A DNA stretch of 64,000 nucleotides from Sphingobacteriaceae bacterium (GTDB lineage: Bacteria; Bacteroidota; Bacteroidia; Sphingobacteriales; Sphingobacteriaceae). The notes under the pieces were generated by a model that saw nothing but the letters and a program-made list of their open reading frames with translations, did not search any database and was not told the origin of the DNA. Within the stretch, counting starts at the first letter, position 1; every line of letters starts with the position of its first letter. Positions 1-64,000 of this stretch are shown here, piece by piece. The stretch lies in assembly GCA_947460875.1 (NCBI GenBank), contig CANHGR010000001.1, positions 1-64,000 on the forward strand, read 5' to 3'. Made by a program: the position numbers and the translations under genes.

Positions 1-957
1 GATAAAATTTTAGGATTTGATCTTGCTCATGGCGGGCACCTTACGCATGGCTCACCGGTTAATTTTTCAGGAAAGCTTTACCAGCCTTTTTTTTATGGCG
101 TAGATCGTGAGAGCGGTCTCATTGACTATAAAAAGCTGGAGGAAGTGGCATTGAAAGAAAAACCTAAGATGATTATTTGCGGTGCCTCCGCATACTCTAG
201 AGATTGGGATTATAAATTTATTCGCGCTGTTGCCGATGAAATCGGAGCATTGGTTTTAGCCGATATTTCACATCCGGCGGGCTTGATCGCAAGAGGGCTT
301 TTAGATGATCCACTTCCTCATTGTCATGTTGTGACTACCACTACCCATAAAACCCTAAGAGGTCCACGAGGCGGAATGATTATGCTGGGAAAGGATTTTG
401 AAAATCCATTCGGATTAGCCACTCCTAAAGGTGAACTCAAAAAAATCTCTTCTTTGTTGGACATGGGAGTGTTCCCTGGTACTCAGGGCGGTCCTTTAGA
501 GCATATTATTGCTGCGAAAGCAATCGCCTTCGGCGAGGCGTTAAGTGATTCTTATTTGAAATATATTGTTCAAGTGAAGAAGAATGCGGCAGCAATGGCA
601 GCAGCACTTGTCAATCTTAATTACAAAATTATTTCGGGAGGAACGGATAATCACCTGATGTTAATTGACCTTCGAAATAAAAATATTACCGGAAAAGTGG
701 CCGAAGCTGCACTTGGAATAGCTGACATTACGGTTAATAAAAATATGGTTCCTTTTGACGATAAATCGCCATTTGTAACTTCAGGGATTAGGGTAGGGAC
801 AGCGGCAATTACCAGCAGAGGCTTGAAAGAGAAGCATATGGAGAAAATTGTGGAGATGATTGATGCCGTTATTAGCAATCCTGAGGATGAAGCAAGTTTA
901 AAGAAGATAAGTAAGAAGGTTAAGGCTATGATGGACGAGAATCCATTGTACAAATAG
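1..957 (+). CDS. glyA: Serine hydroxymethyltransferase, 5' end cut by window
   Basis: Cytosolic PLP enzyme that converts serine and tetrahydrofolate to glycine and methylene-tetrahydrofolate. The reading frame is open from base 1, so about the first 100 residues lie outside the window. The visible part begins just before the conserved [13 protein letters not shown] stretch. It carries the PLP-lysine motif [14 protein letters not shown], the [13 protein letters not shown] loop and the C-terminal [13 protein letters not shown] motif, then ends at TAG 955-957. An internal GTG at 145 lies mid-domain and is not the start. No frameshift is seen. The identification is very secure; only the missing N-terminus limits it. 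Confidence 0.97.
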
Positions 958-979
958 ACTCCTTTTTCGGCAAAAGAAA

Positions 980-1005
980 AGCTGGAAGCCCTTAGGCGAC
1001 CAGCT
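980..1005. terminator. Hairpin between convergent glyA and comF
   Basis: The stem AGCTGG (980-985) pairs with CCAGCT (1000-1005), and an inner GCC/GGC stem closes a CTTA loop. On the minus strand the hairpin is followed by a T-rich stretch (TTTCTTTT), so it could terminate transcripts arriving from comF. On the plus strand there is no U-tract. A second perfect palindrome with 9-base arms (1092-1100 and 1102-1110) sits directly after the comF stop. Between them lie long A and T runs (1047-1080). No gene was found in 958-1114. Confidence 0.4.
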
Positions 1006-1114
1006 CTTCACAAATTAACGCTCTCAGGTGTTTATACGGATTTTTAAAAAAAAGGTTACAACATTCAGCGTTTTTTTTGAGTTTTTATCTACAATTAGTT
1101 TAACTAATTGATAA

Positions 1115-1813
1115 TCAATTGGTAAAAGCGATCGTTGCGACGCTTATTTTTGTCCCGGTTACCTCCAAGAGTTTTAAACTACAAGCTTCAATGGTAGCAC
1201 CTGTAGTCATAACATCATCAACTAATAATATGTGCTTTCCTTCCAGGAAGTCTGGTTTACTGACCTCAAAAACATTTTTTATATTTTCATATCTGGAGTA
1301 GCGGGATTTTTTGGTTTGCGTTTCGGTTTGGATTGCTCGTTTTAGTACATCGTCATGCATAGGAATATTCAGAGACATTGACAATCCTTTGGCAAAAAAG
1401 TCGCTTTGATTATATCCCCGTATTCGTTGTCTTTTTTCATGCAGCGGAACCGGGATAATGAGATCGATTTCAGTATATTGTTTTGATTGCATAAGGGCAT
1501 GGCCGCACATTTCGCCAAGCCGTAAACCAACATCCGTTCTATTGTTGTATTTGAGCTCATGCAGAAGGTTTTGCACTTTTGATCCCTTGTGAAAATAAAG
1601 AAAGGCAGTTGCATTAATGAAGGGCACGCGCCCCCATAGTTGTCGAGCTACCCGATTATCACTTTCAAGATGAAAGTTCGTATAAGGTAAATGATAAATA
1701 CAGTTAGTGCAAATAACTAACTCGTTTTTTACTAATGTTTCGTTACACGCCGGGCAGATTTCCGGAAAAAACAGTGAAAAGAAATCTTCCAGGTAGCTAT
1801 AAATCACGTTCAT
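1115..1813 (-). CDS. comF: ComF-family phosphoribosyltransferase-like protein
   Basis: A 232-residue ComF-type protein, a family tied to DNA uptake and transformation in competent bacteria, although its role in Bacteroidota is not established. The N-terminus has a zinc-ribbon-like pair of CxxC motifs (Cys20/Cys23 and Cys35/Cys38). The C-terminal half is a PRTase fold with the PRPP loop LLVDDVMTTGAT near residues 195-206 and the family signature RGYNQSDFFAKGL. Length is normal for the family. The ATG start at 1813 lies 40 bases from the rlmN stop on the same strand, so the two may be co-transcribed. Biochemical activity is unproven for the family. Confidence 0.9.
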   Translation of the reverse strand: MNVIYSYLEDFFSLFFPEICPACNETLVKNELVICTNCIYHLPYTNFHLESDNRVARQLWGRVPFINATAFLYFHKGSKVQNLLHELKYNNRTDVGLRLGEMCGHALMQSKQYTEIDLIIPVPLHEKRQRIRGYNQSDFFAKGLSMSLNIPMHDDVLKRAIQTETQTKKSRYSRYENIKNVFEVSKPDFLEGKHILLVDDVMTTGATIEACSLKLLEVTGTKISVATIAFTN

Positions 1814-1852
1814 CTTTTTGTTTTTAAGAGAGCGTGAATTTTTGAATGGGGG

Positions 1853-2899
1853 TTAATTTTCTTTTATCGCCAGCTGGCCACAAGCGGCGTCTATATCTTT
1901 TCCTCTGCTTCGTCGGATATTTGTTCTAATTCCTTGTTTTAGAAGGTAACTAGCAAATGCCTCCGTTTTATCTTCGCGCGCGTTTTCAAAGGATGCGAAT
2001 GAAATTGGATTATACTCAATGATGTTAACCTTACATGGAATATGTTTGCAAAATCTGGCTAACTCTGCTGCATCTTGCAATTGGTCATTGAAATCGTTAA
2101 ATATAATGTACTCATAGGTGACGGGATTTTTGGTTTTAGCAAAATAATACTTCAATGCTTCTGAAAGTGCTTTTAGAGAATTTTGTTCGTTGATTGGCAT
2201 AATCTCGTTTCTCTTTTGGTCGTTAGCAGCATGTAGAGAAAGCGCGAGATTGAATTTGACCTTGTCGTCGCCGAGTTTTTTAATCATTTTCGCAATTCCT
2301 GCGGTCGAAACGGTAATTCTTTTTGCAGCCATGTTAAGGCCCTGTTCCGATGTAATATAATCAATTGATTGAATGACATTTGCGTAATTGAGTAAGGGCT
2401 CACCCATCCCCATATAGACGATGTTCGATAATGGTTGCCCGTATCTCTCTCGCGATTGCTGATCGATCAGAACTACCTGATCATAAATCTCGCCCGGATC
2501 AAGGTTGCGCTTTCGATCCATATAGCCTGTTGCACAGAATTTGCAGGTAAGACTACATCCCACTTGTGAACTCACACAAGCAGTCATTCGTTCATCTGCC
2601 GGAATTAAAACGCCTTCAATGATGTTTCCGTCGTAGAGCCTGAACGTATTTTTGATTGTTTTATCAGCGCTGTATTGTGATTGGTCAAGGGTGGCAGGGT
2701 GGATATTAAAATTATCTTTAAGTTTCTCTCTAAGTGACTTCGATAAGTTATTCATTTCATCGAAACTTCTTGCAGATTTGTTCCACAACCAGTTAGAAAC
2801 CTGTTTCGCTCTGAAGGCTAGCTCTCCTTTACCAAGGAGATACTGTTGAAGTTCATCGAAGGTGATATTTCTTATATCTATTTTCTTTGCAGCGATCAT
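1853..2899 (-). CDS. rlmN: Dual-specificity 23S rRNA/tRNA adenine C2 methyltransferase RlmN
   Basis: Radical-SAM methyltransferase that methylates C2 of A2503 in 23S rRNA and, in the family, A37 of some tRNAs. The 348 residues have the normal length. The radical-SAM cluster motif is at Cys115, Cys119 and Cys122 (CSLTCKFC). The GMGEPLLNYANV motif follows, and Cys340 near the C-terminus (DIDAACGQL) is the likely methyl-carrying or resolving cysteine. The ATG start at 2899 fits the usual N-terminus. A TAnnTTTG box ends only five bases before it, suggesting a very short leader. Confidence 0.97.
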   Translation of the reverse strand: MIAAKKIDIRNITFDELQQYLLGKGELAFRAKQVSNWLWNKSARSFDEMNNLSKSLREKLKDNFNIHPATLDQSQYSADKTIKNTFRLYDGNIIEGVLIPADERMTACVSSQVGCSLTCKFCATGYMDRKRNLDPGEIYDQVVLIDQQSRERYGQPLSNIVYMGMGEPLLNYANVIQSIDYITSEQGLNMAAKRITVSTAGIAKMIKKLGDDKVKFNLALSLHAANDQKRNEIMPINEQNSLKALSEALKYYFAKTKNPVTYEYIIFNDFNDQLQDAAELARFCKHIPCKVNIIEYNPISFASFENAREDKTEAFASYLLKQGIRTNIRRSRGKDIDAACGQLAIKEN

Positions 2900-2904
2900 C
2901 TTTA

Positions 2905-2912
2905 CAAAGTTA
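2905..2912 (-). promoter_or_regulatory. Candidate -7 box for rlmN
   Basis: TAACTTTG on the minus strand matches the Bacteroidota -7 consensus TAnnTTTG exactly. Only TAAAG separates it from the rlmN ATG, so a transcript from it would have almost no leader. No clear -33 TTG was found at the expected distance, which lowers confidence. Confidence 0.4.
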
Positions 2913-3052
2913 CCGATTTCTTTTCTTTTTGAATTTCATTTGTCAGCAAATCACTTTTTGAGCTCGATAGGAGTAGCTCAGAAAAAATTGTCCTTGCCAT
3001 AGCAAAGCCATATCTTGTCAAATTAATCCGAATGTCTGATTATTAATAGATC

Positions 3053-4225
3053 ATGAGAAAATTTTCAGCAGATTATATTTTTCCGGTTTCATCAGATCCA
3101 ATTACTGATGGAGTCGTCGCTGTCGATGACGATGGAACAATAATAGGGCTATATGCTAGAGATAGTTTACTTATTCCAGAAGGAGCAGTTGAAAATCTAA
3201 AAGGGATAATCGTGCCTGGTTTTGTAAATTCACACTGCCACCTAGAATTGTCACACCTAAAAAATAAGATAGCGAAAGACCAAACGCTCATCCCTTTTAT
3301 CAAGGAAGTTATCGAAAAAAGATATTCCGTTACTGAAGACTACGAAGCTGCAATGCGAGATGCAGACACAACGATGACTCAAAATGGCATCGTTGCGGTA
3401 GGAGATATCTCTAATACTGACGTTTCAATAAATACAAAAGCTTCGAGCACCATACATTATCACACCTACGTAGAAGTTTTTTGTTTTAATCCTGAAAAAG
3501 TAACCGAAACTCTAAATAAAGGGATTGAACTAAAAAGGAAGTTCGAGCCCCTGCCGGTTTCTATAGTCCCACACGCGCCCTATTCCGTGTGCAAAGATCT
3601 TTTTAAAAAGATCTTTGCCTTAGAAAATACTGAAGAAAATTTTTTGTCTATACATAACCAAGAAAGCGACGAAGAAAATAAATTTTACTGCGATAAATCA
3701 GGAGACTTTGTTGAGTTTTACAAAGATTTAAAGTACGATATCGAATTTTTTAAGCCTCAGGCAAGTAGTTCTATCCAGAGCATTGTGCCGCTCATGCGCG
3801 ATAGGCAACGTATTATGCTAGTGCATAATACATACACAAGTCAAAAGGATCTATACTTTGTAAGGCGGTTTAATAAAGATATCACATGGTGTTTTTGTCC
3901 AAATGCTAATTTTTTTATTGAAAGAAGATTGCCAAAGATCGATATGTTTTTAAAAAATGATTTTAACATCACTTTAGGTACCGACAGTCTGGCATCAAAT
4001 GATGAGCTGTGTATTTTATCTGAATTAAAAGCTGTTCATGCTCATGATCCGGGATTATCGTTTACCAAAACAATTGCTTGGGCTACACTCAATGGGGCTA
4101 GATTTTTGTCTATAGACGACCGTTTTGGAAGCATTGAAAAAGGTAAAAGACCAGGATTAAATTTAATATCAGATACTATCGGACTTGAACTTTCAAAAAA
4201 ATCAAGCGTTAAAAAGTTGATTTAA
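3053..4225 (+). CDS. Amidohydrolase family protein (possible aminodeoxyfutalosine deaminase)
   Basis: A 390-residue metal-dependent hydrolase of the COG0402 (cytosine deaminase/TrzF/MqnF-like) group. Visible metal and catalytic elements are the HCH motif (His61, His63 in NSHCHLELSH), the PHAPYSV strand, LSIHNQES with an adjacent acidic patch, LVHNT, and the GTDSLASND aspartate motif. Such enzymes deaminate purine-like or s-triazine substrates. In Bacteroidota, close relatives are annotated as aminodeoxyfutalosine deaminases of the futalosine menaquinone route, which would suit this protein, but the substrate cannot be read from sequence. It is divergent from rlmN and followed after 44 bases by the flavoprotein gene. 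Start ATG 3053; no better upstream start. Confidence 0.8.
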   Translation: MRKFSADYIFPVSSDPITDGVVAVDDDGTIIGLYARDSLLIPEGAVENLKGIIVPGFVNSHCHLELSHLKNKIAKDQTLIPFIKEVIEKRYSVTEDYEAAMRDADTTMTQNGIVAVGDISNTDVSINTKASSTIHYHTYVEVFCFNPEKVTETLNKGIELKRKFEPLPVSIVPHAPYSVCKDLFKKIFALENTEENFLSIHNQESDEENKFYCDKSGDFVEFYKDLKYDIEFFKPQASSSIQSIVPLMRDRQRIMLVHNTYTSQKDLYFVRRFNKDITWCFCPNANFFIERRLPKIDMFLKNDFNITLGTDSLASNDELCILSELKAVHAHDPGLSFTKTIAWATLNGARFLSIDDRFGSIEKGKRPGLNLISDTIGLELSKKSSVKKLI

Positions 4226-4269
4226 TCGCTTCTTTTTTGTTCATGTGCTTGTAAAAGTCCAATTTTACC

Positions 4270-5217
4270 ATGGTGAATCTAATCAACAATCTTTTTGGAA
4301 TAAAATATCCAATAGTTCAAGCCGGCATGGTTTGGTGCAGTGGTTGGGAATTAGCTTCAGCGGTTTCTGAGGCGGGTGGATTAGGTTTGATCGGAGCTGG
4401 ATCGATGTATCCGGAGGTGTTGAGAAGTCATATCAGAAAGTGCCGAGCAGCAACGTCAAATTCTTTTGGAGTAAATATTCCTCTTTCATGCCCGGATATT
4501 AAAGAACTTATGACTGTGATTGTCAAGGAAAATGTCAAAATAGTATTTACTTCTGCCGGCAACCCCATGCTGTGGACAGATTTTCTTAAAGATCATGGCA
4601 TTTGTGTAGCTCATGTGGTCTCAAATACCACGTTCGCACGTAAAGCAGAAGATGCTGGAGTCCATGCAATTGTTGCAGAAGGCTTCGAAGCAGGCGGGCA
4701 TAATGGCCGGGAAGAAACAGCGACGATGTGTCTTGTTCCCATGGTGTGCAAATCCGTTTCCGTTCCGGTATTAGCAGCCGGTGGTATTGGTTGCGGTAGA
4801 GGAATGCTTGCCGCGATGGCATTAGGCGCAGAAGGAGTGCAAATTGGGTCGAGATTTGCCGCCTCCTTAGAATCGTCCGCCCATGCTGCCTTCAAAAGGG
4901 CAATTGTAAATGCGGCAGAAGGCGATACTAAGTTGAGTATGAAAAAGTTGATGCCGGTAAGACTACTCCGCAATAGTTTTTTTGAAAAAGTGCAGCTGCT
5001 TGAAGGCAATGGTGCAAGCCGCGAAGAATTAATCAATTTGCTTGGAAAGTCTCGAGCAAAGAAAGGCATGTTTGAGGGTGATTTGGAAGGAGGTGAACTT
5101 GAAATCGGACAAGTTTCTGCAGCAATCGATTCGATAAAACCTGCTGCTGCTATCTTAGAAGAGATTTATAGAGATTTTTTAGAAGTGAAAAAGGATATCA
5201 GTAAATTAGATTTTTGA
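4270..5217 (+). CDS. Nitronate monooxygenase / 2-nitropropane dioxygenase-like flavoprotein
   Basis: A 315-residue FMN-dependent TIM-barrel enzyme of the NMO/FabK superfamily. Seen in the sequence: an N-terminal YPIVQAGM motif, VAEGFEAGGHNG with the probable catalytic His144, the AAGGIGCGRGM phosphate-binding segment and the GAEGVQIGSRF strand. Family members oxidise alkyl nitronates; FabK relatives reduce enoyl-ACP. The AGGH histidine favours an NMO-like chemistry, but neither substrate is proven. The stop (5215-5217) is one base from the acylphosphatase ATG, so the two genes are translationally coupled. Confidence 0.85.
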   Translation: MVNLINNLFGIKYPIVQAGMVWCSGWELASAVSEAGGLGLIGAGSMYPEVLRSHIRKCRAATSNSFGVNIPLSCPDIKELMTVIVKENVKIVFTSAGNPMLWTDFLKDHGICVAHVVSNTTFARKAEDAGVHAIVAEGFEAGGHNGREETATMCLVPMVCKSVSVPVLAAGGIGCGRGMLAAMALGAEGVQIGSRFAASLESSAHAAFKRAIVNAAEGDTKLSMKKLMPVRLLRNSFFEKVQLLEGNGASREELINLLGKSRAKKGMFEGDLEGGELEIGQVSAAIDSIKPAAAILEEIYRDFLEVKKDISKLDF

Positions 5218-5218
5218 C

Positions 5219-5503
5219 ATGAAACATCTTGATATAATCGTTGAGGGAAAAGTGCAGGGCGTGTTTTTCAGAGCTGCCACCAAGGCTGTTGCGGATCAGT
5301 TGGGTGTTAAAGGCTTCGTAAAAAATTTGGCCAACGGGACAGTTTATATTGAAGCTGAAGGGGATGATTTTTCGCTGGATTCATTAATAGAATGGTGCAG
5401 GCAAGGACCAGAAAGGTCTGTGGTTGAAAAAGTCTCGAGTGCTGAGGCTGAACTGAAAAACTATCGTAATTTTGAAGTATTGAAGAAGAACTTTTTATGG
5501 TAA
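5219..5503 (+). CDS. acyP: Acylphosphatase
   Basis: A 94-residue cytosolic acylphosphatase that hydrolyses carboxyl-phosphate bonds. The signature VEGKVQGVFFR places the phosphate-binding Arg18, and VKGFVKNLANGTV places the catalytic Asn36. The GDD..LDSLIEWCRQGP segment is typical of the second half of the fold. Length is standard. It follows the flavoprotein gene with a one-base gap. Metabolic context does not identify a particular substrate. Confidence 0.95.
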   Translation: MKHLDIIVEGKVQGVFFRAATKAVADQLGVKGFVKNLANGTVYIEAEGDDFSLDSLIEWCRQGPERSVVEKVSSAEAELKNYRNFEVLKKNFLW

Positions 5504-5531
5504 CATTTTTAAACTATAATCTTAGTTAATT

Positions 5532-7034
5532 TTGTCCTCCATTAAGACTTTTGCGGGTCAGACTGCTGTATATGGAATAAGCACCATTCTCGCTAGAGTG
5601 CTTAACTTTCTCCTTACGCCTTTGTATGTTTTGGTTTATCCGGCTAAAATCTATGGCATTTTTACTTATATGTATAGTTGGGCATCGATGGTCAATGCTG
5701 TTCTTGCATTCGGGATGGAAACCACGTTTTTTCGCTACCTAAACAAACATGAAGATAGAAAAAATAGAGTCTATAATAATGCATTTCTTGCGATAGCAGC
5801 CCTTTGTGTCGTCTTTCTAACTTTTACAATACTCTTTTTAGATGATATAGCTTTTTTGTTACAGGATGATTCGGGGGTGATTCGCGCTGACTATCGGCAT
5901 TATGTAAAGTATTTTATATACATTCTAATTGCTGATGCACTTGCGGTGATTCCCTTTGCTAAGATTAGAGCTGAAGGTAAGCCTTATCGCTACGCAAAAA
6001 TTAAGTTTATTAACATTGGAATTTTTGTATCTCTAAATATTTTTTTCATTGTTATAATCCCATTAATTATTAAGAACCATTTGCCTGGCGAATCTTTTCT
6101 AATCGGGTGGTACAAAGAACAATGGATAGGATATGTTTTTATTTCTAATCTTTTGGCGAGCGTTTTTACCCTCCTCATGCTGCTGCCTGAACTTTTGAGC
6201 CTTAGCCTGGATTATGACAAAGAAATAGTTAAGGACATGTTCCTTTACAGTTTCCCTGTACTAGTAGCTAACATTTCTTTTATCATTAATGAGAATATAG
6301 ATAAGCTGTTCTTAAAGCACCTTCTGCCTCCGCAAATCGCTGACACAGAATTAGGGATATACGGCGCGTGTTGTAAGATCGCGATTTTCCTCAGCATATT
6401 TGTGCAAGCATTTAGGCTGGGCGCCGAACCTTTTTTCTTTAATCATTCAAAAAACAAGGATTCTGTACTAACGTATGCAAAGATCATGAACTACTTCGTA
6501 ATTGGAGTTTGTGTGATCTTTGTTGCATTGGTCGTGAACATAGAAATTCTTAAATTTTTTATAAAAGGTAGCGACGCCCAGCAACTTGTCTATTGGTCGG
6601 GCCTTAAGGTAGTGCCAATTTTACTGTTTGGTTATGTAAGCCTCGGTATCTACATGAATCTTTCTATCTGGTATAAATTATCCGATCAAACCCGTTATGG
6701 CTTGTATATATCTGTTATCGGTGCGTTAATTACAGTCGGTCTTAATATCATTTTTATTCCAAAGTATAGTTATATGGCCGCCGCTTGGGTTTCTTTAATC
6801 ACTTACACGGCCATGATGGTGATGTCGTACGTCCTTGGCCAAAAAAATTATCCCATACCATATAATCTTAGAAAAAATCTATTATATCTTTTTTCATCAG
6901 TAATTATCGTTATAATATCTTTTATTATATTTAACAGAGACCTTGTTGTAGGCAATCTGCTTTTAATATTGTTTGCTTCTGTTGCCTTTTATGTCGAACG
7001 CAAGGAATTAATAATGCTATTTAAAGAGAAATGA
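5532..7034 (+). CDS. Polysaccharide/oligosaccharide flippase-like membrane protein (MOP superfamily)
   Basis: A 500-residue polytopic inner-membrane protein of the PST/MATE-like lipid-linked oligosaccharide flippase group. The N-terminus ([15 protein letters not shown]) is typical of the Bacteroidota members found beside dut. Many hydrophobic helices run to the C-terminus, with a soluble loop near residues 265-285. The start is TTG at 5532, chosen because the following residues match the family N-terminus and no ATG lies near. That TTG also lies inside a perfect TAATTTTG box (5527-5534). The gene overlaps dut by four bases (ATGA). The exported glycan is unknown. Confidence 0.85.
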
Positions 7035-7465
7035 TAATTAATGTCATTAATAAGTCGGGCAATTTGTTGCCCTCGTATGAGACTGCTTCGTCTGCGGGCA
7101 TGGACCTTAGGGCGTATCTTCCAGAAGGTGATGTAATTTTAAAGCCTATGGAACGTTATTTAATTCCAACAGGTTTGTATATCGAGATCCCTGTAGGATA
7201 CGAGGCTCAAGTACGCCCAAGAAGTGGATTGGCGCTAAAATATGGGATAACGATTTTAAATTCGCCCGGAACCATTGACGCAGATTACAGGGGCGAGATA
7301 AAAGTGCTTCTCGTCAATTTTTCCGCTTCTGACTTCAGTATTATAAACGGTGATCGTATCGCTCAAATGATCGTAGCAAGGCATGAGCAGGTTGCTTGGA
7401 ATGAAGTAGAGCATCTGGGCGAAACAGCCCGCGGTGCTGGCGGATATGGCCATACTGGAATTTAA
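7031..7465 (+). CDS. dut: Deoxyuridine 5'-triphosphate nucleotidohydrolase
   Basis: A 144-residue trimeric dUTPase that hydrolyses dUTP to dUMP and pyrophosphate. All five family motifs are visible in order: [35 protein letters not shown] and the glycine-rich [10 protein letters not shown] tail. The tail has His in place of the usual Ser in GST/GSS, a mild variation. The ATG overlaps the flippase stop, and the next gene begins one base after the dut stop, so it is part of a tightly packed operon. Confidence 0.97.
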
Positions 7466-7466
7466 A

Positions 7467-9179
7467 ATGAATAAAATAGTCATTTTTTGTATCGTAATGC
7501 TGGTAGGTTTGATGTGCTTTGCACAAAGACCTAAACTATCTACTCAAGTAAAAGGCCTTAATTTTGAAGATAGCACCAGGATAACGGCACTGTTCTTTGC
7601 CGGATTAAGACAAAAGACAATTCAAAACTTTCAACAGTCGGCGAACAACTTTAAGGAGATATTAGCAATTGATCCTGAAAATGATCCTGCATTGCATGAA
7701 TTGGCGAACATCTACTACCTGCAGAACCTATATACAGAAGCAGAACGTTTAGCAAAACAGGCAATAAGCTTAAAGCCTGAGAACGAGTGGTATTGGGTGC
7801 TTTTGGGAGATATATATCAGAAAAGCAACAATTTTCCACGCTTAACCGAGGTCTTTGATAGTCTTATAAAAATTGCCCCGAAAAAAGAAGACTATTATTA
7901 CAATAAAGCAGCAGCGCTTTTAGCCCAAAATAAGGTCGAAGATGCCCTACTTGTCTATACTGAAATTGAAAAGAAATATGGACTAAGTGATGAGCTACTT
8001 AATGTAAGGCAGCAGATTTACCAGAGACAGGGTAAGATTGCAGGTGCAGCCGGAGAATTAGAGAAACTTGTGCAAAGTAAACCAACAGACGCGAGCAATT
8101 ACCTTGAACTTAGTCAGGTACATTTAAACGCCGGCGATAAAGATAAAGCATTGCAAATGCTATTAGCCGCTAAAAAAGCTGATCAGACAAGTGCATTGGT
8201 CAGCACAAAGTTAGCCGAATTGTATAGATCCTTAGGGATGAATGAGGAGGCCGCAGCAGAACTTAGATCTGCCTTTCAAAATCCGGCGATGGAGGTTGAA
8301 GTCAAAATCAGGGCATTGATGCTAATCTATGTTCAATCTGACCCAAAGTCAAAAGAGCAGGCCGTAGAGCTTGCGGCCATTCTAGTCCGAGTCCATCCTT
8401 CAAGTTCTAAAGTTCATGCTGTCTACGGCGATATACTCTTGCAAATCAATAAACTCTTGGAAGCGCAGAATTCATATAAGAAATCACTGGCATTGAATGA
8501 TCAAGATTATCTTATCTGGGAAAGTCTTCTTCGGATTGAATTGAATGAGTCTGATTTTGATGCAGCTATAAAAGATGGAGAAGAAGCATTGACTTTATTC
8601 CCTAGTCAGGCGGTAATCTATCTGTATACCGGGATGGCTTACATGGAGAAGAAAAATTATGAAAAGGCAGTTAGTTCCTTTAAGAATGCTGCGAGTTTAG
8701 AAACCGAAGATAAAGAAAGACAGGTGCAGATTTACACTGGCTTGGGCGATGCATATAATGGAATTAAATATTATAAGGAGTCGGACCTGGCTTACGAAAA
8801 AGCCCTGCAGCTTATGCCCGAAAATGTTTTTACCTTAAATAATTTTGCGTACAATCTTGCACTTCGTGGCGAAAATCTTCTTAAAGCAGAGCAAATGGCG
8901 CGGCGACTAAATGAGCTTGAAAACGATAGTCCTTCTTTCCAGGACACTTATGCATGGGTAATGTTCAAGCAAAAGAAGTTTAAAGAAGCACGCGCATTGA
9001 TCGAGAAAGCGGTGAAAGCAGGCAATTCCAGTGGAATTCAGCTTGAACATTATGGAGATATTCTGGCAAATCTTGGCGAAACGGATTTAGCAGTTCAGCA
9101 ATGGATAAAAGCCCGCAGCGCTGGATTGAAGTCAGAAAAATTGGAGCGGAAAATTAATGAAAAGAAGTATATTGAATAA
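7467..9179 (+). CDS. Secreted tetratricopeptide repeat protein
   Basis: A 570-residue protein with a Sec signal peptide (MNKIVIFCIVMLVGLMCFAQ, probable cleavage after CFA) and tandem TPR units over nearly its whole length, for example in the regions around residues 55-130, 195-270 and 345-470. Such proteins act as periplasmic or outer-membrane scaffolds. The ATG at 7467 was chosen over an in-frame upstream TTG at 7434, because the signal peptide starts there and it falls one base after the dut stop. The gene overlaps the following lipoprotein gene by 23 bases. Its partner in the envelope operon is unknown. Confidence 0.9.
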   Translation: MNKIVIFCIVMLVGLMCFAQRPKLSTQVKGLNFEDSTRITALFFAGLRQKTIQNFQQSANNFKEILAIDPENDPALHELANIYYLQNLYTEAERLAKQAISLKPENEWYWVLLGDIYQKSNNFPRLTEVFDSLIKIAPKKEDYYYNKAAALLAQNKVEDALLVYTEIEKKYGLSDELLNVRQQIYQRQGKIAGAAGELEKLVQSKPTDASNYLELSQVHLNAGDKDKALQMLLAAKKADQTSALVSTKLAELYRSLGMNEEAAAELRSAFQNPAMEVEVKIRALMLIYVQSDPKSKEQAVELAAILVRVHPSSSKVHAVYGDILLQINKLLEAQNSYKKSLALNDQDYLIWESLLRIELNESDFDAAIKDGEEALTLFPSQAVIYLYTGMAYMEKKNYEKAVSSFKNAASLETEDKERQVQIYTGLGDAYNGIKYYKESDLAYEKALQLMPENVFTLNNFAYNLALRGENLLKAEQMARRLNELENDSPSFQDTYAWVMFKQKKFKEARALIEKAVKAGNSSGIQLEHYGDILANLGETDLAVQQWIKARSAGLKSEKLERKINEKKYIE

Positions 9180-9984
9180 GCTGGCGTATCTCACGATTTT
9201 AGTCGTTTTTTCCGGTTGTAGTAGTAAGCATAGCATTGTTCAACCTACGATAGCTACCGTTCAGCCACAACCTGAGGCCATATCCTTTTCGGCTAAAATT
9301 TCTACAGAAAAAGCTTCTCCGAACAGGGCCTTGGTGGATAAGATCATCGCCGCAAAGGTGATTTTTAATTCAATTTCTATCAGGGCGAAAGCAAACCTGA
9401 CTATTGATAATTTGAATAATGATGTAAATCTTAATATTCGTATCAGTGATGATCAAGCTATTTGGATTTCAGTCACAGCACTTGCTGGCGTTGAAGTAGC
9501 GCGGATCTTGATCAGTCCCGATAGCGTGAAGATTCTTGACAGGATCGAGAATGTTTACGTCAAGAAGCCGTTTAAATACATTCATCAATTTGTAAGTCAT
9601 CAAGTAAACTTTAGAACGTTGCAGGCTATTATTTTAGGGAATCCTCTAGATGAAATTTTAATTGCAGAGTCGAATTTTGCGGATCTAACCGGGAAGTCAG
9701 CTCTGTCCGGTATGCTGAACACAATGGCTTTTGACTTAATATTTGATCAAAATTCAAAATTAACCAGCATGGATTTAATAGACTATAAGTCAAGCCAGTC
9801 GATGAAAGTTAGCTATGCGAGGTTTATTTCGTTATCTGACCAGCTCATCCCTCATGTTCTTATATTGAGATCAGAAGCTCCCGGGAGGCAAATTAGTGGC
9901 AGTGTGGAGTACAATAGAGTGGAGCTTAATGTGCCGGTAGAATTACCATTTACTGTTCCACAAAGATTCAGCATAAAGAATTAA
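9157..9984 (+). CDS. DUF4292 family lipoprotein
   Basis: A 275-residue lipoprotein: a lysine/arginine-rich n-region, a hydrophobic segment and the lipobox VFSGC (Cys21). The body has the beta-rich LolA/LolB-like character of DUF4292, with the pattern LNIRISDDQAIWISVTALAGVEVARILISP and a QVNFRTLQAIILGNPL segment. The function of the family is not established; a role in outer-membrane lipid or lipoprotein handling is an inference from fold resemblance. The gene overlaps the TPR gene by 23 bases and precedes the EnvC-like gene, the usual order in Bacteroidota. Confidence 0.85.
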   Translation: MKRSILNKLAYLTILVVFSGCSSKHSIVQPTIATVQPQPEAISFSAKISTEKASPNRALVDKIIAAKVIFNSISIRAKANLTIDNLNNDVNLNIRISDDQAIWISVTALAGVEVARILISPDSVKILDRIENVYVKKPFKYIHQFVSHQVNFRTLQAIILGNPLDEILIAESNFADLTGKSALSGMLNTMAFDLIFDQNSKLTSMDLIDYKSSQSMKVSYARFISLSDQLIPHVLILRSEAPGRQISGSVEYNRVELNVPVELPFTVPQRFSIKN

Positions 9985-9991
9985 TTTTGGA

Positions 9992-9999
9992 TAGATTTG
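9992..9999 (+). promoter_or_regulatory. Candidate -7 box for the EnvC-like gene
   Basis: TAGATTTG is an exact TAnnTTTG match six bases before the ATG at 10006. It would allow transcription independent of the upstream operon, with almost no leader. A -33 TTG at a suitable distance is not evident. Confidence 0.35.
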
Positions 10000-10005
10000 T
10001 ATTTT

Positions 10006-11238
10006 ATGAAATTTAGGCTAATTCTTTCAGTTATTATTTTCAGCTTTTGCAGTAATGCTTTTGCGCAAAATAGTGAAGATCTAAAACGTCAAAGGGATGC
10101 GCTTAGCCGTGAAATTGAATCTTTAAACCGAAGCTTGCAGCAGACCTCAAGTAGTAAACGGCTATCCTTAAAGCAGATCAATGAGCTAAATGCTCAAATA
10201 CGCTTAAGGCAGAGAAAGATCGGTACAATGAATTCTGAAATAAAGATTCTCGACAACGAAATTTCCGACAATACCAACAGTATTCGTTCGTTGCAAAGCC
10301 AACTTAATAAATTAAAGGAGGAATACGCAGGTATGGTTTTATTTGCATTCAGAAACCAAAGTGCCTATAGCAAGCTGACTTTTGTTTTTGCAGCAAAGGA
10401 CTTTAATCAAGGCTATAAGCGCCTAAAATATCTTCAACAATTTAGCGAGTACAGAAAGAAGCAGGTAAAGTCCATTCAAGAGACGCAACAAGATCTAGGG
10501 CTAAAAATTGTAGAGCTTGATCACAGTAAAAAAGAAAAGGCTACGATGTTGAAGGCGCAGGAGAGAGAACGACGGATACAGCTAAAGGCTAAAGCCAATC
10601 AGGCAAAAGTGTTGAGTACACTAACCAAGCAAGAGAGTCAATATAACCAAGAGCTATCAAGGAAGCGTGCGGAGTCGCAGCGCTTGCAACGAAATATTCA
10701 GGCTGCGATAACTAGAGAGGTTGATGCAGCCAGAAAGGCCGCAGAAGCTGAAAACAAAGCTACTCCGGGATCCAAACCCGTTGCTTCCGGCTCAAGCGTT
10801 TTAAATGCTACCCCAGAGGCTGCTAAGCTTTCCGCAGATTTTTTAGATAATCGCGGACGATTGCCCTGGCCTGTGGCTAGCAGCGGCGGTATTGTTGAGG
10901 GATTTGGTATCCATACCGTCGGTGTCAATGTTAAATCAGAAAACAATGGTGTAAATATTCAAACAGCTCCAGGAGCTGCTGTTCGAGCTATTTTTTCCGG
11001 CGAAGTAAGCAAAATCTTCTCTATTGGATCAACAAAAGTAGTGATGATCATTCATGGCGAATATTTCTCTGTTTACGCAAATCTTAGGGCAGTAAGCGTC
11101 TCTGAAGGTCAGAAAGTTGCAATAAAGCAAACGCTAGGAAGTGTGGCAACAGATGCCTTTGATGGAACTACGCAGGTGCATCTTGAAATTTGGAAAGGTG
11201 GCACGCCAACAAATCCAGAAGTATGGCTTGCACGGTGA
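10006..11238 (+). CDS. EnvC-like murein hydrolase activator with degenerate LytM domain
   Basis: A 410-residue secreted protein with signal peptide (cleavage after SNAFA), a long coiled coil from about residue 25 to 250 and a C-terminal M23/LytM domain. The zinc ligands of active M23 peptidases look lost: the usual HxGxD site reads NNGVNIQ and the HxH region reads YANL, although VHLEIWKGG remains. That is the pattern of EnvC, which activates amidases instead of cutting peptidoglycan itself. ATG 10006 is preferred to TTG 9997 because the signal peptide then has a normal n-region. It belongs to the flippase-dut-TPR-DUF4292 block. Confidence 0.88.
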   Translation: MKFRLILSVIIFSFCSNAFAQNSEDLKRQRDALSREIESLNRSLQQTSSSKRLSLKQINELNAQIRLRQRKIGTMNSEIKILDNEISDNTNSIRSLQSQLNKLKEEYAGMVLFAFRNQSAYSKLTFVFAAKDFNQGYKRLKYLQQFSEYRKKQVKSIQETQQDLGLKIVELDHSKKEKATMLKAQERERRIQLKAKANQAKVLSTLTKQESQYNQELSRKRAESQRLQRNIQAAITREVDAARKAAEAENKATPGSKPVASGSSVLNATPEAAKLSADFLDNRGRLPWPVASSGGIVEGFGIHTVGVNVKSENNGVNIQTAPGAAVRAIFSGEVSKIFSIGSTKVVMIIHGEYFSVYANLRAVSVSEGQKVAIKQTLGSVATDAFDGTTQVHLEIWKGGTPTNPEVWLAR

Positions 11239-11256
11239 TATTTTGCTCATAATTTT

Positions 11257-11264
11257 TATATTTG
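11257..11264 (+). promoter_or_regulatory. Candidate -7 box for the tatA pair
   Basis: TATATTTG matches TAnnTTTG exactly, lies 42 bases before the first tatA start and falls in the gap after the EnvC-like gene. A TTG (11228-11230) lies somewhat farther upstream than the normal -33 spacing. Confidence 0.4.
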
Positions 11265-11306
11265 TGTTGTCGTAATTAAGCGTAGATTTAAACGTTGTAA
11301 ATAATT

Positions 11307-11534
11307 ATGTTTAATATAGGAAGTTCGGAGTTTATGTTAATCGCCTTTGCGGCTTTATTGTTGTTTGGCGGTAAAAAACTTCCTGAGCTTGCTCGCGGAC
11401 TTGGCAGAGGTATTCGGGAGTTTAAAGATGCTTCCGATGATGTAAAGCGGGAGATCCATCGAAACATAAACACGGTCGATGAACCGGAACAAAAGGCTAC
11501 GGAAATTTCGGCAGACAAATCACAAATCAAATAG
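11307..11534 (+). CDS. tatA: Sec-independent protein translocase TatA/E, copy 1
   Basis: A 75-residue TatA/E protein: a short N-terminal membrane helix ([13 protein letters not shown]), the conserved [21 protein letters not shown] amphipathic helix and a charged, disordered tail. It would form the pore component of the Tat system that exports folded proteins. A second paralogue follows after two bases. No tatC gene is in the window. The Phe-Gly hinge is intact. Confidence 0.95.
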
Positions 11535-11536
11535 AT

Positions 11537-11728
11537 ATGTTAGATATAATTTTAATTGGAAGTTTAGGAACGGGCGAGATTGTATTAATCGTTCTTGCGC
11601 TGTTGTTATTGTTCGGAGGTAAAAAAATTCCGGAATTAATGCGTGGGCTTGGTCGCGGCGTAAAAGAATTTAAAGACGCAAAAGACAATCCTGCTCCAAC
11701 AACTCCCGAAGAGAATAGGAAAGATTAA
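11537..11728 (+). CDS. tatA: Sec-independent protein translocase TatA/E, copy 2
   Basis: A 63-residue paralogue of the preceding gene with the same plan: membrane helix ([14 protein letters not shown]), [21 protein letters not shown] and a short proline/acidic tail. It differs mainly in its N-terminus, which has an extra seven residues before the helix, and in its shorter tail. The two-base gap indicates one transcript. One copy may act as TatA and the other as a TatB/E-like partner, since Bacteroidota usually lack a separate tatB. That division of labour is inferred. Confidence 0.94.
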
Positions 11729-11892
11729 TTCTTAGACCTGCTTTTTTTAATACCTGTAAGCTCCATGCTTGTTTGAAAGGACATTTATGGGCTTTTTTGT
11801 TTTCCGGCAAACTGATTATTGTAAAATCCTTCTCTAAGTATATCGTTGTTTTCAGTCTATTACTTACATTTACCGTTTAATTTGCTTTGCTT

Positions 11893-13365
11893 GTGAGAGA
11901 ATACAACTCTTTGTCGGAGGTACAACATGATTTGCAGAATGGTGCAATAACCCTCCCCGCAATTGTTGACCATTATATTAATAGAATAAAGAATGAAGCT
12001 CATCTGAACGCTTTTATAGAAGTGTTTGATCAAGAGGCTCGGTCAGAGGCTTTGAAGATTGCTAAGAAACTTGAAGAAGGAAAGGCAGGAAGACTAGCGG
12101 GCATGGTAGTAGGTTTGAAGGATATCATCTGCTACAAAGATCATGGAATTGCTGTTGGCTCTCGAATCCTCCAAAATTATAAATCCATTTATTCCGCGAC
12201 TGTCGTAGAAAGGTTAATTGCTGAAGATGCAATTATAATTGGCAGAACGAATTGCGATGAATTTGCGATGGGGGGCTCCAATGAGAACTCGTATTTCGGT
12301 CACGTAAAAAACTTCGCCGACAATTCAAAAGTGCCCGGTGGGTCTTCGGGCGGATCTGCCGTTGCAGTTCAAGCCGGACTGTGTCTGGCTTGTTTGGGTA
12401 CTGACACCGGCGGCTCGGTTAGACAACCGGCGGCATTTTGCGGAGTGGTTGGTTTAAAACCGACCTATGGTCGTGTATCAAGGCATGGAGTTGTTGCCTA
12501 TGCTTCATCTTTTGATCAGGTAGGCCCTATCACAAAATCTGTTGAAGATGCCGCATTGTTAATGGAAATCATTGCTGGCCCGGATGAATATGATAGTACA
12601 GCCTCAAAATCTAAAGTACCGCCCTATTTTAGCGAACTAAACAATAGCACAGGGAAGAAGCATATCGCCTATCTTTCCGAGACATTATCGAACGGCGGCA
12701 TCGATGCTGAAGTAAAGTCGATGGCTTTAGCTGCTATCAAACGATTACAAGACGAAGGCCATACAGTCGAGCCTGTTTCATTTCAGCTTTTGGATTACGT
12801 TGTACCAACATATTATATTATTACGATGGCAGAAGCTTCCTCTAATTTAGCCAGGTATGATGGAATACATTTTGGTTATAGGAGTAAAACTGCACCTACA
12901 TTAGAAGCAACATATAAAAAGTCTAGATCTGAAGGGTTTGGTGCCGAGGTAAAGCGTAGAATCATGTTGGGAACATTCGTTCTAAGCGCAGGATACTATG
13001 ACGCATATTACGGTAAGGCTCAAAAAGTAAGAAGACTTATTCGTGAGAAAACTGATGAGATCCTAAAAAAATATGATTTCATTTTATTGCCCACCACTCC
13101 AACACCCGCTTTTGGAATCGGAGAAAAAGTTGACGATCCGGTAACAATGTATTTGGCTGATATTTTTACCGTTCAAGCCTCGCTAGGGGGGTTTCCTGCG
13201 ATATCTCTTCCTGTTGGCAATAATACCGCAGGATTGCCGTTAGGTTTACAGTTTATAGGAAAGCGATTTGGAGAATCTGATTTAATGGCATTTTCAAAAA
13301 AGTTCATGGATTTGCTTGAACAAGATAGCGTAAAAAGCCCAGCAAAGGGCAATATCGTAGTTTAA
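11893..13365 (+). CDS. gatA: Asp-tRNA(Asn)/Glu-tRNA(Gln) amidotransferase subunit A
   Basis: A 490-residue amidase-signature enzyme, the glutaminase subunit of GatCAB, which amidates mischarged Glu-tRNA(Gln) or Asp-tRNA(Asn). The Ser-cisSer-Lys triad is intact and correctly spaced: Lys76 (VGLKDII), Ser151 (GGSSGGS) and Ser175 (DTGGS). The start is taken as GTG 11893, giving MREYNSL as in relatives; a TTG six bases upstream is less likely. A TACATTTA element (one mismatch to TAnnTTTG) precedes it. gatB and gatC are not adjacent. Confidence 0.95.
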   Translation: MREYNSLSEVQHDLQNGAITLPAIVDHYINRIKNEAHLNAFIEVFDQEARSEALKIAKKLEEGKAGRLAGMVVGLKDIICYKDHGIAVGSRILQNYKSIYSATVVERLIAEDAIIIGRTNCDEFAMGGSNENSYFGHVKNFADNSKVPGGSSGGSAVAVQAGLCLACLGTDTGGSVRQPAAFCGVVGLKPTYGRVSRHGVVAYASSFDQVGPITKSVEDAALLMEIIAGPDEYDSTASKSKVPPYFSELNNSTGKKHIAYLSETLSNGGIDAEVKSMALAAIKRLQDEGHTVEPVSFQLLDYVVPTYYIITMAEASSNLARYDGIHFGYRSKTAPTLEATYKKSRSEGFGAEVKRRIMLGTFVLSAGYYDAYYGKAQKVRRLIREKTDEILKKYDFILLPTTPTPAFGIGEKVDDPVTMYLADIFTVQASLGGFPAISLPVGNNTAGLPLGLQFIGKRFGESDLMAFSKKFMDLLEQDSVKSPAKGNIVV

Positions 13366-13385
13366 GGCCAAAGCCTATAGATTTT

Positions 13386-14582
13386 ATGATAATGAGAAAA
13401 AAAATGGCATCTGCCGTATTTATCCTTGTTACTTTTGCAGCAGATGTTTTTGCAGCGGATGCTAATACGTCTTTGAACCGGAAAGAGGGAATTCTTAAAA
13501 GTAGTACTCTTTCAATGTATACCAAACTGGTGTCAGATGATCCAGAGGTTCCGCTCTTCAATCCAAATTATAAACAGCGTCTCGATTCAATACAAAAATC
13601 TGTACCGCTCCCCTACAACAAGTATGTTCATAATTATATCAGCATATACGTTGCTCGGCCTGCTCAGATCGGACGAATGGTGGGTCTCTCTAAATTTTAC
13701 TTCCCTATCTATGAAAAGATTTTTGAAGAGAATGGGCTGCCAGATGAACTTAAATTTCTATCCATTGTTGAATCTGCTTTAGATCCGTTTGCAGTCTCTC
13801 GGTCGGGTGCTACGGGCTTATGGCAGTTTATGTATACTACAGCCAAGGGTTATCGCTTAACGATAGACAACTATGTTGATGATAGGAGAGATCCAATCGC
13901 TTCTACTAGTGCCGCAGCTCTTTATTTTAAAGAATCATATTTGGAGTTCGGCGACTGGCTGCTAGCAATTGCTGCCTATAATTGTGGTCGAGGAGCAGTT
14001 TCAAGGGCAATTGAAAAGGCTGGAGGACTCAAAGATTTTTGGGCAATACGCCAATTTCTGCCTCAGGAAACTCAAAACTATGTCCCGGCATTTATTGCCA
14101 TAACATATATGATGAATTGTTACAGCCAACACGATATACGTACTATACCGTCATTGCTGCCAGAATTGACAGACGTTATTCAGGTGAATAGGTTTGTTTC
14201 ACTTTCGAGCGTTGCAAAAGCTGCAGAAATTGGTATCGAGCAGGTTGAAGTTTTAAATCCATCGTATAAAAAGCAGATTATAAACGGTACGCCAACTAAT
14301 CCAAAATCACTGGTGTTGCCTGTCTTAGATAAACAGATCTATTTTAATTTATATTCTGCCTTAAATTCTACCAACGAAGAGCCTAGAATTATTTCTGCCT
14401 CAAATATTCGTTCAGGTACAGCCGATCCAGTTTATCATAGAGTAAAATCCGGCGAGAGTCTTAGCACAATAGCAAATCGGTATCGGGTGGAGGTGCAAGA
14501 TATTAGAGTTTGGAATAGACTTAAAAGCTCTCTAATAGTTCCCGGCCAACGCTTAAAAGTTTCCTCGGGTAAGTCAGTCTAA
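13386..14582 (+). CDS. mltD: MltD-type membrane-bound lytic murein transglycosylase with LysM
   Basis: A 398-residue secreted transglycosylase that cleaves peptidoglycan glycan strands with 1,6-anhydro end formation. Seen: signal peptide (cleavage after DVFA), an SLT domain with catalytic Glu129 in FLSIVESALDP, the GLWQFMYTTAKGY and AIAAYNCGRGAVSRAI motifs, and one LysM repeat at the C-terminus (HRVKSGESLSTIANRY). E. coli MltD has two LysM repeats; one is common in Bacteroidota. ATG 13386 was chosen, with ATG 13392 equally possible. The gene lies 20 bases after gatA. Confidence 0.93.
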   Translation: MIMRKKMASAVFILVTFAADVFAADANTSLNRKEGILKSSTLSMYTKLVSDDPEVPLFNPNYKQRLDSIQKSVPLPYNKYVHNYISIYVARPAQIGRMVGLSKFYFPIYEKIFEENGLPDELKFLSIVESALDPFAVSRSGATGLWQFMYTTAKGYRLTIDNYVDDRRDPIASTSAAALYFKESYLEFGDWLLAIAAYNCGRGAVSRAIEKAGGLKDFWAIRQFLPQETQNYVPAFIAITYMMNCYSQHDIRTIPSLLPELTDVIQVNRFVSLSSVAKAAEIGIEQVEVLNPSYKKQIINGTPTNPKSLVLPVLDKQIYFNLYSALNSTNEEPRIISASNIRSGTADPVYHRVKSGESLSTIANRYRVEVQDIRVWNRLKSSLIVPGQRLKVSSGKSV

Positions 14583-14601
14583 TCTTGATATATATTGTCG
14601 C

Positions 14602-14615
14602 TCCCCTTGCGGGGA
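14602..14615. other. Short TCCCC-TTGC-GGGGA hairpin
   Basis: A perfect five-base stem with a four-base loop in the mltD-maeB gap. There is no U-tract, so it is not a standard terminator. A similar hairpin is present at 57084-57100 before hemJ. Confidence 0.3.
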
Positions 14616-14663
14616 TTAGTCAGAAAGAATTGTATTTTTACCATACTCACCAAACCAAATTTA

Positions 14664-16991
14664 ATGAGTAAAATCAATCATAAACAAGATGCCCTTGATT
14701 ATCATTCGCAGGGGCGCCCCGGTAAGATTCAAGTCCTGCCTACCAAACCGACCAATTCTCAGCGTGATCTGTCTCTAGCCTACTCTCCGGGAGTTGCCGA
14801 GCCATGTCTAAGCATTGCAGAAAATGTCGAAGATGTTTATAAATACACTGCAAAAGGGAATCTTGTAGCCGTTATTTCTAATGGAACAGCGGTTTTAGGA
14901 CTTGGAGACATCGGACCGGAAGCAAGCAAGCCCGTTATGGAGGGTAAAGGTTTGCTCTTTAAAATTTTTGCCGATATTGATGTTTTTGATCTAGAATTGG
15001 ATGTAAAAAGTGTAGATGAATTTGTAAACATTGTAAAAGCACTTCAGCCTACGTTTGGTGGTATTAATCTAGAAGATATAAAAGCTCCAGAGTGTTTCGA
15101 GATTGAACGTCGTCTAAAAGCTGAAATGCAAATTCCAGTAATGCACGATGATCAACACGGAACCGCCATCATATCCTCGGCAGCGCTACTAAATGCCTGT
15201 GAATTGCAGAAAAAGCGCCTTGATCGAGTGAAAATTGTTGTTAATGGTGCCGGTGCAGCCGCTATTTCATGCTCACGTTTGTACGTAAGTTTAGGAGCTA
15301 AGAAGGAAAATATTGTAATGCTTGACCGCACGGGAGTTATACGTAACAACCGCAAAAATTTAGATCCTATTAAAGCTGAGTTTGCAACTACGCGTTCAAT
15401 CAATACCTTGGAGGAAGCAATGAAGGACGCGGATGTATTTATTGGCCTATCGTCTGCAAACACTCTAAGTCCGGAGATATTGAAAACAATGGCTAAGAAT
15501 CCAATAGTATTTGCCATGGCGAATCCAGATCCGGAAATAGAGTATGGCCTCGCTATAAAGACGCGCAAAGATTTAATCATGGCAACCGGACGTTCTGACT
15601 ATCCGAACCAAGTAAATAATGTACTGGGGTTCCCATATATTTTTAGGGGCGCACTAGATGTCCGTGCTACAGCGATCAACGAAAAAATGAAGATTGCGGC
15701 AGTACGGGCAATCGCAGAACTTGCGAAAACAGCTGTGCCTGAAGATGTTAACATGGCCTATAATACAAAGAACCTAAAGTTCGGCAAGGACTACATTATC
15801 CCCAAGCCGATGGATCTTCGGCTAATCACAGTAGTTTCGCCGGCAGTTGCCAGAGCTGCAATCGCCTCCGGCGTAGCACGGAAGAAAATTACCGATTGGG
15901 ATTCATACAAAGAAGAACTAAGGCGAAGGTTGGGGATGGAAGATGCCCTATTGCGGGCTGTAACCAATCAAGCAAAATCAGATCCTAAAAGAGTTGTTTT
16001 CGCTGAAGCGGATAATTATAAAATATTAAAAGCTGCTCAGATAGTAAAAGATGACGGTATCGCTGTTCCTATCTTATTAGGCGATAAAGACAAAATTCAA
16101 AAGATTATTACAGAAAATGCGCTCGAACTCGAAGGGATACAGATTATTGACCCTTCCGAACAACCAGCTAAACTGAATCAATATTCTGAATTTTTATATA
16201 AGAAGAGACAGAGAAAGGGCGTAAGCCTTTCGCAGGCTAAGAAATTGATGCGCGACCGGAATTATTATGGAGCATGCATGGTAGAATTTGGCGAAGCCGA
16301 TGCGTTAATTTCTGGTTTGACTAAAGATTATGCTGCAACCCTGCGCCCTGCTCTTCAGATTATTGGCACTTATCAGAACATTGATCGCGTTGCTGGCATG
16401 TACATGATGTTAACCAAAAAAGGACCGGTGTTTTTTGGCGATACCACAGTTAATGAAAATCCAACCGTTGATGAGTTGGTAGATATCACTGTACTAATTG
16501 CGAATTCTGTTAAGAAATTCAATGTCAATCCAAGAATTGCGATTCTCTCCTACACAAACTTTGGATCCAACGATGGAGAAATCCCGAAAAAGACAAGACA
16601 AGCGGTAAAGATTCTTCATCAAAAACATCCAGAGATAATTGTCGACGGTGAGATGCAGGCTAATTTTGCGATAAACAGTAATTTGCTAAAAGATAACTTC
16701 CCTTTTAGCATTTTGAATGGATCGCCTGCAAATACTCTAGTGTTTCCTAATCTCGAATCAGGTAACATAGCCTATAAGCTTTTACAAGAGTTGGGCGAAG
16801 CGGAAGCCGTTGGCCCTATTCTTCTCGGACTTAACAAACCAGTGCATGTTTTGCAGTTAGATAGTTCAGTTCGTGAGATTGTCAATATGGTTACCATAGC
16901 AGTAGTTGATGTTCAATCGAAAGAAATAAAAGTTGAAGGTGTTGCGCCAAAGAGAAGGGGCTTATTATTTAGAAGTAAATCCAAAAGTTAG
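14664..16991 (+). CDS. maeB: NADP-dependent malic enzyme with phosphotransacetylase-like C-terminal domain
   Basis: A 775-residue MaeB-type enzyme that decarboxylates malate to pyruvate with NADP reduction. The N-terminal malic domain has [12 protein letters not shown], the metal/substrate motif [20 protein letters not shown] and the dinucleotide fold [11 protein letters not shown]. From about residue 430 the chain continues into a phosphate acetyltransferase-like domain ([30 protein letters not shown]), which in the family usually has an allosteric role. ATG 14664 was chosen because [14 protein letters not shown] is the normal family start; an upstream in-frame ATG/TTG extension is not conserved in character. 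It is followed after two bases by ruvA. Confidence 0.95.
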
Positions 16992-16993
16992 TC

Positions 16994-17578
16994 ATGTATG
17001 CTTATATAGAGGGGAAACTGGCATTCAAATGCCCAACTTATGTGGTTTTAGAAACAGGCGGTGTTGGCTATCACATTAATATTTCTCTACATACCTATTC
17101 TGCGCTTGGAACCATAGAAAGCTGTAAACTATTTACTTGGCTGCACGTAAAGGAGGATGCACATACCCTCTACGGTTTCGCAGAAGAAGGTGAAAGACGC
17201 TTATTTCTCCACTTAATTTCGGTCTCGGGGATAGGCCCAAATACTGGCAGGATGATCCTTTCTTCTATTACTCCTACCGAAATACAGATAGCGATTGTTA
17301 AGGGCGATGTGCCACTTATTCAAAGGATTAAAGGCATCGGCCCTAAATCTGCCCAACGTATGATCCTCGAGCTGCAGGATAAATTAAAGAAAGAAGGTCC
17401 TGATACGTTGATTTCATTGCCTAAGCATAATACAGCCGCTGAAGAAGCACTCTCCGCTTTGATGATGTTAGGTTTCAACAGGAATTTATCTGAGAAAGCT
17501 TTGGCCCAAATCGATAGATCTGGAATCGAGGATACTTCTGTAGAACAATTGATAAAATCTGCCCTGAAAGTATTATAA
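16994..17578 (+). CDS. ruvA: Holliday junction branch migration protein RuvA
   Basis: A 194-residue RuvA with the three usual domains: an N-terminal OB fold (MYAYIEGKLAFKCPTYVVLETGGVGYHI), two helix-hairpin-helix motifs (SVSGIGPNTGRMIL and KGIGPKSAQRMILEL) and a C-terminal three-helix domain (EEALSALMMLGF) that contacts RuvB. It targets the RuvB motor to Holliday junctions. It lies two bases after maeB and 18 before sprA. ruvB and ruvC are elsewhere. Confidence 0.96.
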   Translation: MYAYIEGKLAFKCPTYVVLETGGVGYHINISLHTYSALGTIESCKLFTWLHVKEDAHTLYGFAEEGERRLFLHLISVSGIGPNTGRMILSSITPTEIQIAIVKGDVPLIQRIKGIGPKSAQRMILELQDKLKKEGPDTLISLPKHNTAAEEALSALMMLGFNRNLSEKALAQIDRSGIEDTSVEQLIKSALKVL

Positions 17579-17596
17579 TTAATCAAAATTACGGGA

Positions 17597-20500
17597 GTGA
17601 AAAAAGGGCTAGTCGTTTTTTTAATTAAAGCTGTCTGCTATTTTGTATTTATACCTTGGCATGTACGTGCACAAAATCAGGCTTCTAGTATTTCAGACAC
17701 TACGAGGCTTATCTATCCAATAAGAGATTCCCGCGTAATAGACCTCAAGCCCAAAGTGGGTGTTTATTTGCAAAGTCCTTCGAATATTAGAAGATCAGTT
17801 GAATATGATCCGATCACGAAGCAATTTGTAATTTCTGAAAAGATCGGAACGGAATTGTACAGGCCCTCTCAATATTTCAATATCACAGACTACCAAAAAT
17901 ACGAGGCCCAGAAAGCTAAAAGAGCATACTGGCAGCAGCTTGCTGACAATCAATTGTCTAATGCAAAAAAGCCAGGGTTTATTCCGCAGATTGTGATAGA
18001 CAGCCGGTCATTTGAGCGTATTTTCGGAAGTTCTATTATTGATATTCGTCCCCAGGGTTCTGCAGAGTTGACCCTTGCAGGTCGTTTGAATCGAAATGAG
18101 AATCCACTATTTAATGAGCGCCAGAGAAGACAAGGGAATTTTGATTTTAACCAAAGGATCCAAATGAACGTGGTGGGTCAGGTGGGAGACAAGTTACGCA
18201 TCTCTACAAACTACAATACAGAAGCTCAGTTTGATTTCGAAAATCAAGTAAAACTCGATTATACAGGTCGGCCTGATGAGATCATCCAGAAAATCGAAGC
18301 AGGAAATGTGAGTCTTCCTCTAAGCTCTTCACTAATTACTGGTAGCCAAGCACTTTTCGGATTAAAAACACAACTACAGTTCGGGCGACTGAATGTTACC
18401 AGCATCTTCACGCAGCAAAAATCGCAGCAGCGAGAGATGACGATTACCAATGGTTCGCAGCAAAATGAGATTCCCAGAATAACGATTGATAATTACGAAG
18501 CCAACAGACATTATTTTCTCGCCCAATATTTTAGGGATAATTACAATAGATCATTATCAACTATTCCTATTAATACCTCGGCCGTTAATATCACCAAAAT
18601 TGAAGTGTGGGTAACGAATCGAAACGCTAGTACAGTTGACTCGAGAGACGTGCTGGCATTTCTAGATTTAGGCGAAAATAAGCCGTACAATACAGCTCAG
18701 GTGCGAGGCGGTCCCGGTTTTTCGATTTTACCTGCCGGATTCAGTGGTACCGGGTTTGCACAGGCATCGAACAATCTATTACAAAACCTCCCTCCCGGCG
18801 CTCGGCTTACAAATACAAACGATGTTAACGCATATTTTCAAGCAAATAGTGGAACAGATAATTATGTCAAACTCACTTATGCCAGAAAACTTACAGAGCG
18901 TGAATTTACGCTAAGTGCCCGCTTGGGCTATATCTCTTTAAACACATCGCTAAATGCAGATGAGGTTCTCGCGGTAGCGTATCGATATACAATTAATGGA
19001 ATAGAATATCAAGTAGGTGAGTTTACAACCGACGTGCCAGTAGACCCGAATACTCCACAGGTTCTATATGTTAAGCTTTTAAAAAACGAGACCCTAAAAA
19101 CGAATCTTCCAACTTGGGACTTGATGATGAAGAACATCTACTCTTTGGGGGCGTATCAGATCAGCCGATCAGATTTCAATCTTCAAATACTACGACTGGA
19201 CGATAATTCAGGTGTTGAGAAGCCCATCATCACGGAAGGTGCGAATACTAGCGGGAAGTTATGGCTGCAGCTCACCAATCTCGATAATCTGAACCAACAA
19301 AGCGACCGAAAACCAGATGGATATTTTGACTTTATAGACGGCATTACAATAGACCCTCTAAACGGACGATTGACGTTCCCGTTAGTAGAGCCTTTTGGCT
19401 CTGATCTTGCCAGTAAATTTAACCCGGTAACAGAGCAGGCGTTAATCCAAAAGTATGTGTATCAGCCGTTATATGACTCAACGCGAGTATCGGCTCAACA
19501 GTTATTCCCCGGACTAAATCGATATATTATCACTGGCTCTTATCAATCGCAGTCTAGTTCAGAATTTTCATTAAATGCAATCAATGTGCCGCAAGGCTCC
19601 GTACAAGTGTTTGTTGGTACGCTTCCTTTAACGGAAGGGCTAGATTTTACAGTAGATTATAATATTGGCAGAGGGCGCATTTTGAATCAAGCGTTACTCA
19701 ATTCGGGTCAGCCAGTTAGGATTAAAATGGAAAACAGCGAGTTATTTGGCTTGCAGCAGCGAGCTCTTTCTGGATCCAGATTCGACTATCATGTAAGTGA
19801 TAAGCTAAATTTAGGCGGCACGATCATGAATCTCTCAGAAAAGCCCCTCACCCGAAAAGTAAATATTGCAGAAGAAGCCATTTCAAATACTATATGGGGA
19901 GTGGATGCTCAGTACAACTCCTCATCCCGGTTTTTAACAAAGCTTGTGGATAAGCTTCCCTTTATCAGTACAAAGGAAAGCTCATCTGTAACCTTCGCCG
20001 GCGAATACGCCAATCTGATTCCCGGTCACCCGAGGGCTTTAAATATTGCGGGAAGTACAAATGGCGCCAGTTATCTCGACGATTTTGAGGGTAGCAAATC
20101 TGTAATTAATATTAATAGCGCCATTAGCTGGCAGATTGCCGGAACGCCCGCTATGTTTCCGGAGTCGCAGCAAAGCAATCTTTCGTATGGGTATAATCGA
20201 GCTCGCCTCGCTTTTCATAATCTTGATCCTATTTTTTTTAACAGGCTTAGTACGACGCTTACGCCAGCCAATATCAAGAATAATGCCAATGAAAGGTCGA
20301 ATCATTATGTCAGAGAAGTTCTGGAGCAAGAGGTTTTTCCGTTTAAACAGTCGTCAACCGGACAAATAAACACCATTCCAACTTTCGACTTGGCCTATTA
20401 TCCGATGGTTCGTGGACCGTATAATTTCACTCCGACAGGGTTTAATAGCAGCGGCAATTTGCTCAACCCTCGAAATCGTTGGGGGGGGATTTTTAGAAAA

Positions 20501-23500
20501 CTGGAAACCACTGACTTTGAAACGCTAAATATTGAATTCATTGAGCTATGGGTGCTTGATCCATTTTTGTATAAACCTAATTCTTTGGGAGGCGATCTGT
20601 ATTTTAACCTAGGTAGCATCTCTGAAGATATCTTGAAAGATGGACGAAAATCATTGGAAAATGGTCTACCTCCTGATGGCGACCCTACGCGCACCGATCC
20701 AACCATTTGGGGAAAGGTTCCAAAACTTCAACCCGTTGTACAGGTTTTTGACAATAACCCTTCGGCAAGAAAATTTCAGGATATCGGATTGGATGGTTTG
20801 ACTAACGATGAAGAACGCCAGACATTTACGGGCTTTCTCAATCAAGCGGCAGTACAATTAAATCCTCAGGCCGCGTCGGCACTAACAACAGATCCTGCAT
20901 CTGATGATTATGAATACTACCGTAGTAATTCGCATGATAGCAATAACGCCGGAATCTTAAAGCGCTACGAGCGCTACAACGGCACGGAAGGTAATTCTAA
21001 AACTCCGGAAGAATCCATTGCCCTAACGGGAATAGAGAACTCTGCATCAACTTCCCTCCCAGACGGTGAAGATATCAATCGTGATAACAATTCTTCACAA
21101 GCAGATGAATATTACCAATATAAAGTGTCAGTAAGGCCTCAGGATCTGGTCGTGGGCCAAAACTTCGTCACAGATAAGATTACTTCCTCTGTCAGGCTGG
21201 CTAATGGATCGGTGCAGCAGGCCACTTGGTATCAGTTTAAGATCCCTATTGCCCAGTTTCAGCAAAAGGTGGGTAACATACAGAATTTTAGATCGATTCG
21301 CTTTATAAGGATGTTTATGACCGATTTTGTGGATACAACGGTTTTAAGGTTTGCAAGAATGCAACTCGTGAGAGGAGAGTGGCGTCGTTTTAATGCAGAA
21401 AATACTCCTTCAAAAGTCTTGGCAGATCAGGCGCTGGGCACCAATCCGGGGCTCGACAATTCAGTTCTCGATGTAAGCGCCGTAAATATTGAAGACAATG
21501 GTACCCGAGTGCCCATCCCATACGTTGTTCCTCCGGGGATAGAGCGTGAACGCGATTTTAACAACTTCCGTGGAGATACCCGTCAGAATGAACAGTCACT
21601 TGCAGTAAATGTTCGTAATCTGCGCGATGGATATGCCCGTGCTACGTTCAGAACAACGTTCAATGATTTTCGATCCTACAAAAGGATTGAAATGTTTATT
21701 CATGCCGAGGGTGATCAAGTTAGAGATAACGATATTCATGGATTTTTGCGGATCGGAACTGATAATCAGTTTAATTATTATGAATATGATATTCCACTAA
21801 ATATTACCACGCCGGGTTCTCAAAATGCGTTTACCGTTTGGCCGGATGAGAATAGGATGAATATTGAACTTTCAAAATTTCAGGAAGCAAAAACAGCAAG
21901 AAATAACGCCACTTTAAATGGGCAGCCTTGGCCGGTAAATGTTCCGTTTAAGTTAAATGATGGAGCTAATGTGATCACGATAGTTGGTCAACCGGATATG
22001 AGTAAGGTCAGACTTTATATGTTGGGGGTGCGTAACCCGCTCAGAAATTCTGCTAATCCCGGTTCTGATGATGGCCTCGACAAAACTGCAGAAGTCTGGT
22101 TTAATGAGTTACGCCTAACAGATTTTGATGAGCAGGGTGGCTGGGCAGCTACCGCAAGGCTTAACGCTAAACTTGCCGATTTTGCTGATTTAACCGTTTC
22201 GGGGAGTAAGAGTACCATTGGATTCGGTTCAATAGATAAGCGTGTTAGTGAGAGAAATCGAAATGATACCAGACTGTTAGACGTATCGTCAAGCGTAGAA
22301 CTGGGTAAATTTTTGCCGGAAAGTTCAGGGATTAAAATTCCAGTATTCATCAATTACTCAACGCAGGTGAGCACACCACAATTCAATCCGGCATCGCCCG
22401 ATATCGAATTAAATCCTCTGCTAAAGAATTCCTCCAGAACAGCAAAAGACTCTATTCGTTTAACATCCGAAGATTACACAAACAGAAGGAGCATCAATTT
22501 CACTAATGTGCGGAAGCTCCGGACAGATCCTTCAGAAAAGCCTAAGCTTTGGGATATTGAAAATTGGAGTACTACCTATGCCTTTACAGAATATTATCGC
22601 CGAAGTTTTATCATCGAAGCAGCACTACAGAAGACCTATAAGGCAGCGTTAGAGTATAATTATACCACCCAGCCTAGCTATATCAGCCCTTTCGCAACGC
22701 TTATTAAATCAAACAAAGCAGCGTTAATTCGCGATATTAATTTTAATCTGATTCCCTCAATTATAAATTTCAGAGTCGATGCAGATCGGCTGTATTCTGA
22801 AAATACACCTCGAAACAATGAAGCAAATCGTTTCGTTCCAATTCAAACCAATTTCAATAAGAATTTCTTAATGTCGAGGTTATATAACTTAAGCTGGAAC
22901 TTGACACGCTCCTTGCAGATCGATTTTAATGCTACTAATTACTCGGCAATTGATGAACCTGAAGGAAGAATTACAGGCACCGTTCGTGATTCGATCTGGG
23001 AAAACCTAAGACGTCTGGGGCGCACAACGGATTATAGCCAGGTGATGAATGTCAATTATACGGTGCCCTTAAATAAAATTCCTGGTTTTGAATGGGTGAA
23101 TCTTGTTGCAAGATATGGAGGAAACTTTAAGTGGAACGCAGAACCCTTAATTACCCTTCGTGATCCAACGATTAATTATGGTAATAACATCCAAAACGCG
23201 CGGAGTATCCAATTAAATCCGACGATGAATTTTGCCGCTCTGTACAATAAGCTAAAGTTCATCCCGAGACCGAATGATACTACTGCAAATGGTCTAATTC
23301 GCGCGCTTAGCGGAGTGTTGACAAGCATTAAGAATATTAGTGGATCATATAATCGTACCGAAGGGATATTTCTGCCGGGATATCTTCCAACGACAACTAT
23401 TTTTGGATACGATTTGGATGAAAATGCACCGGGCTTTGATTTTATTTTTGGAAGCCAGCAAGACATTCGTGGAAGGGCGATCAACAATGGTTGGGTTACA

Positions 23501-24649
23501 AGAGATAGCTTACTCAATCAATTATATTTTACAACCTATCAGGAAGACCTAAATCTTCGAAGTTCGATAGAGCCGCTCCGGGATTTCAGAATTGAACTAA
23601 CGGCTTTAAGAAGTCGTAGTTTTAACTATTCATCGAATTTTAAATTTAGTCCGTTAAGCAACAATTTTGAAAGCTTTAGTCCGGTTACCACCGGCGATTA
23701 TAGCACCTCTTTTTTTGCAATGAAAACCGCTTTCAGAAAGCAGGAGAAGGATGGTACATCAGATTTGTTCAGAAAGTTCGAAGCCAATAGAGTAATCGTG
23801 TCCGCAAGACTGGGTCAACAAAATCCAAATTCTACCGGTGCTACAGCAGGCTTTTCTGATGGATACAATAAGAATTCGCAAGATGTCTTAATTGCCTCAT
23901 TTCTGGCAGCTTATACGGGCAAGAATGCTCAAAAAATTAGTCTGTCTGGTTTTCCGAAAATTCCTATTCCTAACTGGCGCATGACCTACAATGGCCTTAC
24001 AAAATATCGCTTTTTCAATGATTTGTTCGCTTCTTTCGACCTAAATCATTCATATAGATCCGTGTATAACGTCAATGGCTTTAGTTCACTAGTTCGTTAT
24101 CGGGAAATAAGCGGATTTCCGAGCGTCAGGGATGCAAATAATAATTTTCTGCCTACCTATCAATTTGCGCAAGTAACGCTGGAAGAGCGCTTTGTTCCCC
24201 TTATTGGGATAGACGTACGAACAAAAAATAATATGAATGTTAATTTTGAATATCGTAAATCAAGAATATTAGCATTAAGCCTATCAAACAGTCAGCTGGC
24301 ACAACAAAACGATAATATGTTAGTTTTCGGCTTTGGCTACAGAACTTCCCGCTTCCGGTTTCCTTTCGGTTTGTTTAAAGGGTTGAAGATGAACAATGAC
24401 CTGAACTTCAAAATGGATTTAGCAATTAGCGATAGGAAAACGGTGATCTATCGGGCAGATGTTACTGCAGCTGAGATATCTTCGGGCGTAAAAAATATTA
24501 CGCTTCGTCCTTCTGCAGATTACATATTAAATCAGCAATTCAGTATCAACGTGTTTTACGATGGAAATATTACCAGGCCCTATACATCACAAACATTTAA
24601 TACGTCGTTCAGCAACTTTGGTTTTACCTTGAAATTTGCATTACAATAA
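17597..24649 (+). CDS. sprA: SprA, type IX secretion system outer-membrane translocon
   Basis: A 2350-residue outer-membrane giant barrel that forms the translocon of the type IX secretion system and is needed for gliding in motile relatives. The length matches known SprA proteins. Seen: a signal peptide (cleavage near HVRA-QN), repeated beta-strand pairs throughout, the NQRIQMNVVGQVGDKLRISTNYN and YLDDFEGSKSVI motifs, and a C-terminal strand ending FGFTLKFALQ typical of barrel signals. The start is GTG 17597, preceded by GGGAG; no ATG is suitable. The ruvA-sprA-gcvH order is widely kept in Bacteroidota. The reading frame is unbroken. Confidence 0.96.
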   Translation: MKKGLVVFLIKAVCYFVFIPWHVRAQNQASSISDTTRLIYPIRDSRVIDLKPKVGVYLQSPSNIRRSVEYDPITKQFVISEKIGTELYRPSQYFNITDYQKYEAQKAKRAYWQQLADNQLSNAKKPGFIPQIVIDSRSFERIFGSSIIDIRPQGSAELTLAGRLNRNENPLFNERQRRQGNFDFNQRIQMNVVGQVGDKLRISTNYNTEAQFDFENQVKLDYTGRPDEIIQKIEAGNVSLPLSSSLITGSQALFGLKTQLQFGRLNVTSIFTQQKSQQREMTITNGSQQNEIPRITIDNYEANRHYFLAQYFRDNYNRSLSTIPINTSAVNITKIEVWVTNRNASTVDSRDVLAFLDLGENKPYNTAQVRGGPGFSILPAGFSGTGFAQASNNLLQNLPPGARLTNTNDVNAYFQANSGTDNYVKLTYARKLTEREFTLSARLGYISLNTSLNADEVLAVAYRYTINGIEYQVGEFTTDVPVDPNTPQVLYVKLLKNETLKTNLPTWDLMMKNIYSLGAYQISRSDFNLQILRLDDNSGVEKPIITEGANTSGKLWLQLTNLDNLNQQSDRKPDGYFDFIDGITIDPLNGRLTFPLVEPFGSDLASKFNPVTEQALIQKYVYQPLYDSTRVSAQQLFPGLNRYIITGSYQSQSSSEFSLNAINVPQGSVQVFVGTLPLTEGLDFTVDYNIGRGRILNQALLNSGQPVRIKMENSELFGLQQRALSGSRFDYHVSDKLNLGGTIMNLSEKPLTRKVNIAEEAISNTIWGVDAQYNSSSRFLTKLVDKLPFISTKESSSVTFAGEYANLIPGHPRALNIAGSTNGASYLDDFEGSKSVININSAISWQIAGTPAMFPESQQSNLSYGYNRARLAFHNLDPIFFNRLSTTLTPANIKNNANERSNHYVREVLEQEVFPFKQSSTGQINTIPTFDLAYYPMVRGPYNFTPTGFNSSGNLLNPRNRWGGIFRKLETTDFETLNIEFIELWVLDPFLYKPNSLGGDLYFNLGSISEDILKDGRKSLENGLPPDGDPTRTDPTIWGKVPKLQPVVQVFDNNPSARKFQDIGLDGLTNDEERQTFTGFLNQAAVQLNPQAASALTTDPASDDYEYYRSNSHDSNNAGILKRYERYNGTEGNSKTPEESIALTGIENSASTSLPDGEDINRDNNSSQADEYYQYKVSVRPQDLVVGQNFVTDKITSSVRLANGSVQQATWYQFKIPIAQFQQKVGNIQNFRSIRFIRMFMTDFVDTTVLRFARMQLVRGEWRRFNAENTPSKVLADQALGTNPGLDNSVLDVSAVNIEDNGTRVPIPYVVPPGIERERDFNNFRGDTRQNEQSLAVNVRNLRDGYARATFRTTFNDFRSYKRIEMFIHAEGDQVRDNDIHGFLRIGTDNQFNYYEYDIPLNITTPGSQNAFTVWPDENRMNIELSKFQEAKTARNNATLNGQPWPVNVPFKLNDGANVITIVGQPDMSKVRLYMLGVRNPLRNSANPGSDDGLDKTAEVWFNELRLTDFDEQGGWAATARLNAKLADFADLTVSGSKSTIGFGSIDKRVSERNRNDTRLLDVSSSVELGKFLPESSGIKIPVFINYSTQVSTPQFNPASPDIELNPLLKNSSRTAKDSIRLTSEDYTNRRSINFTNVRKLRTDPSEKPKLWDIENWSTTYAFTEYYRRSFIIEAALQKTYKAALEYNYTTQPSYISPFATLIKSNKAALIRDINFNLIPSIINFRVDADRLYSENTPRNNEANRFVPIQTNFNKNFLMSRLYNLSWNLTRSLQIDFNATNYSAIDEPEGRITGTVRDSIWENLRRLGRTTDYSQVMNVNYTVPLNKIPGFEWVNLVARYGGNFKWNAEPLITLRDPTINYGNNIQNARSIQLNPTMNFAALYNKLKFIPRPNDTTANGLIRALSGVLTSIKNISGSYNRTEGIFLPGYLPTTTIFGYDLDENAPGFDFIFGSQQDIRGRAINNGWVTRDSLLNQLYFTTYQEDLNLRSSIEPLRDFRIELTALRSRSFNYSSNFKFSPLSNNFESFSPVTTGDYSTSFFAMKTAFRKQEKDGTSDLFRKFEANRVIVSARLGQQNPNSTGATAGFSDGYNKNSQDVLIASFLAAYTGKNAQKISLSGFPKIPIPNWRMTYNGLTKYRFFNDLFASFDLNHSYRSVYNVNGFSSLVRYREISGFPSVRDANNNFLPTYQFAQVTLEERFVPLIGIDVRTKNNMNVNFEYRKSRILALSLSNSQLAQQNDNMLVFGFGYRTSRFRFPFGLFKGLKMNNDLNFKMDLAISDRKTVIYRADVTAAEISSGVKNITLRPSADYILNQQFSINVFYDGNITRPYTSQTFNTSFSNFGFTLKFALQ

Positions 24650-24699
24650 TTAAAAGGGCTCAATCCGATATATTATTTCAAAATACAGTCGCAGAACAT

Positions 24700-24707
24700 T
24701 ATTTTTG
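24700..24707 (+). promoter_or_regulatory. Candidate -7 box for gcvH
   Basis: TATTTTTG matches TAnnTTTG exactly, 16 bases before the gcvH ATG in the 74-base gap after sprA. A -33 TTG at normal spacing was not found. Confidence 0.4.
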
Positions 24708-24723
24708 AAAAAACAATAAGCTA

Positions 24724-25104
24724 ATGAATTTCCCTAAAGAATTAAAATATACTAAGGACCACGAATGGATTAGAATTGAGGGTGATAGAGCGTACATTGG
24801 TATCACTGACTTTGCTCAGCGTGAGCTTGGTGATATTGTCTATATTGATATCAATACCCTAGGTAAAGATGTAAGCAGGGATGAGGTCTTTGGAACTGTT
24901 GAAGCAGTGAAAACCGTTTCTGATTTGTTTATGCCCGTTGCCGGAAAAATTTTAGAGTTCAATAAAAAGCTGGATACGAATCCGGAGCTGGTTAATCAGG
25001 ATCCGTATAATGATGGATGGATGGTAAAAATATCATTATCTGATCTTGGGCAGATTGATCAATTACTAACTGCTGACGCATACGCCGGCTTGGTAGGAGA
25101 ATAA
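24724..25104 (+). CDS. gcvH: Glycine cleavage system H protein
   Basis: A 126-residue lipoyl carrier that shuttles the aminomethyl group between the P, T and L proteins of the glycine cleavage system. The lipoylated lysine is Lys63 in the motif [10 protein letters not shown]. The N-terminal [12 protein letters not shown] and [14 protein letters not shown] segments are diagnostic, and the length is standard. The stop overlaps the next ATG by one base. gcvP and gcvT are not in the window, but glyA at the left end belongs to the same one-carbon metabolism. Confidence 0.97.
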
Positions 25105-25505
25105 TGCTTAATACCCTTCGACATCAGTACTTGGCGATTCTTTGGGGCATATTTATCATCGTCTTATGCAGTATGCCCCTGCCTCAAGTTAAGTCGGTGT
25201 CTTTTTTTGAAGGTTTTGACAAGTTGGTTCATGTTGGGGTATTTTTTGTACTTACAGCGTTTTTATTTCTTGGAACCATCAGGCAACATTATACAGACGG
25301 TTTCCGTTTAATATCTGCTGTTAAAATAGTTTCTGCTTCTGTGATTTTTGGTGGCTTTATAGAAATTATTCAAAAGGAGCTATTTACCTATCGTTCTGCC
25401 GAATTGTGGGACTTTTTTGCAGATGTCGTAGGGATAGGAATGGCTGTATTCAGTTATATACTTTTACACAGAACTAGACTTAAAACAAATGAGAGTATTA
25501 ACTAA
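25104..25505 (+). CDS. VanZ-like family membrane protein
   Basis: A 133-residue protein with about four membrane segments and the VanZ-type features: an N-terminal SMPLPQ after the first helix, DKLVHVGVFFVLTAFLFL, FGGFIEIIQ and a DFFADVVGIGMAV segment. VanZ itself raises teicoplanin resistance, but most VanZ-like proteins have no known function. It is coupled to gcvH by a one-base overlap, a common arrangement in Bacteroidota, and overlaps a tiny lipoprotein gene at its 3' end. Confidence 0.88.
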   Translation: MLNTLRHQYLAILWGIFIIVLCSMPLPQVKSVSFFEGFDKLVHVGVFFVLTAFLFLGTIRQHYTDGFRLISAVKIVSASVIFGGFIEIIQKELFTYRSAELWDFFADVVGIGMAVFSYILLHRTRLKTNESIN

Positions 25506-25608
25506 GGGAATTATTCTGCTTCTCATTATTTGCTCGGCAAGTTCTTGTGCTGCCTTTAAAACAGATTGTCAATGTCCTAAGTTTAGCAAAGAGATTAATA
25601 TCAAATAG
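25489..25608 (+). CDS. 39-residue predicted lipoprotein
   Basis: A very short gene that starts at ATG 25489 inside the VanZ-like gene (17-base overlap) and ends at TAG 25606-25608, just before the hairpin terminator. The product starts MRVLTKGIILLLIICSASSC. It has a basic n-region, a hydrophobic core, a lipobox-like ASSC with Cys20, then a 19-residue mature part containing CQCP. Placement between a coupled start and a terminator, and the complete signal II layout, support a real gene. Its function is unknown; a small cysteine-rich surface lipopeptide is the most that can be said. Confidence 0.6.
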   Translation: MRVLTKGIILLLIICSASSCAAFKTDCQCPKFSKEINIK

Positions 25609-25620
25609 CTTAAGAAACAA

Positions 25621-25650
25621 AAAAGCATCCTCCGATTTGGGGATGCTTTT
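25621..25650. terminator. Bidirectional terminator between the small lipoprotein and cold-shock genes
   Basis: AAAAGCATCC (25621-25630) pairs perfectly with GGATGCTTTT (25641-25650), with a ten-base loop. The arms themselves supply A- and T-rich flanks on both strands, so it can end the gcvH-VanZ-lipoprotein transcript on the plus strand and the cold-shock transcript on the minus strand. Confidence 0.8.
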
Positions 25651-25670
25651 CCTTTTAATGACTATAGTAA

Positions 25671-25868
25671 TTATTGAATAACTTCTACATTTACAGCGTT
25701 TAAGCCTTTTTTACCACGCTCAACCTCGTACCTCACCTGATCATTTTCACGGATTTCATCGATAAGACCTGTTGCATGAACAAAGATATCTGAATCACCG
25801 TTAGCTTGAACGATAAATCCGAATCCTTTGGTTTCATTAAAAAATTTTACTGTTCCTTCTTGTTGCAT
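25671..25868 (-). CDS. Cold-shock domain protein
   Basis: A 65-residue CspA-family RNA/single-strand DNA chaperone. RNP1 (KGFGFI) and RNP2 (DIFVHAT) are intact, and the start MQQEGTVKFFNETKG is typical of Bacteroidota members. The gene stands alone between the shared terminator and its own promoter-like box, with a leader of about 20 bases. It is one of several paralogues normally present, so a specific csp letter is not assigned. Confidence 0.96.
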   Translation of the reverse strand: MQQEGTVKFFNETKGFGFIVQANGDSDIFVHATGLIDEIRENDQVRYEVERGKKGLNAVNVEVIQ

Positions 25869-25892
25869 TACTTTTTTATTTTAATTAAAGTA

Positions 25893-25900
25893 CAAAGGTA
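25893..25900 (-). promoter_or_regulatory. Candidate -7 box for the cold-shock gene
   Basis: TACCTTTG on the minus strand matches TAnnTTTG exactly, with 24 bases to the ATG. The flanks are extremely AT-rich. No TTG is obvious at -33. Confidence 0.5.
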
Positions 25901-26443
25901 CATATATTTATTAACATTTTTTTTAGATAAAAATTTAGTTCGGCAGTTGAATAAATAATAATCGACTACATATTAGCATATTAGATATTCAATCAACCAA
26001 TAACAACCTCTTGATGCGGATCAACCGAAGTCTAACCGATATAAGAAAGTTGTCTTTACTGTTCGTTTTTATAGGACGTCTTGTTTTTTTGTTAGCGCCC
26101 AGCAGGCGTATAAGATTACGTGCGAAGCATTCAATCACGGAAAGGCAAAAAGATACGGATTTCAAGCCCAACACGGGGTTTGTCGTCGTGTCTGTCATAA
26201 AATAGATTTTCACGATTCAAATCATCATAAGCTGGTAACATCGACTGTGCCCGAGTTAAACAACGAAGCCCTTCAAGCCCTTCTCATGCTTACGGGTAAA
26301 GGCACGCTGGCGAAAGAGCCTGTGAATTTCGTAGTGATCCTTAAAAGTGAAGATACATAGAGCCATTCGTTAAGGATAACGTATCCAAATTCAAATAAGG
26401 GCATAACGTTTCTGGTTAGTGACGTTTTTTATAATGCCTAATT
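25901..26443. other. Gene-poor stretch with possible eroded coding sequence
   Basis: No intact gene is supported here. On the plus strand a frame is open from 26004 to the TAG at 26358-26360, but it has no start codon. Its last 40 codons read like protein (VPELNNEALQALLML, EPVNFVVILK) and faintly recall a TonB-type C-terminal domain. A second plus-strand frame (26011-26205) covers the first half and ends with VVVSVIK, so one frameshift could join the two. This is best taken as a gene remnant, with low certainty about the family. Confidence 0.35.
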
Positions 26444-28276
26444 TTATTTCTGAGGGCTGATCCGATACATACCTCCGCCGTGACGCATAATTTCGGGAGC
26501 GAATTCAGTTGAAAATGTTCCAAGATCTTTTGCAGCCCACATATCTCTTATTTTAAAAGCCGGCGCTGTTAATCCCAAATCCTTTAATTGAACGGGTATT
26601 TTCATTGATACGGGTGGCGTAGGTCCGGTAGGATCTTCCTTAAATATAAGAAACTTCACAGTTGCACCGGTATTTTGTGCTACTGCCGCGTTGTCAAGAC
26701 CTGCAAGAGTTTTAAAACGTGTATATCCTTCTGGGATGTCAAATTCTATTATTGAATTGGGGTTTACGCCAAATCCCGTTAGGTATTCTTTGCCGTCGAC
26801 AATAAGTTTAGATCCGGTTGCACTGGTATTACGGCGCATTCCACCTCTGCCACCTCTTCTCTGGACAGGAGTCAAAACAAGAGAATCAGACCCTTTGTAT
26901 GCCACTGGACTAATCCAGTTTGCAAAATCCCAAGCAGAGCCATCGCCTCCATCTGTAACAGCCAGATATAATTTTTTAGTTCCACTAATATCAAGATCAA
27001 TGGATTTACTTTGACCGGGGGTACTTTTGTCAACTATGCCACTGTTCCAAAATGCTTTTTCTTCAAAAATCGGAGCTGGGTCAGCAGCATTGAAAACTGC
27101 GAGGTACTTGTCGCCTGTTTTTGGATCGTCTGCTGTCCAGGCAACAGCTCCGTTCAAATTAAAGAGTGGTCTATTGTTAGAGCTAGACTGATGTACACCC
27201 AAAACCTCTTTATTTTGAAGGAGCGAAAGCGAAAAAGGATCGGTATCAGGCAAGTGTCCGCCGAACATCATCGGCGAGCGAAATATAGACCATAGCGTCA
27301 TCATGGTTACAAGTTCATCTTTAGTAAAGGCCGACATTCGTTCCGGGCCTCTTTCTGCTCTTATGATGTGACCCATTGGTAGCATATCGCCGTCAGGCCA
27401 TGCACCCCCTCCGGATGCGATGTAAGGAGACCATCTTTTAAACACTTCGAAGTGCTCCTTTAATTGTGGCCAGTTATCCCAAAAATCGCCCACGGTACGC
27501 CACATGTTTGCATGTTCTTTTACATGGTTAACATGAGCTATCGGTGTTTCGCCCGGCGATGTGCTGAATACTATTTTCCTGCCCGACAAATCGATGGCCT
27601 TTCTGATCATTTCTACCTCGGCCTGATGGTATATCGGACTGGTAAGATCATCAACTTTGATAAAGTCGACTCCCCATGCTGCATACAATTTTAATATTGA
27701 GTTGTAATATTCTTGCGAGCCTTCTTTCCCGGCTACGATGCCGTACATATCTTTAAGCCAAGTGCATTGCTCTTTATCCGTGTAAATATCTTGAGCCTTT
27801 GCAGTACTCCCCAGAATCGGTAAGTTAGCTTTGACAGCCTCTACAGGGATTCCGCGCATAATATGAATGCCAAATTTTAATCCCTTGCTGTGAATATAAT
27901 CGGCAAGTGGTTTAAAGCCTTTTCCGTCGGCCGCTGATGGAAAGCGATTGACCGCAGGTATAAATCGGCCGTATTGATCCATTGAATAGAGAGGATCCTT
28001 TTGATTATAGCCGCCGGATTTATCATTGGCGACGAACCATCGAATGTCTACAACCACATACTCCCAACCAAACGATTTAAGATTAGCACTCATAAAGTCG
28101 GCGTTTGCTCGTACCTCAGATTCTACAACAGTTGGCCCAAAGCAGTCCCAACTATTCCACCCCATCGGTGGTGTTGGTGCCCATTTGAGAAACTCCTTAT
28201 CGCTGGATGTTATTTGTGCCTGCACCGAAATGCTCAGTAGTAGCAAGCTGCATATTATAATTTTCGATTGGTTCAT
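26444..28276 (-). CDS. GH27 family glycosidase (alpha-galactosidase-like) with NPCBM domain
   Basis: A 610-residue secreted glycoside hydrolase with a Sec signal peptide (cleavage after SVQA). The catalytic barrel has the clan-D motif APTPPMGWNSWDCFG, VVVDIRWF and WGVDFIKVDDL, whose first Asp is the predicted nucleophile. The C-terminal part (from about residue 490) resembles an NPCBM carbohydrate-binding module (SKLIVDGKEYLTGFGVN, GATVKFLIF), preceded by a short RRGGRGGMRR linker. Family members release terminal alpha-galactose or act on related sugars, so substrate is unproven. It stands alone; no SusC/SusD pair is nearby. Start ATG 28276 fits the signal peptide. Confidence 0.88.
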   Translation of the reverse strand: MNQSKIIICSLLLLSISVQAQITSSDKEFLKWAPTPPMGWNSWDCFGPTVVESEVRANADFMSANLKSFGWEYVVVDIRWFVANDKSGGYNQKDPLYSMDQYGRFIPAVNRFPSAADGKGFKPLADYIHSKGLKFGIHIMRGIPVEAVKANLPILGSTAKAQDIYTDKEQCTWLKDMYGIVAGKEGSQEYYNSILKLYAAWGVDFIKVDDLTSPIYHQAEVEMIRKAIDLSGRKIVFSTSPGETPIAHVNHVKEHANMWRTVGDFWDNWPQLKEHFEVFKRWSPYIASGGGAWPDGDMLPMGHIIRAERGPERMSAFTKDELVTMMTLWSIFRSPMMFGGHLPDTDPFSLSLLQNKEVLGVHQSSSNNRPLFNLNGAVAWTADDPKTGDKYLAVFNAADPAPIFEEKAFWNSGIVDKSTPGQSKSIDLDISGTKKLYLAVTDGGDGSAWDFANWISPVAYKGSDSLVLTPVQRRGGRGGMRRNTSATGSKLIVDGKEYLTGFGVNPNSIIEFDIPEGYTRFKTLAGLDNAAVAQNTGATVKFLIFKEDPTGPTPPVSMKIPVQLKDLGLTAPAFKIRDMWAAKDLGTFSTEFAPEIMRHGGGMYRISPQK

Positions 28277-28342
28277 GAATAGTCTGTTAACGCTTGGTTG
28301 AAATTAGCAAAAATTATATAGTCTCGAATAACAAAAGGGAGT

Positions 28343-28383
28343 AAAACAAAAAAGCACTCCCAAAGGAATGCTTTTTTGTTTTA
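28343..28383 (-). terminator. Strong terminator downstream of the YceI gene
   Basis: A long hairpin with a 12-base perfect outer stem rich in A/T, one C/A mismatch, a TCC/GGA inner stem and a CAAA loop. On the minus strand a T-run follows. It lies just downstream of the YceI stop and upstream of the glycosidase start, so it separates the two same-strand genes. Confidence 0.8.
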
Positions 28384-28394
28384 ATTGAGAATTC

Positions 28395-28976
28395 CTATTT
28401 CTTAGCTACCAGATTGATCGATAACTCAAATTCATCTTCAATGGCCTGGTTGCCGATGCTTGAGAAAAAAGAAGCTGATCTAAATTTTATGTCAAATTTA
28501 GTACGGTCAATTCTGATCCCTTTTGCAACCGCGGCAACAATACTTCCTTGTTTTTTGATTGTGGCCGGGAAAGTTACTGCATTGGTGATGCCTTTAATTG
28601 TAAGATTGCCTGTGATGTAAGCCTGATCCTTGCCTGCGGCAGCTACTTTAGTGATAATAAACCTCGAAGCACTATTCTTTGCGACACTAAAAAAATCATC
28701 AGATTTTAGGTGATCAAGTAGACGTTGGCTTGGTTCAGATAATGCTATTGAAGTCATGTCCATTGTAAATGAACCGCCTTTAAGTGTATTTCCTGCAAAA
28801 GTCAATGAGCCTTCGCGCAATTTTACTGTACCATCATGTTGTCCACCTATTTTTTTGGCAAGCCATTGAATGGATGATTTTTCGGTATCGACCGTGAACT
28901 TGTCGTCAGCGGCTTTAAATGTGAAAGCCAAAAGGCTTATGGAAGCTAGTAAGCTAAAAAGTGAGACTTTTTTCAT
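28395..28976 (-). CDS. YceI-family periplasmic protein
   Basis: A 193-residue secreted lipocalin-like protein of the YceI family, which binds isoprenoid-type lipids in characterised members. Seen: a signal peptide starting MKKVSLFSLLASISLL, then the family strand pattern FTVDTEKSSIQWLAKKIGGQHDGTV, LKGGSFTMDMTSI, LKSDDFFSV and ITGNLTIKGITNAV. ATG 28976 was chosen over an upstream in-frame start because it begins the signal peptide. It ends at a strong terminator. Function in this organism is unknown. Confidence 0.93.
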   Translation of the reverse strand: MKKVSLFSLLASISLLAFTFKAADDKFTVDTEKSSIQWLAKKIGGQHDGTVKLREGSLTFAGNTLKGGSFTMDMTSIALSEPSQRLLDHLKSDDFFSVAKNSASRFIITKVAAAGKDQAYITGNLTIKGITNAVTFPATIKKQGSIVAAVAKGIRIDRTKFDIKFRSASFFSSIGNQAIEDEFELSINLVAKK

Positions 28977-29114
28977 ACGCTTTATGACAGTCGTTGAAGT
29001 TAAAAGTTTAAACAACTGAATGTATTTTTGGCCGCCTCGGCGACAAAATGTACTGTGAACATCCAAAATATAGTTATGTTAGCCGTGTAGCGAATAATTT
29101 ACTATTTATTGGTT

Positions 29115-29693
29115 TTATTGCGCAAAAAGAGGGAACTCGGGTGCGCCTTCATTCGTCATTTCAACTTTATAGATAAACGCCGGCGGTAGGTTAAGAAGGC
29201 AGAAGTCTACCTTACAGTTCTTAAACAACCGTTCGATATTTTTATAGTCGGAAAGCGAATACTGGTATTGAATATAAGTGCCCGATTTAGTTAGTTTTGA
29301 GCGAATATCCCTGTAAACATTACTTTTGAAATCATCGCTTAGATTAGAAAGTGGGAGGCTTGATACTACAACGTCAAAAAATCCATCAGGTAAATTGTTC
29401 AGTTTAGAAACGCATTCTGATTTAATGATCAACCTTTTATCATTAATTCCTCGCAGTGTATGCACTAAATTTGCGTTATTCTCGTAGGAATAAAGGACAG
29501 AGTTATGCGACATTTCATTTAAAATTCCGCGAGTGATTGCACCGGTACCGGCACCTAACTCCAACACATTGATCTTTCTGCTGAAGTCAATCCCTTTTGT
29601 GATTTTTTTTGTTAAAAAGATACTGCTGGAAACGATACTCCCAACCTGCTTCATGTTTTTAACCGCTTCAAGCGTAATATTGGACTTTTTCAT
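29115..29693 (-). CDS. PmtA-like SAM-dependent methyltransferase
   Basis: A 192-residue class I methyltransferase with the SAM motif VLELGAGTGAITRGIL and the motif IV region VVVSSLPLSNLSDD. The latter matches the phospholipid N-methyltransferase (PmtA) and RsmA-like group. A role in methylating phosphatidylethanolamine or a related membrane lipid is possible; other small-molecule methylation cannot be excluded. ATG 29693 is preferred over a TTG nine bases upstream. Upstream lies a gene-free zone with several long palindromes, so its control may be unusual. Confidence 0.75.
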   Translation of the reverse strand: MKKSNITLEAVKNMKQVGSIVSSSIFLTKKITKGIDFSRKINVLELGAGTGAITRGILNEMSHNSVLYSYENNANLVHTLRGINDKRLIIKSECVSKLNNLPDGFFDVVVSSLPLSNLSDDFKSNVYRDIRSKLTKSGTYIQYQYSLSDYKNIERLFKNCKVDFCLLNLPPAFIYKVEMTNEGAPEFPLFAQ

Positions 29694-29894
29694 CTTTTGC
29701 AAACTCGTTATTTAAAGGCCCCTTTTGCTTGATGCTATTTAGATAAGCAAACAAGCAATATTGACCCTGATGCATAGGCCTTAAAAGCGTTTTAAAGATA
29801 CGCTTTTAATATAAAATGTGTAGGGTCTTTCAAATTTGATCAAGGTTTAACGAATTATAAAGGAACCTTAAAAAAATTACAAAGAAATTTCGGG

Positions 29895-29926
29895 TACTTA
29901 ACAATGTTATGTAACATTGTTAAGTA
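29895..29926. repeat. 32-base near-perfect palindrome
   Basis: TACTTAACAATGTTA (29895-29909) is followed by TG and then by its exact reverse complement (29912-29926). The 15-base arms are perfect. There is no U-tract. It might be a large operator or a recombinase site; the TGTTAA core of each arm is shared with XerD-type half sites, but the spacing is not that of a standard dif. Confidence 0.75.
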
Positions 29927-29990
29927 ATCTGCGTCTCTTACGACGATATCATTTTCTTCTCATACATTAAGATGGTAGAGGGTTTTACTA

Positions 29991-30027
29991 GCCTGTCGGT
30001 GTAGCAGCACCGGCAGGCATTTTTTTT
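29991..30027 (+). terminator. Intrinsic terminator with no annotated gene before it
   Basis: GCCTGTCGGTG (29991-30001) pairs with CACCGGCAGGC (30008-30018) with one G-T wobble and a six-base loop, followed by eight T. The orientation is plus strand, while both neighbouring coding sequences are on the minus strand. Confidence 0.75.
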
Positions 30028-30052
30028 GATCAAGGAGCTACGGAAAATAAAT

Positions 30053-30749
30053 CTAGTAGCCCTGTTTCTTTTCGCGAATTTCATAGATCTTCTTAACTAG
30101 AAGATTATATTTCTCATGATGAGTCAGCCGCGAATTATTGTCTTGGAACATCCAGCTGGCACGTAATATTGTTGAACGCGTAGACTGTAAGCCCAAGGTA
30201 GCAGAGATCCGGTTGGTCTCAAAGCTCTACGCTTTTAATCCAATAAAAATGTCGCCAACAACAGAAATAAACATCGCTCCGCTAACGAATTCACTCTTGT
30301 TAAGCGGAATTAAACGGTTAAGACGGTGCCGGACGGCTTCGGTGTCGATCAATAGTCTAGCGTTGTTCAACACGGTAGTGCTGTTTAAAGAGAAGCGGCC
30401 GCAGTCTGTTGGTTATTGTAAGTTGTTCCCAAGCATGATTTTCGGTTAAAGTCGGGCCGCTACTCAAATGTTTAGGATCATACGTACGATATCTACCCTC
30501 ACCTAAAAGCAAAATATAATTATGATTAAGAACATAAGTGATTCCGCCTTTAAAATCACCAACATAGAATTTTTGAAAGGCATCTGGTCGGTTTGAATCT
30601 GAGCTTCGGCAAAGCCTCCGAACAGGTGGCTGGTGCCACTAGAGAGAACAACTGCAACTATGGCCCCGGCTGCCTGGGTTGTTCGATTGCAAGAAAGCTG
30701 CTAATTAACAATGCAAAAGCAGGATAAAGCTAATTGCCAATTTGAACAT
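30053..30749 (-). pseudogene. Broken DUF2490-family outer-membrane protein gene
   Basis: Translating the minus strand in pieces gives a DUF2490-like protein in the correct order. An ATG at 30749 opens a signal-peptide-like MFKLAISFILLLH, broken by TAA at 30705-30707. A second frame then gives LFGGFAEAQIQTD. A third piece (30360-30602) contains NHAWEQLTITNRL and QHYRVEQR before TAG 30357-30359. A shifted frame resumes with RHRLNRLIPLNKSEF, hits an in-frame TAG at 30227-30229, and continues FETNRISATLGLQ to the natural TAG at 30053. The total of about 232 codons suits the family. Several independent lesions argue for a true pseudogene. Intact members are beta-barrel-like proteins of unknown role. 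Confidence 0.75.
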
Positions 30750-30880
30750 GAGAGAGCGTTCTTGAATACGTAATGTTAAACTAATAATTATTTTCTAAAA
30801 GAAGACGTAGACGTTCAAATTTCGGGGCAATTCTGTTTTCTTTTACCCAATCAATCTTTTTTATACTTTTACAATGTAAA

Positions 30881-30955
<75 letters not shown>

Positions 30956-30962
30956 CAAATAT

Positions 30963-31006
30963 AAATCCGTAAGTAATTGATTTACAATACCTTACGGATT
31001 TTTTAT
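30963..31006 (+). terminator. Terminator of tRNA-Ala
   Basis: An 11-base stem, AAATCCGTAAG (30963-30973) with CTTACGGATTT (30991-31001), with a 17-base loop and a T-run. It begins eight bases after the tRNA. Confidence 0.85.
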
Positions 31007-31218
31007 TACTCAGAGTAACAACATTTGTATTAACGTTCATGTAATCACTCGTCATTTTACATAATTCCTTCTTACTATCTTTGACACTTCGCTTGTCGTA
31101 TTATTGGACAATTTAGAAATTAAAAAAATAAATAGGTTTGACTCAACACGAAACTCCAGCTAGTGAAAAGTTCACTTTAGTTTGACGACGTACACTATTT
31201 ATAGAAAGCTCCAGCCAT

Positions 31219-31246
31219 AAAAAAGGCCCGTAATGCGCGGCTTTTT
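31219..31246. terminator. Hairpin downstream of the two small minus-strand genes
   Basis: AAAAAGCCG and CGGGCCTTTTTT (minus-strand reading) form a stem with a small bulge and A/T flanks on both sides. It lies about 40 bases after the 52-residue ORF stop and could end that transcript. Confidence 0.55.
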
Positions 31247-31283
31247 ATCCAGAATAGAACGTCTTTTTATAGTTAGATGTAAT

Positions 31284-31442
31284 TTATGCGAATATTCTGA
31301 CGCCGTTCAGGGCTTGTATTTTTTCTGATAGCTGCTGTTTGTGATATTTTATCGATTGCAGCTCTGCTTTTAGCGCTGTCAATAATTCTACATCAAACTT
31401 TCTGGTAATTTTGAACGTCGAGGTCTTTGTTTTAATTTTCAT
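31284..31442 (-). CDS. Small hypothetical protein (52 residues)
   Basis: An ATG-started frame of 52 residues, basic and predicted helical (VELLTALKAELQSIKYHKQQLSEKI), without signal peptide or membrane segment. It begins ten bases after the stop of the next small gene on the same strand and is followed by a terminator-like hairpin, so the pair looks like a small operon. The family is not recognised. A short coiled-coil or DNA/RNA-associated protein is possible but unproven. Confidence 0.5.
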   Translation of the reverse strand: MKIKTKTSTFKITRKFDVELLTALKAELQSIKYHKQQLSEKIQALNGVRIFA

Positions 31443-31452
31443 AACGTTGTTT

Positions 31453-31638
31453 TTAGTTGTGAATGTCGTTGTCAGTAAGATTTTCCTTTCCCCGTTCTGC
31501 TTCTTTTTTTTGACGTTTTAGCTGCTCTAGATCCCTTTTGTCTGTTGAACCTTCAGGGTTCAACGGATTTTCCCATGATTTTTCCGGCACTTCTGCATCG
31601 TCTTTCTCCAAAGATTTTTTCATATTGACAACAACCAT
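31453..31638 (-). CDS. Small hypothetical charged protein (61 residues)
   Basis: A 61-residue, strongly charged, low-complexity protein with the segments PEKSWENPLNPEGSTDKRDLEQLKRQ and a lysine/glutamate-rich tail. Similar short proteins of unknown role are common in Sphingobacteriaceae. ATG 31638 is preceded by AAAAAAG, and an internal ATG at 31623 is an alternative. It is the first gene of a two-gene unit with the 52-residue ORF. Confidence 0.5.
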   Translation of the reverse strand: MVVVNMKKSLEKDDAEVPEKSWENPLNPEGSTDKRDLEQLKRQKKEAERGKENLTDNDIHN

Positions 31639-31899
31639 CTTTTTTAATTTGAATTATTTTACATCCCAATATTGTGCCAAGTTTAATGGAGTTGCTTTAT
31701 AATGGAGTTATCGTTCAAAATTCATTAATGACCTTACTCGCCACTGATAAAGCCTTAATAATCTGTATATTTTTCTCAACACTGATATGTGATTTGTCTA
31801 TATGACGATACAGCCAAAGATTTACCAGGCCCTTTTTAAGTAGTTCAGAGATGTGTTTAAATGTTGATATCTAAATGGGAGGTCGAACTTGCATTTTTT
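31639..31899. other. Intergenic stretch upstream of parE with possible gene fragment
   Basis: No complete gene. On the minus strand a frame is open from 31870 to TGA 31715-31717 with no start codon. It reads protein-like (SELLKKGLVNLWLYRHIDK, QIIKALSVASKVINEF). It may be the 3' remnant of a lost gene. The family is not recognised. Confidence 0.3.
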
Positions 31900-31907
31900 T
31901 AGATTTG
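31900..31907 (+). promoter_or_regulatory. Candidate -7 box for parE
   Basis: TAGATTTG matches TAnnTTTG exactly, 31 bases before the parE ATG. The nearest TTG (31889-31891) is too close to be a normal -33 element. Confidence 0.45.
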
Positions 31908-31938
31908 TATGGGATGATTTCTAAATATTTTATCGCAG

Positions 31939-33819
31939 ATGGCAGAAAACAGTAATTATAGTGAAGAAAGTATCCGATCCTTAGACTGGAAAGAACACAT
32001 TCGCCTTCGTCCGGGGATGTATATCGGCAAGCTTGGTGACGGCTCTGCTTATGATGACGGAATATATGTTCTGATAAAAGAAATAATTGATAATTCAATC
32101 GATGAGTTTGTGATGGGTACCGGACGTACCATTGAAATCACCATGAGCGATTATAAAGTTTCAGTTCGCGACTATGGAAGAGGTATCCCCTTAGGAAAAG
32201 TAATTGATTGTGTATCAAAGATAAATACTGGTGGAAAGTACGATAGCGGCGCTTTCCAGAAATCTGTCGGACTTAACGGTGTGGGTACGAAGGCTGTTAA
32301 TGCCTTATCTTCTAACTTTATCGTGCAATCCTATCGGGATGGAAAAACAAAGATTGCCGAGTTTTCTAAAGGCGAACTGATTAAAGATGAGCCCGAAAAA
32401 GAAACAACCCAGCGTAATGGAACGCTAACCAACTTTGTTCCTGACGACACTATTTTCAGGCATTACCATTTTATCCCTGAATTTGTCGAAAATATGATTT
32501 GGAATTACGTGTTCCTTAATTCAGGATTAACTATCAGCTTTAACGGACAAAAATTCTTTTCAGAACGGGGCTTGTATGATCTTCTGGTAAGAAATTCTGA
32601 TACTGAAACCAGCCGTTATCCAATCATTCACTTAAAGGGGGATGATATTGAACTGGCAATGACCCACGGTCAGCAATATGGAGAAGAATATTATTCGTTC
32701 GTTAACGGTCAGCATACTACGCAAGGTGGCACGCATCAGGCAGCATTCCGTGAAGCCGTTGTTAAAACGATCCGTGAGTTTTATAAAAGGGAGTTCGATG
32801 CATCCGATGTTAGAGCGTCAATTGTTTCTGCAATTTCTATCAGAGTACAAGAGCCAGTCTTTGAATCTCAAACAAAAACCAAGCTAGGCTCACAGAATAT
32901 AGGCCCTGAAGGGCCGTCTGTCCGCACTTTTATACATGATTTTATAAAGAAAGAACTCGACGATTATCTTCATAAACATCCTGAAACGGCTGATGCGCTT
33001 TTAAAGCGAATCCTGCAATCTGAGAGAGAACGCAAAGATATTGCCGGAATAAAGAAGTTAGCAAACGAGCGTGCTAAAAAGGCATCTCTACATAATCGCA
33101 AGCTGCGCGATTGCAAACTGCATTTTGAAGATACCCATGAACGAAGGCAAGATACTACACTGATTATAACAGAAGGTGACTCGGCCAGCGGATCTATCAC
33201 AAAATCGCGGGATGTAATGACCCAGGCAGTTTTCAGCCTGAAAGGAAAACCCCTCAATTGCTATGGACTAACCAAAAAAGTAGTGTATGAAAATGAAGAA
33301 TTTAACTTGCTTCAGCATGCTTTAAATATTGAAGACGGAATGGAAGGGCTCCGTTATAATAATATAGTATTTGCCACTGATGCGGATGTTGATGGCATGC
33401 ACATCCGTCTGCTGCTGATGACATTTTTTCTGCAATTTTTTCCCGACCTGGTAAAAGCGGGACATGTTTCAATACTCCAAACACCTTTGTTCCGTGTAAG
33501 GAATAAGAAAGAAACGATCTATTGTTACAGTGAGGAGGAAAAGAGAAATGCCGTTAATAAGCTGGGTAGCAAACCTGAGATCACTCGATTCAAAGGGCTC
33601 GGCGAAATATCGCCGGACGAGTTTGGTTTATTTATCGGGAAGGATATTCGACTTGATCCCGTAATTATGTCTAAAGATCAAACCATCAAAAGTCTTCTCG
33701 AATATTATATGGGAAAGAATACTCCCGAAAGACAGCAGCATATCATTCAAAACCTTAGAATAGAATTAGATACTTTAGAAACCGTAGAAGAAGAAATTTC
33801 TCTTGCCGAAGCGGGATAA
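31939..33819 (+). CDS. parE: DNA topoisomerase IV subunit B
   Basis: A 626-residue type IIA topoisomerase ATPase subunit. The GHKL domain shows [21 protein letters not shown] and [12 protein letters not shown]. The TOPRIM domain has [10 protein letters not shown] and [16 protein letters not shown] parC gene follows after about 200 bases, so the pair is topoisomerase IV and not gyrase. It decatenates daughter chromosomes. Length is normal and no insertion is seen. Confidence 0.95.
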
Positions 33820-33985
33820 AGGGAGCGCTCAATTGCTAAATACGGTGAACGCTTAAATTTTCATAATGAGCTTTTCGAAGTGTTTCACTTGCCTTATGAA
33901 TTGATAGTCCTTCGTTGAAATTTCATCAGACTTCATAAATACCGTTCTGTTCAAAACTTCTGTTCAACAATTTTTTTCTATCTCT

Positions 33986-33993
33986 TATATTTA
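33986..33993 (+). promoter_or_regulatory. Possible -7 box before parC
   Basis: TATATTTA matches TAnnTTTG except at the last base. It lies 30 bases before the parC ATG in the 204-base parE-parC gap, which otherwise shows nothing. Confidence 0.25.
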
Positions 33994-34023
33994 CTGCAAT
34001 AAAAAAGGACAGGTAAAAATAGA

Positions 34024-36822
34024 ATGAGCGAAGAACCAGAAAACGACAATGGGATACCAAAGGAAGGCCAGACGCTACACAATGTTACCCATCTGTCTGG
34101 TCTTTACGAAAATTGGTTTCTCGACTACGCATCTTATGTGATTCTCGACCGAGCAGTGCCGCATATTCACGACGGACTAAAACCTGTGCAGCGCCGCATC
34201 ATGCATTCGCTTAAAGAGCTTGACGACGGACGTTTTAACAAGGCTGCCAATGTGATCGGTAACACCATGAAATATCACCCGCACGGGGATGTCTCTATTG
34301 GAGATGCAATGGTGCAGATAGGCCAGAAGAACCTCTTGATTGAAACTCAGGGAAACTGGGGCGATCCGGTTACAGGGGATTCTGCGGCCGCTCCACGTTA
34401 TATCGAAGCAAGGCTTTCTAAATTTTCTACCGAAGTTGTTTTCAATGCAGATATAACCGAATGGGCGCTGAGCTATGACGGTAGAAACCGCGAACCGGTT
34501 ACCTTGCCCGTTAAATTCCCTCTTCTATTGGCTCAGGGAGCAGAAGGTATCGCTGTAGGTCTTGCAACCAAGATCATGCCTCATAACTTTGTAGAGCTTC
34601 TGGAGGCCTCTATAGAGATTTTGCGAGGCAATATGCCTGACTTGCTGCCGGACTTCCCTACAGGTGGGATGGCAGATTGCTCGGCTTATAATGAAGGGCA
34701 ACGAGGGGGAAAAATTCGAGTAAGAGCTAGAATTTTAGAACGCGACAAAAAGACCTTGGTAATTACCGAAATTCCCTATACCACCACAACGGGGAGTCTA
34801 ATCGATAGCGTTATTGCAGCAAACGATAAGGGAAAGATCAAGATCAAAAAGATTGAAGATAATACCGCTCAGAATGTTGAAATAGTCATACATCTTGCGC
34901 CCGGCATCTCGCCCGACGTAACCATTGATGCACTTTACGCGTTTACAGATTGCGAGGTATCTATTTCTCCAAATACCTGCGTGATCAAGGGCGATAAGCC
35001 GTATTTCATGAGCGTGAATGAGATCCTAAAAGAAAGTACTTTTTTTACAAAGGATCTTTTAAAGCAAGAGCTTGACCTCAGGCTGCTAGAATTAAAAGAG
35101 AAAATATTCTTTAGCTCGCTCCTCAAAATATTTATTCAAGAGGGGATGTATAAGCATCCTGAGTATGAAGGTGCCGGAAACTTTGATTTGGTTGTAGAAG
35201 TGCTCAACCGCTTATTTGAACCTCATTTTTCAGTTTTCTATCGCCAGATTCTACCCGAAGATTATAAAAAGCTGATCGACAAGCCGATGAGCAGCATTAC
35301 CCGATTTGATGTTAAAAAGGCTGATGAGCAGATGAAATCTTTGGAGAACGAATCCAAGGAAGTCAGGCATCATCTAAAGCATCTCAATGATTATGCAATT
35401 GATTGGTTTGCCAGATTAAAAGAGAAGTACGGCAAGGGTAGAGAACGGAAGACCGAATTGCGCCTGTTTGATCGGGTTGAAGCTTCAAAAGTGGCTTTAG
35501 CTAACGCGAAACTTTATATGAATCGTGCAGATGGGTTTATCGGTACGGGATTGAAGAAAGACGAGTTTGTCTGCGATTGTTCGGATCTTGATGAGATTAT
35601 TGTATTTAGAGAAGACGGAAAGGTAACGATTACGAAAGTGGCCGATAAGACTTTTGTGGGCAAGGATATTATCCATGCACAAGTCTTTAAAAAGAATGAT
35701 GAGCGTACAGTTTATAATATGGTCTACCGCGATGGTCAGAGCGGAGGGTCTTATATCAAACGCTTTGCCGTAGTGGGAGTAACCCGCGATAAAGAATACG
35801 ATTTAACTAAAGGCGCTAAAGGATCAAGGGTATTGTATTTTACAGCTAATCCGAATGGCGAGGCTGAGGTGATCAATGTTCAGCTAAAGCCCCATAGTAA
35901 GCTTAGAAAGCTACAATTTGATCTTGATTTTGCAGAAATAGCAATCAAAGGACGAGCCTCAATGGGTAACACGGTCACCAAGTATCCTGTTAAAAAAATC
36001 TTACTCAAAACGAAAGGCGTGTCTACGCTTGCCGGACGCAAAATTTGGTTTGATGAAATATTAAAGCGATTAAATGTAGACGGTCGCGGTAGATACCTGG
36101 GCGAGTTTGATGGCGACGATAAGATCTTGATGGTTTCTACAGCAGGTATTTATGAGCTAAGCAGTTTTGATTTAAGCAATCACTTTGATGACCACCTCCT
36201 TGTACTGGAAAAATTTAGTCCCACGAAAGTATTTTCTGCGGTTCATTTGGATGGAAAATCGAAAGTCTATTATGTGAAGCGATTCAGCTTCGAAAATATC
36301 CCAACAGGGAAGAAAACAAGCATCATCAATGAAGAGCTGGGTTCGAAACTAATTTTGATTTCAGGCGCTAAAGTACCGCTGGTTAAAATCGAATTATTGA
36401 AGGGTAAAACACTCAGCGCAGAAGAAGCGGAGATTAACCTCGTGGATGTAATTGATGTCAAAGGCATGAAAGCTCAAGGCAACAGGCTGTCGCAGCATGA
36501 GGTCAAGAAGATTGAATTAATGCCCGATACTGCGGTAGAAGAAGAACCTGAAATTGAAGTTTTTGTTGAAGAACCAGGATCCGAGGAAGAAACCGCGATA
36601 GAAGAGCAAGGCGTAGAGAGCCTGGCGCTTGGTGTCGAAGGGCAAGAAAGCAAAGATCCAACGAGCATTGAGACTGAATCCAACGCAATTTTGGAGCATG
36701 AGGAAGAAGAAATTTCAGAATCTGCACCCGAGCCAGCTAAACCTATCAAGCCTATCAATTTCGAGATCACCAATCCGGATGATATCGATATTGACGATAA
36801 GGGGCAGTTGGGCTTGTTCTAG
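34024..36822 (+). CDS. parC: DNA topoisomerase IV subunit A
   Basis: A 932-residue breakage-reunion subunit. The winged-helix region contains YASYVILDRAVPHIHDGLKPVQRR, and the active-site Tyr126 is in AAPRYIEARL. The GAEGIAVGLATKIMPHN motif follows, then a coiled-coil gate and a C-terminal beta-pinwheel. The last 130 residues form an unusually long acidic, Glu-rich tail (EEEPEIEVFVEEPG and similar), ending IDDKGQLGLF. Such tails are common in Bacteroidota ParC and may tune DNA binding. It has its own possible promoter and no downstream coupled gene. Confidence 0.95.
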   Translation: MSEEPENDNGIPKEGQTLHNVTHLSGLYENWFLDYASYVILDRAVPHIHDGLKPVQRRIMHSLKELDDGRFNKAANVIGNTMKYHPHGDVSIGDAMVQIGQKNLLIETQGNWGDPVTGDSAAAPRYIEARLSKFSTEVVFNADITEWALSYDGRNREPVTLPVKFPLLLAQGAEGIAVGLATKIMPHNFVELLEASIEILRGNMPDLLPDFPTGGMADCSAYNEGQRGGKIRVRARILERDKKTLVITEIPYTTTTGSLIDSVIAANDKGKIKIKKIEDNTAQNVEIVIHLAPGISPDVTIDALYAFTDCEVSISPNTCVIKGDKPYFMSVNEILKESTFFTKDLLKQELDLRLLELKEKIFFSSLLKIFIQEGMYKHPEYEGAGNFDLVVEVLNRLFEPHFSVFYRQILPEDYKKLIDKPMSSITRFDVKKADEQMKSLENESKEVRHHLKHLNDYAIDWFARLKEKYGKGRERKTELRLFDRVEASKVALANAKLYMNRADGFIGTGLKKDEFVCDCSDLDEIIVFREDGKVTITKVADKTFVGKDIIHAQVFKKNDERTVYNMVYRDGQSGGSYIKRFAVVGVTRDKEYDLTKGAKGSRVLYFTANPNGEAEVINVQLKPHSKLRKLQFDLDFAEIAIKGRASMGNTVTKYPVKKILLKTKGVSTLAGRKIWFDEILKRLNVDGRGRYLGEFDGDDKILMVSTAGIYELSSFDLSNHFDDHLLVLEKFSPTKVFSAVHLDGKSKVYYVKRFSFENIPTGKKTSIINEELGSKLILISGAKVPLVKIELLKGKTLSAEEAEINLVDVIDVKGMKAQGNRLSQHEVKKIELMPDTAVEEEPEIEVFVEEPGSEEETAIEEQGVESLALGVEGQESKDPTSIETESNAILEHEEEEISESAPEPAKPIKPINFEITNPDDIDIDDKGQLGLF

Positions 36823-36905
36823 AAAGAAAATAACGTTTTTATCCTGAATGTTCTTAGTTTTTCGGTTCAAGAAGACTCTCGGTTTGGTCTAGACGAGTTG
36901 TTTTC

Positions 36906-36946
36906 CCCCTCACTGGTGTTAGCGAGACGCTACGACCAGTGAGGGG
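36906..36946. repeat. REP-like long hairpin after parC
   Basis: CCCCTCACTGGT (36906-36917) pairs perfectly with ACCAGTGAGGGG (36935-36946). Inside, a GT/CG internal loop and a TAGCG/CGCTA stem close an AGA loop. There is no U-tract on either strand. The layout, an outer CTGG/CCAG stem, small internal loop and inner stem, is that of REP-type elements. It lies in the parC/lipoprotein convergent gap. Confidence 0.55.
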
Positions 36947-37009
36947 CTTCAGAACCTATTATTGCAGGTTACAACTTTTAAAGCTATTTCTACTAATCTT
37001 GGCGCGATT

Positions 37010-37357
37010 TTAATTGGTTGAGATAGCGACGGAGTCTTTTATCAATAATATTTTAATGTGATTGTCTGAAGGTATTCCGTTGGAATAATAGCCCCAAGCA
37101 ATTACCGTATCCAGCTTTTTGTTTTTTAAATGGAACCTAAAATTGCCATCTGATTTTTCGACATCGTCAAAGCATAAAATTTCCCTTTGAGTGTCATTGC
37201 TGTCAACAGCAAGGGTAATCCCGTTTACCACCAGCAACGATTTTTGTGTTCGATTCGTGAAAGAGATTTGAACCCTATTTTTGCACCTCTTATCATTTGG
37301 ACTTTTACAACTTTGCAGCACTGTCGACAACAGAAAAATGAATATAATAGTCTTCAT
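37010..37357 (-). CDS. Small lipoprotein, possible partner of the large upstream lipoprotein
   Basis: A 115-residue lipoprotein with signal peptide and lipobox LQSC (Cys17). The mature part has beta-strand character (VQISFTNRTQKSLLVVNGITL, ILLIKDSVAIS). No family is recognised. It begins three bases after the stop of the 532-residue lipoprotein gene on the same strand, so the two are almost certainly co-expressed. An accessory or immunity role for the larger protein is a guess from position only. Confidence 0.7.
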   Translation of the reverse strand: MKTIIFIFLLSTVLQSCKSPNDKRCKNRVQISFTNRTQKSLLVVNGITLAVDSNDTQREILCFDDVEKSDGNFRFHLKNKKLDTVIAWGYYSNGIPSDNHIKILLIKDSVAISTN

Positions 37358-37360
37358 ACC

Positions 37361-38959
37361 TTATAAATTAGTAGGAGTTAGGATTGTAATGTTAGGAATT
37401 ATCCCGTGATTGTAATTTGTAAAATCTAAGGGACTCAGGTATCTCAGCTGCCCCTCAATTAGCTTTTGGAATACTTCACTAGAGGATTCTGAATCGGACA
37501 AGCCAGTAAACAGTGGAAAAAGAGAATAGCCCACGGTGTGCCCAACAGCATTGTTAAATAGATCCATCTGCTTCTCTAGCGCAAACGCAAGGGGAGTTTC
37601 GGATTCGTGAGCATCAGAAAACCGTTTAGCGATGCTTTCGCCCGAAATATGATCATGTCCACAGTCTCTTTCATTCAATGAATTAAAAAACGCATGTCGA
37701 AAAGCATCGCTTTTGTCATTGAGGCCATTTACTCCAAACCTTCTTATCGTTTCTTTCTCTGCCTTTGATCTATTTTTATAGATTGAGTAGGCCTCTAATG
37801 GGAAAATTTTTACCAAAGTCTTTTCAGCAGCGGTTAAATTTTTATATACATCTGGTTCAAAGGAAAGGCTGAAGTTATTCCCATTCCCCAACCACTCTTC
37901 ATCACTCCACCAAGCATGCGCTTCCCCTCTGCCACTATTAATCAATCCAATACGGTAATTCTCTGCAAATGCATAATACGCCGGGTCAATAGCCATTTTT
38001 GAGATGCTTTTGGCAGCATACGTCTTTCTTTCTTCTAAACTTAGCTCAGACGAAAAGAGTACGTAATTAAAATAATGGTCGACCATGGTTTGGTTATGGT
38101 CTAGCCATTGAGCATCATCCGGAGTAATATACAGCATACTGTATAAATGTTGTGTATAAACACCCCAATTGTATTGATCAGAGCCGCCTCCGCCGCCCCC
38201 ACCTCCGCCACCGGGAACATAGTCTTCATCTTCGATTACGTAGTTTGCCCAAAAACTTTCTTCGCTACCATAATGATCATTCAAGGCCCCAAGATTAAAT
38301 CCTAAAGACCAAAATTGTTCGCAACTCGAATTATAATACCCGTAGTTCATAAAGCAGCTCAACGCTGCAAGCCTTAAATTTATCTTTTTTTCTTTTCCTT
38401 TTATCACCGTAGAAACCCTATCCCCGCCTAATTTCCCATCCGGATTTGTGAGATATGAATCAGCACGCTCATCAATTTTAAAGGTAAGAATTTGGCTAGC
38501 CATTCCGTTCTTGATTTTTTGGCCGCGCATTTCTAAATCTTGAAAATCAAACCAGATGAATTCAGCATTTAATCCTGATGCCTTTGACTTTTGCGGTTTC
38601 CAAGCTATAGCATAAGCACTTAGAACACCTGACTGCTTATCTTTGCTTAGAATCATGGCGGAAGTATTAGACACCGGTATCTTGACTACATGTTTCCCGT
38701 CAATTACAGCTTGTTTACTTTTACTCCATTGCAGATTAAAATTAATATCAAAGTCAAGGTTCTCAGCCCATTTCCCAATGTCTTTCGGACTGATCTCTTC
38801 CGATTCCGGTAAGTCGGCAATCCTGATTTTGGAATCCGGGTCGATCAGCTCCTGCTTGCGACAGGAATAAAATGTAAGCGAAGTAATTAATGTAAAAACG
38901 ATAAAATAAAGAAATTTGCTCAGGCCCTTGTTCGGTGATTCTAAAACGTTTTTTTTCAT
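37361..38959 (-). CDS. Large lipoprotein with poly-Gly linker and DAFRHA-type C-terminal domain
   Basis: A 532-residue lipoprotein: signal peptide with lipobox TFYSC (Cys33), a long N-terminal region of unrecognised type, a run of ten glycines near residue 250 acting as a linker, and a distinct C-terminal domain. That last domain carries DKSDAFRHAFFNSL, AKRFSDAHES and EKQMDLFNNAVGH. I recall this pattern from DUF6973-type domains at the C-termini of secreted multi-domain proteins in several phyla; their activity is unknown. The conserved His, Asp and Glu residues look catalytic. The small lipoprotein gene is coupled downstream. The family call is moderate. Confidence 0.7.
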   Translation of the reverse strand: MKKNVLESPNKGLSKFLYFIVFTLITSLTFYSCRKQELIDPDSKIRIADLPESEEISPKDIGKWAENLDFDINFNLQWSKSKQAVIDGKHVVKIPVSNTSAMILSKDKQSGVLSAYAIAWKPQKSKASGLNAEFIWFDFQDLEMRGQKIKNGMASQILTFKIDERADSYLTNPDGKLGGDRVSTVIKGKEKKINLRLAALSCFMNYGYYNSSCEQFWSLGFNLGALNDHYGSEESFWANYVIEDEDYVPGGGGGGGGGGSDQYNWGVYTQHLYSMLYITPDDAQWLDHNQTMVDHYFNYVLFSSELSLEERKTYAAKSISKMAIDPAYYAFAENYRIGLINSGRGEAHAWWSDEEWLGNGNNFSLSFEPDVYKNLTAAEKTLVKIFPLEAYSIYKNRSKAEKETIRRFGVNGLNDKSDAFRHAFFNSLNERDCGHDHISGESIAKRFSDAHESETPLAFALEKQMDLFNNAVGHTVGYSLFPLFTGLSDSESSSEVFQKLIEGQLRYLSPLDFTNYNHGIIPNITILTPTNL

Positions 38960-39311
38960 TGCTCTTAGATTTAAAATGTTTATAATTTTTAATTCTGAGA
39001 GCGTTATACGTTTATACGAAAACCGGGAAGTAAATGTTACCGCTTTTGATATATTTTAAAAAAAAAGTTAGTAACGAAATTTCTGAGTGAAACGACAGCT
39101 CGATTGGAGCAAGAAGAGGCTTGATATAAAAGTGTGAGATATACAGATTTAAGGCATCTCAATTTAACGGAGCTCGCGGTGGGGAGTAGTGGCATCCATT
39201 GCCGCCTCGCGTCAACCGAGCGGCTTTTTATCGCACTTTAAGCGGACAAAAAGATACAGCAGAATATCCGGATCCTTTTCGGGCACCGCACAAAAATTCA
39301 ATCAGAAATTT
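38960..39311. other. Gene-free stretch between lipoprotein gene and msrA
   Basis: No credible coding frame. It contains the plus-strand terminator-like hairpin at 39201-39229 and AT-rich DNA near the lipoprotein start. Nothing else recognisable was found. Confidence 0.5.
39201..39229 (+). terminator. Terminator-like hairpin with plus-strand T-run
   Basis: GCCGCCTCG pairs with CGAGCGGC (one bulge) around a seven-base loop and is followed by TTTTT. The orientation is plus, but the flanking genes are on the minus strand. On the minus strand it is preceded by AAAAA and could weakly serve msrA. Confidence 0.5.
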
Positions 39312-39848
39312 CTAACCCTTCAACTTGTCCTTAAAATCTTTCGTAAACTTTGCCAACTTCGGCTGGATTACAAAAGCGCAATAAGGCTGGGATGCATTTT
39401 GGTTGAAGTAATTCTGATGGTAATCTTCAGCTTCGTAGAAGTCTGTCACCGGACTAACTTCGGTTACAATCGGTCGGTCGAAAACAAGATCGATGGTTAA
39501 CTGATCGATCATAGCATGCGCTGCTTGTTTCTGTTCTTGGTTGTTGTAAAATATAACAGAACGGTATTGGGTGCCTATATCATTTCCTTGACGATTCAAG
39601 GTAGTAGCATCATGTGTTTTGAAAAATACCAGTAGCAATTCCTCAAAAGAACTGATGCTATCGTCGAACTCCACCTGGATCACTTCTGCATGACCGGTGT
39701 TGCCGGTACATATATCTTTATAGGTTGGATTTTTAGTGTCGCCACCCATATAGCCAGATACTACTTTACTTACTCCACTAAGATTTTGAAAAACAGCCTC
39801 TGTGCACCAGAAACAGCCGGCACCGAAGGTTACTTGTTGTAATGCCAT
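39312..39848 (-). CDS. msrA: Peptide methionine-S-sulfoxide reductase MsrA
   Basis: A 178-residue reductase of the S-epimer of methionine sulfoxide. The catalytic motif GAGCFWCTEAVF places the nucleophile at Cys12. GYMGGDTKNPTYKDICTGNTGHAEVIQV and EDYHQNYF are diagnostic. There is no signal peptide, so it is cytosolic, and no MsrB domain is fused. Length is typical. The next upstream gene starts 29 bases away on the same strand and may share its promoter. Confidence 0.97.
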   Translation of the reverse strand: MALQQVTFGAGCFWCTEAVFQNLSGVSKVVSGYMGGDTKNPTYKDICTGNTGHAEVIQVEFDDSISSFEELLLVFFKTHDATTLNRQGNDIGTQYRSVIFYNNQEQKQAAHAMIDQLTIDLVFDRPIVTEVSPVTDFYEAEDYHQNYFNQNASQPYCAFVIQPKLAKFTKDFKDKLKG

Positions 39849-39877
39849 ATTAACATAACGTTTTTGGGCAAATTATA

Positions 39878-40978
39878 TTATTGATATTGGATGTAAATTG
39901 GTTGGGGTTTTAGCTTCATCAGCTCGTCCGGTGTCATCAAACGGTTCGGAGCCTTTTTTAGGTCGTTCTTATAAAATAGCTTGAAGCCTGTAAACTGAAC
40001 CGGTTCAGGATAAATGAAATGACGATAGGTGCCTTTTTTCAATTCAGGCTCGCCCCAGCCATCCATATGCATCACAAATTGCACTTCGGGACGAAGTTTG
40101 ATGTTCTTAGAATTCGTAACCATTAATCTCGTAAAGCGATGTACAACGAAGATTTTGGGTGGTAAATTATTGGTTTTCACCAACTTTGCCAAATATTCTG
40201 AAGCATAATTTATTTCTACTGCATCATATGTTCCAATCTTTTTTCCGGGGAGCACGCCGCCTTTCATTGAAAATTCAGGGTCGATCCCCAAATGAACATT
40301 CGGCATTTTCAGGTATTTTTCTAGCCGCGGAAGCTCTTCTCGGATAGTGCTTAGTGCCACCTGAATGTCCAGAAAAACGATCATGTCCTTTTTCATTGCC
40401 GCAATCTTCAGAACAGAGTCTATCTGCTTATCTGGCATCCGGTTACGGTATTTCCCATCCTTACCGGGATCGCCGGCAGCAACTACTGCGATATAGTGCA
40501 AAGCAGGTTGAACAGGAGTTGTTGGATCCGCTTTCTCCCATTTAGCTACTTCGGCATATAGCATCCTAAGCATCTCCTTTGGCGCGTACTCACCTAAGGC
40601 ACCCATCTTCTTTGAATAGAGATTTCCGTAGTAGGTCACCACTCGCTTAAAAGGAAGAATGGCGCCCGGAAGCGGATAAGGTTGATTTTTAACCGGCCAT
40701 TTTCCGGTTGTATCACCATTTGCATTGGCCTTGACCTTTTTATTGTACAGGGCAGTGTCTATTGGAGGATATGAAGTTACACGTCCGGCATCAGAAGCAA
40801 CTTCTACAACCTCAATTTTGTTGCCCGCTGAGTCTGTTTTTACAGTTGTTCCATTGGCCGATGAAGCATTCTCTGTGCAGGAGCTAAATACGCCGGCAAC
40901 GATGACAAATGCAGGAATAAGGTCGAAATGTTTTATTTTGAAATAGATCATTGATAAGTATTTTTTTCTAATGGACAT
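39878..40978 (-). CDS. Uncharacterised lipoprotein with TIM-barrel-like hydrolase motifs
   Basis: A 366-residue lipoprotein (lipobox FSSC). The body has a TIM-barrel-like alternation with the motifs VFLDIQVALSTIREELPRLEKYL, VHLGIDPEFSM, IFVVHRFTRLMV and QFVMHMDGWGEP. Actinobacterial lipoproteins of unknown function have the same LDxQ, LxDPEW and VHQF pattern, so this looks like a conserved but uncharacterised family with acidic residues placed as in glycosidases. ATG 40978 was used; TTG 40984 and ATG 40951 are alternatives. No enzymatic activity can be assigned. Confidence 0.75.
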   Translation of the reverse strand: MSIRKKYLSMIYFKIKHFDLIPAFVIVAGVFSSCTENASSANGTTVKTDSAGNKIEVVEVASDAGRVTSYPPIDTALYNKKVKANANGDTTGKWPVKNQPYPLPGAILPFKRVVTYYGNLYSKKMGALGEYAPKEMLRMLYAEVAKWEKADPTTPVQPALHYIAVVAAGDPGKDGKYRNRMPDKQIDSVLKIAAMKKDMIVFLDIQVALSTIREELPRLEKYLKMPNVHLGIDPEFSMKGGVLPGKKIGTYDAVEINYASEYLAKLVKTNNLPPKIFVVHRFTRLMVTNSKNIKLRPEVQFVMHMDGWGEPELKKGTYRHFIYPEPVQFTGFKLFYKNDLKKAPNRLMTPDELMKLKPQPIYIQYQ

Positions 40979-41037
40979 CTGCAAATTAGGTTAAGGTCGG
41001 GGCATTCTCAAAAAAAGATATCCACTTTTGCTCAGGT

Positions 41038-41922
41038 TCAACGGATCTTTCTTGATTTTCCGAATACGCCTAGTGGCAGTTTACTGCCTGCCGTAGCCTG
41101 CAGGTATAGCTCTCCGATCTCAATTTTATTATTTTTAGGGAGGGTGTCTTTTAAGATATTTTCCACAATTAACGATGAGAAGCCAAGCGAATAGGTGTTT
41201 AAAAGTAAAAAGTGCTCGTCTTCTTCAAGTAAGTGTGCCACATCCCGCATCATTTCCTGTAAATGATCTTCAAGTTTCCATTTTTCGCCATTCGGTCCGT
41301 GTCCATAGGCAGGTGGGTCTAAAATGATTCCGTTATATTTTTTGCCACGCTTAATTTCACGCTTCACAAACTTAAGGGCATCTTCAACAACCCAGCGCAT
41401 ATCTTTTAACCCGGAGAGCTCTTGATTCTCGTTTGCCCAGGTGATAATTTGTTTGATAGAATCGACGTGGGTAATGTCTGCTCCCGCGGCTCGAGCAACA
41501 AGGGATGCCCCACCAGTATACGCAAAAAGATTCAGCACCTTCGGCTGAGGAGTTTTAAACAACTTCAAAGTTTCAGAGATGTAATCCCAGTTTACGGCTT
41601 GTTCTGGAAAAAGGCCAACGTGCTTGAAGGATGTAAGTGCGAGCCTTAATTTTATTTGAACATCGTTATTTTGATAAGAGATATACCACCTATCGGGGAT
41701 GTCCTGTTTCTTCTTTACCCATTCTCCTGATGTTGCTGAACGGCCCTTGAAGCGAATATGATGGACTTTCTGCCATTCAGATTCCGGCAACTGCTTAGAC
41801 CAAACTGCTTGGGGCTCGGGTCTAATTAAAATCACATTTCCAAAGCGCTCAAGTTTTTCGAAGTTGCCGCAGTCTATCAGTTCATATTCCTTCCAGTGTG
41901 TCGGTGTTAAAATGTTGATCAT
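41038..41922 (-). CDS. RlmI/RlmK-like class I SAM methyltransferase
   Basis: A 294-residue methyltransferase of the RlmI/RlmK-type family (PF10672-like). SAM binding is shown by VLNLFAYTGGASLVARAAGADITHVD, and the catalytic-site motif is ILDPPAYGHGP, analogous to the DPP motif of RNA cytosine C5 methyltransferases. The N-terminal PUA domain of E. coli RlmI is absent, so the rRNA target is uncertain. A 17-base palindrome sits 29 bases upstream of the start. Confidence 0.82.
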   Translation of the reverse strand: MINILTPTHWKEYELIDCGNFEKLERFGNVILIRPEPQAVWSKQLPESEWQKVHHIRFKGRSATSGEWVKKKQDIPDRWYISYQNNDVQIKLRLALTSFKHVGLFPEQAVNWDYISETLKLFKTPQPKVLNLFAYTGGASLVARAAGADITHVDSIKQIITWANENQELSGLKDMRWVVEDALKFVKREIKRGKKYNGIILDPPAYGHGPNGEKWKLEDHLQEMMRDVAHLLEEDEHFLLLNTYSLGFSSLIVENILKDTLPKNNKIEIGELYLQATAGSKLPLGVFGKSRKIR

Positions 41923-41950
41923 TAATATCTATTGTGGAGAATTATTACAT

Positions 41951-41967
41951 GATACGTACTACGTATC
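41951..41967. repeat. 17-base palindrome upstream of the RlmI-like gene
   Basis: GATACGTA (41951-41958), a central C, then TACGTATC (41960-41967). The arms are perfect. It lies in the 94-base gap between two minus-strand genes, in the promoter position of the RlmI-like gene. Confidence 0.6.
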
Positions 41968-42016
41968 CATACAACTTATACTTATAATTTATCACTTACC
42001 ACTCTCGCGTTCGAAC

Positions 42017-42769
42017 TCACAACTTTTCTTTCGCCGCTTCCATAAACTTACTTGCAAATACAAATTCGTTTAATTCTTTATTATCGCTATGCGCAATTTC
42101 TTTGTTTGATCCTTCCCACCATTTTTCACCCTGATGTAGAAATATAATATTATCGCCGATGCCCATTACAGAATTCATATCATGCGTTACTACCACAGTA
42201 GTCGTGTTGAATTCGTCGGTCAGCTCTTGAATTAGTTCATCAATAACGATTGCCGTTTTAGGATCCAAGCCCGAGTTGGGTTCATCCACAAAGAGATATT
42301 TCGGCTGCATTGAAATTGCCCTAGCAATGCCAACCCGTTTTTTCATCCCACCCGAGAGCTCTGCAGGATACAGATTATTCTTTCCTTCCAGGTTAACCCG
42401 GTTCAGACAAAAATTGGCACGTTCGCGCTTTTCTTTTGTTTTTTGATTTGTGAACATATTGAGAGGAAACATGATATTTTCTTCAACCGTCATCGAATCG
42501 AATAGGGCAGAGCTTTGAAAGAGCATCCCAATTTCTTTGCGAATTTCTATCCTGGCATCGAAATTCATTCTTGTAAAATCCCTTCCATCGTAAATTACCG
42601 ATCCTTGCTCAGGTTCATGCAGGCCTACCATGCATTTTAGGAGTGTAGTTTTTCCAGAGCCAGAGCCACCAATAATCAAGTTGCACTTCCCTTCCATGAA
42701 TTTTGCGGAAATGCCGCGAAGCACGTAGTTTTCACTGAAAGTTTTATGAATGTCTTTTGCTTCTATCAT
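42017..42769 (-). CDS. mlaF: ABC transporter ATP-binding protein, MlaF-type
   Basis: A 250-residue ATPase of the MCE/Mla lipid transport type. Walker A is GGSGSGKTTLLK, the signature is LSGGMKKRVGIARA and Walker B is YLFVDEPNSGLD, followed by the H-loop VVVTHDMNSV. The permease gene overlaps it by four bases, which supports the MlaFE assignment. In the family these proteins drive phospholipid movement between the inner and outer membranes. No MCE-domain (MlaD) gene is adjacent. Confidence 0.92.
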   Translation of the reverse strand: MIEAKDIHKTFSENYVLRGISAKFMEGKCNLIIGGSGSGKTTLLKCMVGLHEPEQGSVIYDGRDFTRMNFDARIEIRKEIGMLFQSSALFDSMTVEENIMFPLNMFTNQKTKEKRERANFCLNRVNLEGKNNLYPAELSGGMKKRVGIARAISMQPKYLFVDEPNSGLDPKTAIVIDELIQELTDEFNTTTVVVTHDMNSVMGIGDNIIFLHQGEKWWEGSNKEIAHSDNKELNEFVFASKFMEAAKEKL

Positions 42770-43500
42770 AGTAGTAATTGAGCAATTACATAATCTGCAA
42801 ATAAAATTGAGATACAGCTTATAACGACCGCACGGGTACTTGAAATGCCAACTTCCAAAGAGCCACCTTCAGTATAAAAACCCTGATAAGCCGAAACCGT
42901 AGTGATAATAAACGCAAATATCACCGATTTAACCATAGAGACAGTGAAGGTAAATGGTATAAAATCACTTGTTAATCCTAAAATAAAGTCTTGCGTTGTA
43001 ACCGCGCCCGACAGTGTTCCGGCCAGATATCCTCCAAAAATACATAAGCTAATGGATATGATAACCAATAGTGGGATCGTTACGACTGCGCCAATGATTT
43101 TGGGCAGAATTAAGAAGCCAGGCGAATTGATTCCCATTATTTCTAATGCATCAATTTGTTCTGTCACACGCATAGTTCCAATTTGGGATGCAACACTTGA
43201 GCCTACTTTCCCGGCGAGAACGATGGCTGAAATTGTGGGACTAAGCTCTAAAATTGAGGAGTCGCGGACGATCGATCCAATTACTGACTTCGGTATCAAG
43301 TCGCTAACCAGTTGAAAGGCTGTTTGTACCGTGGTTACCGCTCCCAAGAAGATTGAGATAATCGAGATAATACCTATCGAGCCGATACCGATGTAAGAGG
43401 TCTCTTTAAAAATCTCTTTCCTATAAATATTCCATTTCTCCGGTTTCCGAAATACTGATTTAAGTAAGAGGATGTATTTGCCAAGGGGGTGAAAGATCAT
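42766..43500 (-). CDS. mlaE: MlaE-type ABC transporter permease
   Basis: A 244-residue integral membrane protein of the MlaE family, with about five membrane helices and the diagnostic segment VAGKVGSSVASQIGTMRVTEQIDALEIMGI (seen from about residue 105 on). It pairs with the coupled MlaF-type ATPase as the inner-membrane part of a lipid transporter. The start ATG 43500 is divergent from the SDR gene, and the intervening 87 bases hold a palindrome. Confidence 0.92.
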   Translation of the reverse strand: MIFHPLGKYILLLKSVFRKPEKWNIYRKEIFKETSYIGIGSIGIISIISIFLGAVTTVQTAFQLVSDLIPKSVIGSIVRDSSILELSPTISAIVLAGKVGSSVASQIGTMRVTEQIDALEIMGINSPGFLILPKIIGAVVTIPLLVIISISLCIFGGYLAGTLSGAVTTQDFILGLTSDFIPFTFTVSMVKSVIFAFIITTVSAYQGFYTEGGSLEVGISSTRAVVISCISILFADYVIAQLLL

Positions 43501-43532
43501 AGATCTGTGAAATTTTGTTTAAAAGTACATAA

Positions 43533-43548
43533 TGCAGAATTATCTGCA
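43533..43548. promoter_or_regulatory. Palindrome in the mlaE/SDR divergent region
   Basis: TGCAGA-ATTA-TCTGCA, perfect six-base arms, positioned between the divergent mlaE and SDR starts. A TACTTTTA element (43520-43527, minus, one mismatch to TAnnTTTG) faces mlaE and a TATTTTCG element faces the SDR gene. It may be an operator. Confidence 0.4.
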
Positions 43549-43587
43549 ATTTAAATGTTCTATTTTCGGTTAAAATTATATTCAGCA

Positions 43588-44289
43588 ATGAACGCCCTCA
43601 TAACCGGTGCTACCAAAGGAATTGGAAAAGCAATTGCATTTAAATTAGCTTCCGCGGGATATAACCTCGCAATTTGCTCTAGAAATCTTAATGACATAGA
43701 ACAAGTTAAAGCGGAACTTTCGCAAGTTAATCCTTTAATAACAGTAATCGGCATTCCTACTGATTGCGCTGAGCTCAAACAGCTACACTCGTTTATCAAC
43801 TTTGTACGACAACATTTTGATGTATTGGATGTTTTGATAAATAATGTCGGAACTTACATCCCCGGTAGCATATTTGATGAAGAAGATGATAACTTAAGCC
43901 TGCAAATGAAACTTAATTTAGAGTCGGCTTTTTATCTTTCGAAGGTGTTTGGCAAGCAGATGCGCGAAAACAAAAGCGGACATATTATCAATATATGTTC
44001 CGTTGCGGCTGTCCGTCCGGTTGTGCAAGCCGGACCATATACTGTAACAAAATTTGCTTTGCTAGGTCTAACAAGAGTCTTGCGAGAAGAGCTAATGCCA
44101 TTTAACGTAAAAGTTACTGCAGTAATTCCCGGGTCTACATTGACAGAATCCTGGGACGGAGAAAGCGTTAACCCAGAGCGGTTTATACTGCCGGTTGACG
44201 TAGCGGAAGCAGTACTGAATTGCTTACAGCTTAGCAAGGGCTGTAATATAGATGAACTTATAATCCGACCGGTTGGCGGCGAGGTTTAA
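43588..44289 (+). CDS. Short-chain dehydrogenase/reductase
   Basis: A 233-residue classical SDR with the cofactor motif TGATKGIG near the N-terminus, NNVG (residues 85-88) and the catalytic set Ser138, Tyr151 and Lys155 (YTVTK). It is an NAD(P)-linked oxidoreductase, but the substrate is unknown. ATG 43588 was preferred over the in-frame ATG at 43555, because it starts directly at the Rossmann strand as in relatives. It lies ten bases before the PspC-domain gene and could head that operon. Confidence 0.88.
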   Translation: MNALITGATKGIGKAIAFKLASAGYNLAICSRNLNDIEQVKAELSQVNPLITVIGIPTDCAELKQLHSFINFVRQHFDVLDVLINNVGTYIPGSIFDEEDDNLSLQMKLNLESAFYLSKVFGKQMRENKSGHIINICSVAAVRPVVQAGPYTVTKFALLGLTRVLREELMPFNVKVTAVIPGSTLTESWDGESVNPERFILPVDVAEAVLNCLQLSKGCNIDELIIRPVGGEV

Positions 44290-44299
44290 TTGAAAGAAT

Positions 44300-44836
44300 A
44301 TGGAAAAGAAACTTTATAGAAACGAGAAAGATCAAGTAATTGCCGGGGTTGCATCCGGAATAGGCGAACACTTACATGTAGATGCAACTCTGGTCAGGGT
44401 GGGATTTATACTTGCTGTTTTTGCAGGTCTGTCCGGCGTCTTAATTTACATTATCTTATGGATTGTTATACCAACAAAGCCTTTCTATTTGAACACTGAT
44501 TATCGTGTAAACGACGATAAATCTTTTCTGCCGCCTGTGCATGAGTCTTACCAGCCACCATTAAGGCAGAATAACGGTCGTTTTATTGCCGGTGTAATTT
44601 TGGTAGGACTTGGGGTGTTTTTTCTTGGAAGGGAACTGAACATTATTCCTTATTGGATGTCGATACATAGACTTTGGCCGCTTGCTTTGATTATTCCAGG
44701 TATCCTGATTTTAATGAAATCAAAAAAAAGGAAACAATCCGACGCATCAGTGGGGCCAATAGCGGATTCTAAGCCTGCAGAGCCTGTCTTAGACGCAGTA
44801 ATTAAAACCACAAACGAAAACACTTCATCAGAATAA
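44300..44836 (+). CDS. PspC-domain membrane protein
   Basis: A 178-residue inner-membrane protein with an N-terminal PspC domain (EKKLYRNEKDQVIAGVASGIGEHLHVD, then a hydrophobic helix to VIPT) and a second pair of helices (residues about 95-140) of the DUF5668/LiaI type. Proteins of this sort take part in envelope stress responses. It is followed after three bases by the LiaF-like protein. Function here is inferred from the domain only. Confidence 0.85.
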   Translation: MEKKLYRNEKDQVIAGVASGIGEHLHVDATLVRVGFILAVFAGLSGVLIYIILWIVIPTKPFYLNTDYRVNDDKSFLPPVHESYQPPLRQNNGRFIAGVILVGLGVFFLGRELNIIPYWMSIHRLWPLALIIPGILILMKSKKRKQSDASVGPIADSKPAEPVLDAVIKTTNENTSSE

Positions 44837-44839
44837 GAC

Positions 44840-45760
44840 ATGAAATCAGAAAAAGTTATTTGGGGTTTGCTGCTAGTATTTGTAGGAGGTGTTATCCTTT
44901 TTGATAATTTAGGTGTAATAGATTTTTATTGGAGCTTCGTTTGGCGCTTCTGGCCAGTATTACTTATCCTTTCGGGAGTAAACATGCTGTTCTCCAAGAG
45001 TGATTCGAAAATAGGCGGTATCATTGCGATCGGAATAACCTGCGCAGTACTAATTTTTATTGGATATCAGGGCATTTCTGGCAGGGGCTCATTTTCATCC
45101 GGATGGCTGGAAGAAGGGAATCGAGATTCTGCTAACCGACCCTTGACAACTATTCTTTCAGAACCTTTCGTAGCAGGAACAAGGAAAGCAGAACTCAGCA
45201 TAAAAGCCGGTGCTTCTTCGTTTAATCTTGAGGAATCGACGTCAAATCTTTTTGAAGCTAGTGCAACAAGGTCTGCAGGTCGTTATTCTCTTAAAAAAGT
45301 ATCCCGCGACAGCGTTGAAATTTTAGATTTTAGAATGATTGAGAGTAGCGCAGAGTCGAGTATTCGAGAAAATGAAGTAAATTTCAAGATGAATTCTGCT
45401 CCTTTATGGGATATCAAGATTCAAATGGGAGCTGGCGAATTAGACTTTGATCTTCGTCCGTATAACGTAGAAAAAGTTTTTTTAGAAGGCGGAGCAGCAT
45501 CTTTTAAGTTAAAAATGGGTATGCCTGAAACTGCCACAACCATGACGATAAAAACCGGGGTTTCTGATATTGAACTTTTTGTGCCAAGAGGTGCTGGATG
45601 CCAGATCAAAACTGATTCCGGCCTTTCTTCCGAAGATTTTGACGGATTCACCAGACAGCCCGACGGCTCCTATGCGACTTCGAATTTTAATTCTACTACG
45701 AAAAGGATCATTATCGCAATGAAGGGCGGTCTTTCTAATATTGAAGTTAAAAGGTATTAA
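44840..45760 (+). CDS. LiaF-like/toastrack-domain membrane protein
   Basis: A 306-residue protein with N-terminal helices (LLLVFVGGVILFDNLGVI, FWPVLLILSGVNMLF) like those of LiaI/LiaF and PspC partners. A repeated-strand domain follows, with regular turns such as AELSIKAGASSFNLEE, IKIQMGAGELDFDL and MTIKTGVSDIELFVP. This toastrack-like fold is common in envelope-stress proteins. It sits between the PspC gene and the RDD gene with gaps of three and two bases, so the three form one transcription unit. Role inferred. Confidence 0.78.
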   Translation: MKSEKVIWGLLLVFVGGVILFDNLGVIDFYWSFVWRFWPVLLILSGVNMLFSKSDSKIGGIIAIGITCAVLIFIGYQGISGRGSFSSGWLEEGNRDSANRPLTTILSEPFVAGTRKAELSIKAGASSFNLEESTSNLFEASATRSAGRYSLKKVSRDSVEILDFRMIESSAESSIRENEVNFKMNSAPLWDIKIQMGAGELDFDLRPYNVEKVFLEGGAASFKLKMGMPETATTMTIKTGVSDIELFVPRGAGCQIKTDSGLSSEDFDGFTRQPDGSYATSNFNSTTKRIIIAMKGGLSNIEVKRY

Positions 45761-45762
45761 GG

Positions 45763-46368
45763 ATGGATTCCTGGTACATCGTTATTGACGGGAAGCCTGA
45801 AGGGCCATTTAAATTTGAGCAGCTAACAGAGAAATCGGTCAGGTATTCTACCTTCATTAAGTCGACAGACATGGACGACTATAAAGAGGCCCATGAAATT
45901 CCGCAGATACGAGAACTACTGGGTTTTAAGCACCGTGTTGCTTTGCCGCAATACTACGCAACTCTAGATTTACGAATACTTGCTTCGGTGATCGATTACT
46001 TGCTCATTACAGCAGCTTATTCTTTTTTACTAGTAATCATCATATCGTTTACTAGTTCTCAGTTTATAAAAATTGCGATTACTATTTCCGGCTTGGTGCT
46101 AATTCCGGTAACTAAATTCGTTTACGCTTGTATAATGGAATCATCGCCGAAGCAAGGCAGCTATGGTAAGTACTGGCTTGGGTTGAAAGTTTGCGATGAG
46201 GCAGGTCTTACACTCAGTTTTGGGAAATCTATCATTCGAAACCTTGCAAAGATTCTATCGAAGATTACATTGGGCTTAGGATATCTGATGGGATTTTTCA
46301 GTAAAAAACAGCAATGTCTCCATGACATTGTCGCCGGCACTCTGGTTATTAGAGACAGACTAATATAG
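45763..46368 (+). CDS. GYF_2 and RDD-domain membrane protein
   Basis: A 201-residue protein. Residues 1-50 form a GYF_2 (DUF4339) motif (WYIVIDGKPEGPFKFEQL). Then an RDD-type membrane region with about four helices follows, including the RDD-like LRILASVIDYLLI and the SYGKYWLGLKVCDEAG and CLHDIVAGTLVI segments. RDD proteins have no settled general role, although some are linked to ion transport. It ends the SDR-PspC-LiaF-RDD series. ispG follows after 41 bases with its own promoter-like box. Confidence 0.82.
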   Translation: MDSWYIVIDGKPEGPFKFEQLTEKSVRYSTFIKSTDMDDYKEAHEIPQIRELLGFKHRVALPQYYATLDLRILASVIDYLLITAAYSFLLVIIISFTSSQFIKIAITISGLVLIPVTKFVYACIMESSPKQGSYGKYWLGLKVCDEAGLTLSFGKSIIRNLAKILSKITLGLGYLMGFFSKKQQCLHDIVAGTLVIRDRLI

Positions 46369-46384
46369 ATTGCTCTCTTATTCT

Positions 46385-46392
46385 TATTTTTG
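46385..46392 (+). promoter_or_regulatory. Candidate -7 box for ispG
   Basis: TATTTTTG matches TAnnTTTG exactly, 17 bases before the ispG ATG. No TTG is found at normal -33 spacing. Confidence 0.4.
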
Positions 46393-46409
46393 CTTGATTA
46401 ACTCAATTT

Positions 46410-48440
46410 ATGGATGCTCATGCGATTTCTGTGCTAAAAGGAAAATATTGCAATTCGCTTACTACGTATTCTCGATTACGCACACGAGAGGTTTCTCTAG
46501 GCGACATCGCCCTAGGGGGAAATAATCCGATCCGGATTCAAAGCATGACCACGACAGATACGATGAACACCATTGGTACGGTTGAGCAAACGATTCGAAT
46601 GGTTGAAGCGGGCTGCGACTATGTTAGGATCACAGCGCCGAGTATCAAAGAAGCTAATAATCTGATCGAAATTAAAAAGGAATTACGGCTAAGGGGCTAT
46701 AAAGTCCCTTTAATTGCCGATATTCATTTTACTCCAAACGCCGCTGAAGCCGCCGCCAGGATAGTAGAAAAGGTAAGGATCAATCCCGGAAATTACGCTG
46801 ACAAAAAGCGATTTGATCAGATTGACTATAATGCCGTAGAATACCAAGCAGAACTAGACAGAATTTACAAGAAGTTTGCACCGCTGGTAAAGATCTGTAA
46901 GGAATACGGCACCGCAATGCGCATTGGTACTAACCATGGCTCATTGTCAGACCGTATTATGAGCTATTATGGCGATACTCCGAGGGGTATGGTAGAATCG
47001 GCAATGGAGTTTATAAGAATCTGCGAATCTTTCGATTATCACAATCTTATTATCTCGATGAAATCGAGCAATCCGCAGGTGATGATACAGGCGTATAGAT
47101 TGCTTGTCGAAACGATGAATACCGAGGGGATGTGTTATCCATTGCATCTCGGCGTAACAGAAGCCGGCGATGGAGAAGACGGACGAATTAAATCCGCTGT
47201 AGGGATAGGAACGTTGTTAGAAGATGGACTTGGAGACACAGTGCGCGTGTCACTTACGGAAAATCCTGAGTTTGAAGCGCCGGTTGCCATTGCATTGGTG
47301 AAAAGATATTTAGACCGTACGGCCTCCGGCCTCCGATTACCGACTTCCGGTCTCATTTCTTCAACCTCAATATTCAGTCCCTATCAGTATGAGAAACGAC
47401 ACACAGCTGAAACCAACGTATTTATCGGTGGGCATCAAGTTCCGCGTATTGTGGTCGATTTGTCGAATGAAAATTTAAAAGATCCCGAGATATTATCCGA
47501 CGCTGGATATTCTTATTCTTTATTGCTTGATAAGTATAACATAAGCGAACAATCAGTAGATCTTATCTACCTCGGCGACGAACTGCCTTCATTCAATATG
47601 CCCGGAAATTTGAAGCAGTTATACAATTATAGGACATGGAGTTTACTTTCAGAAAAGACAAATTGCCATCCTTTGTATAGCCTTTCTGAATATTTGAGTG
47701 CTGAATTGAAAGATCCCACGCTCAATTTAGTAAGGATATCGACTGCTGATTTAAACCGGACCGATTTTGAAAGCTTGCCGCTCCACAAAACCTTGGTCTT
47801 TGTGCTGGAAACCACAGAAGATAACGGAATGGCCGATCAGCGCATGTTCTTTTTTAAAATGCTTGAAATGGACATAAATGCGCCGGTTATTGTCAAAAGA
47901 AGTTATCCAAAGGAATTATTTGACGGTCCTTTCGGGGATTTAATGAGTCCGGAAGAGCCTGTTTCTAAACTGCAATTGTACGCTGGAACCGACCTGGGAG
48001 GCCTGTTAATCGATGGATTTAGTGATGGAATATGGATTGATGCGCCCTTTTTGCCAATAAAAAATATTGTTGCTACCTCATTCGGTGTTTTGCAAGCGAC
48101 TCGTTCAAGGATTTCTAAAACTGAATATATCTCCTGCCCTAGTTGCGGCAGAACACTTTTTGATTTGCAAGAGACTACACAAATGATTAGAAGCCGTACC
48201 GACCATCTAAAGGGTCTCAAAATAGGCATTATGGGCTGCATCGTTAATGGTCCTGGTGAAATGGCCGACGCAGACTATGGATATGTAGGCACCGGCCCAG
48301 GTAAAATAACACTATATCGCGGAAAGGAAGTGGTTAAGAAGAATGTGGATGCAGAGGACGCTTTGAACGAGCTTATTGAAATAATTAGAGAAGATGGTAA
48401 TTGGATAGATCAGAATTCTGCAGCTCAAACGGATTCCTAA
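46410..48440 (+). CDS. ispG: 4-hydroxy-3-methylbut-2-enyl diphosphate synthase (long form)
   Basis: Penultimate enzyme of the MEP isoprenoid pathway, an Fe4S4 protein that reduces methylerythritol cyclodiphosphate. At 676 residues it is the long, three-domain Bacteroidota form. The TIM barrel (IRIQSMTTTDTMNT, VPLIADIHFTPNAA, RINPGNY) is followed by an insertion domain from about residue 310 to 560. The C-terminal FeS domain has Cys576 and Cys579 (CPSCGRTLFDLQ) and Cys610 (GCIVNGPGEMADADYG). The chain is intact. A TATTTTTG box precedes the ATG. Confidence 0.96.
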   Translation: MDAHAISVLKGKYCNSLTTYSRLRTREVSLGDIALGGNNPIRIQSMTTTDTMNTIGTVEQTIRMVEAGCDYVRITAPSIKEANNLIEIKKELRLRGYKVPLIADIHFTPNAAEAAARIVEKVRINPGNYADKKRFDQIDYNAVEYQAELDRIYKKFAPLVKICKEYGTAMRIGTNHGSLSDRIMSYYGDTPRGMVESAMEFIRICESFDYHNLIISMKSSNPQVMIQAYRLLVETMNTEGMCYPLHLGVTEAGDGEDGRIKSAVGIGTLLEDGLGDTVRVSLTENPEFEAPVAIALVKRYLDRTASGLRLPTSGLISSTSIFSPYQYEKRHTAETNVFIGGHQVPRIVVDLSNENLKDPEILSDAGYSYSLLLDKYNISEQSVDLIYLGDELPSFNMPGNLKQLYNYRTWSLLSEKTNCHPLYSLSEYLSAELKDPTLNLVRISTADLNRTDFESLPLHKTLVFVLETTEDNGMADQRMFFFKMLEMDINAPVIVKRSYPKELFDGPFGDLMSPEEPVSKLQLYAGTDLGGLLIDGFSDGIWIDAPFLPIKNIVATSFGVLQATRSRISKTEYISCPSCGRTLFDLQETTQMIRSRTDHLKGLKIGIMGCIVNGPGEMADADYGYVGTGPGKITLYRGKEVVKKNVDAEDALNELIEIIREDGNWIDQNSAAQTDS

Positions 48441-48520
48441 GGCGGAAACATGCAATTTATAAGCGTTCTAAATAACTTCTGTTTGACAAAGGGGTGACAG
48501 ATACGATAGGCCTTATTGGT

Positions 48521-48528
48521 TACTTTTG
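48521..48528 (+). promoter_or_regulatory. Candidate -7 box for hemA
   Basis: TACTTTTG matches TAnnTTTG exactly, 24 bases before the TTG start of hemA. A TTTG at 48482-48485 is too far upstream for a normal -33. Confidence 0.4.
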
Positions 48529-48552
48529 TGAGTTTTCTAAACGACTCTGGTA

Positions 48553-49779
48553 TTGAAATTTTTAAAAGTCATCGCTTTTACACACAAGCACATCGAAATA
48601 AAAGACTTAGGCAGCCTTGTAATTTGCAATGAGACTTTAGATAACAAGCTAGCTGCTATCCGCAGCAAATTTGATATTCCCGAAATATTCTATATTGGGA
48701 CCTGTAACAGGGTTGAATTTGTGTTTTGCGCTTCACAATCAATTACAGACGAGTTTGTTAAAGAGTTTGTCAGGACCTTAAATTTCTGCGTTTCGGTTGA
48801 TCAATTAGAAGCATTTACGAAGAAAGTGTCAGTGTACGAAGATTCTGACGCAATGAATCACCTGCTGCGGATATCTTGTTCACTTGAAAGTCTAATTGTG
48901 GGTGAAAAGGAAATTCTTACACAGGTACGCAAGGCATATGAATCTTGTCGACAGGCGGGTTTTACCGGAGATTATCTTCGTTTGGTAATGAGTCAGGTGG
49001 TGAAGACAGCAAAGGAAGTGTATACGCACACCAATATTTCTAAAAAACCAATTTCAATTGTTTCGCTGGCATATAGAAAGCTACGCGAGCTTAATACCTG
49101 TGCTAATGCCCGTATCATCATCATAGGTGCAGGCGATACAAACAGAAGCATTTCGAAATATCTTCAAAAGCATAAATACTCTAATTTCTCCGTATTCAAT
49201 CGTACTCTCTCAAAAGCAGTAGAATTAGCCACAGAATTAAACGGAACAGCATATATTCTCGATGACCTTAAGAAATTCAAAAAGGGCTTTGATGTAATCA
49301 TCACCTGCACCGGTGCCACGGAGCCGGTTATAACACAAGAGATTTATAAATCTCTCTTAAATGGTGAACTAGGTAGAAAGGTAATTGTTGATTTGGCAGT
49401 GCCTAATGATACTTGTCCTGATGTGTTAAAAAATAACAATATTCACTTCATTGAAGTGGAAAGTCTTAAAGAAATCGCAAGTCAGAATCTTCAAGATCGT
49501 CAGGCTGAGCTTGTTCAAGCTCAAAGTATTATCGACCAGAACATGCAGGAATTTAAGCCGATTTTACGGCAAAGACGGGTGGAGTTGGCCATGAGTCAAG
49601 TTCCAGAAAAAATCAAGGAAATTAGAAATGTGGCTGTCAACTGCGTTTTTGCTGCAGAAGTTCAGGGGCTTGATGAAAACTCACGTGAAGTACTTGAAAA
49701 GGTGATGGATTATATGGAGAAAAAATACATCAAAGTTCCGATGGTGATGGCCAAGGAAATACTGGTTAATAACGATTAA
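48553..49779 (+). CDS. hemA: Glutamyl-tRNA reductase
   Basis: A 408-residue enzyme for the first step of the C5 heme pathway, reducing glutamyl-tRNA to glutamate-1-semialdehyde. The active-site Cys51 is in GTCNRVEF, the SLIVGEKEILTQVRKAY motif follows, and an NADPH fold (IIIIGAGDTNRSI) lies in the middle, with a C-terminal dimerisation helix. The start is TTG 48553, the only one giving the normal N-terminus MKFLKVIAFTHK. The C5 route is confirmed by hemL downstream. Confidence 0.95.
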   Translation: MKFLKVIAFTHKHIEIKDLGSLVICNETLDNKLAAIRSKFDIPEIFYIGTCNRVEFVFCASQSITDEFVKEFVRTLNFCVSVDQLEAFTKKVSVYEDSDAMNHLLRISCSLESLIVGEKEILTQVRKAYESCRQAGFTGDYLRLVMSQVVKTAKEVYTHTNISKKPISIVSLAYRKLRELNTCANARIIIIGAGDTNRSISKYLQKHKYSNFSVFNRTLSKAVELATELNGTAYILDDLKKFKKGFDVIITCTGATEPVITQEIYKSLLNGELGRKVIVDLAVPNDTCPDVLKNNNIHFIEVESLKEIASQNLQDRQAELVQAQSIIDQNMQEFKPILRQRRVELAMSQVPEKIKEIRNVAVNCVFAAEVQGLDENSREVLEKVMDYMEKKYIKVPMVMAKEILVNND

Positions 49780-49804
49780 TCCTCCGATTTATACCTCCTT
49801 TTTA

Positions 49805-49838
49805 TTGGTAGATATTTCAAACTTTGGGATTAACTTTG
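49805..49838 (+). promoter_or_regulatory. Candidate promoter of the hemCD-hemB-hemL series
   Basis: TTG at 49805-49807 and TAACTTTG at 49831-49838 are 23 bases apart, the upper end of the spacing reported for Bacteroidota promoters. The -7 box lies 19 bases before the GTG start of hemCD. It is the best -33/-7 pair seen in this window. Confidence 0.5.
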
Positions 49839-49857
49839 TGCAAGGACTTATCGAAGA

Positions 49858-51447
49858 GTGAATAGAAAAATTATTATCGGAACCCGGGGGAGTGATCTAG
49901 CTCTCTGGCAGGCAAATTTCATTAAAGATAAGCTTAGCGATATTGGTATAGCATCAGAGCTGCAAATTATTAAAACTCAAGGCGATAGTATTCTTAATCT
50001 TCGTTTAGATAAACTTGAAGGCAAGGGTTTTTTTACTAAAGAGCTTGAAGAAAAATTGTTGGATGGAAGTATTGATATTGCTGTCCATTCTCATAAAGAT
50101 CTCCCTACAGAGAATCCTCCCGGACTAATAATAGCGGCTGTGCCGGGTAGAGAAGAGCCTGATGAGTTGCTGTTGATCCTTAAAGATTGTGTTGAAATAA
50201 ATCAAAAATTATCTGTCAAATATGGCGGGATGGTTGGAACATCTTCTAATAGGCGCAAAGCACAGTTGCTTGCCTTTAGGCCTGATCTCGAGATTGAAGA
50301 TTTAAGGGGCAATGTTCCAACTCGTATCGAAAAGCTTCGAAATGAAGATTACGATGCGATTATGATTGCAAAGGCCGGTGTATCGAGGCTGGGAATTGAC
50401 TTGAGCGAATTTCATATTGAAGAGATTAGTCCGGTTGAATTTATTCCGGCACCTGCACAAGGAGCGCTGGCTGTTCAAATCCGCGAAAGCGACAATGAGC
50501 TATTTGAAAAATTGCAGACCTTACATGATGAGGCTGTTGCAGAAGAAATAGGTGTCGAACGCAAAGTCCTAAATCTATTTGAAGGGGGATGTCATATGCC
50601 TCTTGGATGCTATTGCAGGAAACACGGTGATAAATTCCAAACTTGGACATCAAAGTCGACTGAAAGCGATGAGTTTCCTGACAGAGTTTTCATTGAGTCA
50701 AAGACTATAAGGGGGCTTGCGGAAAAGATTGTAGCTAAATTTTCATCCGATCGCAAGATGCCTACTAAAATTTTTATTACGAGAGCAATTTCTGAGAATA
50801 GTTATTTTCGGCGAGCCTTGGAAAGGCATCGAATAGCGATAGAAGATCGGTCGCTTATCCGAACTTTTCCTACAATACACATTCTTGATCCCTATATTCT
50901 AAAAGATATAGACTGGATATTTTTTAGCAGCAAAAATGCAATAGAGTATTTTTTCGCGCTGGAGCCTCGGATTTCTAAAAAAACCAAATTTGGAGTCCTT
51001 GGCAGAGGGTCGGAAGATATGCTTAGGAGATATGGCAAAATGCCCGATTTTAATGGTGAGGAGGATGGAATAGACACTGTGGATATTGCCGAAGAGTTTG
51101 CTGCTCTTGCGGTAGGTAAATGTGTGCTGTTCCCAGGAGCAAAAGATTCATTACGCACCATCCAAAAAGCCGTAGCGTTAAATTCAAAGGTAATTGATCT
51201 TCCTGTTTATGAAACAGTTAGGGACGAAAATGCAAAGCAGTCTTATGCTGATGTGCTTATTTTTACGAGTCCTTCAAACGTCGATGCTTATTTTGCAGAT
51301 AATCTGTTAGAGCCTGAACAACGAATAATTTGTATCGGAAAATCTACGGGTAAGAAATTTGATAAAATGGGAGTGAAATATTCACTGCCTTATTCGCCAG
51401 ATGAGATCGGACTAGCTGAAGCTGTTTTTGGTTTAGATTATAAATAA
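49858..51447 (+). CDS. hemC: HemC-HemD fusion: porphobilinogen deaminase plus uroporphyrinogen-III synthase
   Basis: A 529-residue bifunctional heme enzyme. Residues 1-295 are hydroxymethylbilane synthase: GTRGSDLALWQA, VHSHKDLPT, GTSSNRRKAQL and Cys245 (EGGCHMPLG) for the dipyrromethane cofactor. From about 301 onward the chain is HemD-like (KIFITRAISENSYFRRAL, IFFSSKNAIEYFF, VLIFTSPSNVDAYF), the two-lobed uroporphyrinogen-III synthase fold. The start is GTG 49858, and hemB begins after a one-base gap. No separate hemD gene is present in the window, which supports a functional fusion. Confidence 0.92.
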   Translation: MNRKIIIGTRGSDLALWQANFIKDKLSDIGIASELQIIKTQGDSILNLRLDKLEGKGFFTKELEEKLLDGSIDIAVHSHKDLPTENPPGLIIAAVPGREEPDELLLILKDCVEINQKLSVKYGGMVGTSSNRRKAQLLAFRPDLEIEDLRGNVPTRIEKLRNEDYDAIMIAKAGVSRLGIDLSEFHIEEISPVEFIPAPAQGALAVQIRESDNELFEKLQTLHDEAVAEEIGVERKVLNLFEGGCHMPLGCYCRKHGDKFQTWTSKSTESDEFPDRVFIESKTIRGLAEKIVAKFSSDRKMPTKIFITRAISENSYFRRALERHRIAIEDRSLIRTFPTIHILDPYILKDIDWIFFSSKNAIEYFFALEPRISKKTKFGVLGRGSEDMLRRYGKMPDFNGEEDGIDTVDIAEEFAALAVGKCVLFPGAKDSLRTIQKAVALNSKVIDLPVYETVRDENAKQSYADVLIFTSPSNVDAYFADNLLEPEQRIICIGKSTGKKFDKMGVKYSLPYSPDEIGLAEAVFGLDYK

Positions 51448-51448
51448 C

Positions 51449-52420
51449 ATGATGTTGATTCGCCCTAGAAGATTACGTAAGTCGCCCATAGTAAGGGAAA
51501 TGGTAGCTGAAACCCGACTATCAAAAGACATGTTCATTTATCCCTATTTTGTAATTCCAGGTCGCGGAAAAGTTAATCCGATAGACGCAATGCCCGGAAT
51601 AAGTCATTATTCTATCGACACATTGCTTAATGATGTGGAAGAATCTCTGAAATTAGGGGTAAATAAAGTATTGCTTTTTGGCGTTGGGGAAGAAAAGACA
51701 ACAGACGCAAGTTCATCATACAACTCAAATTCTGTTGTAGCGAATGCTGTGAAAGCTTTGAAAAAGTCGTTTGGCAACGACCTTTATGTTATTACTGATG
51801 TCTGCACTTGCGCATACACCACACATGGTCATTGCGGTATCATGCAAAATGACTATGTTCAGAACGATAAAACGGTAGAGGTATTGGCGAAAATGGCACT
51901 TACTCATGCCCAGGCAGGTGCCGACATGGTTGCTCCTTCAGACATGATGGACGGACGAATTTTAGGTATTCGGGAGGAATTAGACAGGAATGCTCTGGAT
52001 AATACAGCGATAATGAGCTATAGTATTAAATTTGCGTCTGGCTACTACGGACCGTTTAGAGAAGCTGCTGATTCTGTTCCTGGTAAAGGTGACAGGAAAT
52101 CGTATCAAATGGATTTTCGTAATCCAAACGAAACCCTGCGAGAGGCCTGTCTTGACGAAGATGAAGGTGCTGATGTGTTGATGGTTAAGCCAGCCTTAGC
52201 GTATCTGGATGTTATCCATCGACTCAGGCAGAATACTAATTTGCCGGTCGCTTGCTATAATGTGTCAGGTGAATATTCGATGGTGAAAGCTGCTGCAAAA
52301 GCTGGCTGGATCGATCAGCACAAAATCATCATGGAAAATATGTACGCATTTACGCGGGCAGGCGCCAATATGATCATCACCTATCACGCTAAAGAAATTC
52401 TTGAAAATAAATGGATGTAA
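51449..52420 (+). CDS. hemB: Delta-aminolevulinic acid dehydratase (porphobilinogen synthase)
   Basis: A 323-residue enzyme that condenses two aminolevulinates to porphobilinogen. The zinc site is present (Cys119, Cys121 and Cys129 in DVCTCAYTTHGHC), so it is a zinc-dependent type. The Schiff-base lysines are Lys194 (SIKFAS) and Lys247 (MVKPAL). The ATG at 51449 is directly after the hemCD stop; ATG 51452 is an alternative. It lies 61 bases before hemL. Confidence 0.97.
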   Translation: MMLIRPRRLRKSPIVREMVAETRLSKDMFIYPYFVIPGRGKVNPIDAMPGISHYSIDTLLNDVEESLKLGVNKVLLFGVGEEKTTDASSSYNSNSVVANAVKALKKSFGNDLYVITDVCTCAYTTHGHCGIMQNDYVQNDKTVEVLAKMALTHAQAGADMVAPSDMMDGRILGIREELDRNALDNTAIMSYSIKFASGYYGPFREAADSVPGKGDRKSYQMDFRNPNETLREACLDEDEGADVLMVKPALAYLDVIHRLRQNTNLPVACYNVSGEYSMVKAAAKAGWIDQHKIIMENMYAFTRAGANMIITYHAKEILENKWM

Positions 52421-52454
52421 TGCAACAAGAAATGCTATTCGTGATACGCTTTAA

Positions 52455-52476
52455 GCAATACGCATTACGCAATACG
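52455..52476. repeat. Short direct repeat upstream of hemL
   Basis: GCAATACG occurs at 52455-52462 and again at 52469-52476, separated by CATTAC. It lies directly before the hemL start in a gap that shows no -7 box. The purpose is unknown. Confidence 0.5.
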
Positions 52477-52481
52477 AAAAT

Positions 52482-53882
52482 ATGCTAGACTCTTTAAAGA
52501 AAATGTTTGTCGGCTCTGAGGAAGAGTATGAGCCCGTGGCTAACGCTGACAGGAAACCAGATATTATAAGGACGAAGTCGGCTGCGTTATATGAGAAAGC
52601 GAAGAACTATTTTCCTGGGGGAGTAAATTCTCCGGTACGGGCATTTAAATCAGTTCATGGAACGCCTTTATTTATTCAAAAAGGAGACGGATGTTTTGTA
52701 TGGGATGCAGATGGGAATCAATTTATTGATTTCTGTTGCTCTTGGGGTCCACTCATTCTTGGTCATAATAATGTAGAGATACGTACTAAAGTAACGGCTA
52801 CTATCCAAGATGGGATGAGTTTTGGCGCTCCAACTGCATTGGAAAATGAACTGGCAGAACTTATTCTAAAGAATAATTCGATAATTCAGAAAATCCGCTT
52901 TGTCAGTTCAGGAACTGAGGCGGTAATGTCGGCAATACGTCTTGCCCGAGGATACACGAAGCGAGAAAAGATCATCAAGTTTGAAGGATGTTATCATGGT
53001 CATGTTGATTCTTTGTTAGTGAAGGCAGGTTCAGGCTTGGTTACCTTTGGCGAGACCTCATCTGCAGGAGTGCCCAGGGGCTTTGCTGAGGAGACAATTG
53101 TGGTACCTTTAAACGATCGTAAAGCTGTTGAAGAGGCGTTTAAACAATTTAAAGGCCAAATTGCAGCGTTGATAATTGAAGGTGTGCCCGCAAATAATGG
53201 CTTGCTTCTACAAGATCCTGATTATATCCAGTTTTTAAGAACGATCAGCACCAAAAATAAATCGTTGCTAATTTTCGATGAAGTGATCACCGGCTTTCGC
53301 CTAGGTTTTGAAGGAGCTGCCAAGTATTATGATGTCCGTCCGGACATTGTTACTTATGGAAAGATTATAGGTGGAGGAATGCCTGTGGGGGCATACGGAG
53401 CTTCTGCCGAGATTATGTCAAATGTTTCGCCCGATGGAGCAGTTTATCAAGCAGGCACTTTGTCAGGAAATCCAGTGGCGATGGCTGCCGGCATCGCGCA
53501 GCTAACGCAATTGCTGAAAAGTAATTTTTATCGCGACCTGAACAATAAGACTACGGAATTTGCCGAATCTATTCAGCGCTTTGCGACGGCGAGGAATTAT
53601 AAGTTCAAAGTGTTTTCTGTAGGATCCATTTTCTGGTTTGCATTTACAGAAAAAGAAAAAATTCAGACTGCAGACGACATCGATCCGAGTAGCATGGAGA
53701 AGTTTAAGATAGTGCATCGCGAGCTGTTAAATCGCGGCATATATTTAGGCCCTTCCGGATACGAGGTAGGATTCATTTCTGCGGCTCATTCTAAAGTAGA
53801 TCTCGAGAGGGCAAAACGTGCAATTTTTGAAAGCCTTGATGTTGCTTTCCGCACTGCAAGGCCCGCCGACGAAAGCAGTTAA
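52482..53882 (+). CDS. hemL: Glutamate-1-semialdehyde 2,1-aminomutase
   Basis: A 466-residue PLP enzyme that makes 5-aminolevulinate from glutamate-1-semialdehyde. The PLP lysine is Lys294 (TYGKIIGGGMPVGAYG), with FVSSGTEAVMSAIRLARG and LLIFDEVITGFR also typical. The N-terminus has about 27 extra residues (MLDSLKKMFVGSEEEYEPV) before the standard RTKSAALYEKAKNYFPGG start. Such an extension may be lineage-specific. The histidine kinase gene begins four bases after the stop. Confidence 0.95.
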   Translation: MLDSLKKMFVGSEEEYEPVANADRKPDIIRTKSAALYEKAKNYFPGGVNSPVRAFKSVHGTPLFIQKGDGCFVWDADGNQFIDFCCSWGPLILGHNNVEIRTKVTATIQDGMSFGAPTALENELAELILKNNSIIQKIRFVSSGTEAVMSAIRLARGYTKREKIIKFEGCYHGHVDSLLVKAGSGLVTFGETSSAGVPRGFAEETIVVPLNDRKAVEEAFKQFKGQIAALIIEGVPANNGLLLQDPDYIQFLRTISTKNKSLLIFDEVITGFRLGFEGAAKYYDVRPDIVTYGKIIGGGMPVGAYGASAEIMSNVSPDGAVYQAGTLSGNPVAMAAGIAQLTQLLKSNFYRDLNNKTTEFAESIQRFATARNYKFKVFSVGSIFWFAFTEKEKIQTADDIDPSSMEKFKIVHRELLNRGIYLGPSGYEVGFISAAHSKVDLERAKRAIFESLDVAFRTARPADESS

Positions 53883-53886
53883 AAAT

Positions 53887-54765
53887 ATGCGCAGATCCCT
53901 GACAATCTTTTATTTACTCATTTTTTATGCGCTATTTCAGCTGCTTTGGTGGGGCGTGCTGATCGTCAGGGTAGAGCCGGATAAAAAGGGGATGATTTTG
54001 GGGGAGGTGCTCGTCTTCTTATTCTTTTTGGTTATAGGGGCTTACCATCTTCAACGAGCCTTGAAAAAAGAATTAAAGCTTCATGATCAGCAAAAGAATT
54101 TCCTCTTATCAGTTACACACGAATTGAAATCACCTCTGGCTTCTATTAAGCTTTATTTGCAGACAATTTTAAAGCGCGATCTCGATAAAGCTCAGCAACA
54201 GTCTTTTATAAGAAATTCACTAAAAGATATTGAACGCCTCGATGATTTGGTAGAGAATATGTTGATTGCAACAAAAATTGAAAACCAGTCCTATAGTTTC
54301 CCAAAAGAGACGTTCGACTTCTCTGATTTGGTTGCTAAAATATCAGACAGACTACAAATTCATACCTGCAGTACACAAGTTATCAGAACTGAGATAATAC
54401 CTGGATTGAAGTTAACGGGCGATAGTTTTGCATTGACCTCAGTAGTTGCTAATTTGATTGAAAATGCTGTTAAGTATTCTCCTGGCTGCGCTGAAGTTGA
54501 AGTTAAAGTCTGGCAAAATGATGAGAATATTTTTTTGCAGGTCTCAGACCATGGTGTGGGTATCAAAGATGACGAGAAACTTCGCATCTTTGATAAATTT
54601 TATAGGGTTGGTAGCGAAGATACTCGGAAGGCCAAAGGGACAGGCTTAGGGCTATATATCGTTAAGCATGTACTTGATAAACACCAAGCGCAAATTAAGG
54701 TAAAAAATAACCAGCCCACTGGAACGATTTTTGAAGTAATTTTTCACAAACATGATGCCAACTAA
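53887..54765 (+). CDS. Two-component sensor histidine kinase without a large sensor domain
   Basis: A 292-residue membrane kinase. Two N-terminal helices flank a short periplasmic loop of about 10 residues. No extracellular sensor domain is present. HisKA has the phospho-acceptor His78 (SVTHELKSPLAS), and the HATPase domain shows NLIENAVKYS, DHGVGI and GTGLGLYIVK. The ATG 53887 is preferred to the longer frame that runs into hemL. The response regulator ATG overlaps its stop by 14 bases. Intramembrane or heme-related sensing is an inference from context. Confidence 0.9.
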   Translation: MRRSLTIFYLLIFYALFQLLWWGVLIVRVEPDKKGMILGEVLVFLFFLVIGAYHLQRALKKELKLHDQQKNFLLSVTHELKSPLASIKLYLQTILKRDLDKAQQQSFIRNSLKDIERLDDLVENMLIATKIENQSYSFPKETFDFSDLVAKISDRLQIHTCSTQVIRTEIIPGLKLTGDSFALTSVVANLIENAVKYSPGCAEVEVKVWQNDENIFLQVSDHGVGIKDDEKLRIFDKFYRVGSEDTRKAKGTGLGLYIVKHVLDKHQAQIKVKNNQPTGTIFEVIFHKHDAN

Positions 54766-55459
54766 ACAACGAATTTTACTTGTAGAAGATGAGCAGCATT
54801 TGCTTGAAGCAATAAAGCTGAATCTTGAACTTGAGGGGTACAAAGTTTCTACCGCTACAGATGGGAAAAAGGCTCTGAAAGTTTTTAAGGAAGAGCGTTT
54901 TAATCTGGTTATACTGGATGTAATGCTTCCAGAGATTGATGGCTTTCAGGTTGCCGAAACTATCCGGCTTGAAAATTCTGAGGTCCCAATCATGTTTCTC
55001 ACCGCAAAGAATACAAGTGAAGACCGTGTTACTGGCCTGAAAAAAGGCGCTGATGATTACCTCGTAAAACCGTTCAACCTGGAAGAGTTGATCCTTCGCG
55101 TTGCGATTTTGGTTAAGCGTAGTATGAAAGGTGACGATTTGAAGGAATTGAATTCCTATCGCATAGGAGATAAGACTATTTACTTTAATTCCTTTGAACT
55201 GAAGCTTGACGATGGTACCATAACTCCGCTTACAAAAAAGGAAGCGATGCTGCTTAAGCTATTAATCGAGCGTAGAAATGAAGCCGTTTCACGGGAACAG
55301 ATCCTTGAAACCGTTTGGAATTATGATGTTTATCCTTCCACACGCACCATTGATAATTTCATACTTACGTTCCGCAAATACTTTGAACCTGATCAGAAGA
55401 ATCCGGTGTTTTTTCATTCTATTCGCGGTGTGGGTTATAAGTTTACAGATCACCATTAG
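54752..55459 (+). CDS. OmpR/PhoB-type response regulator
   Basis: A 235-residue regulator with a receiver domain (LLVEDEQHLLEA, phospho-acceptor Asp56 in VILDVMLPE, LTAKNTS and the KPF motif) and a winged-helix DNA-binding domain (TKKEAMLLKLLIERRNEAVSREQIL, SIRGVGYKF). It overlaps the kinase stop by 14 bases, so it is the cognate partner. Its targets are unknown; the adjacent heme genes are obvious candidates. Confidence 0.94.
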   Translation: MMPTKQRILLVEDEQHLLEAIKLNLELEGYKVSTATDGKKALKVFKEERFNLVILDVMLPEIDGFQVAETIRLENSEVPIMFLTAKNTSEDRVTGLKKGADDYLVKPFNLEELILRVAILVKRSMKGDDLKELNSYRIGDKTIYFNSFELKLDDGTITPLTKKEAMLLKLLIERRNEAVSREQILETVWNYDVYPSTRTIDNFILTFRKYFEPDQKNPVFFHSIRGVGYKFTDHH

Positions 55460-55462
55460 GCC

Positions 55463-55981
55463 ATGATGACTAGGAAAGCACGATTGCTGGTAATTGCGGT
55501 GGCAATACTTGTGCTGGGGTGGACGCTTTATCAGCGTACGTATGAGATTTCAGCGATAACAGGCGTATTTATCGCGCTTCTCGTATGGAGTCATTATAAG
55601 CAGGGCACCGTCATGCTTGCAGCTAAGGCTTTTCATCAGAAAGATTATGAGCGGGCAGAGGAATTGTTGCAGGAGGTTGAGAACCCGGATTGGCTCAGTA
55701 GAAATCGCCGGGGCTTTTATGAATTTATTTATGGAACGATAGAACTTCATAAAAACAATTATGAAGATGCTGAACGTCATTTCCAGATTGCCAGCCGTTT
55801 TCCCATGCGTAATGAAAACGATAAAGGGATCGTAATGGTTCAATTAGCGAACCTTAATTTGCGAAAGCAAGATTATGGCAAAGTGCGTGGATATGTGGAA
55901 AAAGCTAAGTTGCTGAATATCAGTGCAAGAGTAAAGCATATTATAGAAAAACTTGAACGGGAATTACCATTGAAAACATGA
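55463..55981 (+). CDS. Membrane-anchored TPR protein
   Basis: A 172-residue protein with two N-terminal membrane helices (LLVIAVAILVLGWTLY and ISAITGVFIALLVW) and a cytosolic or periplasmic TPR region of about two to three repeats (FHQKDYERAEELLQEV, LHKNNYEDAERHFQIA). It lies three bases after the response regulator and overlaps hemE by four bases (ATGA). A role as a partner in the two-component system is suggested by position, not by sequence. Confidence 0.8.
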   Translation: MMTRKARLLVIAVAILVLGWTLYQRTYEISAITGVFIALLVWSHYKQGTVMLAAKAFHQKDYERAEELLQEVENPDWLSRNRRGFYEFIYGTIELHKNNYEDAERHFQIASRFPMRNENDKGIVMVQLANLNLRKQDYGKVRGYVEKAKLLNISARVKHIIEKLERELPLKT

Positions 55982-57075
55982 GTCTATTAGTTAATTATTC
56001 TCCACAAACAGGGGAACAGGGAGGGGCAACTAGTTCACCAGGTAGCGCAGCTTCAGACGGCTTATTTATGCGCGCGGCATTTTCTAAGTCTGTTGAAAGG
56101 CCCCCCGTTTGGATGATGCGTCAAGCTGGTCGTTTCATGAAAGAGTACTGGGAAATTAAGAACAAGTACTCTTTTCTAGAAATGTGTAAGACACCTGAAC
56201 TTGCTGCAGATGTTACGATGTTGCCTGTAGACCTTTTAGGAATTGATGCCGCGATATTATTTTCGGATATTCTTGTTACACCTGAAGCAATGGGCGGTGA
56301 TCTTAGCTTCACACAGGGTACAGGTCCAAAGTTTGCAAACCCGGTGCGGACGCAGGCAGATATAGATCGGCTTGAAGTGGATGTTGAACATAAACTTCAG
56401 TATGTAGCGGATGCCATCAAAGAAATTCAGCAACGGCTAAATGGCCGAATTCCATTGATCGGTTTCGCCGGTGCACCATTTACGGTGATGAGCTATCTGG
56501 TTGAGGGAGGATCATCGAAAGACTTCAAACTAACAAAATTAATGCTTCATAATGAGCCCGAAATGGCTCATCAGCTGTTGTCTAAAATTGCCAAAGTCAC
56601 AGTAGATTACCTGAATATGCAAATCAGAGCTGGCGTTAATGCCGTTCAGCTATTTGACAGCTGGGCTCAAGCACTTTGTTGGGATGATTATAAAGAATTT
56701 TCTCATGCTTACATCAAGCAGATAATTAGTCAGTTAGACAGAAAAGGTATTCCGGTAATCTCTTTCTGTAAAGGCAGCTCTGTATTTTCTCCTTTAATGG
56801 CCGAGACAAACCCTGATGTTATCTCCGTCGACTGGAATGCTGACCTTTTAAACATCAAGAAGAGTCTTCCAGCTGGTATCGCCGTTCAGGGCAACTTTGA
56901 TCCACATCTCCTTTACGCCGATAAAAAAGTAATCAAAGAGCGAATTCACAACTTATTTGAAAGAATGAGGGGGCAAAACGGTTTTATATTTAACTTAGGC
57001 CATGGTATTATGCCCGACATTCCGTTTGACAATGTTAAATACGCTGTCGAAGTAGTAAAAGAGTTTAAGTATTAA
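55978..57075 (+). CDS. hemE: Uroporphyrinogen decarboxylase
   Basis: A 365-residue enzyme that decarboxylates uroporphyrinogen III to coproporphyrinogen III. The signature PVWMMRQAGRFMKEY and the GFAGAPFTVMSYLVEGGSSKDF segment are intact, and a catalytic Asp is in LFSDILV. About 25 residues before the usual LFMRAA start form a Ser/Gly/Pro-rich extension (SPQTGEQGGATSSPGSAA). The ATG overlaps the TPR gene by four bases, which favours this start; an ATG at 56068 is a shorter alternative. Confidence 0.95.
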   Translation: MSLLVNYSPQTGEQGGATSSPGSAASDGLFMRAAFSKSVERPPVWMMRQAGRFMKEYWEIKNKYSFLEMCKTPELAADVTMLPVDLLGIDAAILFSDILVTPEAMGGDLSFTQGTGPKFANPVRTQADIDRLEVDVEHKLQYVADAIKEIQQRLNGRIPLIGFAGAPFTVMSYLVEGGSSKDFKLTKLMLHNEPEMAHQLLSKIAKVTVDYLNMQIRAGVNAVQLFDSWAQALCWDDYKEFSHAYIKQIISQLDRKGIPVISFCKGSSVFSPLMAETNPDVISVDWNADLLNIKKSLPAGIAVQGNFDPHLLYADKKVIKERIHNLFERMRGQNGFIFNLGHGIMPDIPFDNVKYAVEVVKEFKY

Positions 57076-57083
57076 AATTTATA

Positions 57084-57100
57084 TATCCCGTTCGGGGATA
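57084..57100. other. Short TATCCC-GTTCG-GGGATA hairpin
   Basis: A perfect six-base stem with a five-base loop in the hemE-hemJ gap, followed by AAAA. Too short and without a T-run to be a terminator. Compare the similar hairpin at 14602-14615. Confidence 0.35.
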
Positions 57101-57107
57101 AAAAGCC

Positions 57108-57641
57108 ATGTCATATCTATACCTGAAATCCATACATATCATTTTTGTTGTCAGCTGGATGGCAGGGCTTTTTTATATCGTCCGCCTTTTTATTTACCAT
57201 ACTGAAGCAAACCAAAAGCCTGAGCCCGACCGGAGTATTCTTCTAAAGCAGTTTCAGATCATGGAAAAAAAGCTTTGGACGGTGATCGCTACACCTGCGA
57301 TGATACTAACCCTGGCCTCCGGGTTTTACATGATGTTCCAACAAAGTTGGCACTTACAGCTCTGGATGCAGGTAAAATTAGCTTTTGTTGCCGGTTTGCT
57401 GATCTATCATTTTATTTGTCAGAATATGATGGAGCAATTTCAGAAAGGACTTTTTAATTGGAGCTCTACGAAACTTAGAATTTGGAACGAGGTTGCGACA
57501 ATATTTCTTGTCGGGATCGTCTTTACGGTTGTCTTAAAAACTGCAATGGATTGGCTCTATGGCTTGTTAGGTCTAATTCTCTTTGCAATGATTATTATGT
57601 CGGCAGTGAAATTATATAAGTACTACCGACTTAAATCTTGA
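57108..57641 (+). CDS. hemJ: Protoporphyrinogen IX oxidase HemJ
   Basis: A 177-residue membrane protein of the HemJ (UPF0093) family with four to five helices. The conserved His10 (YLKSIHIIFVVSWMAGLFY) and Lys in WMQVKLAFVAGLLIYH are present, as expected for the heme-binding oxidase that converts protoporphyrinogen IX to protoporphyrin IX. It ends the heme cluster. HemG-type and HemY-type oxidases are not in the window, so HemJ may be the main one here. Confidence 0.9.
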   Translation: MSYLYLKSIHIIFVVSWMAGLFYIVRLFIYHTEANQKPEPDRSILLKQFQIMEKKLWTVIATPAMILTLASGFYMMFQQSWHLQLWMQVKLAFVAGLLIYHFICQNMMEQFQKGLFNWSSTKLRIWNEVATIFLVGIVFTVVLKTAMDWLYGLLGLILFAMIIMSAVKLYKYYRLKS

Positions 57642-57654
57642 ATCGTTCTTGCAA

Positions 57655-58779
57655 ATGAAAAACATTAGGGTACTTATTTATTTAATGTTTGTTACAAGTG
57701 CTGGTTTCGCTCAGATAAACAACCATGGTCTTGAATATCGTTTCCGACCGGACAGCACGCGGACGGGCGAGCTTTATCTGAATGTGTTCAACTTCAACTA
57801 CATGCGGAACTATGAGTTTTATAACCGTTTTCAAGATGGTTATACGCTTTTCGGCGCACAACTCGAACCCCAATTGGTCTATTACGCTCACCCTAAATTA
57901 CTGATAACTGCAGGAGTTCATCTCAGAAAGGACTTTGGCAACGACGGTATCTATAAGACTTATCCTCTTTTTAGTGTCAAGTACCAAAATGGGCACTCGA
58001 CGTTGATTAACGGAGTGTTAGAAGGGAATATTCATCACCGGTTTATTGAACCAATTTTTGATTTTGAGAAGAGGATTACGGAACCTGTTGAGTATGGAAC
58101 CCAATTGCTCGTAAACAAACAATCTTTTTTCCTAGATGCTTTTATCAATTGGAAGAAGATGATCTATAAACCCTCCGGCCAGCAGGAACAGTTTTTCGCA
58201 GGCGCTTCGGCAGATGTATCTGTACTAAAATCTGAAAAGCTGGACTTTTCTATTCCGATACAGATGTTGGCATTTCATCAGGGCGGACAAATAGATACAA
58301 TCGCTGATCCTTTAAAAACCTTTGTCAATACAGCTTTAGGATTTAAGCTTACTGTCCCGCTTGGAAATTTTATAAAGAGCTTTAGTACCGAAAACTACAT
58401 TACAGGCTACCGTGATTTTTCCAATACTAAGGAACAAGCATTTTTGAAGGGCAGTGGGATTTATTTGAATGCGAAGGCCACAACTTCTTTTGGAACCATT
58501 GGGGCAACTTATTGGAAGGGTGATGCTTACATCAGTCAGGGCGGAATGCCGATTTACCAATCGGTTTCGCAACATATAAATTATCCGGCCTATTCAGAGA
58601 AAGATCGGAAGTTGCTGATCATACGATATGCCCATCAAAAATATTTACTTCCAAATTTATACATGGACTTTCGATTTGAGCCCGTAATCGACTTGGGAGC
58701 AACAGGTTCCAAAAAAATAGAATTTTTCAATTCTACGTTTTTGGTTTATAAACAAGAGTTTAGATTATTAAAAAAATAG
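57655..58779 (+). CDS. Predicted outer-membrane beta-barrel protein of unknown function
   Basis: A 374-residue secreted protein with a signal peptide (cleavage after SAGFA) and alternating beta-strand pattern through most of the chain (LLITAGVHLRKDFG, YQNGHSTLINGVLEGNIHH, IRYAHQKYLLPNLYMDFRFEP), ending in a barrel-like FLVYKQEFRLLKK. No family is recognised. ATG 57655 is preferred over TTG 57649. It follows hemJ after 13 bases, which may be a coincidence of strand. Terminator absent; convergent with glyS. Confidence 0.7.
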   Translation: MKNIRVLIYLMFVTSAGFAQINNHGLEYRFRPDSTRTGELYLNVFNFNYMRNYEFYNRFQDGYTLFGAQLEPQLVYYAHPKLLITAGVHLRKDFGNDGIYKTYPLFSVKYQNGHSTLINGVLEGNIHHRFIEPIFDFEKRITEPVEYGTQLLVNKQSFFLDAFINWKKMIYKPSGQQEQFFAGASADVSVLKSEKLDFSIPIQMLAFHQGGQIDTIADPLKTFVNTALGFKLTVPLGNFIKSFSTENYITGYRDFSNTKEQAFLKGSGIYLNAKATTSFGTIGATYWKGDAYISQGGMPIYQSVSQHINYPAYSEKDRKLLIIRYAHQKYLLPNLYMDFRFEPVIDLGATGSKKIEFFNSTFLVYKQEFRLLKK

Positions 58780-58805
58780 TACGCTTTTTTTAATAATCCG
58801 TTTTG

Positions 58806-60275
58806 TTATAATGCCTCCTTCAATAGGTCCTTCCAGCTGACCAAATCACCGATAATTTTTTCAAGTTGATCTGCTGGCACTCTTTCTTGTGCCATGCTAT
58901 CGCGATGCCGAATTGTTACTGTATTATCTTCAAGAGTCTGATGGTCAATCGTGATGCAAAAAGGTGTTCCAATAGCATCCTGACGTCTGTAACGTTTGCC
59001 AATCGAATCTTTTTCTTCGTAGATTAAATTATGATCCAATTTCAGCAAATCCATAATCTCGCGCGCTTTTTCCGGCAGTCCGTCTTTTTTTGTTAAAGGA
59101 AGAATCGCTGCTTTCACCGGTGCCAGACATGGATGCAAGCGCAGTACTACCCGGCTGTCGGTTTTATCCCCTTCGCTTAGATCCTGTTCTTCATACGCAT
59201 TTATCAATGTCAATAAGAACATTCTATCTAAACCGATAGATGTTTCAATAACATAGGGGACATAATTCTCATTAATTTCCGAATCGAAATATTGCATTTT
59301 TTTACCTGAAAACTGCTGATGCTGACTTAAATCGAAGTCTGTGCGACTGTGAATTCCTTCAACTTCTTTAAATCCATAAGGGAATTCAAATTCGATGTCA
59401 ACAGCAGCGTTGGCGTAATGCGCTAACTTCGCATGATCGTGGTAACGATATTTAGCAGAGGATGTTCCCAATGCAAGATGCCATTTTAATCGGGTTTCTT
59501 TCCAATGCGAATACCATTCCATTTCTGTCCCGGGGCGTACAAAAAACTGCATTTCCATTTGTTCAAACTCTCGCATACGCATAATGAACTGTCTGGCAAT
59601 CACTTCATTACGAAATGCTTTTCCAATCTGAGCTATCCCGAAAGGAATTTTCATTCTTGCCGTTTTCTGAACGTTTAGAAAGTTGACAAAAATACCTTGA
59701 GCCGTTTCCGGCCGAAGATAAACTTCTTCTGAGCCTTCGGCCATGGCGCCAAACTGCGTACTAAACATGAGGTTGAATTGACGTACCTCTGTCCAGTTGC
59801 GAGTGCCTGAAACTGGACAAACAATTTCATGTTCGATGATCAAATTCTCGAGGGAGTTTAGGTTGTCGCTTTTAAGCGCAGTATCCATATCGGCCTGCAG
59901 CTTTTCAGCTTTAGTCGTTTTGCCATCCTTCTCATATTTTGAAATTTTATCTTCCAGCAGCTGATCGGCTCTATATCGCTTCTTTGAATCTTTATTGTCG
60001 ATCATTGGGTCGTTAAACCCATCGACGTGTCCGCTGGCTTTCCATATTTTAGGATGCATGAAGATCGCAGAGTCTAGTCCGACGATATTTTCATTCATCT
60101 GCACCATGCTTTTCCACCAATAAGTTTTAATGTTATTCTTTAACTCAACACCATATTCGCCGTAATCATACACAGCACTTAATCCATCATATATTTCACT
60201 GGAAGGAAATACAAAACCATATTCCTTGGCGTGAGAGATCACATTTTTGAAAAGTTCGTCGTTGTTCTTACTCAT
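58806..60275 (-). CDS. glyS: Glycyl-tRNA synthetase (dimeric type)
   Basis: A 489-residue class II synthetase that charges tRNA-Gly. It is the single-chain (GlyRS, eukaryote/archaeal-like) type and not the GlyQ/GlyS alpha-beta pair. Seen: the N-terminal YGFVFPSSEIYDGLSAVYDYG, motif 2 FRNEVIARQFIMRMREFEQMEMQ (partly quoted) and motif 3-like ETSIGLDRMFL, plus the C-terminal anticodon-binding HPCLAPVKAAILPL. Start ATG 60275. A TATCTTTG box ends seven bases before it, and a 9-base inverted repeat lies upstream. Confidence 0.96.
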   Translation of the reverse strand: MSKNNDELFKNVISHAKEYGFVFPSSEIYDGLSAVYDYGEYGVELKNNIKTYWWKSMVQMNENIVGLDSAIFMHPKIWKASGHVDGFNDPMIDNKDSKKRYRADQLLEDKISKYEKDGKTTKAEKLQADMDTALKSDNLNSLENLIIEHEIVCPVSGTRNWTEVRQFNLMFSTQFGAMAEGSEEVYLRPETAQGIFVNFLNVQKTARMKIPFGIAQIGKAFRNEVIARQFIMRMREFEQMEMQFFVRPGTEMEWYSHWKETRLKWHLALGTSSAKYRYHDHAKLAHYANAAVDIEFEFPYGFKEVEGIHSRTDFDLSQHQQFSGKKMQYFDSEINENYVPYVIETSIGLDRMFLLTLINAYEEQDLSEGDKTDSRVVLRLHPCLAPVKAAILPLTKKDGLPEKAREIMDLLKLDHNLIYEEKDSIGKRYRRQDAIGTPFCITIDHQTLEDNTVTIRHRDSMAQERVPADQLEKIIGDLVSWKDLLKEAL

Positions 60276-60282
60276 AATTTTG

Positions 60283-60290
60283 CAAAGATA
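60283..60290 (-). promoter_or_regulatory. Candidate -7 box for glyS
   Basis: TATCTTTG on the minus strand is an exact TAnnTTTG match, separated by CAAAATT from the glyS ATG. A transcript would be almost leaderless. No TTG at -33; the inverted repeat covers that region. Confidence 0.45.
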
Positions 60291-60306
60291 TATTATTTAC
60301 TTAGTC

Positions 60307-60332
60307 ATCCGATGACTCTAAGCTCATCGGAT
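60307..60332. promoter_or_regulatory. Inverted repeat between divergent glyS and ABC gene
   Basis: ATCCGATGA (60307-60315) and TCATCGGAT (60324-60332) are perfect complements across an eight-base gap. The repeat overlaps the expected -33 zone of glyS and could be a regulator site or a short hairpin. Confidence 0.5.
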
Positions 60333-60433
60333 TATCAAACTGTTACTTTTTAATTGCTTCGTCATGAGCAGTTAGAAATATTGTGTTAACAATTATAAAT
60401 CCGATTTATTAATATTACAAAATATTTGACCAA

Positions 60434-61141
60434 GTGAGTATAGAAGTAGAACAGCTAACAAAAAACTACGGAGACCAGAAGGCTATAGACAATATTTCGT
60501 TTAAGGTAAATCCGGGCGAAGTATTGGGTTTTTTAGGTCCGAATGGTGCGGGGAAGTCGACAACTATGAAAATACTCTCTTGTTTTATTCCCCAAACCTC
60601 TGGCAAGGTCAGTGTTTGTGGGTTTGATGTAACAGCCAATTCAATGGAAGTGCGCAGAAATATTGGATACTTGCCTGAGCACAACCCGCTTTATCTAGAT
60701 CACTACGTCAAAGAGTCTCTCGAATTTATTGCTGGAGTTCACCAGATTGAAAATAAGAAGAGGCGTATTGTTGAAGTTATCGAAGAAGTTGGACTTTCAG
60801 GGGAACAGCATAAAAAAATTGGCGATCTGTCAAAAGGATACAGGCAACGTGTTGGACTTGCGCAAGCTATTATTCATAATCCGCAGGTACTCATTATGGA
60901 CGAGCCAACATCTGGACTTGACCCAAATCAATTGATCGGGATAAGGAAACTAATCCAGGAACTTGGAAAGACAAAAACAGTGATTTTTTCTACACATATC
61001 ATGCAGGAAATAGAAGCGATTTGCAGCCGCGTGATTATCATTAACCGGGGTAAAATTACTGCAGACGATCAACTTTCTAATCTTTATCAAAACAACAACA
61101 ACAAATCGCTCGAAGATATTTTTATCGCTCTCACAAATTAG
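60434..61141 (+). CDS. ABC transporter ATP-binding protein
   Basis: A 235-residue ATPase with Walker A GPNGAGKSTTMK, signature LSKGYRQRVGLAQAI, Walker B VLIMDEPTSGLD and the H-loop STHIMQEI. It resembles GldA-type ATPases of Bacteroidota but is about 65 residues shorter than typical GldA, ending LEDIFIALTN, so a gliding-specific name is not given. No permease gene is adjacent. The start is GTG 60434, preceded five bases upstream by AATATTTG, one mismatch from a -7 box. Confidence 0.88.
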   Translation: MSIEVEQLTKNYGDQKAIDNISFKVNPGEVLGFLGPNGAGKSTTMKILSCFIPQTSGKVSVCGFDVTANSMEVRRNIGYLPEHNPLYLDHYVKESLEFIAGVHQIENKKRRIVEVIEEVGLSGEQHKKIGDLSKGYRQRVGLAQAIIHNPQVLIMDEPTSGLDPNQLIGIRKLIQELGKTKTVIFSTHIMQEIEAICSRVIIINRGKITADDQLSNLYQNNNNKSLEDIFIALTN

Positions 61142-61212
61142 TTGCCGGCAAAACGTTGTCAGTAAACTGCATGGGCTTTAACTCCCCATTGGTCACTGAT
61201 TAAAGGTATTTT

Positions 61213-62172
61213 ATGAGAAAAGTGATTTTAATATTTCTATTTCCATTGGCTGTGCTTTGCTCTTCTTGGGGCTTCTTCGCACATAAGCAGATTAATCGTA
61301 TGGCTGTTTTTACCCTTCCACAGGGTATAATTGGGTTTTACAAACGTAATATAGACTTTATAACAGAACGTGCCGTCGACCCTGATAAACGGCGGTATAG
61401 TGATTCGCTAGAAGCACCGAGACATTTTCTTGATGCAGATCACTATGGTGAATTGCCGTTTAATAAAATCCCACGAAAGTGGAATGATGCAGTTTTTCAA
61501 TACTCTGCAGATTCATTGAAAGCATACGGCATTTTACCCTGGCATATCCAGAAGACTTATTACGCTTTGGTGGAAGCGTTTGAAAATAGAGATTCGGCGA
61601 AAATTATCCGTCTTTCTTCAGATTTAGGACATTATTTGGGGGATGCTCATGTTCCGTTGCACACTACAGAAAATTACAACGGGCAGCTGACCAATCAAGT
61701 CGGTATTCACGCGTTTTGGGAGAGCAGGTTGCCCGAATTGTTTTCGCACAGGTATGATTTTTTTGTAGGTAAAGCAGAGTATATCGATGATCCGCTTAAA
61801 GAAGCCTGGGGGATCGTTCAAAATACATTTCGCCAGAAAGATTCTGTTTTGCTGATTGAAGCGCGTGTAAACAAAAGCTATTCTTCAAGTTTAAAATACA
61901 CCTATAGTCAGCGTAATGGTAGGGTAGAGAAGCAGTATTCTGAAGAATATTCGAAAAAGTATCATGACGCCCTTAGCGGGATGGTAGAACGGCAGATGCG
62001 TTCTTCTATTCTTAAAATCGGAAGCTTTTGGTATTCTGCTTGGGTAGATGCTGGTCAGCCTGCAATGAATTCGTTTAAAAAGCGCTTGATTTCTGCGGGA
62101 GGAAAGAGACGAAAAGAACAAGCAGATCAGCAACCAGCGGACAGAAAAATTCTTGGTCGAGAAGAAAATTAA
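61213..62172 (+). CDS. S1/P1 nuclease or zinc-dependent phospholipase C family protein
   Basis: A 319-residue secreted zinc hydrolase. After signal cleavage the N-terminal Trp19 (SS-WGFFAHKQIN) would be the free amino-terminal zinc ligand, as in the S1/P1 and phospholipase C fold. HFLDADHY and DLGHYLGDAHVPLHTTENYNG provide the other His/Asp ligands. Members cleave single-stranded nucleic acids or phospholipids; the exact substrate cannot be told. The C-terminus is charged and low-complexity. It overlaps the convergent dedA stop by four bases. Confidence 0.85.
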   Translation: MRKVILIFLFPLAVLCSSWGFFAHKQINRMAVFTLPQGIIGFYKRNIDFITERAVDPDKRRYSDSLEAPRHFLDADHYGELPFNKIPRKWNDAVFQYSADSLKAYGILPWHIQKTYYALVEAFENRDSAKIIRLSSDLGHYLGDAHVPLHTTENYNGQLTNQVGIHAFWESRLPELFSHRYDFFVGKAEYIDDPLKEAWGIVQNTFRQKDSVLLIEARVNKSYSSSLKYTYSQRNGRVEKQYSEEYSKKYHDALSGMVERQMRSSILKIGSFWYSAWVDAGQPAMNSFKKRLISAGGKRRKEQADQQPADRKILGREEN

Positions 62173-62822
62173 AGTGCTTTTTTCTTTTTCATTTTAGACC
62201 GTAGCAATGCAAAAATTGTTGGAACTATAGACAGAACGATGATTCCTACGACAACAAGTGTAAAATTATTTTTGATAACCGGAATATTTCCGAAAATACA
62301 TCCCAACATCAAGAAGCTGCCTATCCACGAAAAGCCTCCAACAATATTATACAAGCTATAATTGCCGAAGGGCATCTTCCCAATTCCGGCGACAAAAGGT
62401 GCAATCGTGCGAATTATAGGGAGAAATCGGCTGAAAATAACGGCTTTTCCGCCATGTTTCTGAAAAAAAGCCTGGGTTTGCAGATAGTAATCTAATTTAA
62501 GGATTTTGTTTTCTGTTTTGAATACCCGCGCACCGAAATAGTTTCCTAAAAAGTAATTTACGGTATTCCCGGCTACAGCAGCAATAAGTAAGAGCAAACC
62601 CATCAGGTAGATATCGAGGCCGGTTCCACCTTTGGCAATTAACGCACCCATCGCAAACAGTAAGGAATCGCCTGGAAGGAAAGGTGTAACAACAAATCCT
62701 GTTTCAGCAAAAATGATCAAAAACAGGATCAGGTATGTCCAAACTTGATATTCGCTTACTATCTCCACGAGGTGCTTGTCTATATGAAGCACAAAATCGA
62801 TAATGACTTGTATAACTTCCAT
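62169..62822 (-). CDS. DedA family membrane protein
   Basis: A 217-residue inner-membrane protein of the DedA/SNARE-associated family, with the conserved FAETGFVVTPFLPGDSLLFAMGAL, FLGNYFGARVF and the FSRFLPIIRTIAPFVAGIGKM motif. Several DedA relatives act as undecaprenyl-phosphate or phospholipid scramblases; this activity is an inference. The gene is convergent with the S1/P1-type gene, overlapping four bases. A gap of 86 bases separates it from dnaN. Confidence 0.93.
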   Translation of the reverse strand: MEVIQVIIDFVLHIDKHLVEIVSEYQVWTYLILFLIIFAETGFVVTPFLPGDSLLFAMGALIAKGGTGLDIYLMGLLLLIAAVAGNTVNYFLGNYFGARVFKTENKILKLDYYLQTQAFFQKHGGKAVIFSRFLPIIRTIAPFVAGIGKMPFGNYSLYNIVGGFSWIGSFLMLGCIFGNIPVIKNNFTLVVVGIIVLSIVPTIFALLRSKMKKKKAL

Positions 62823-62908
62823 TAAGTTGATTTATCTCAATTAGAATCAGGAGCTATTTTAGTATACTATATGTGGAGTGAACAATTAGCGCCAGAATTT
62901 CCGGATTT

Positions 62909-64000
62909 TTAAGCATAAGTATTCAGCATAACGGGCATTACCAGCATCAGAACATTTTCCTTTTCGTCATTTGTTTGTGGAAAAAGCAGACCGGCACGAT
63001 TGGCGGTACTCATTTCGAGGGTTACTTCCTCGCCGCTTAGGTTACTCAACATCTCGATCAGAAATCGAGCATTAAAGCCAATCTCCATATCTTCACCCTC
63101 ATATTGACAGCTCAAACGCTCATGGGCCTCATTTGCAAAATCAATATCTTCAGAAGAAACGTTTAGCTCACTTCCTGTAATTTTCAAGCGGACCTGATGG
63201 GTGGTTTTATTCGCAAAGATCACTACTCGGCGCAATGAATTTAAAAATAAGCTGCGGTCGATAGTCAATTTATTGGGGTTTTCTTTGGGGATAACGGCTT
63301 CATAATCGGGGTATCTTTCATCAATTAATCGGCAGATCAAATTTATTTTGCCGAATCTAAAGAATGCGCTAGTTGAATTATACTCAATAGAAACGCTAAT
63401 ATCTTCAGATGGTAACGAAGATTTTAGCAGAACCAATGCCTTTTTGGGTATGATAAAAGATGCAACCGATGTCGATGTAGCATCCATTCGGCGATAACGC
63501 ACGAGTTTGTGAGCATCGGTCGAAACGAAGGTGAAGTGCTGCGGGCTTAATTGACAATACACACCGGTCATTGCCGGACGAAGTTCATCACCACTTACGG
63601 CAAATAAAGTTTTATTAATGGCTTCAGAAAGTACAGAGGCAGGGACAGTTACTGAGGAGGCGTTTTCCACCGCAGGTATTTTCGGAAAATCCTCTCCATT
63701 TTCTCCGCTCAATTTGTATTTTCCATCACCGGCACTAATTTCAATTGCAAAGGTTTGATCGTCGATGCTGAAGGCGATAGGCTGATCGGGTAGAGTTTTA
63801 AGTGTTTCCAGTAAAATTTTTGATGGTATAGCAATTTTTCCTTCTTCCTTGCTTTCAACAGGAAGAGATGTAGTCATGCTTGTTTGCAGATCGGTAGCAG
63901 AGATAGTTAAATTGCCCGCTTTTATTTCGAATAGAAAATTTTCAAGTATCGGCAATACGGTACTGCTGCTTGATGCTCCATTGACCGCCTGCAACTGCTT
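62909..64000 (-). CDS. dnaN: DNA polymerase III sliding clamp (beta subunit), 5' end cut by window
   Basis: The replicative processivity clamp. The frame stays open to the edge of the window and begins mid-N-terminus with KQLQAVNGASSSSTVLPILENFLFEI (in part), so about 12 residues are missing; an in-frame TTG at 63994 is not a start. Three repeated clamp subdomains are visible, with FAVSGDELRPAMTGVYCQ and the C-terminal VLMLVMPVMLNTYA that forms the partner-binding pocket. The dnaA gene is not in view. Confidence 0.96.
   Translation of the reverse strand, partial: KQLQAVNGASSSSTVLPILENFLFEIKAGNLTISATDLQTSMTTSLPVESKEEGKIAIPSKILLETLKTLPDQPIAFSIDDQTFAIEISAGDGKYKLSGENGEDFPKIPAVENASSVTVPASVLSEAINKTLFAVSGDELRPAMTGVYCQLSPQHFTFVSTDAHKLVRYRRMDATSTSVASFIIPKKALVLLKSSLPSEDISVSIEYNSTSAFFRFGKINLICRLIDERYPDYEAVIPKENPNKLTIDRSLFLNSLRRVVIFANKTTHQVRLKITGSELNVSSEDIDFANEAHERLSCQYEGEDMEIGFNARFLIEMLSNLSGEEVTLEMSTANRAGLLFPQTNDEKENVLMLVMPVMLNTYA

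What the first reader, a model, noticed from the sequence alone, without database searches (positions are those of the whole stretch)
37010..38959. Candidate secreted effector and coupled small lipoprotein
A lipoprotein with a ten-glycine linker ends in a separate domain with DAFRHA, SDAHE and MDLFNNAVG motifs, an enzyme-like set. A 115-residue lipoprotein starts three bases later. A large protein with a detachable C-terminal domain and a tiny co-translated neighbour is how many toxin-immunity pairs are arranged. No function is known for either protein.
Basis: partly seen in the sequence, partly recalled or inferred. Interest (0 to 1): 0.65.

Follow-up and report, generated by a model that had tools for sequence, protein, structure and literature searches.

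The report
Wnt-like lipoprotein toxin with immunity lipoprotein
This gene pair looks like a bacterial weapon and its antidote: a membrane-anchored protein whose tip has the same fold as animal Wnt and serum amyloid A, followed directly by a small lipoprotein that probably protects the producer.

Summary
A 532-aa lipoprotein (38959-37361, minus strand) has a ten-glycine linker and a separate C-terminal domain; a 115-aa lipoprotein starts 3 bp after its stop, in frame. The domain is Pfam DUF6973 (60.6 bits, cut-off 27). Its predicted structure matches a solved Bacteroides fragilis T6SS effector, BteO (Z 15.4), then animal Wnts (Z 8.6-12.6), then serum amyloid A (Z 6.2-6.8); unrelated folds score 4.9 or less. 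The invariant His/Glu/Asp and NNxxG fit the published Lipocone superfamily (SAA-Wnt clade), predicted to attack lipid head groups and used as toxin tips. A small lipoprotein or membrane-anchored gene follows all 26 DUF6973 tip genes read here (at least 11 partner sequence groups); background in this genome is about 1 in 118. The N-terminal carrier recurs in related genomes with other toxin tips (Tae4 amidase, metallopeptidase, papain-like), and the same tip sits on RHS proteins. This is a polymorphic toxin-immunity pair, a new member of a class described in 2025. Catalysis, substrate, delivery and immunity binding are inferred; co-folding of the pair was inconclusive.

The parts
37361..38959 (-). 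Toxin candidate, 532-aa lipoprotein
   Evidence: ORF; DUF6973
38861..38959 (-). Signal peptide and lipobox, residues 1-33 (Cys33), followed by RKQE: Lys at +3 as in the published surface-lipoprotein export signal
   Evidence: sequence; export signal PMC5080379
38537..38788 (-). N-terminal carrier domain, about residues 58-141, helix plus four strands, possibly cystatin-like (low-confidence model)
   Evidence: shared with proteins of up to 12 other genomes; model and weak Z 4.4 match
38183..38212 (-). Ten-glycine linker, residues 250-259
   Evidence: sequence
37457..37831 (-). Toxin tip: DUF6973 domain, Wnt/SAA (Lipocone) fold, residues 377-501
37694..37708 (-). DAFRH motif (418-422), predicted active-site His422 on helix H2
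   Evidence: invariant His; helix 416-433
37604..37618 (-). SDAHE motif (448-452), predicted active-site Glu452 on helix H3
   Evidence: invariant Glu; helix 443-452
37541..37567 (-). MDLFNNAVG motif (465-473), predicted active-site Asp466 on helix H4
   Evidence: invariant M, D, N, N, G; helix 457-479
37358..37360 (-). One-codon gap between the two genes (TAA GGT ATG); same TAA-NNN-ATG junction in L041, L042 and L043
37010..37357 (-). Candidate immunity protein, 115-aa lipoprotein
   Evidence: ORF; homologues in L036 and at the end of the L045 array

Best explanation
The pair is a polymorphic toxin with its cognate immunity protein. The large protein is exported and lipid-anchored, probably on the outer face of the outer membrane. 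Its N-terminal half is a carrier shared with other toxins. The glycine linker presents a C-terminal tip with the Wnt/serum-amyloid-A (Lipocone) fold. When the tip reaches a neighbouring cell it most likely acts in the envelope, using His422, Glu452 and Asp466 to cut or swap the head group of a lipid (a phospholipid, or a polyprenol-linked cell-wall precursor such as lipid II). The small lipoprotein, encoded directly behind it and probably co-translated, most likely sits in the producer's periplasm and blocks the toxin tip. Shown here: sequence family, fold, conserved residues, gene pairing, exchange of carriers and tips. Inferred: catalysis, substrate, surface exposure, route of delivery, neutralisation.
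For: DUF6973 match; profile and fold match to the solved T6SS effector BteO, then Wnts, then SAA; invariant His/Glu/Asp on three consecutive predicted helices, as in the Lipocone superfamily (PMC12419801); small lipoprotein or membrane-anchored gene behind 26 of 26 tip genes read against about 1 in 118 genes in this genome; at least 11 partner sequence groups; carrier shared with Tae4, metallopeptidase and other tips; the same tip on RHS proteins; Lys at +3 in 16 of 22 toxins and 2 of 21 partners.
Against: No toxicity, enzyme or binding data. Co-folding was uninformative (partner pLDDT about 30). Some DUF6973 proteins have no partner and look like household proteins (L005-L016, L018, L019, L034, L069, L070). 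The SAA-Wnt sNxxGR motif reads NNAVGH here, without the final Arg. The Wnt profile hits are individually not significant (E 0.1-1.9) and Foldseek alone found nothing.
Confidence: 0.78

Rival explanations
1. The pair is a housekeeping envelope system: a lipid-head-group-modifying lipoprotein with an accessory lipoprotein, acting on the cell's own membrane.
For: Some DUF6973 proteins stand alone beside accD or heme genes without a partner (L005-L015), and many Lipocone families act in lipid metabolism (PMC12419801).
Against: Patchy distribution (12 of 301 genomes of the family), exchange of carrier and tip, RHS fusions, diverse partners, cassette array and orphan partners all fit conflict, not housekeeping.
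Confidence: 0.1
2. The tip is an inactive, Wnt-like binding domain (adhesin or signal) and the partner is its membrane anchor or co-receptor.
For: Animal Wnts are inactive and bind receptors; no catalysis has been shown here.
Against: The predicted active-site residues lost in animal Wnts are invariant here, and the same carrier bears enzyme tips such as Tae4 amidase.
Confidence: 0.07
3. The protein is a type VI secretion effector like BteO, not a surface lipoprotein toxin.
For: The closest solved homologue is titled a T6SS effector.
Against: The window protein has a Sec-type lipoprotein signal; the VipB/TssC model finds no sheath in its genome. The Bacteroidota TssC model also finds nothing, but it rang in no control genome, so absence is not proven.
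Confidence: 0.05

Closest known systems
Lipocone polymorphic toxins of the SAA-Wnt clade (Min-Wnt / prok-SAA), Burroughs, Nicastro and Aravind 2025, PMC12419801
   Same: Fold, His/Glu/Asp positions on three helices, fifth helix, NNxxG; lipobox plus an N-terminal carrier shared with other lipid- or wall-attacking tips; membrane or lipoprotein immunity partner.
   Different: DUF6973 is not named in the main text; the final Arg of sNxxGR is His here; whether the window's partner has one of the immunity folds listed there (BamE-like and others) is unknown; Min-Wnt versus prok-SAA not resolved.
BteO, Bacteroides fragilis T6SS effector (PDB 9uu0)
   Same: Same domain: profile E 4.9e-14, fold Z 15.4 over 141 residues.
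   Different: Described as a T6SS effector; the window protein is a lipoprotein with its own carrier. No paper on BteO was found in the library.
TelC / TipC of Streptococcus intermedius (as summarised in PMC12419801)
   Same: Works like it: a Lipocone superfamily toxin acting outside the cytoplasm, countered by an extracytoplasmic immunity protein.
   Different: TelC is a separate clade, exported by T7SS; no direct comparison was made here.
SitA / SitI lipoprotein toxins of myxobacteria (PMC5562445)
   Same: Polymorphic toxins handed over by outer-membrane exchange; recalled as lipoproteins with cognate immunity.
   Different: Delivery needs the TraA receptor, which was not looked for here; only the abstract was seen.
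Cystatin-like lipobox carriers and variable tips (PMC12419801)
   Same: The N-terminal domain recurs in front of Tae4 and peptidase tips.
   Different: The carrier fold is predicted only at low confidence here.

Membership tests
Pfam DUF6973 (PF22322) | Profile match above the curated cut-off | tested here: met
   60.6 bits against 27
Lipocone superfamily | Helical core with His (H2), Glu (H3), Asp (H4) in one pocket | tested here: met
   H422, E452, D466 invariant and on consecutive helices; fold Z 15.4-8.6 to BteO and Wnts. Pocket geometry was not inspected (no coordinates).
Lipocone superfamily, SAA-Wnt clade | Fifth helix after H4 | tested here: met
   Helix 489-501 in the model
Lipocone superfamily, SAA-Wnt clade | sNxxGR motif around the H4 site | tested here: inconclusive
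   NNAVGH in the window; NNxxGR in many homologues
Lipocone superfamily, SAA-Wnt clade | Enzyme activity on lipid head groups | not testable with these tools
   Predicted for the clade in PMC12419801
Polymorphic toxin system | Conserved N-terminal carrier with variable C-terminal toxin tips | tested here: met
   Carrier with Tae4, Tox-MPTase3-like, C39-like and other tips; DUF6973 on RHS carriers
Polymorphic toxin system | Immunity gene directly downstream of the tip | tested here: met
   Position: 26 of 26 tip genes read, background about 1 in 118. Protective function not tested.
T6SS effector | T6SS in the genome, effector without Sec signal | tested here: inconclusive
   Lipoprotein signal present; no VipB/TssC match, Bacteroidota TssC model without positive control
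T9SS cargo | C-terminal T9SS sorting domain | tested here: inconclusive
   No sorting-domain model matched at E<=1 in NCBIfam; SprA is present in the genome

The most novel reading that the evidence does not exclude
A T6SS-independent, surface-displayed lipoprotein weapon with a Wnt-fold lipid-head-group enzyme as its tip, neutralised by small periplasmic lipoproteins of a fold not among the immunity proteins described so far.
Probability: 0.3. Interest if true: 0.65.

Novelty: new member of a known kind. Interest (0 to 1): 0.48.

Why it matters
It ties a domain of unknown function (DUF6973), found in bacterial toxins and in a solved T6SS effector, to the fold of Wnt and serum amyloid A. It also supplies many concrete toxin-immunity pairs in environmental bacteria on which the lipid-head-group activity predicted for this clade can be assayed; according to PMC12419801 only TelC has been characterised among Lipocone toxins.

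Tried and rejected
Co-folding: tip and small lipoprotein were folded as one read-through chain, since both lie in one frame in the window, L041, L042 and L043. The tip was confident, the small lipoprotein was not (pLDDT about 30), so no conclusion. Foldseek alone gave no match at E<=0.001; the Wnt/SAA matches come from VIA-align re-ranking of Foldseek's candidates. Single-sequence PDB searches found nothing useful. Tox-DHNNK nuclease (PMC3482391) was considered because of the HNN motif; it is an HNH/EndoVII nuclease and the model is Wnt-like. Anti-phage models: no match. Small-lipoprotein family models: none above cut-off; NigD and BSAP-5i hits are far below it. GC content of toxin and carrier does not differ clearly from neighbours; the small gene is somewhat lower, 0.36 against 0.40, too weak a sign of transfer. 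Single-sequence search of viral contigs found nothing; the alignment search did. Several paper searches for BteO, DUF6973 and Bte effectors gave no description of this domain.

Full report
Observation. The two genes are as described. On the minus strand, 38959-37361 encodes a 532-aa protein with a signal peptide and lipobox (Cys33), ten glycines (250-259), and a C-terminal half with DAFRH (418-422), SDAHE (448-452) and MDLFNNAVG (465-473). A 115-aa lipoprotein follows at 37357-37010, separated by one codon (TAA GGT ATG). The nearest relatives L041, L042 and L043 keep the same TAA-NNN-ATG junction.

Identity of the tip. Pfam calls it DUF6973, 60.6 bits against a cut-off of 27. The genome holds one copy. 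An alignment of 21 domains has eight invariant positions, A, H, E, M, D, N, N, G; a second set with viral-contig homologues keeps the H, E, M, D, N, N, G. Profiles from these sets find a solved B. fragilis T6SS effector (9uu0, E 2.7e-13 and 4.9e-14); the next hits are nearly all animal Wnt proteins, at E 0.1-1.9. Those Wnt hits are not significant by themselves, but they align motif on motif (DARE...MNLHNNEAGR). Pfam's wnt model also hits 5 of the 21 members, best E 0.0017 before correction for 21 scans.

Fold. AlphaFold2 models of the full-length protein and of tip plus partner are confident for the tip (pLDDT mostly 85-96) but not for the N-terminal half or the partner. VIA-align against the PDB ranks BteO (9uu0) first (Z 15.4, 141 residues, 3.0 A), then Wnt3, 7a, 3a and 8 (Z 12.6-8.6), then mouse SAA3 and human SAA1 (Z 6.8-6.2); the next, unrelated row is at 4.9. 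The full-length model gives Wnt Z 12.3-8.4 and SAA 6.2-6.0 over 4.6. Helical bundles can reach Z 13 without kinship, so the weight lies in the coherent ranking (BteO, then only Wnts, then only SAAs) together with the shared motifs.

Match to the Lipocone superfamily. Burroughs, Nicastro and Aravind (PMC12419801) unite Wnt, SAA, TelC, VanZ and others. They describe an ancestral His (H2), Glu (H3) and Asp (H4), a fifth helix and an sNxxGR motif for the SAA-Wnt clade, lipobox toxins with a cystatin-like carrier, and immunity proteins that are all membrane proteins or lipoproteins. In the window H422, E452 and D466 lie on three consecutive predicted helices (416-433, 443-452, 457-479), NNAVG follows D466, and a fifth helix is present (489-501). 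The final Arg is His here. Their main text does not name DUF6973, and the library holds no paper that does. Min-Wnt versus prok-SAA was not resolved.

Neighbour conservation. For every locus in hand where DUF6973 is the C-terminal tip of a longer Bacteroidota-type protein, or a detached cassette of one, the next gene was read. A small lipoprotein or membrane-anchored gene starts between -28 and +37 bp from the stop in 26 of 26: window, L002, L017, L021, L022, L024, L026-L032, L041-L043, L045 (twice), L050, L068, L071-L076. This class was defined after looking, close relatives in it are not independent, and matches without a fetched locus were not read. Outside the class, standalone proteins (L005-L016, L018, L019, L034), L020 and the mid-protein domains of L069 and L070 have no such partner. 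In about 284 kb of the window's genome, 2 of 119 genes of at least 250 aa are followed within 60 bp by a small lipoprotein, and one of them is this pair. The partners fall into at least 11 groups at phmmer E<0.01. The window's partner is related to an orphan in L036 (40% identity) and to a gene, broken by a frameshift, at the end of a DUF6973 array in L045. Diverse partners behind one tip family, cassette arrays and orphan partners are the usual pattern of toxin-immunity loci (PMC3482391 and general knowledge).

Carrier. The N-terminal 240 residues match proteins in up to 12 other genomes of the family (the weakest, L100, looks like chance). In those read, other tips follow: Tae4 amidase (E 5.1e-18), Tox-MPTase3-like (E 3e-4, below cut-off) and zincin-like peptidases, a C39-like papain fold (weak) and nuclease-like tips (weak), most with a small gene downstream. 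The model suggests a helix plus four strands with a weak match to a designed cystatin fold (Z 4.4), in line with the carrier in PMC12419801, but at low confidence.

Location and delivery. The export signal of surface lipoproteins is C-X-K-(D/E)2 in Capnocytophaga (PMC5080379). Lys is at +3 in 16 of 22 toxins, the window's included (CRKQE), and in 2 of 21 partners (Fisher p 3e-5, relatedness ignored). This suggests toxin outside and partner inside; it is inference, and the signal has not been mapped in this family. No T6SS sheath was found (the second without a positive control). SprA of the T9SS lies in the same window, but no T9SS sorting domain was detected in the toxin.

Verdict. A polymorphic toxin-immunity pair with a Wnt/SAA-fold tip: about 0.8 for toxin-immunity, about 0.5 for lipid-head-group hydrolysis as the activity. 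It is a new member of a class described in 2025, and well suited to bench tests.

Noticed in passing
L007, L010-L015; L005, L006, L009: Standalone 163-172-aa DUF6973 proteins without partner follow a gene resembling accD (acetyl-CoA carboxylase beta) in one set of genomes, and lie beside heme-pathway-like genes in another: possible household, lipid-related members of the Wnt/SAA clade.
   Followed up: partly
L045:3891-7083: Allomuricauda locus with a full DUF6973 lipoprotein, a small lipoprotein, a detached second DUF6973 cassette, a second small lipoprotein and a third, frameshifted small lipoprotein related to the window's partner.
   Followed up: partly
L069, L070: DUF6973 lies in the middle of a 360-aa lipoprotein, followed by a conserved C-terminal region, with no small partner gene.
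   Followed up: no
L047-L068 (IMG/VR contigs): DUF6973 domains on viral contigs, some in Gram-positive-type secreted proteins and some in longer proteins of unknown role.
   Followed up: no
window 17597-24649: A 2350-aa protein carries the SprA N-terminal domain of the type IX secretion system.
   Followed up: no
L092: Metallopeptidase-tipped relative with the same carrier, followed by three related small proteins in a row, like an immunity array.
   Followed up: no
L040:4278-5453: Enterococcus plasmid: secreted DUF6973 protein with a small membrane-anchored gene directly upstream, like the simple two-gene Gram-positive version.
   Followed up: no
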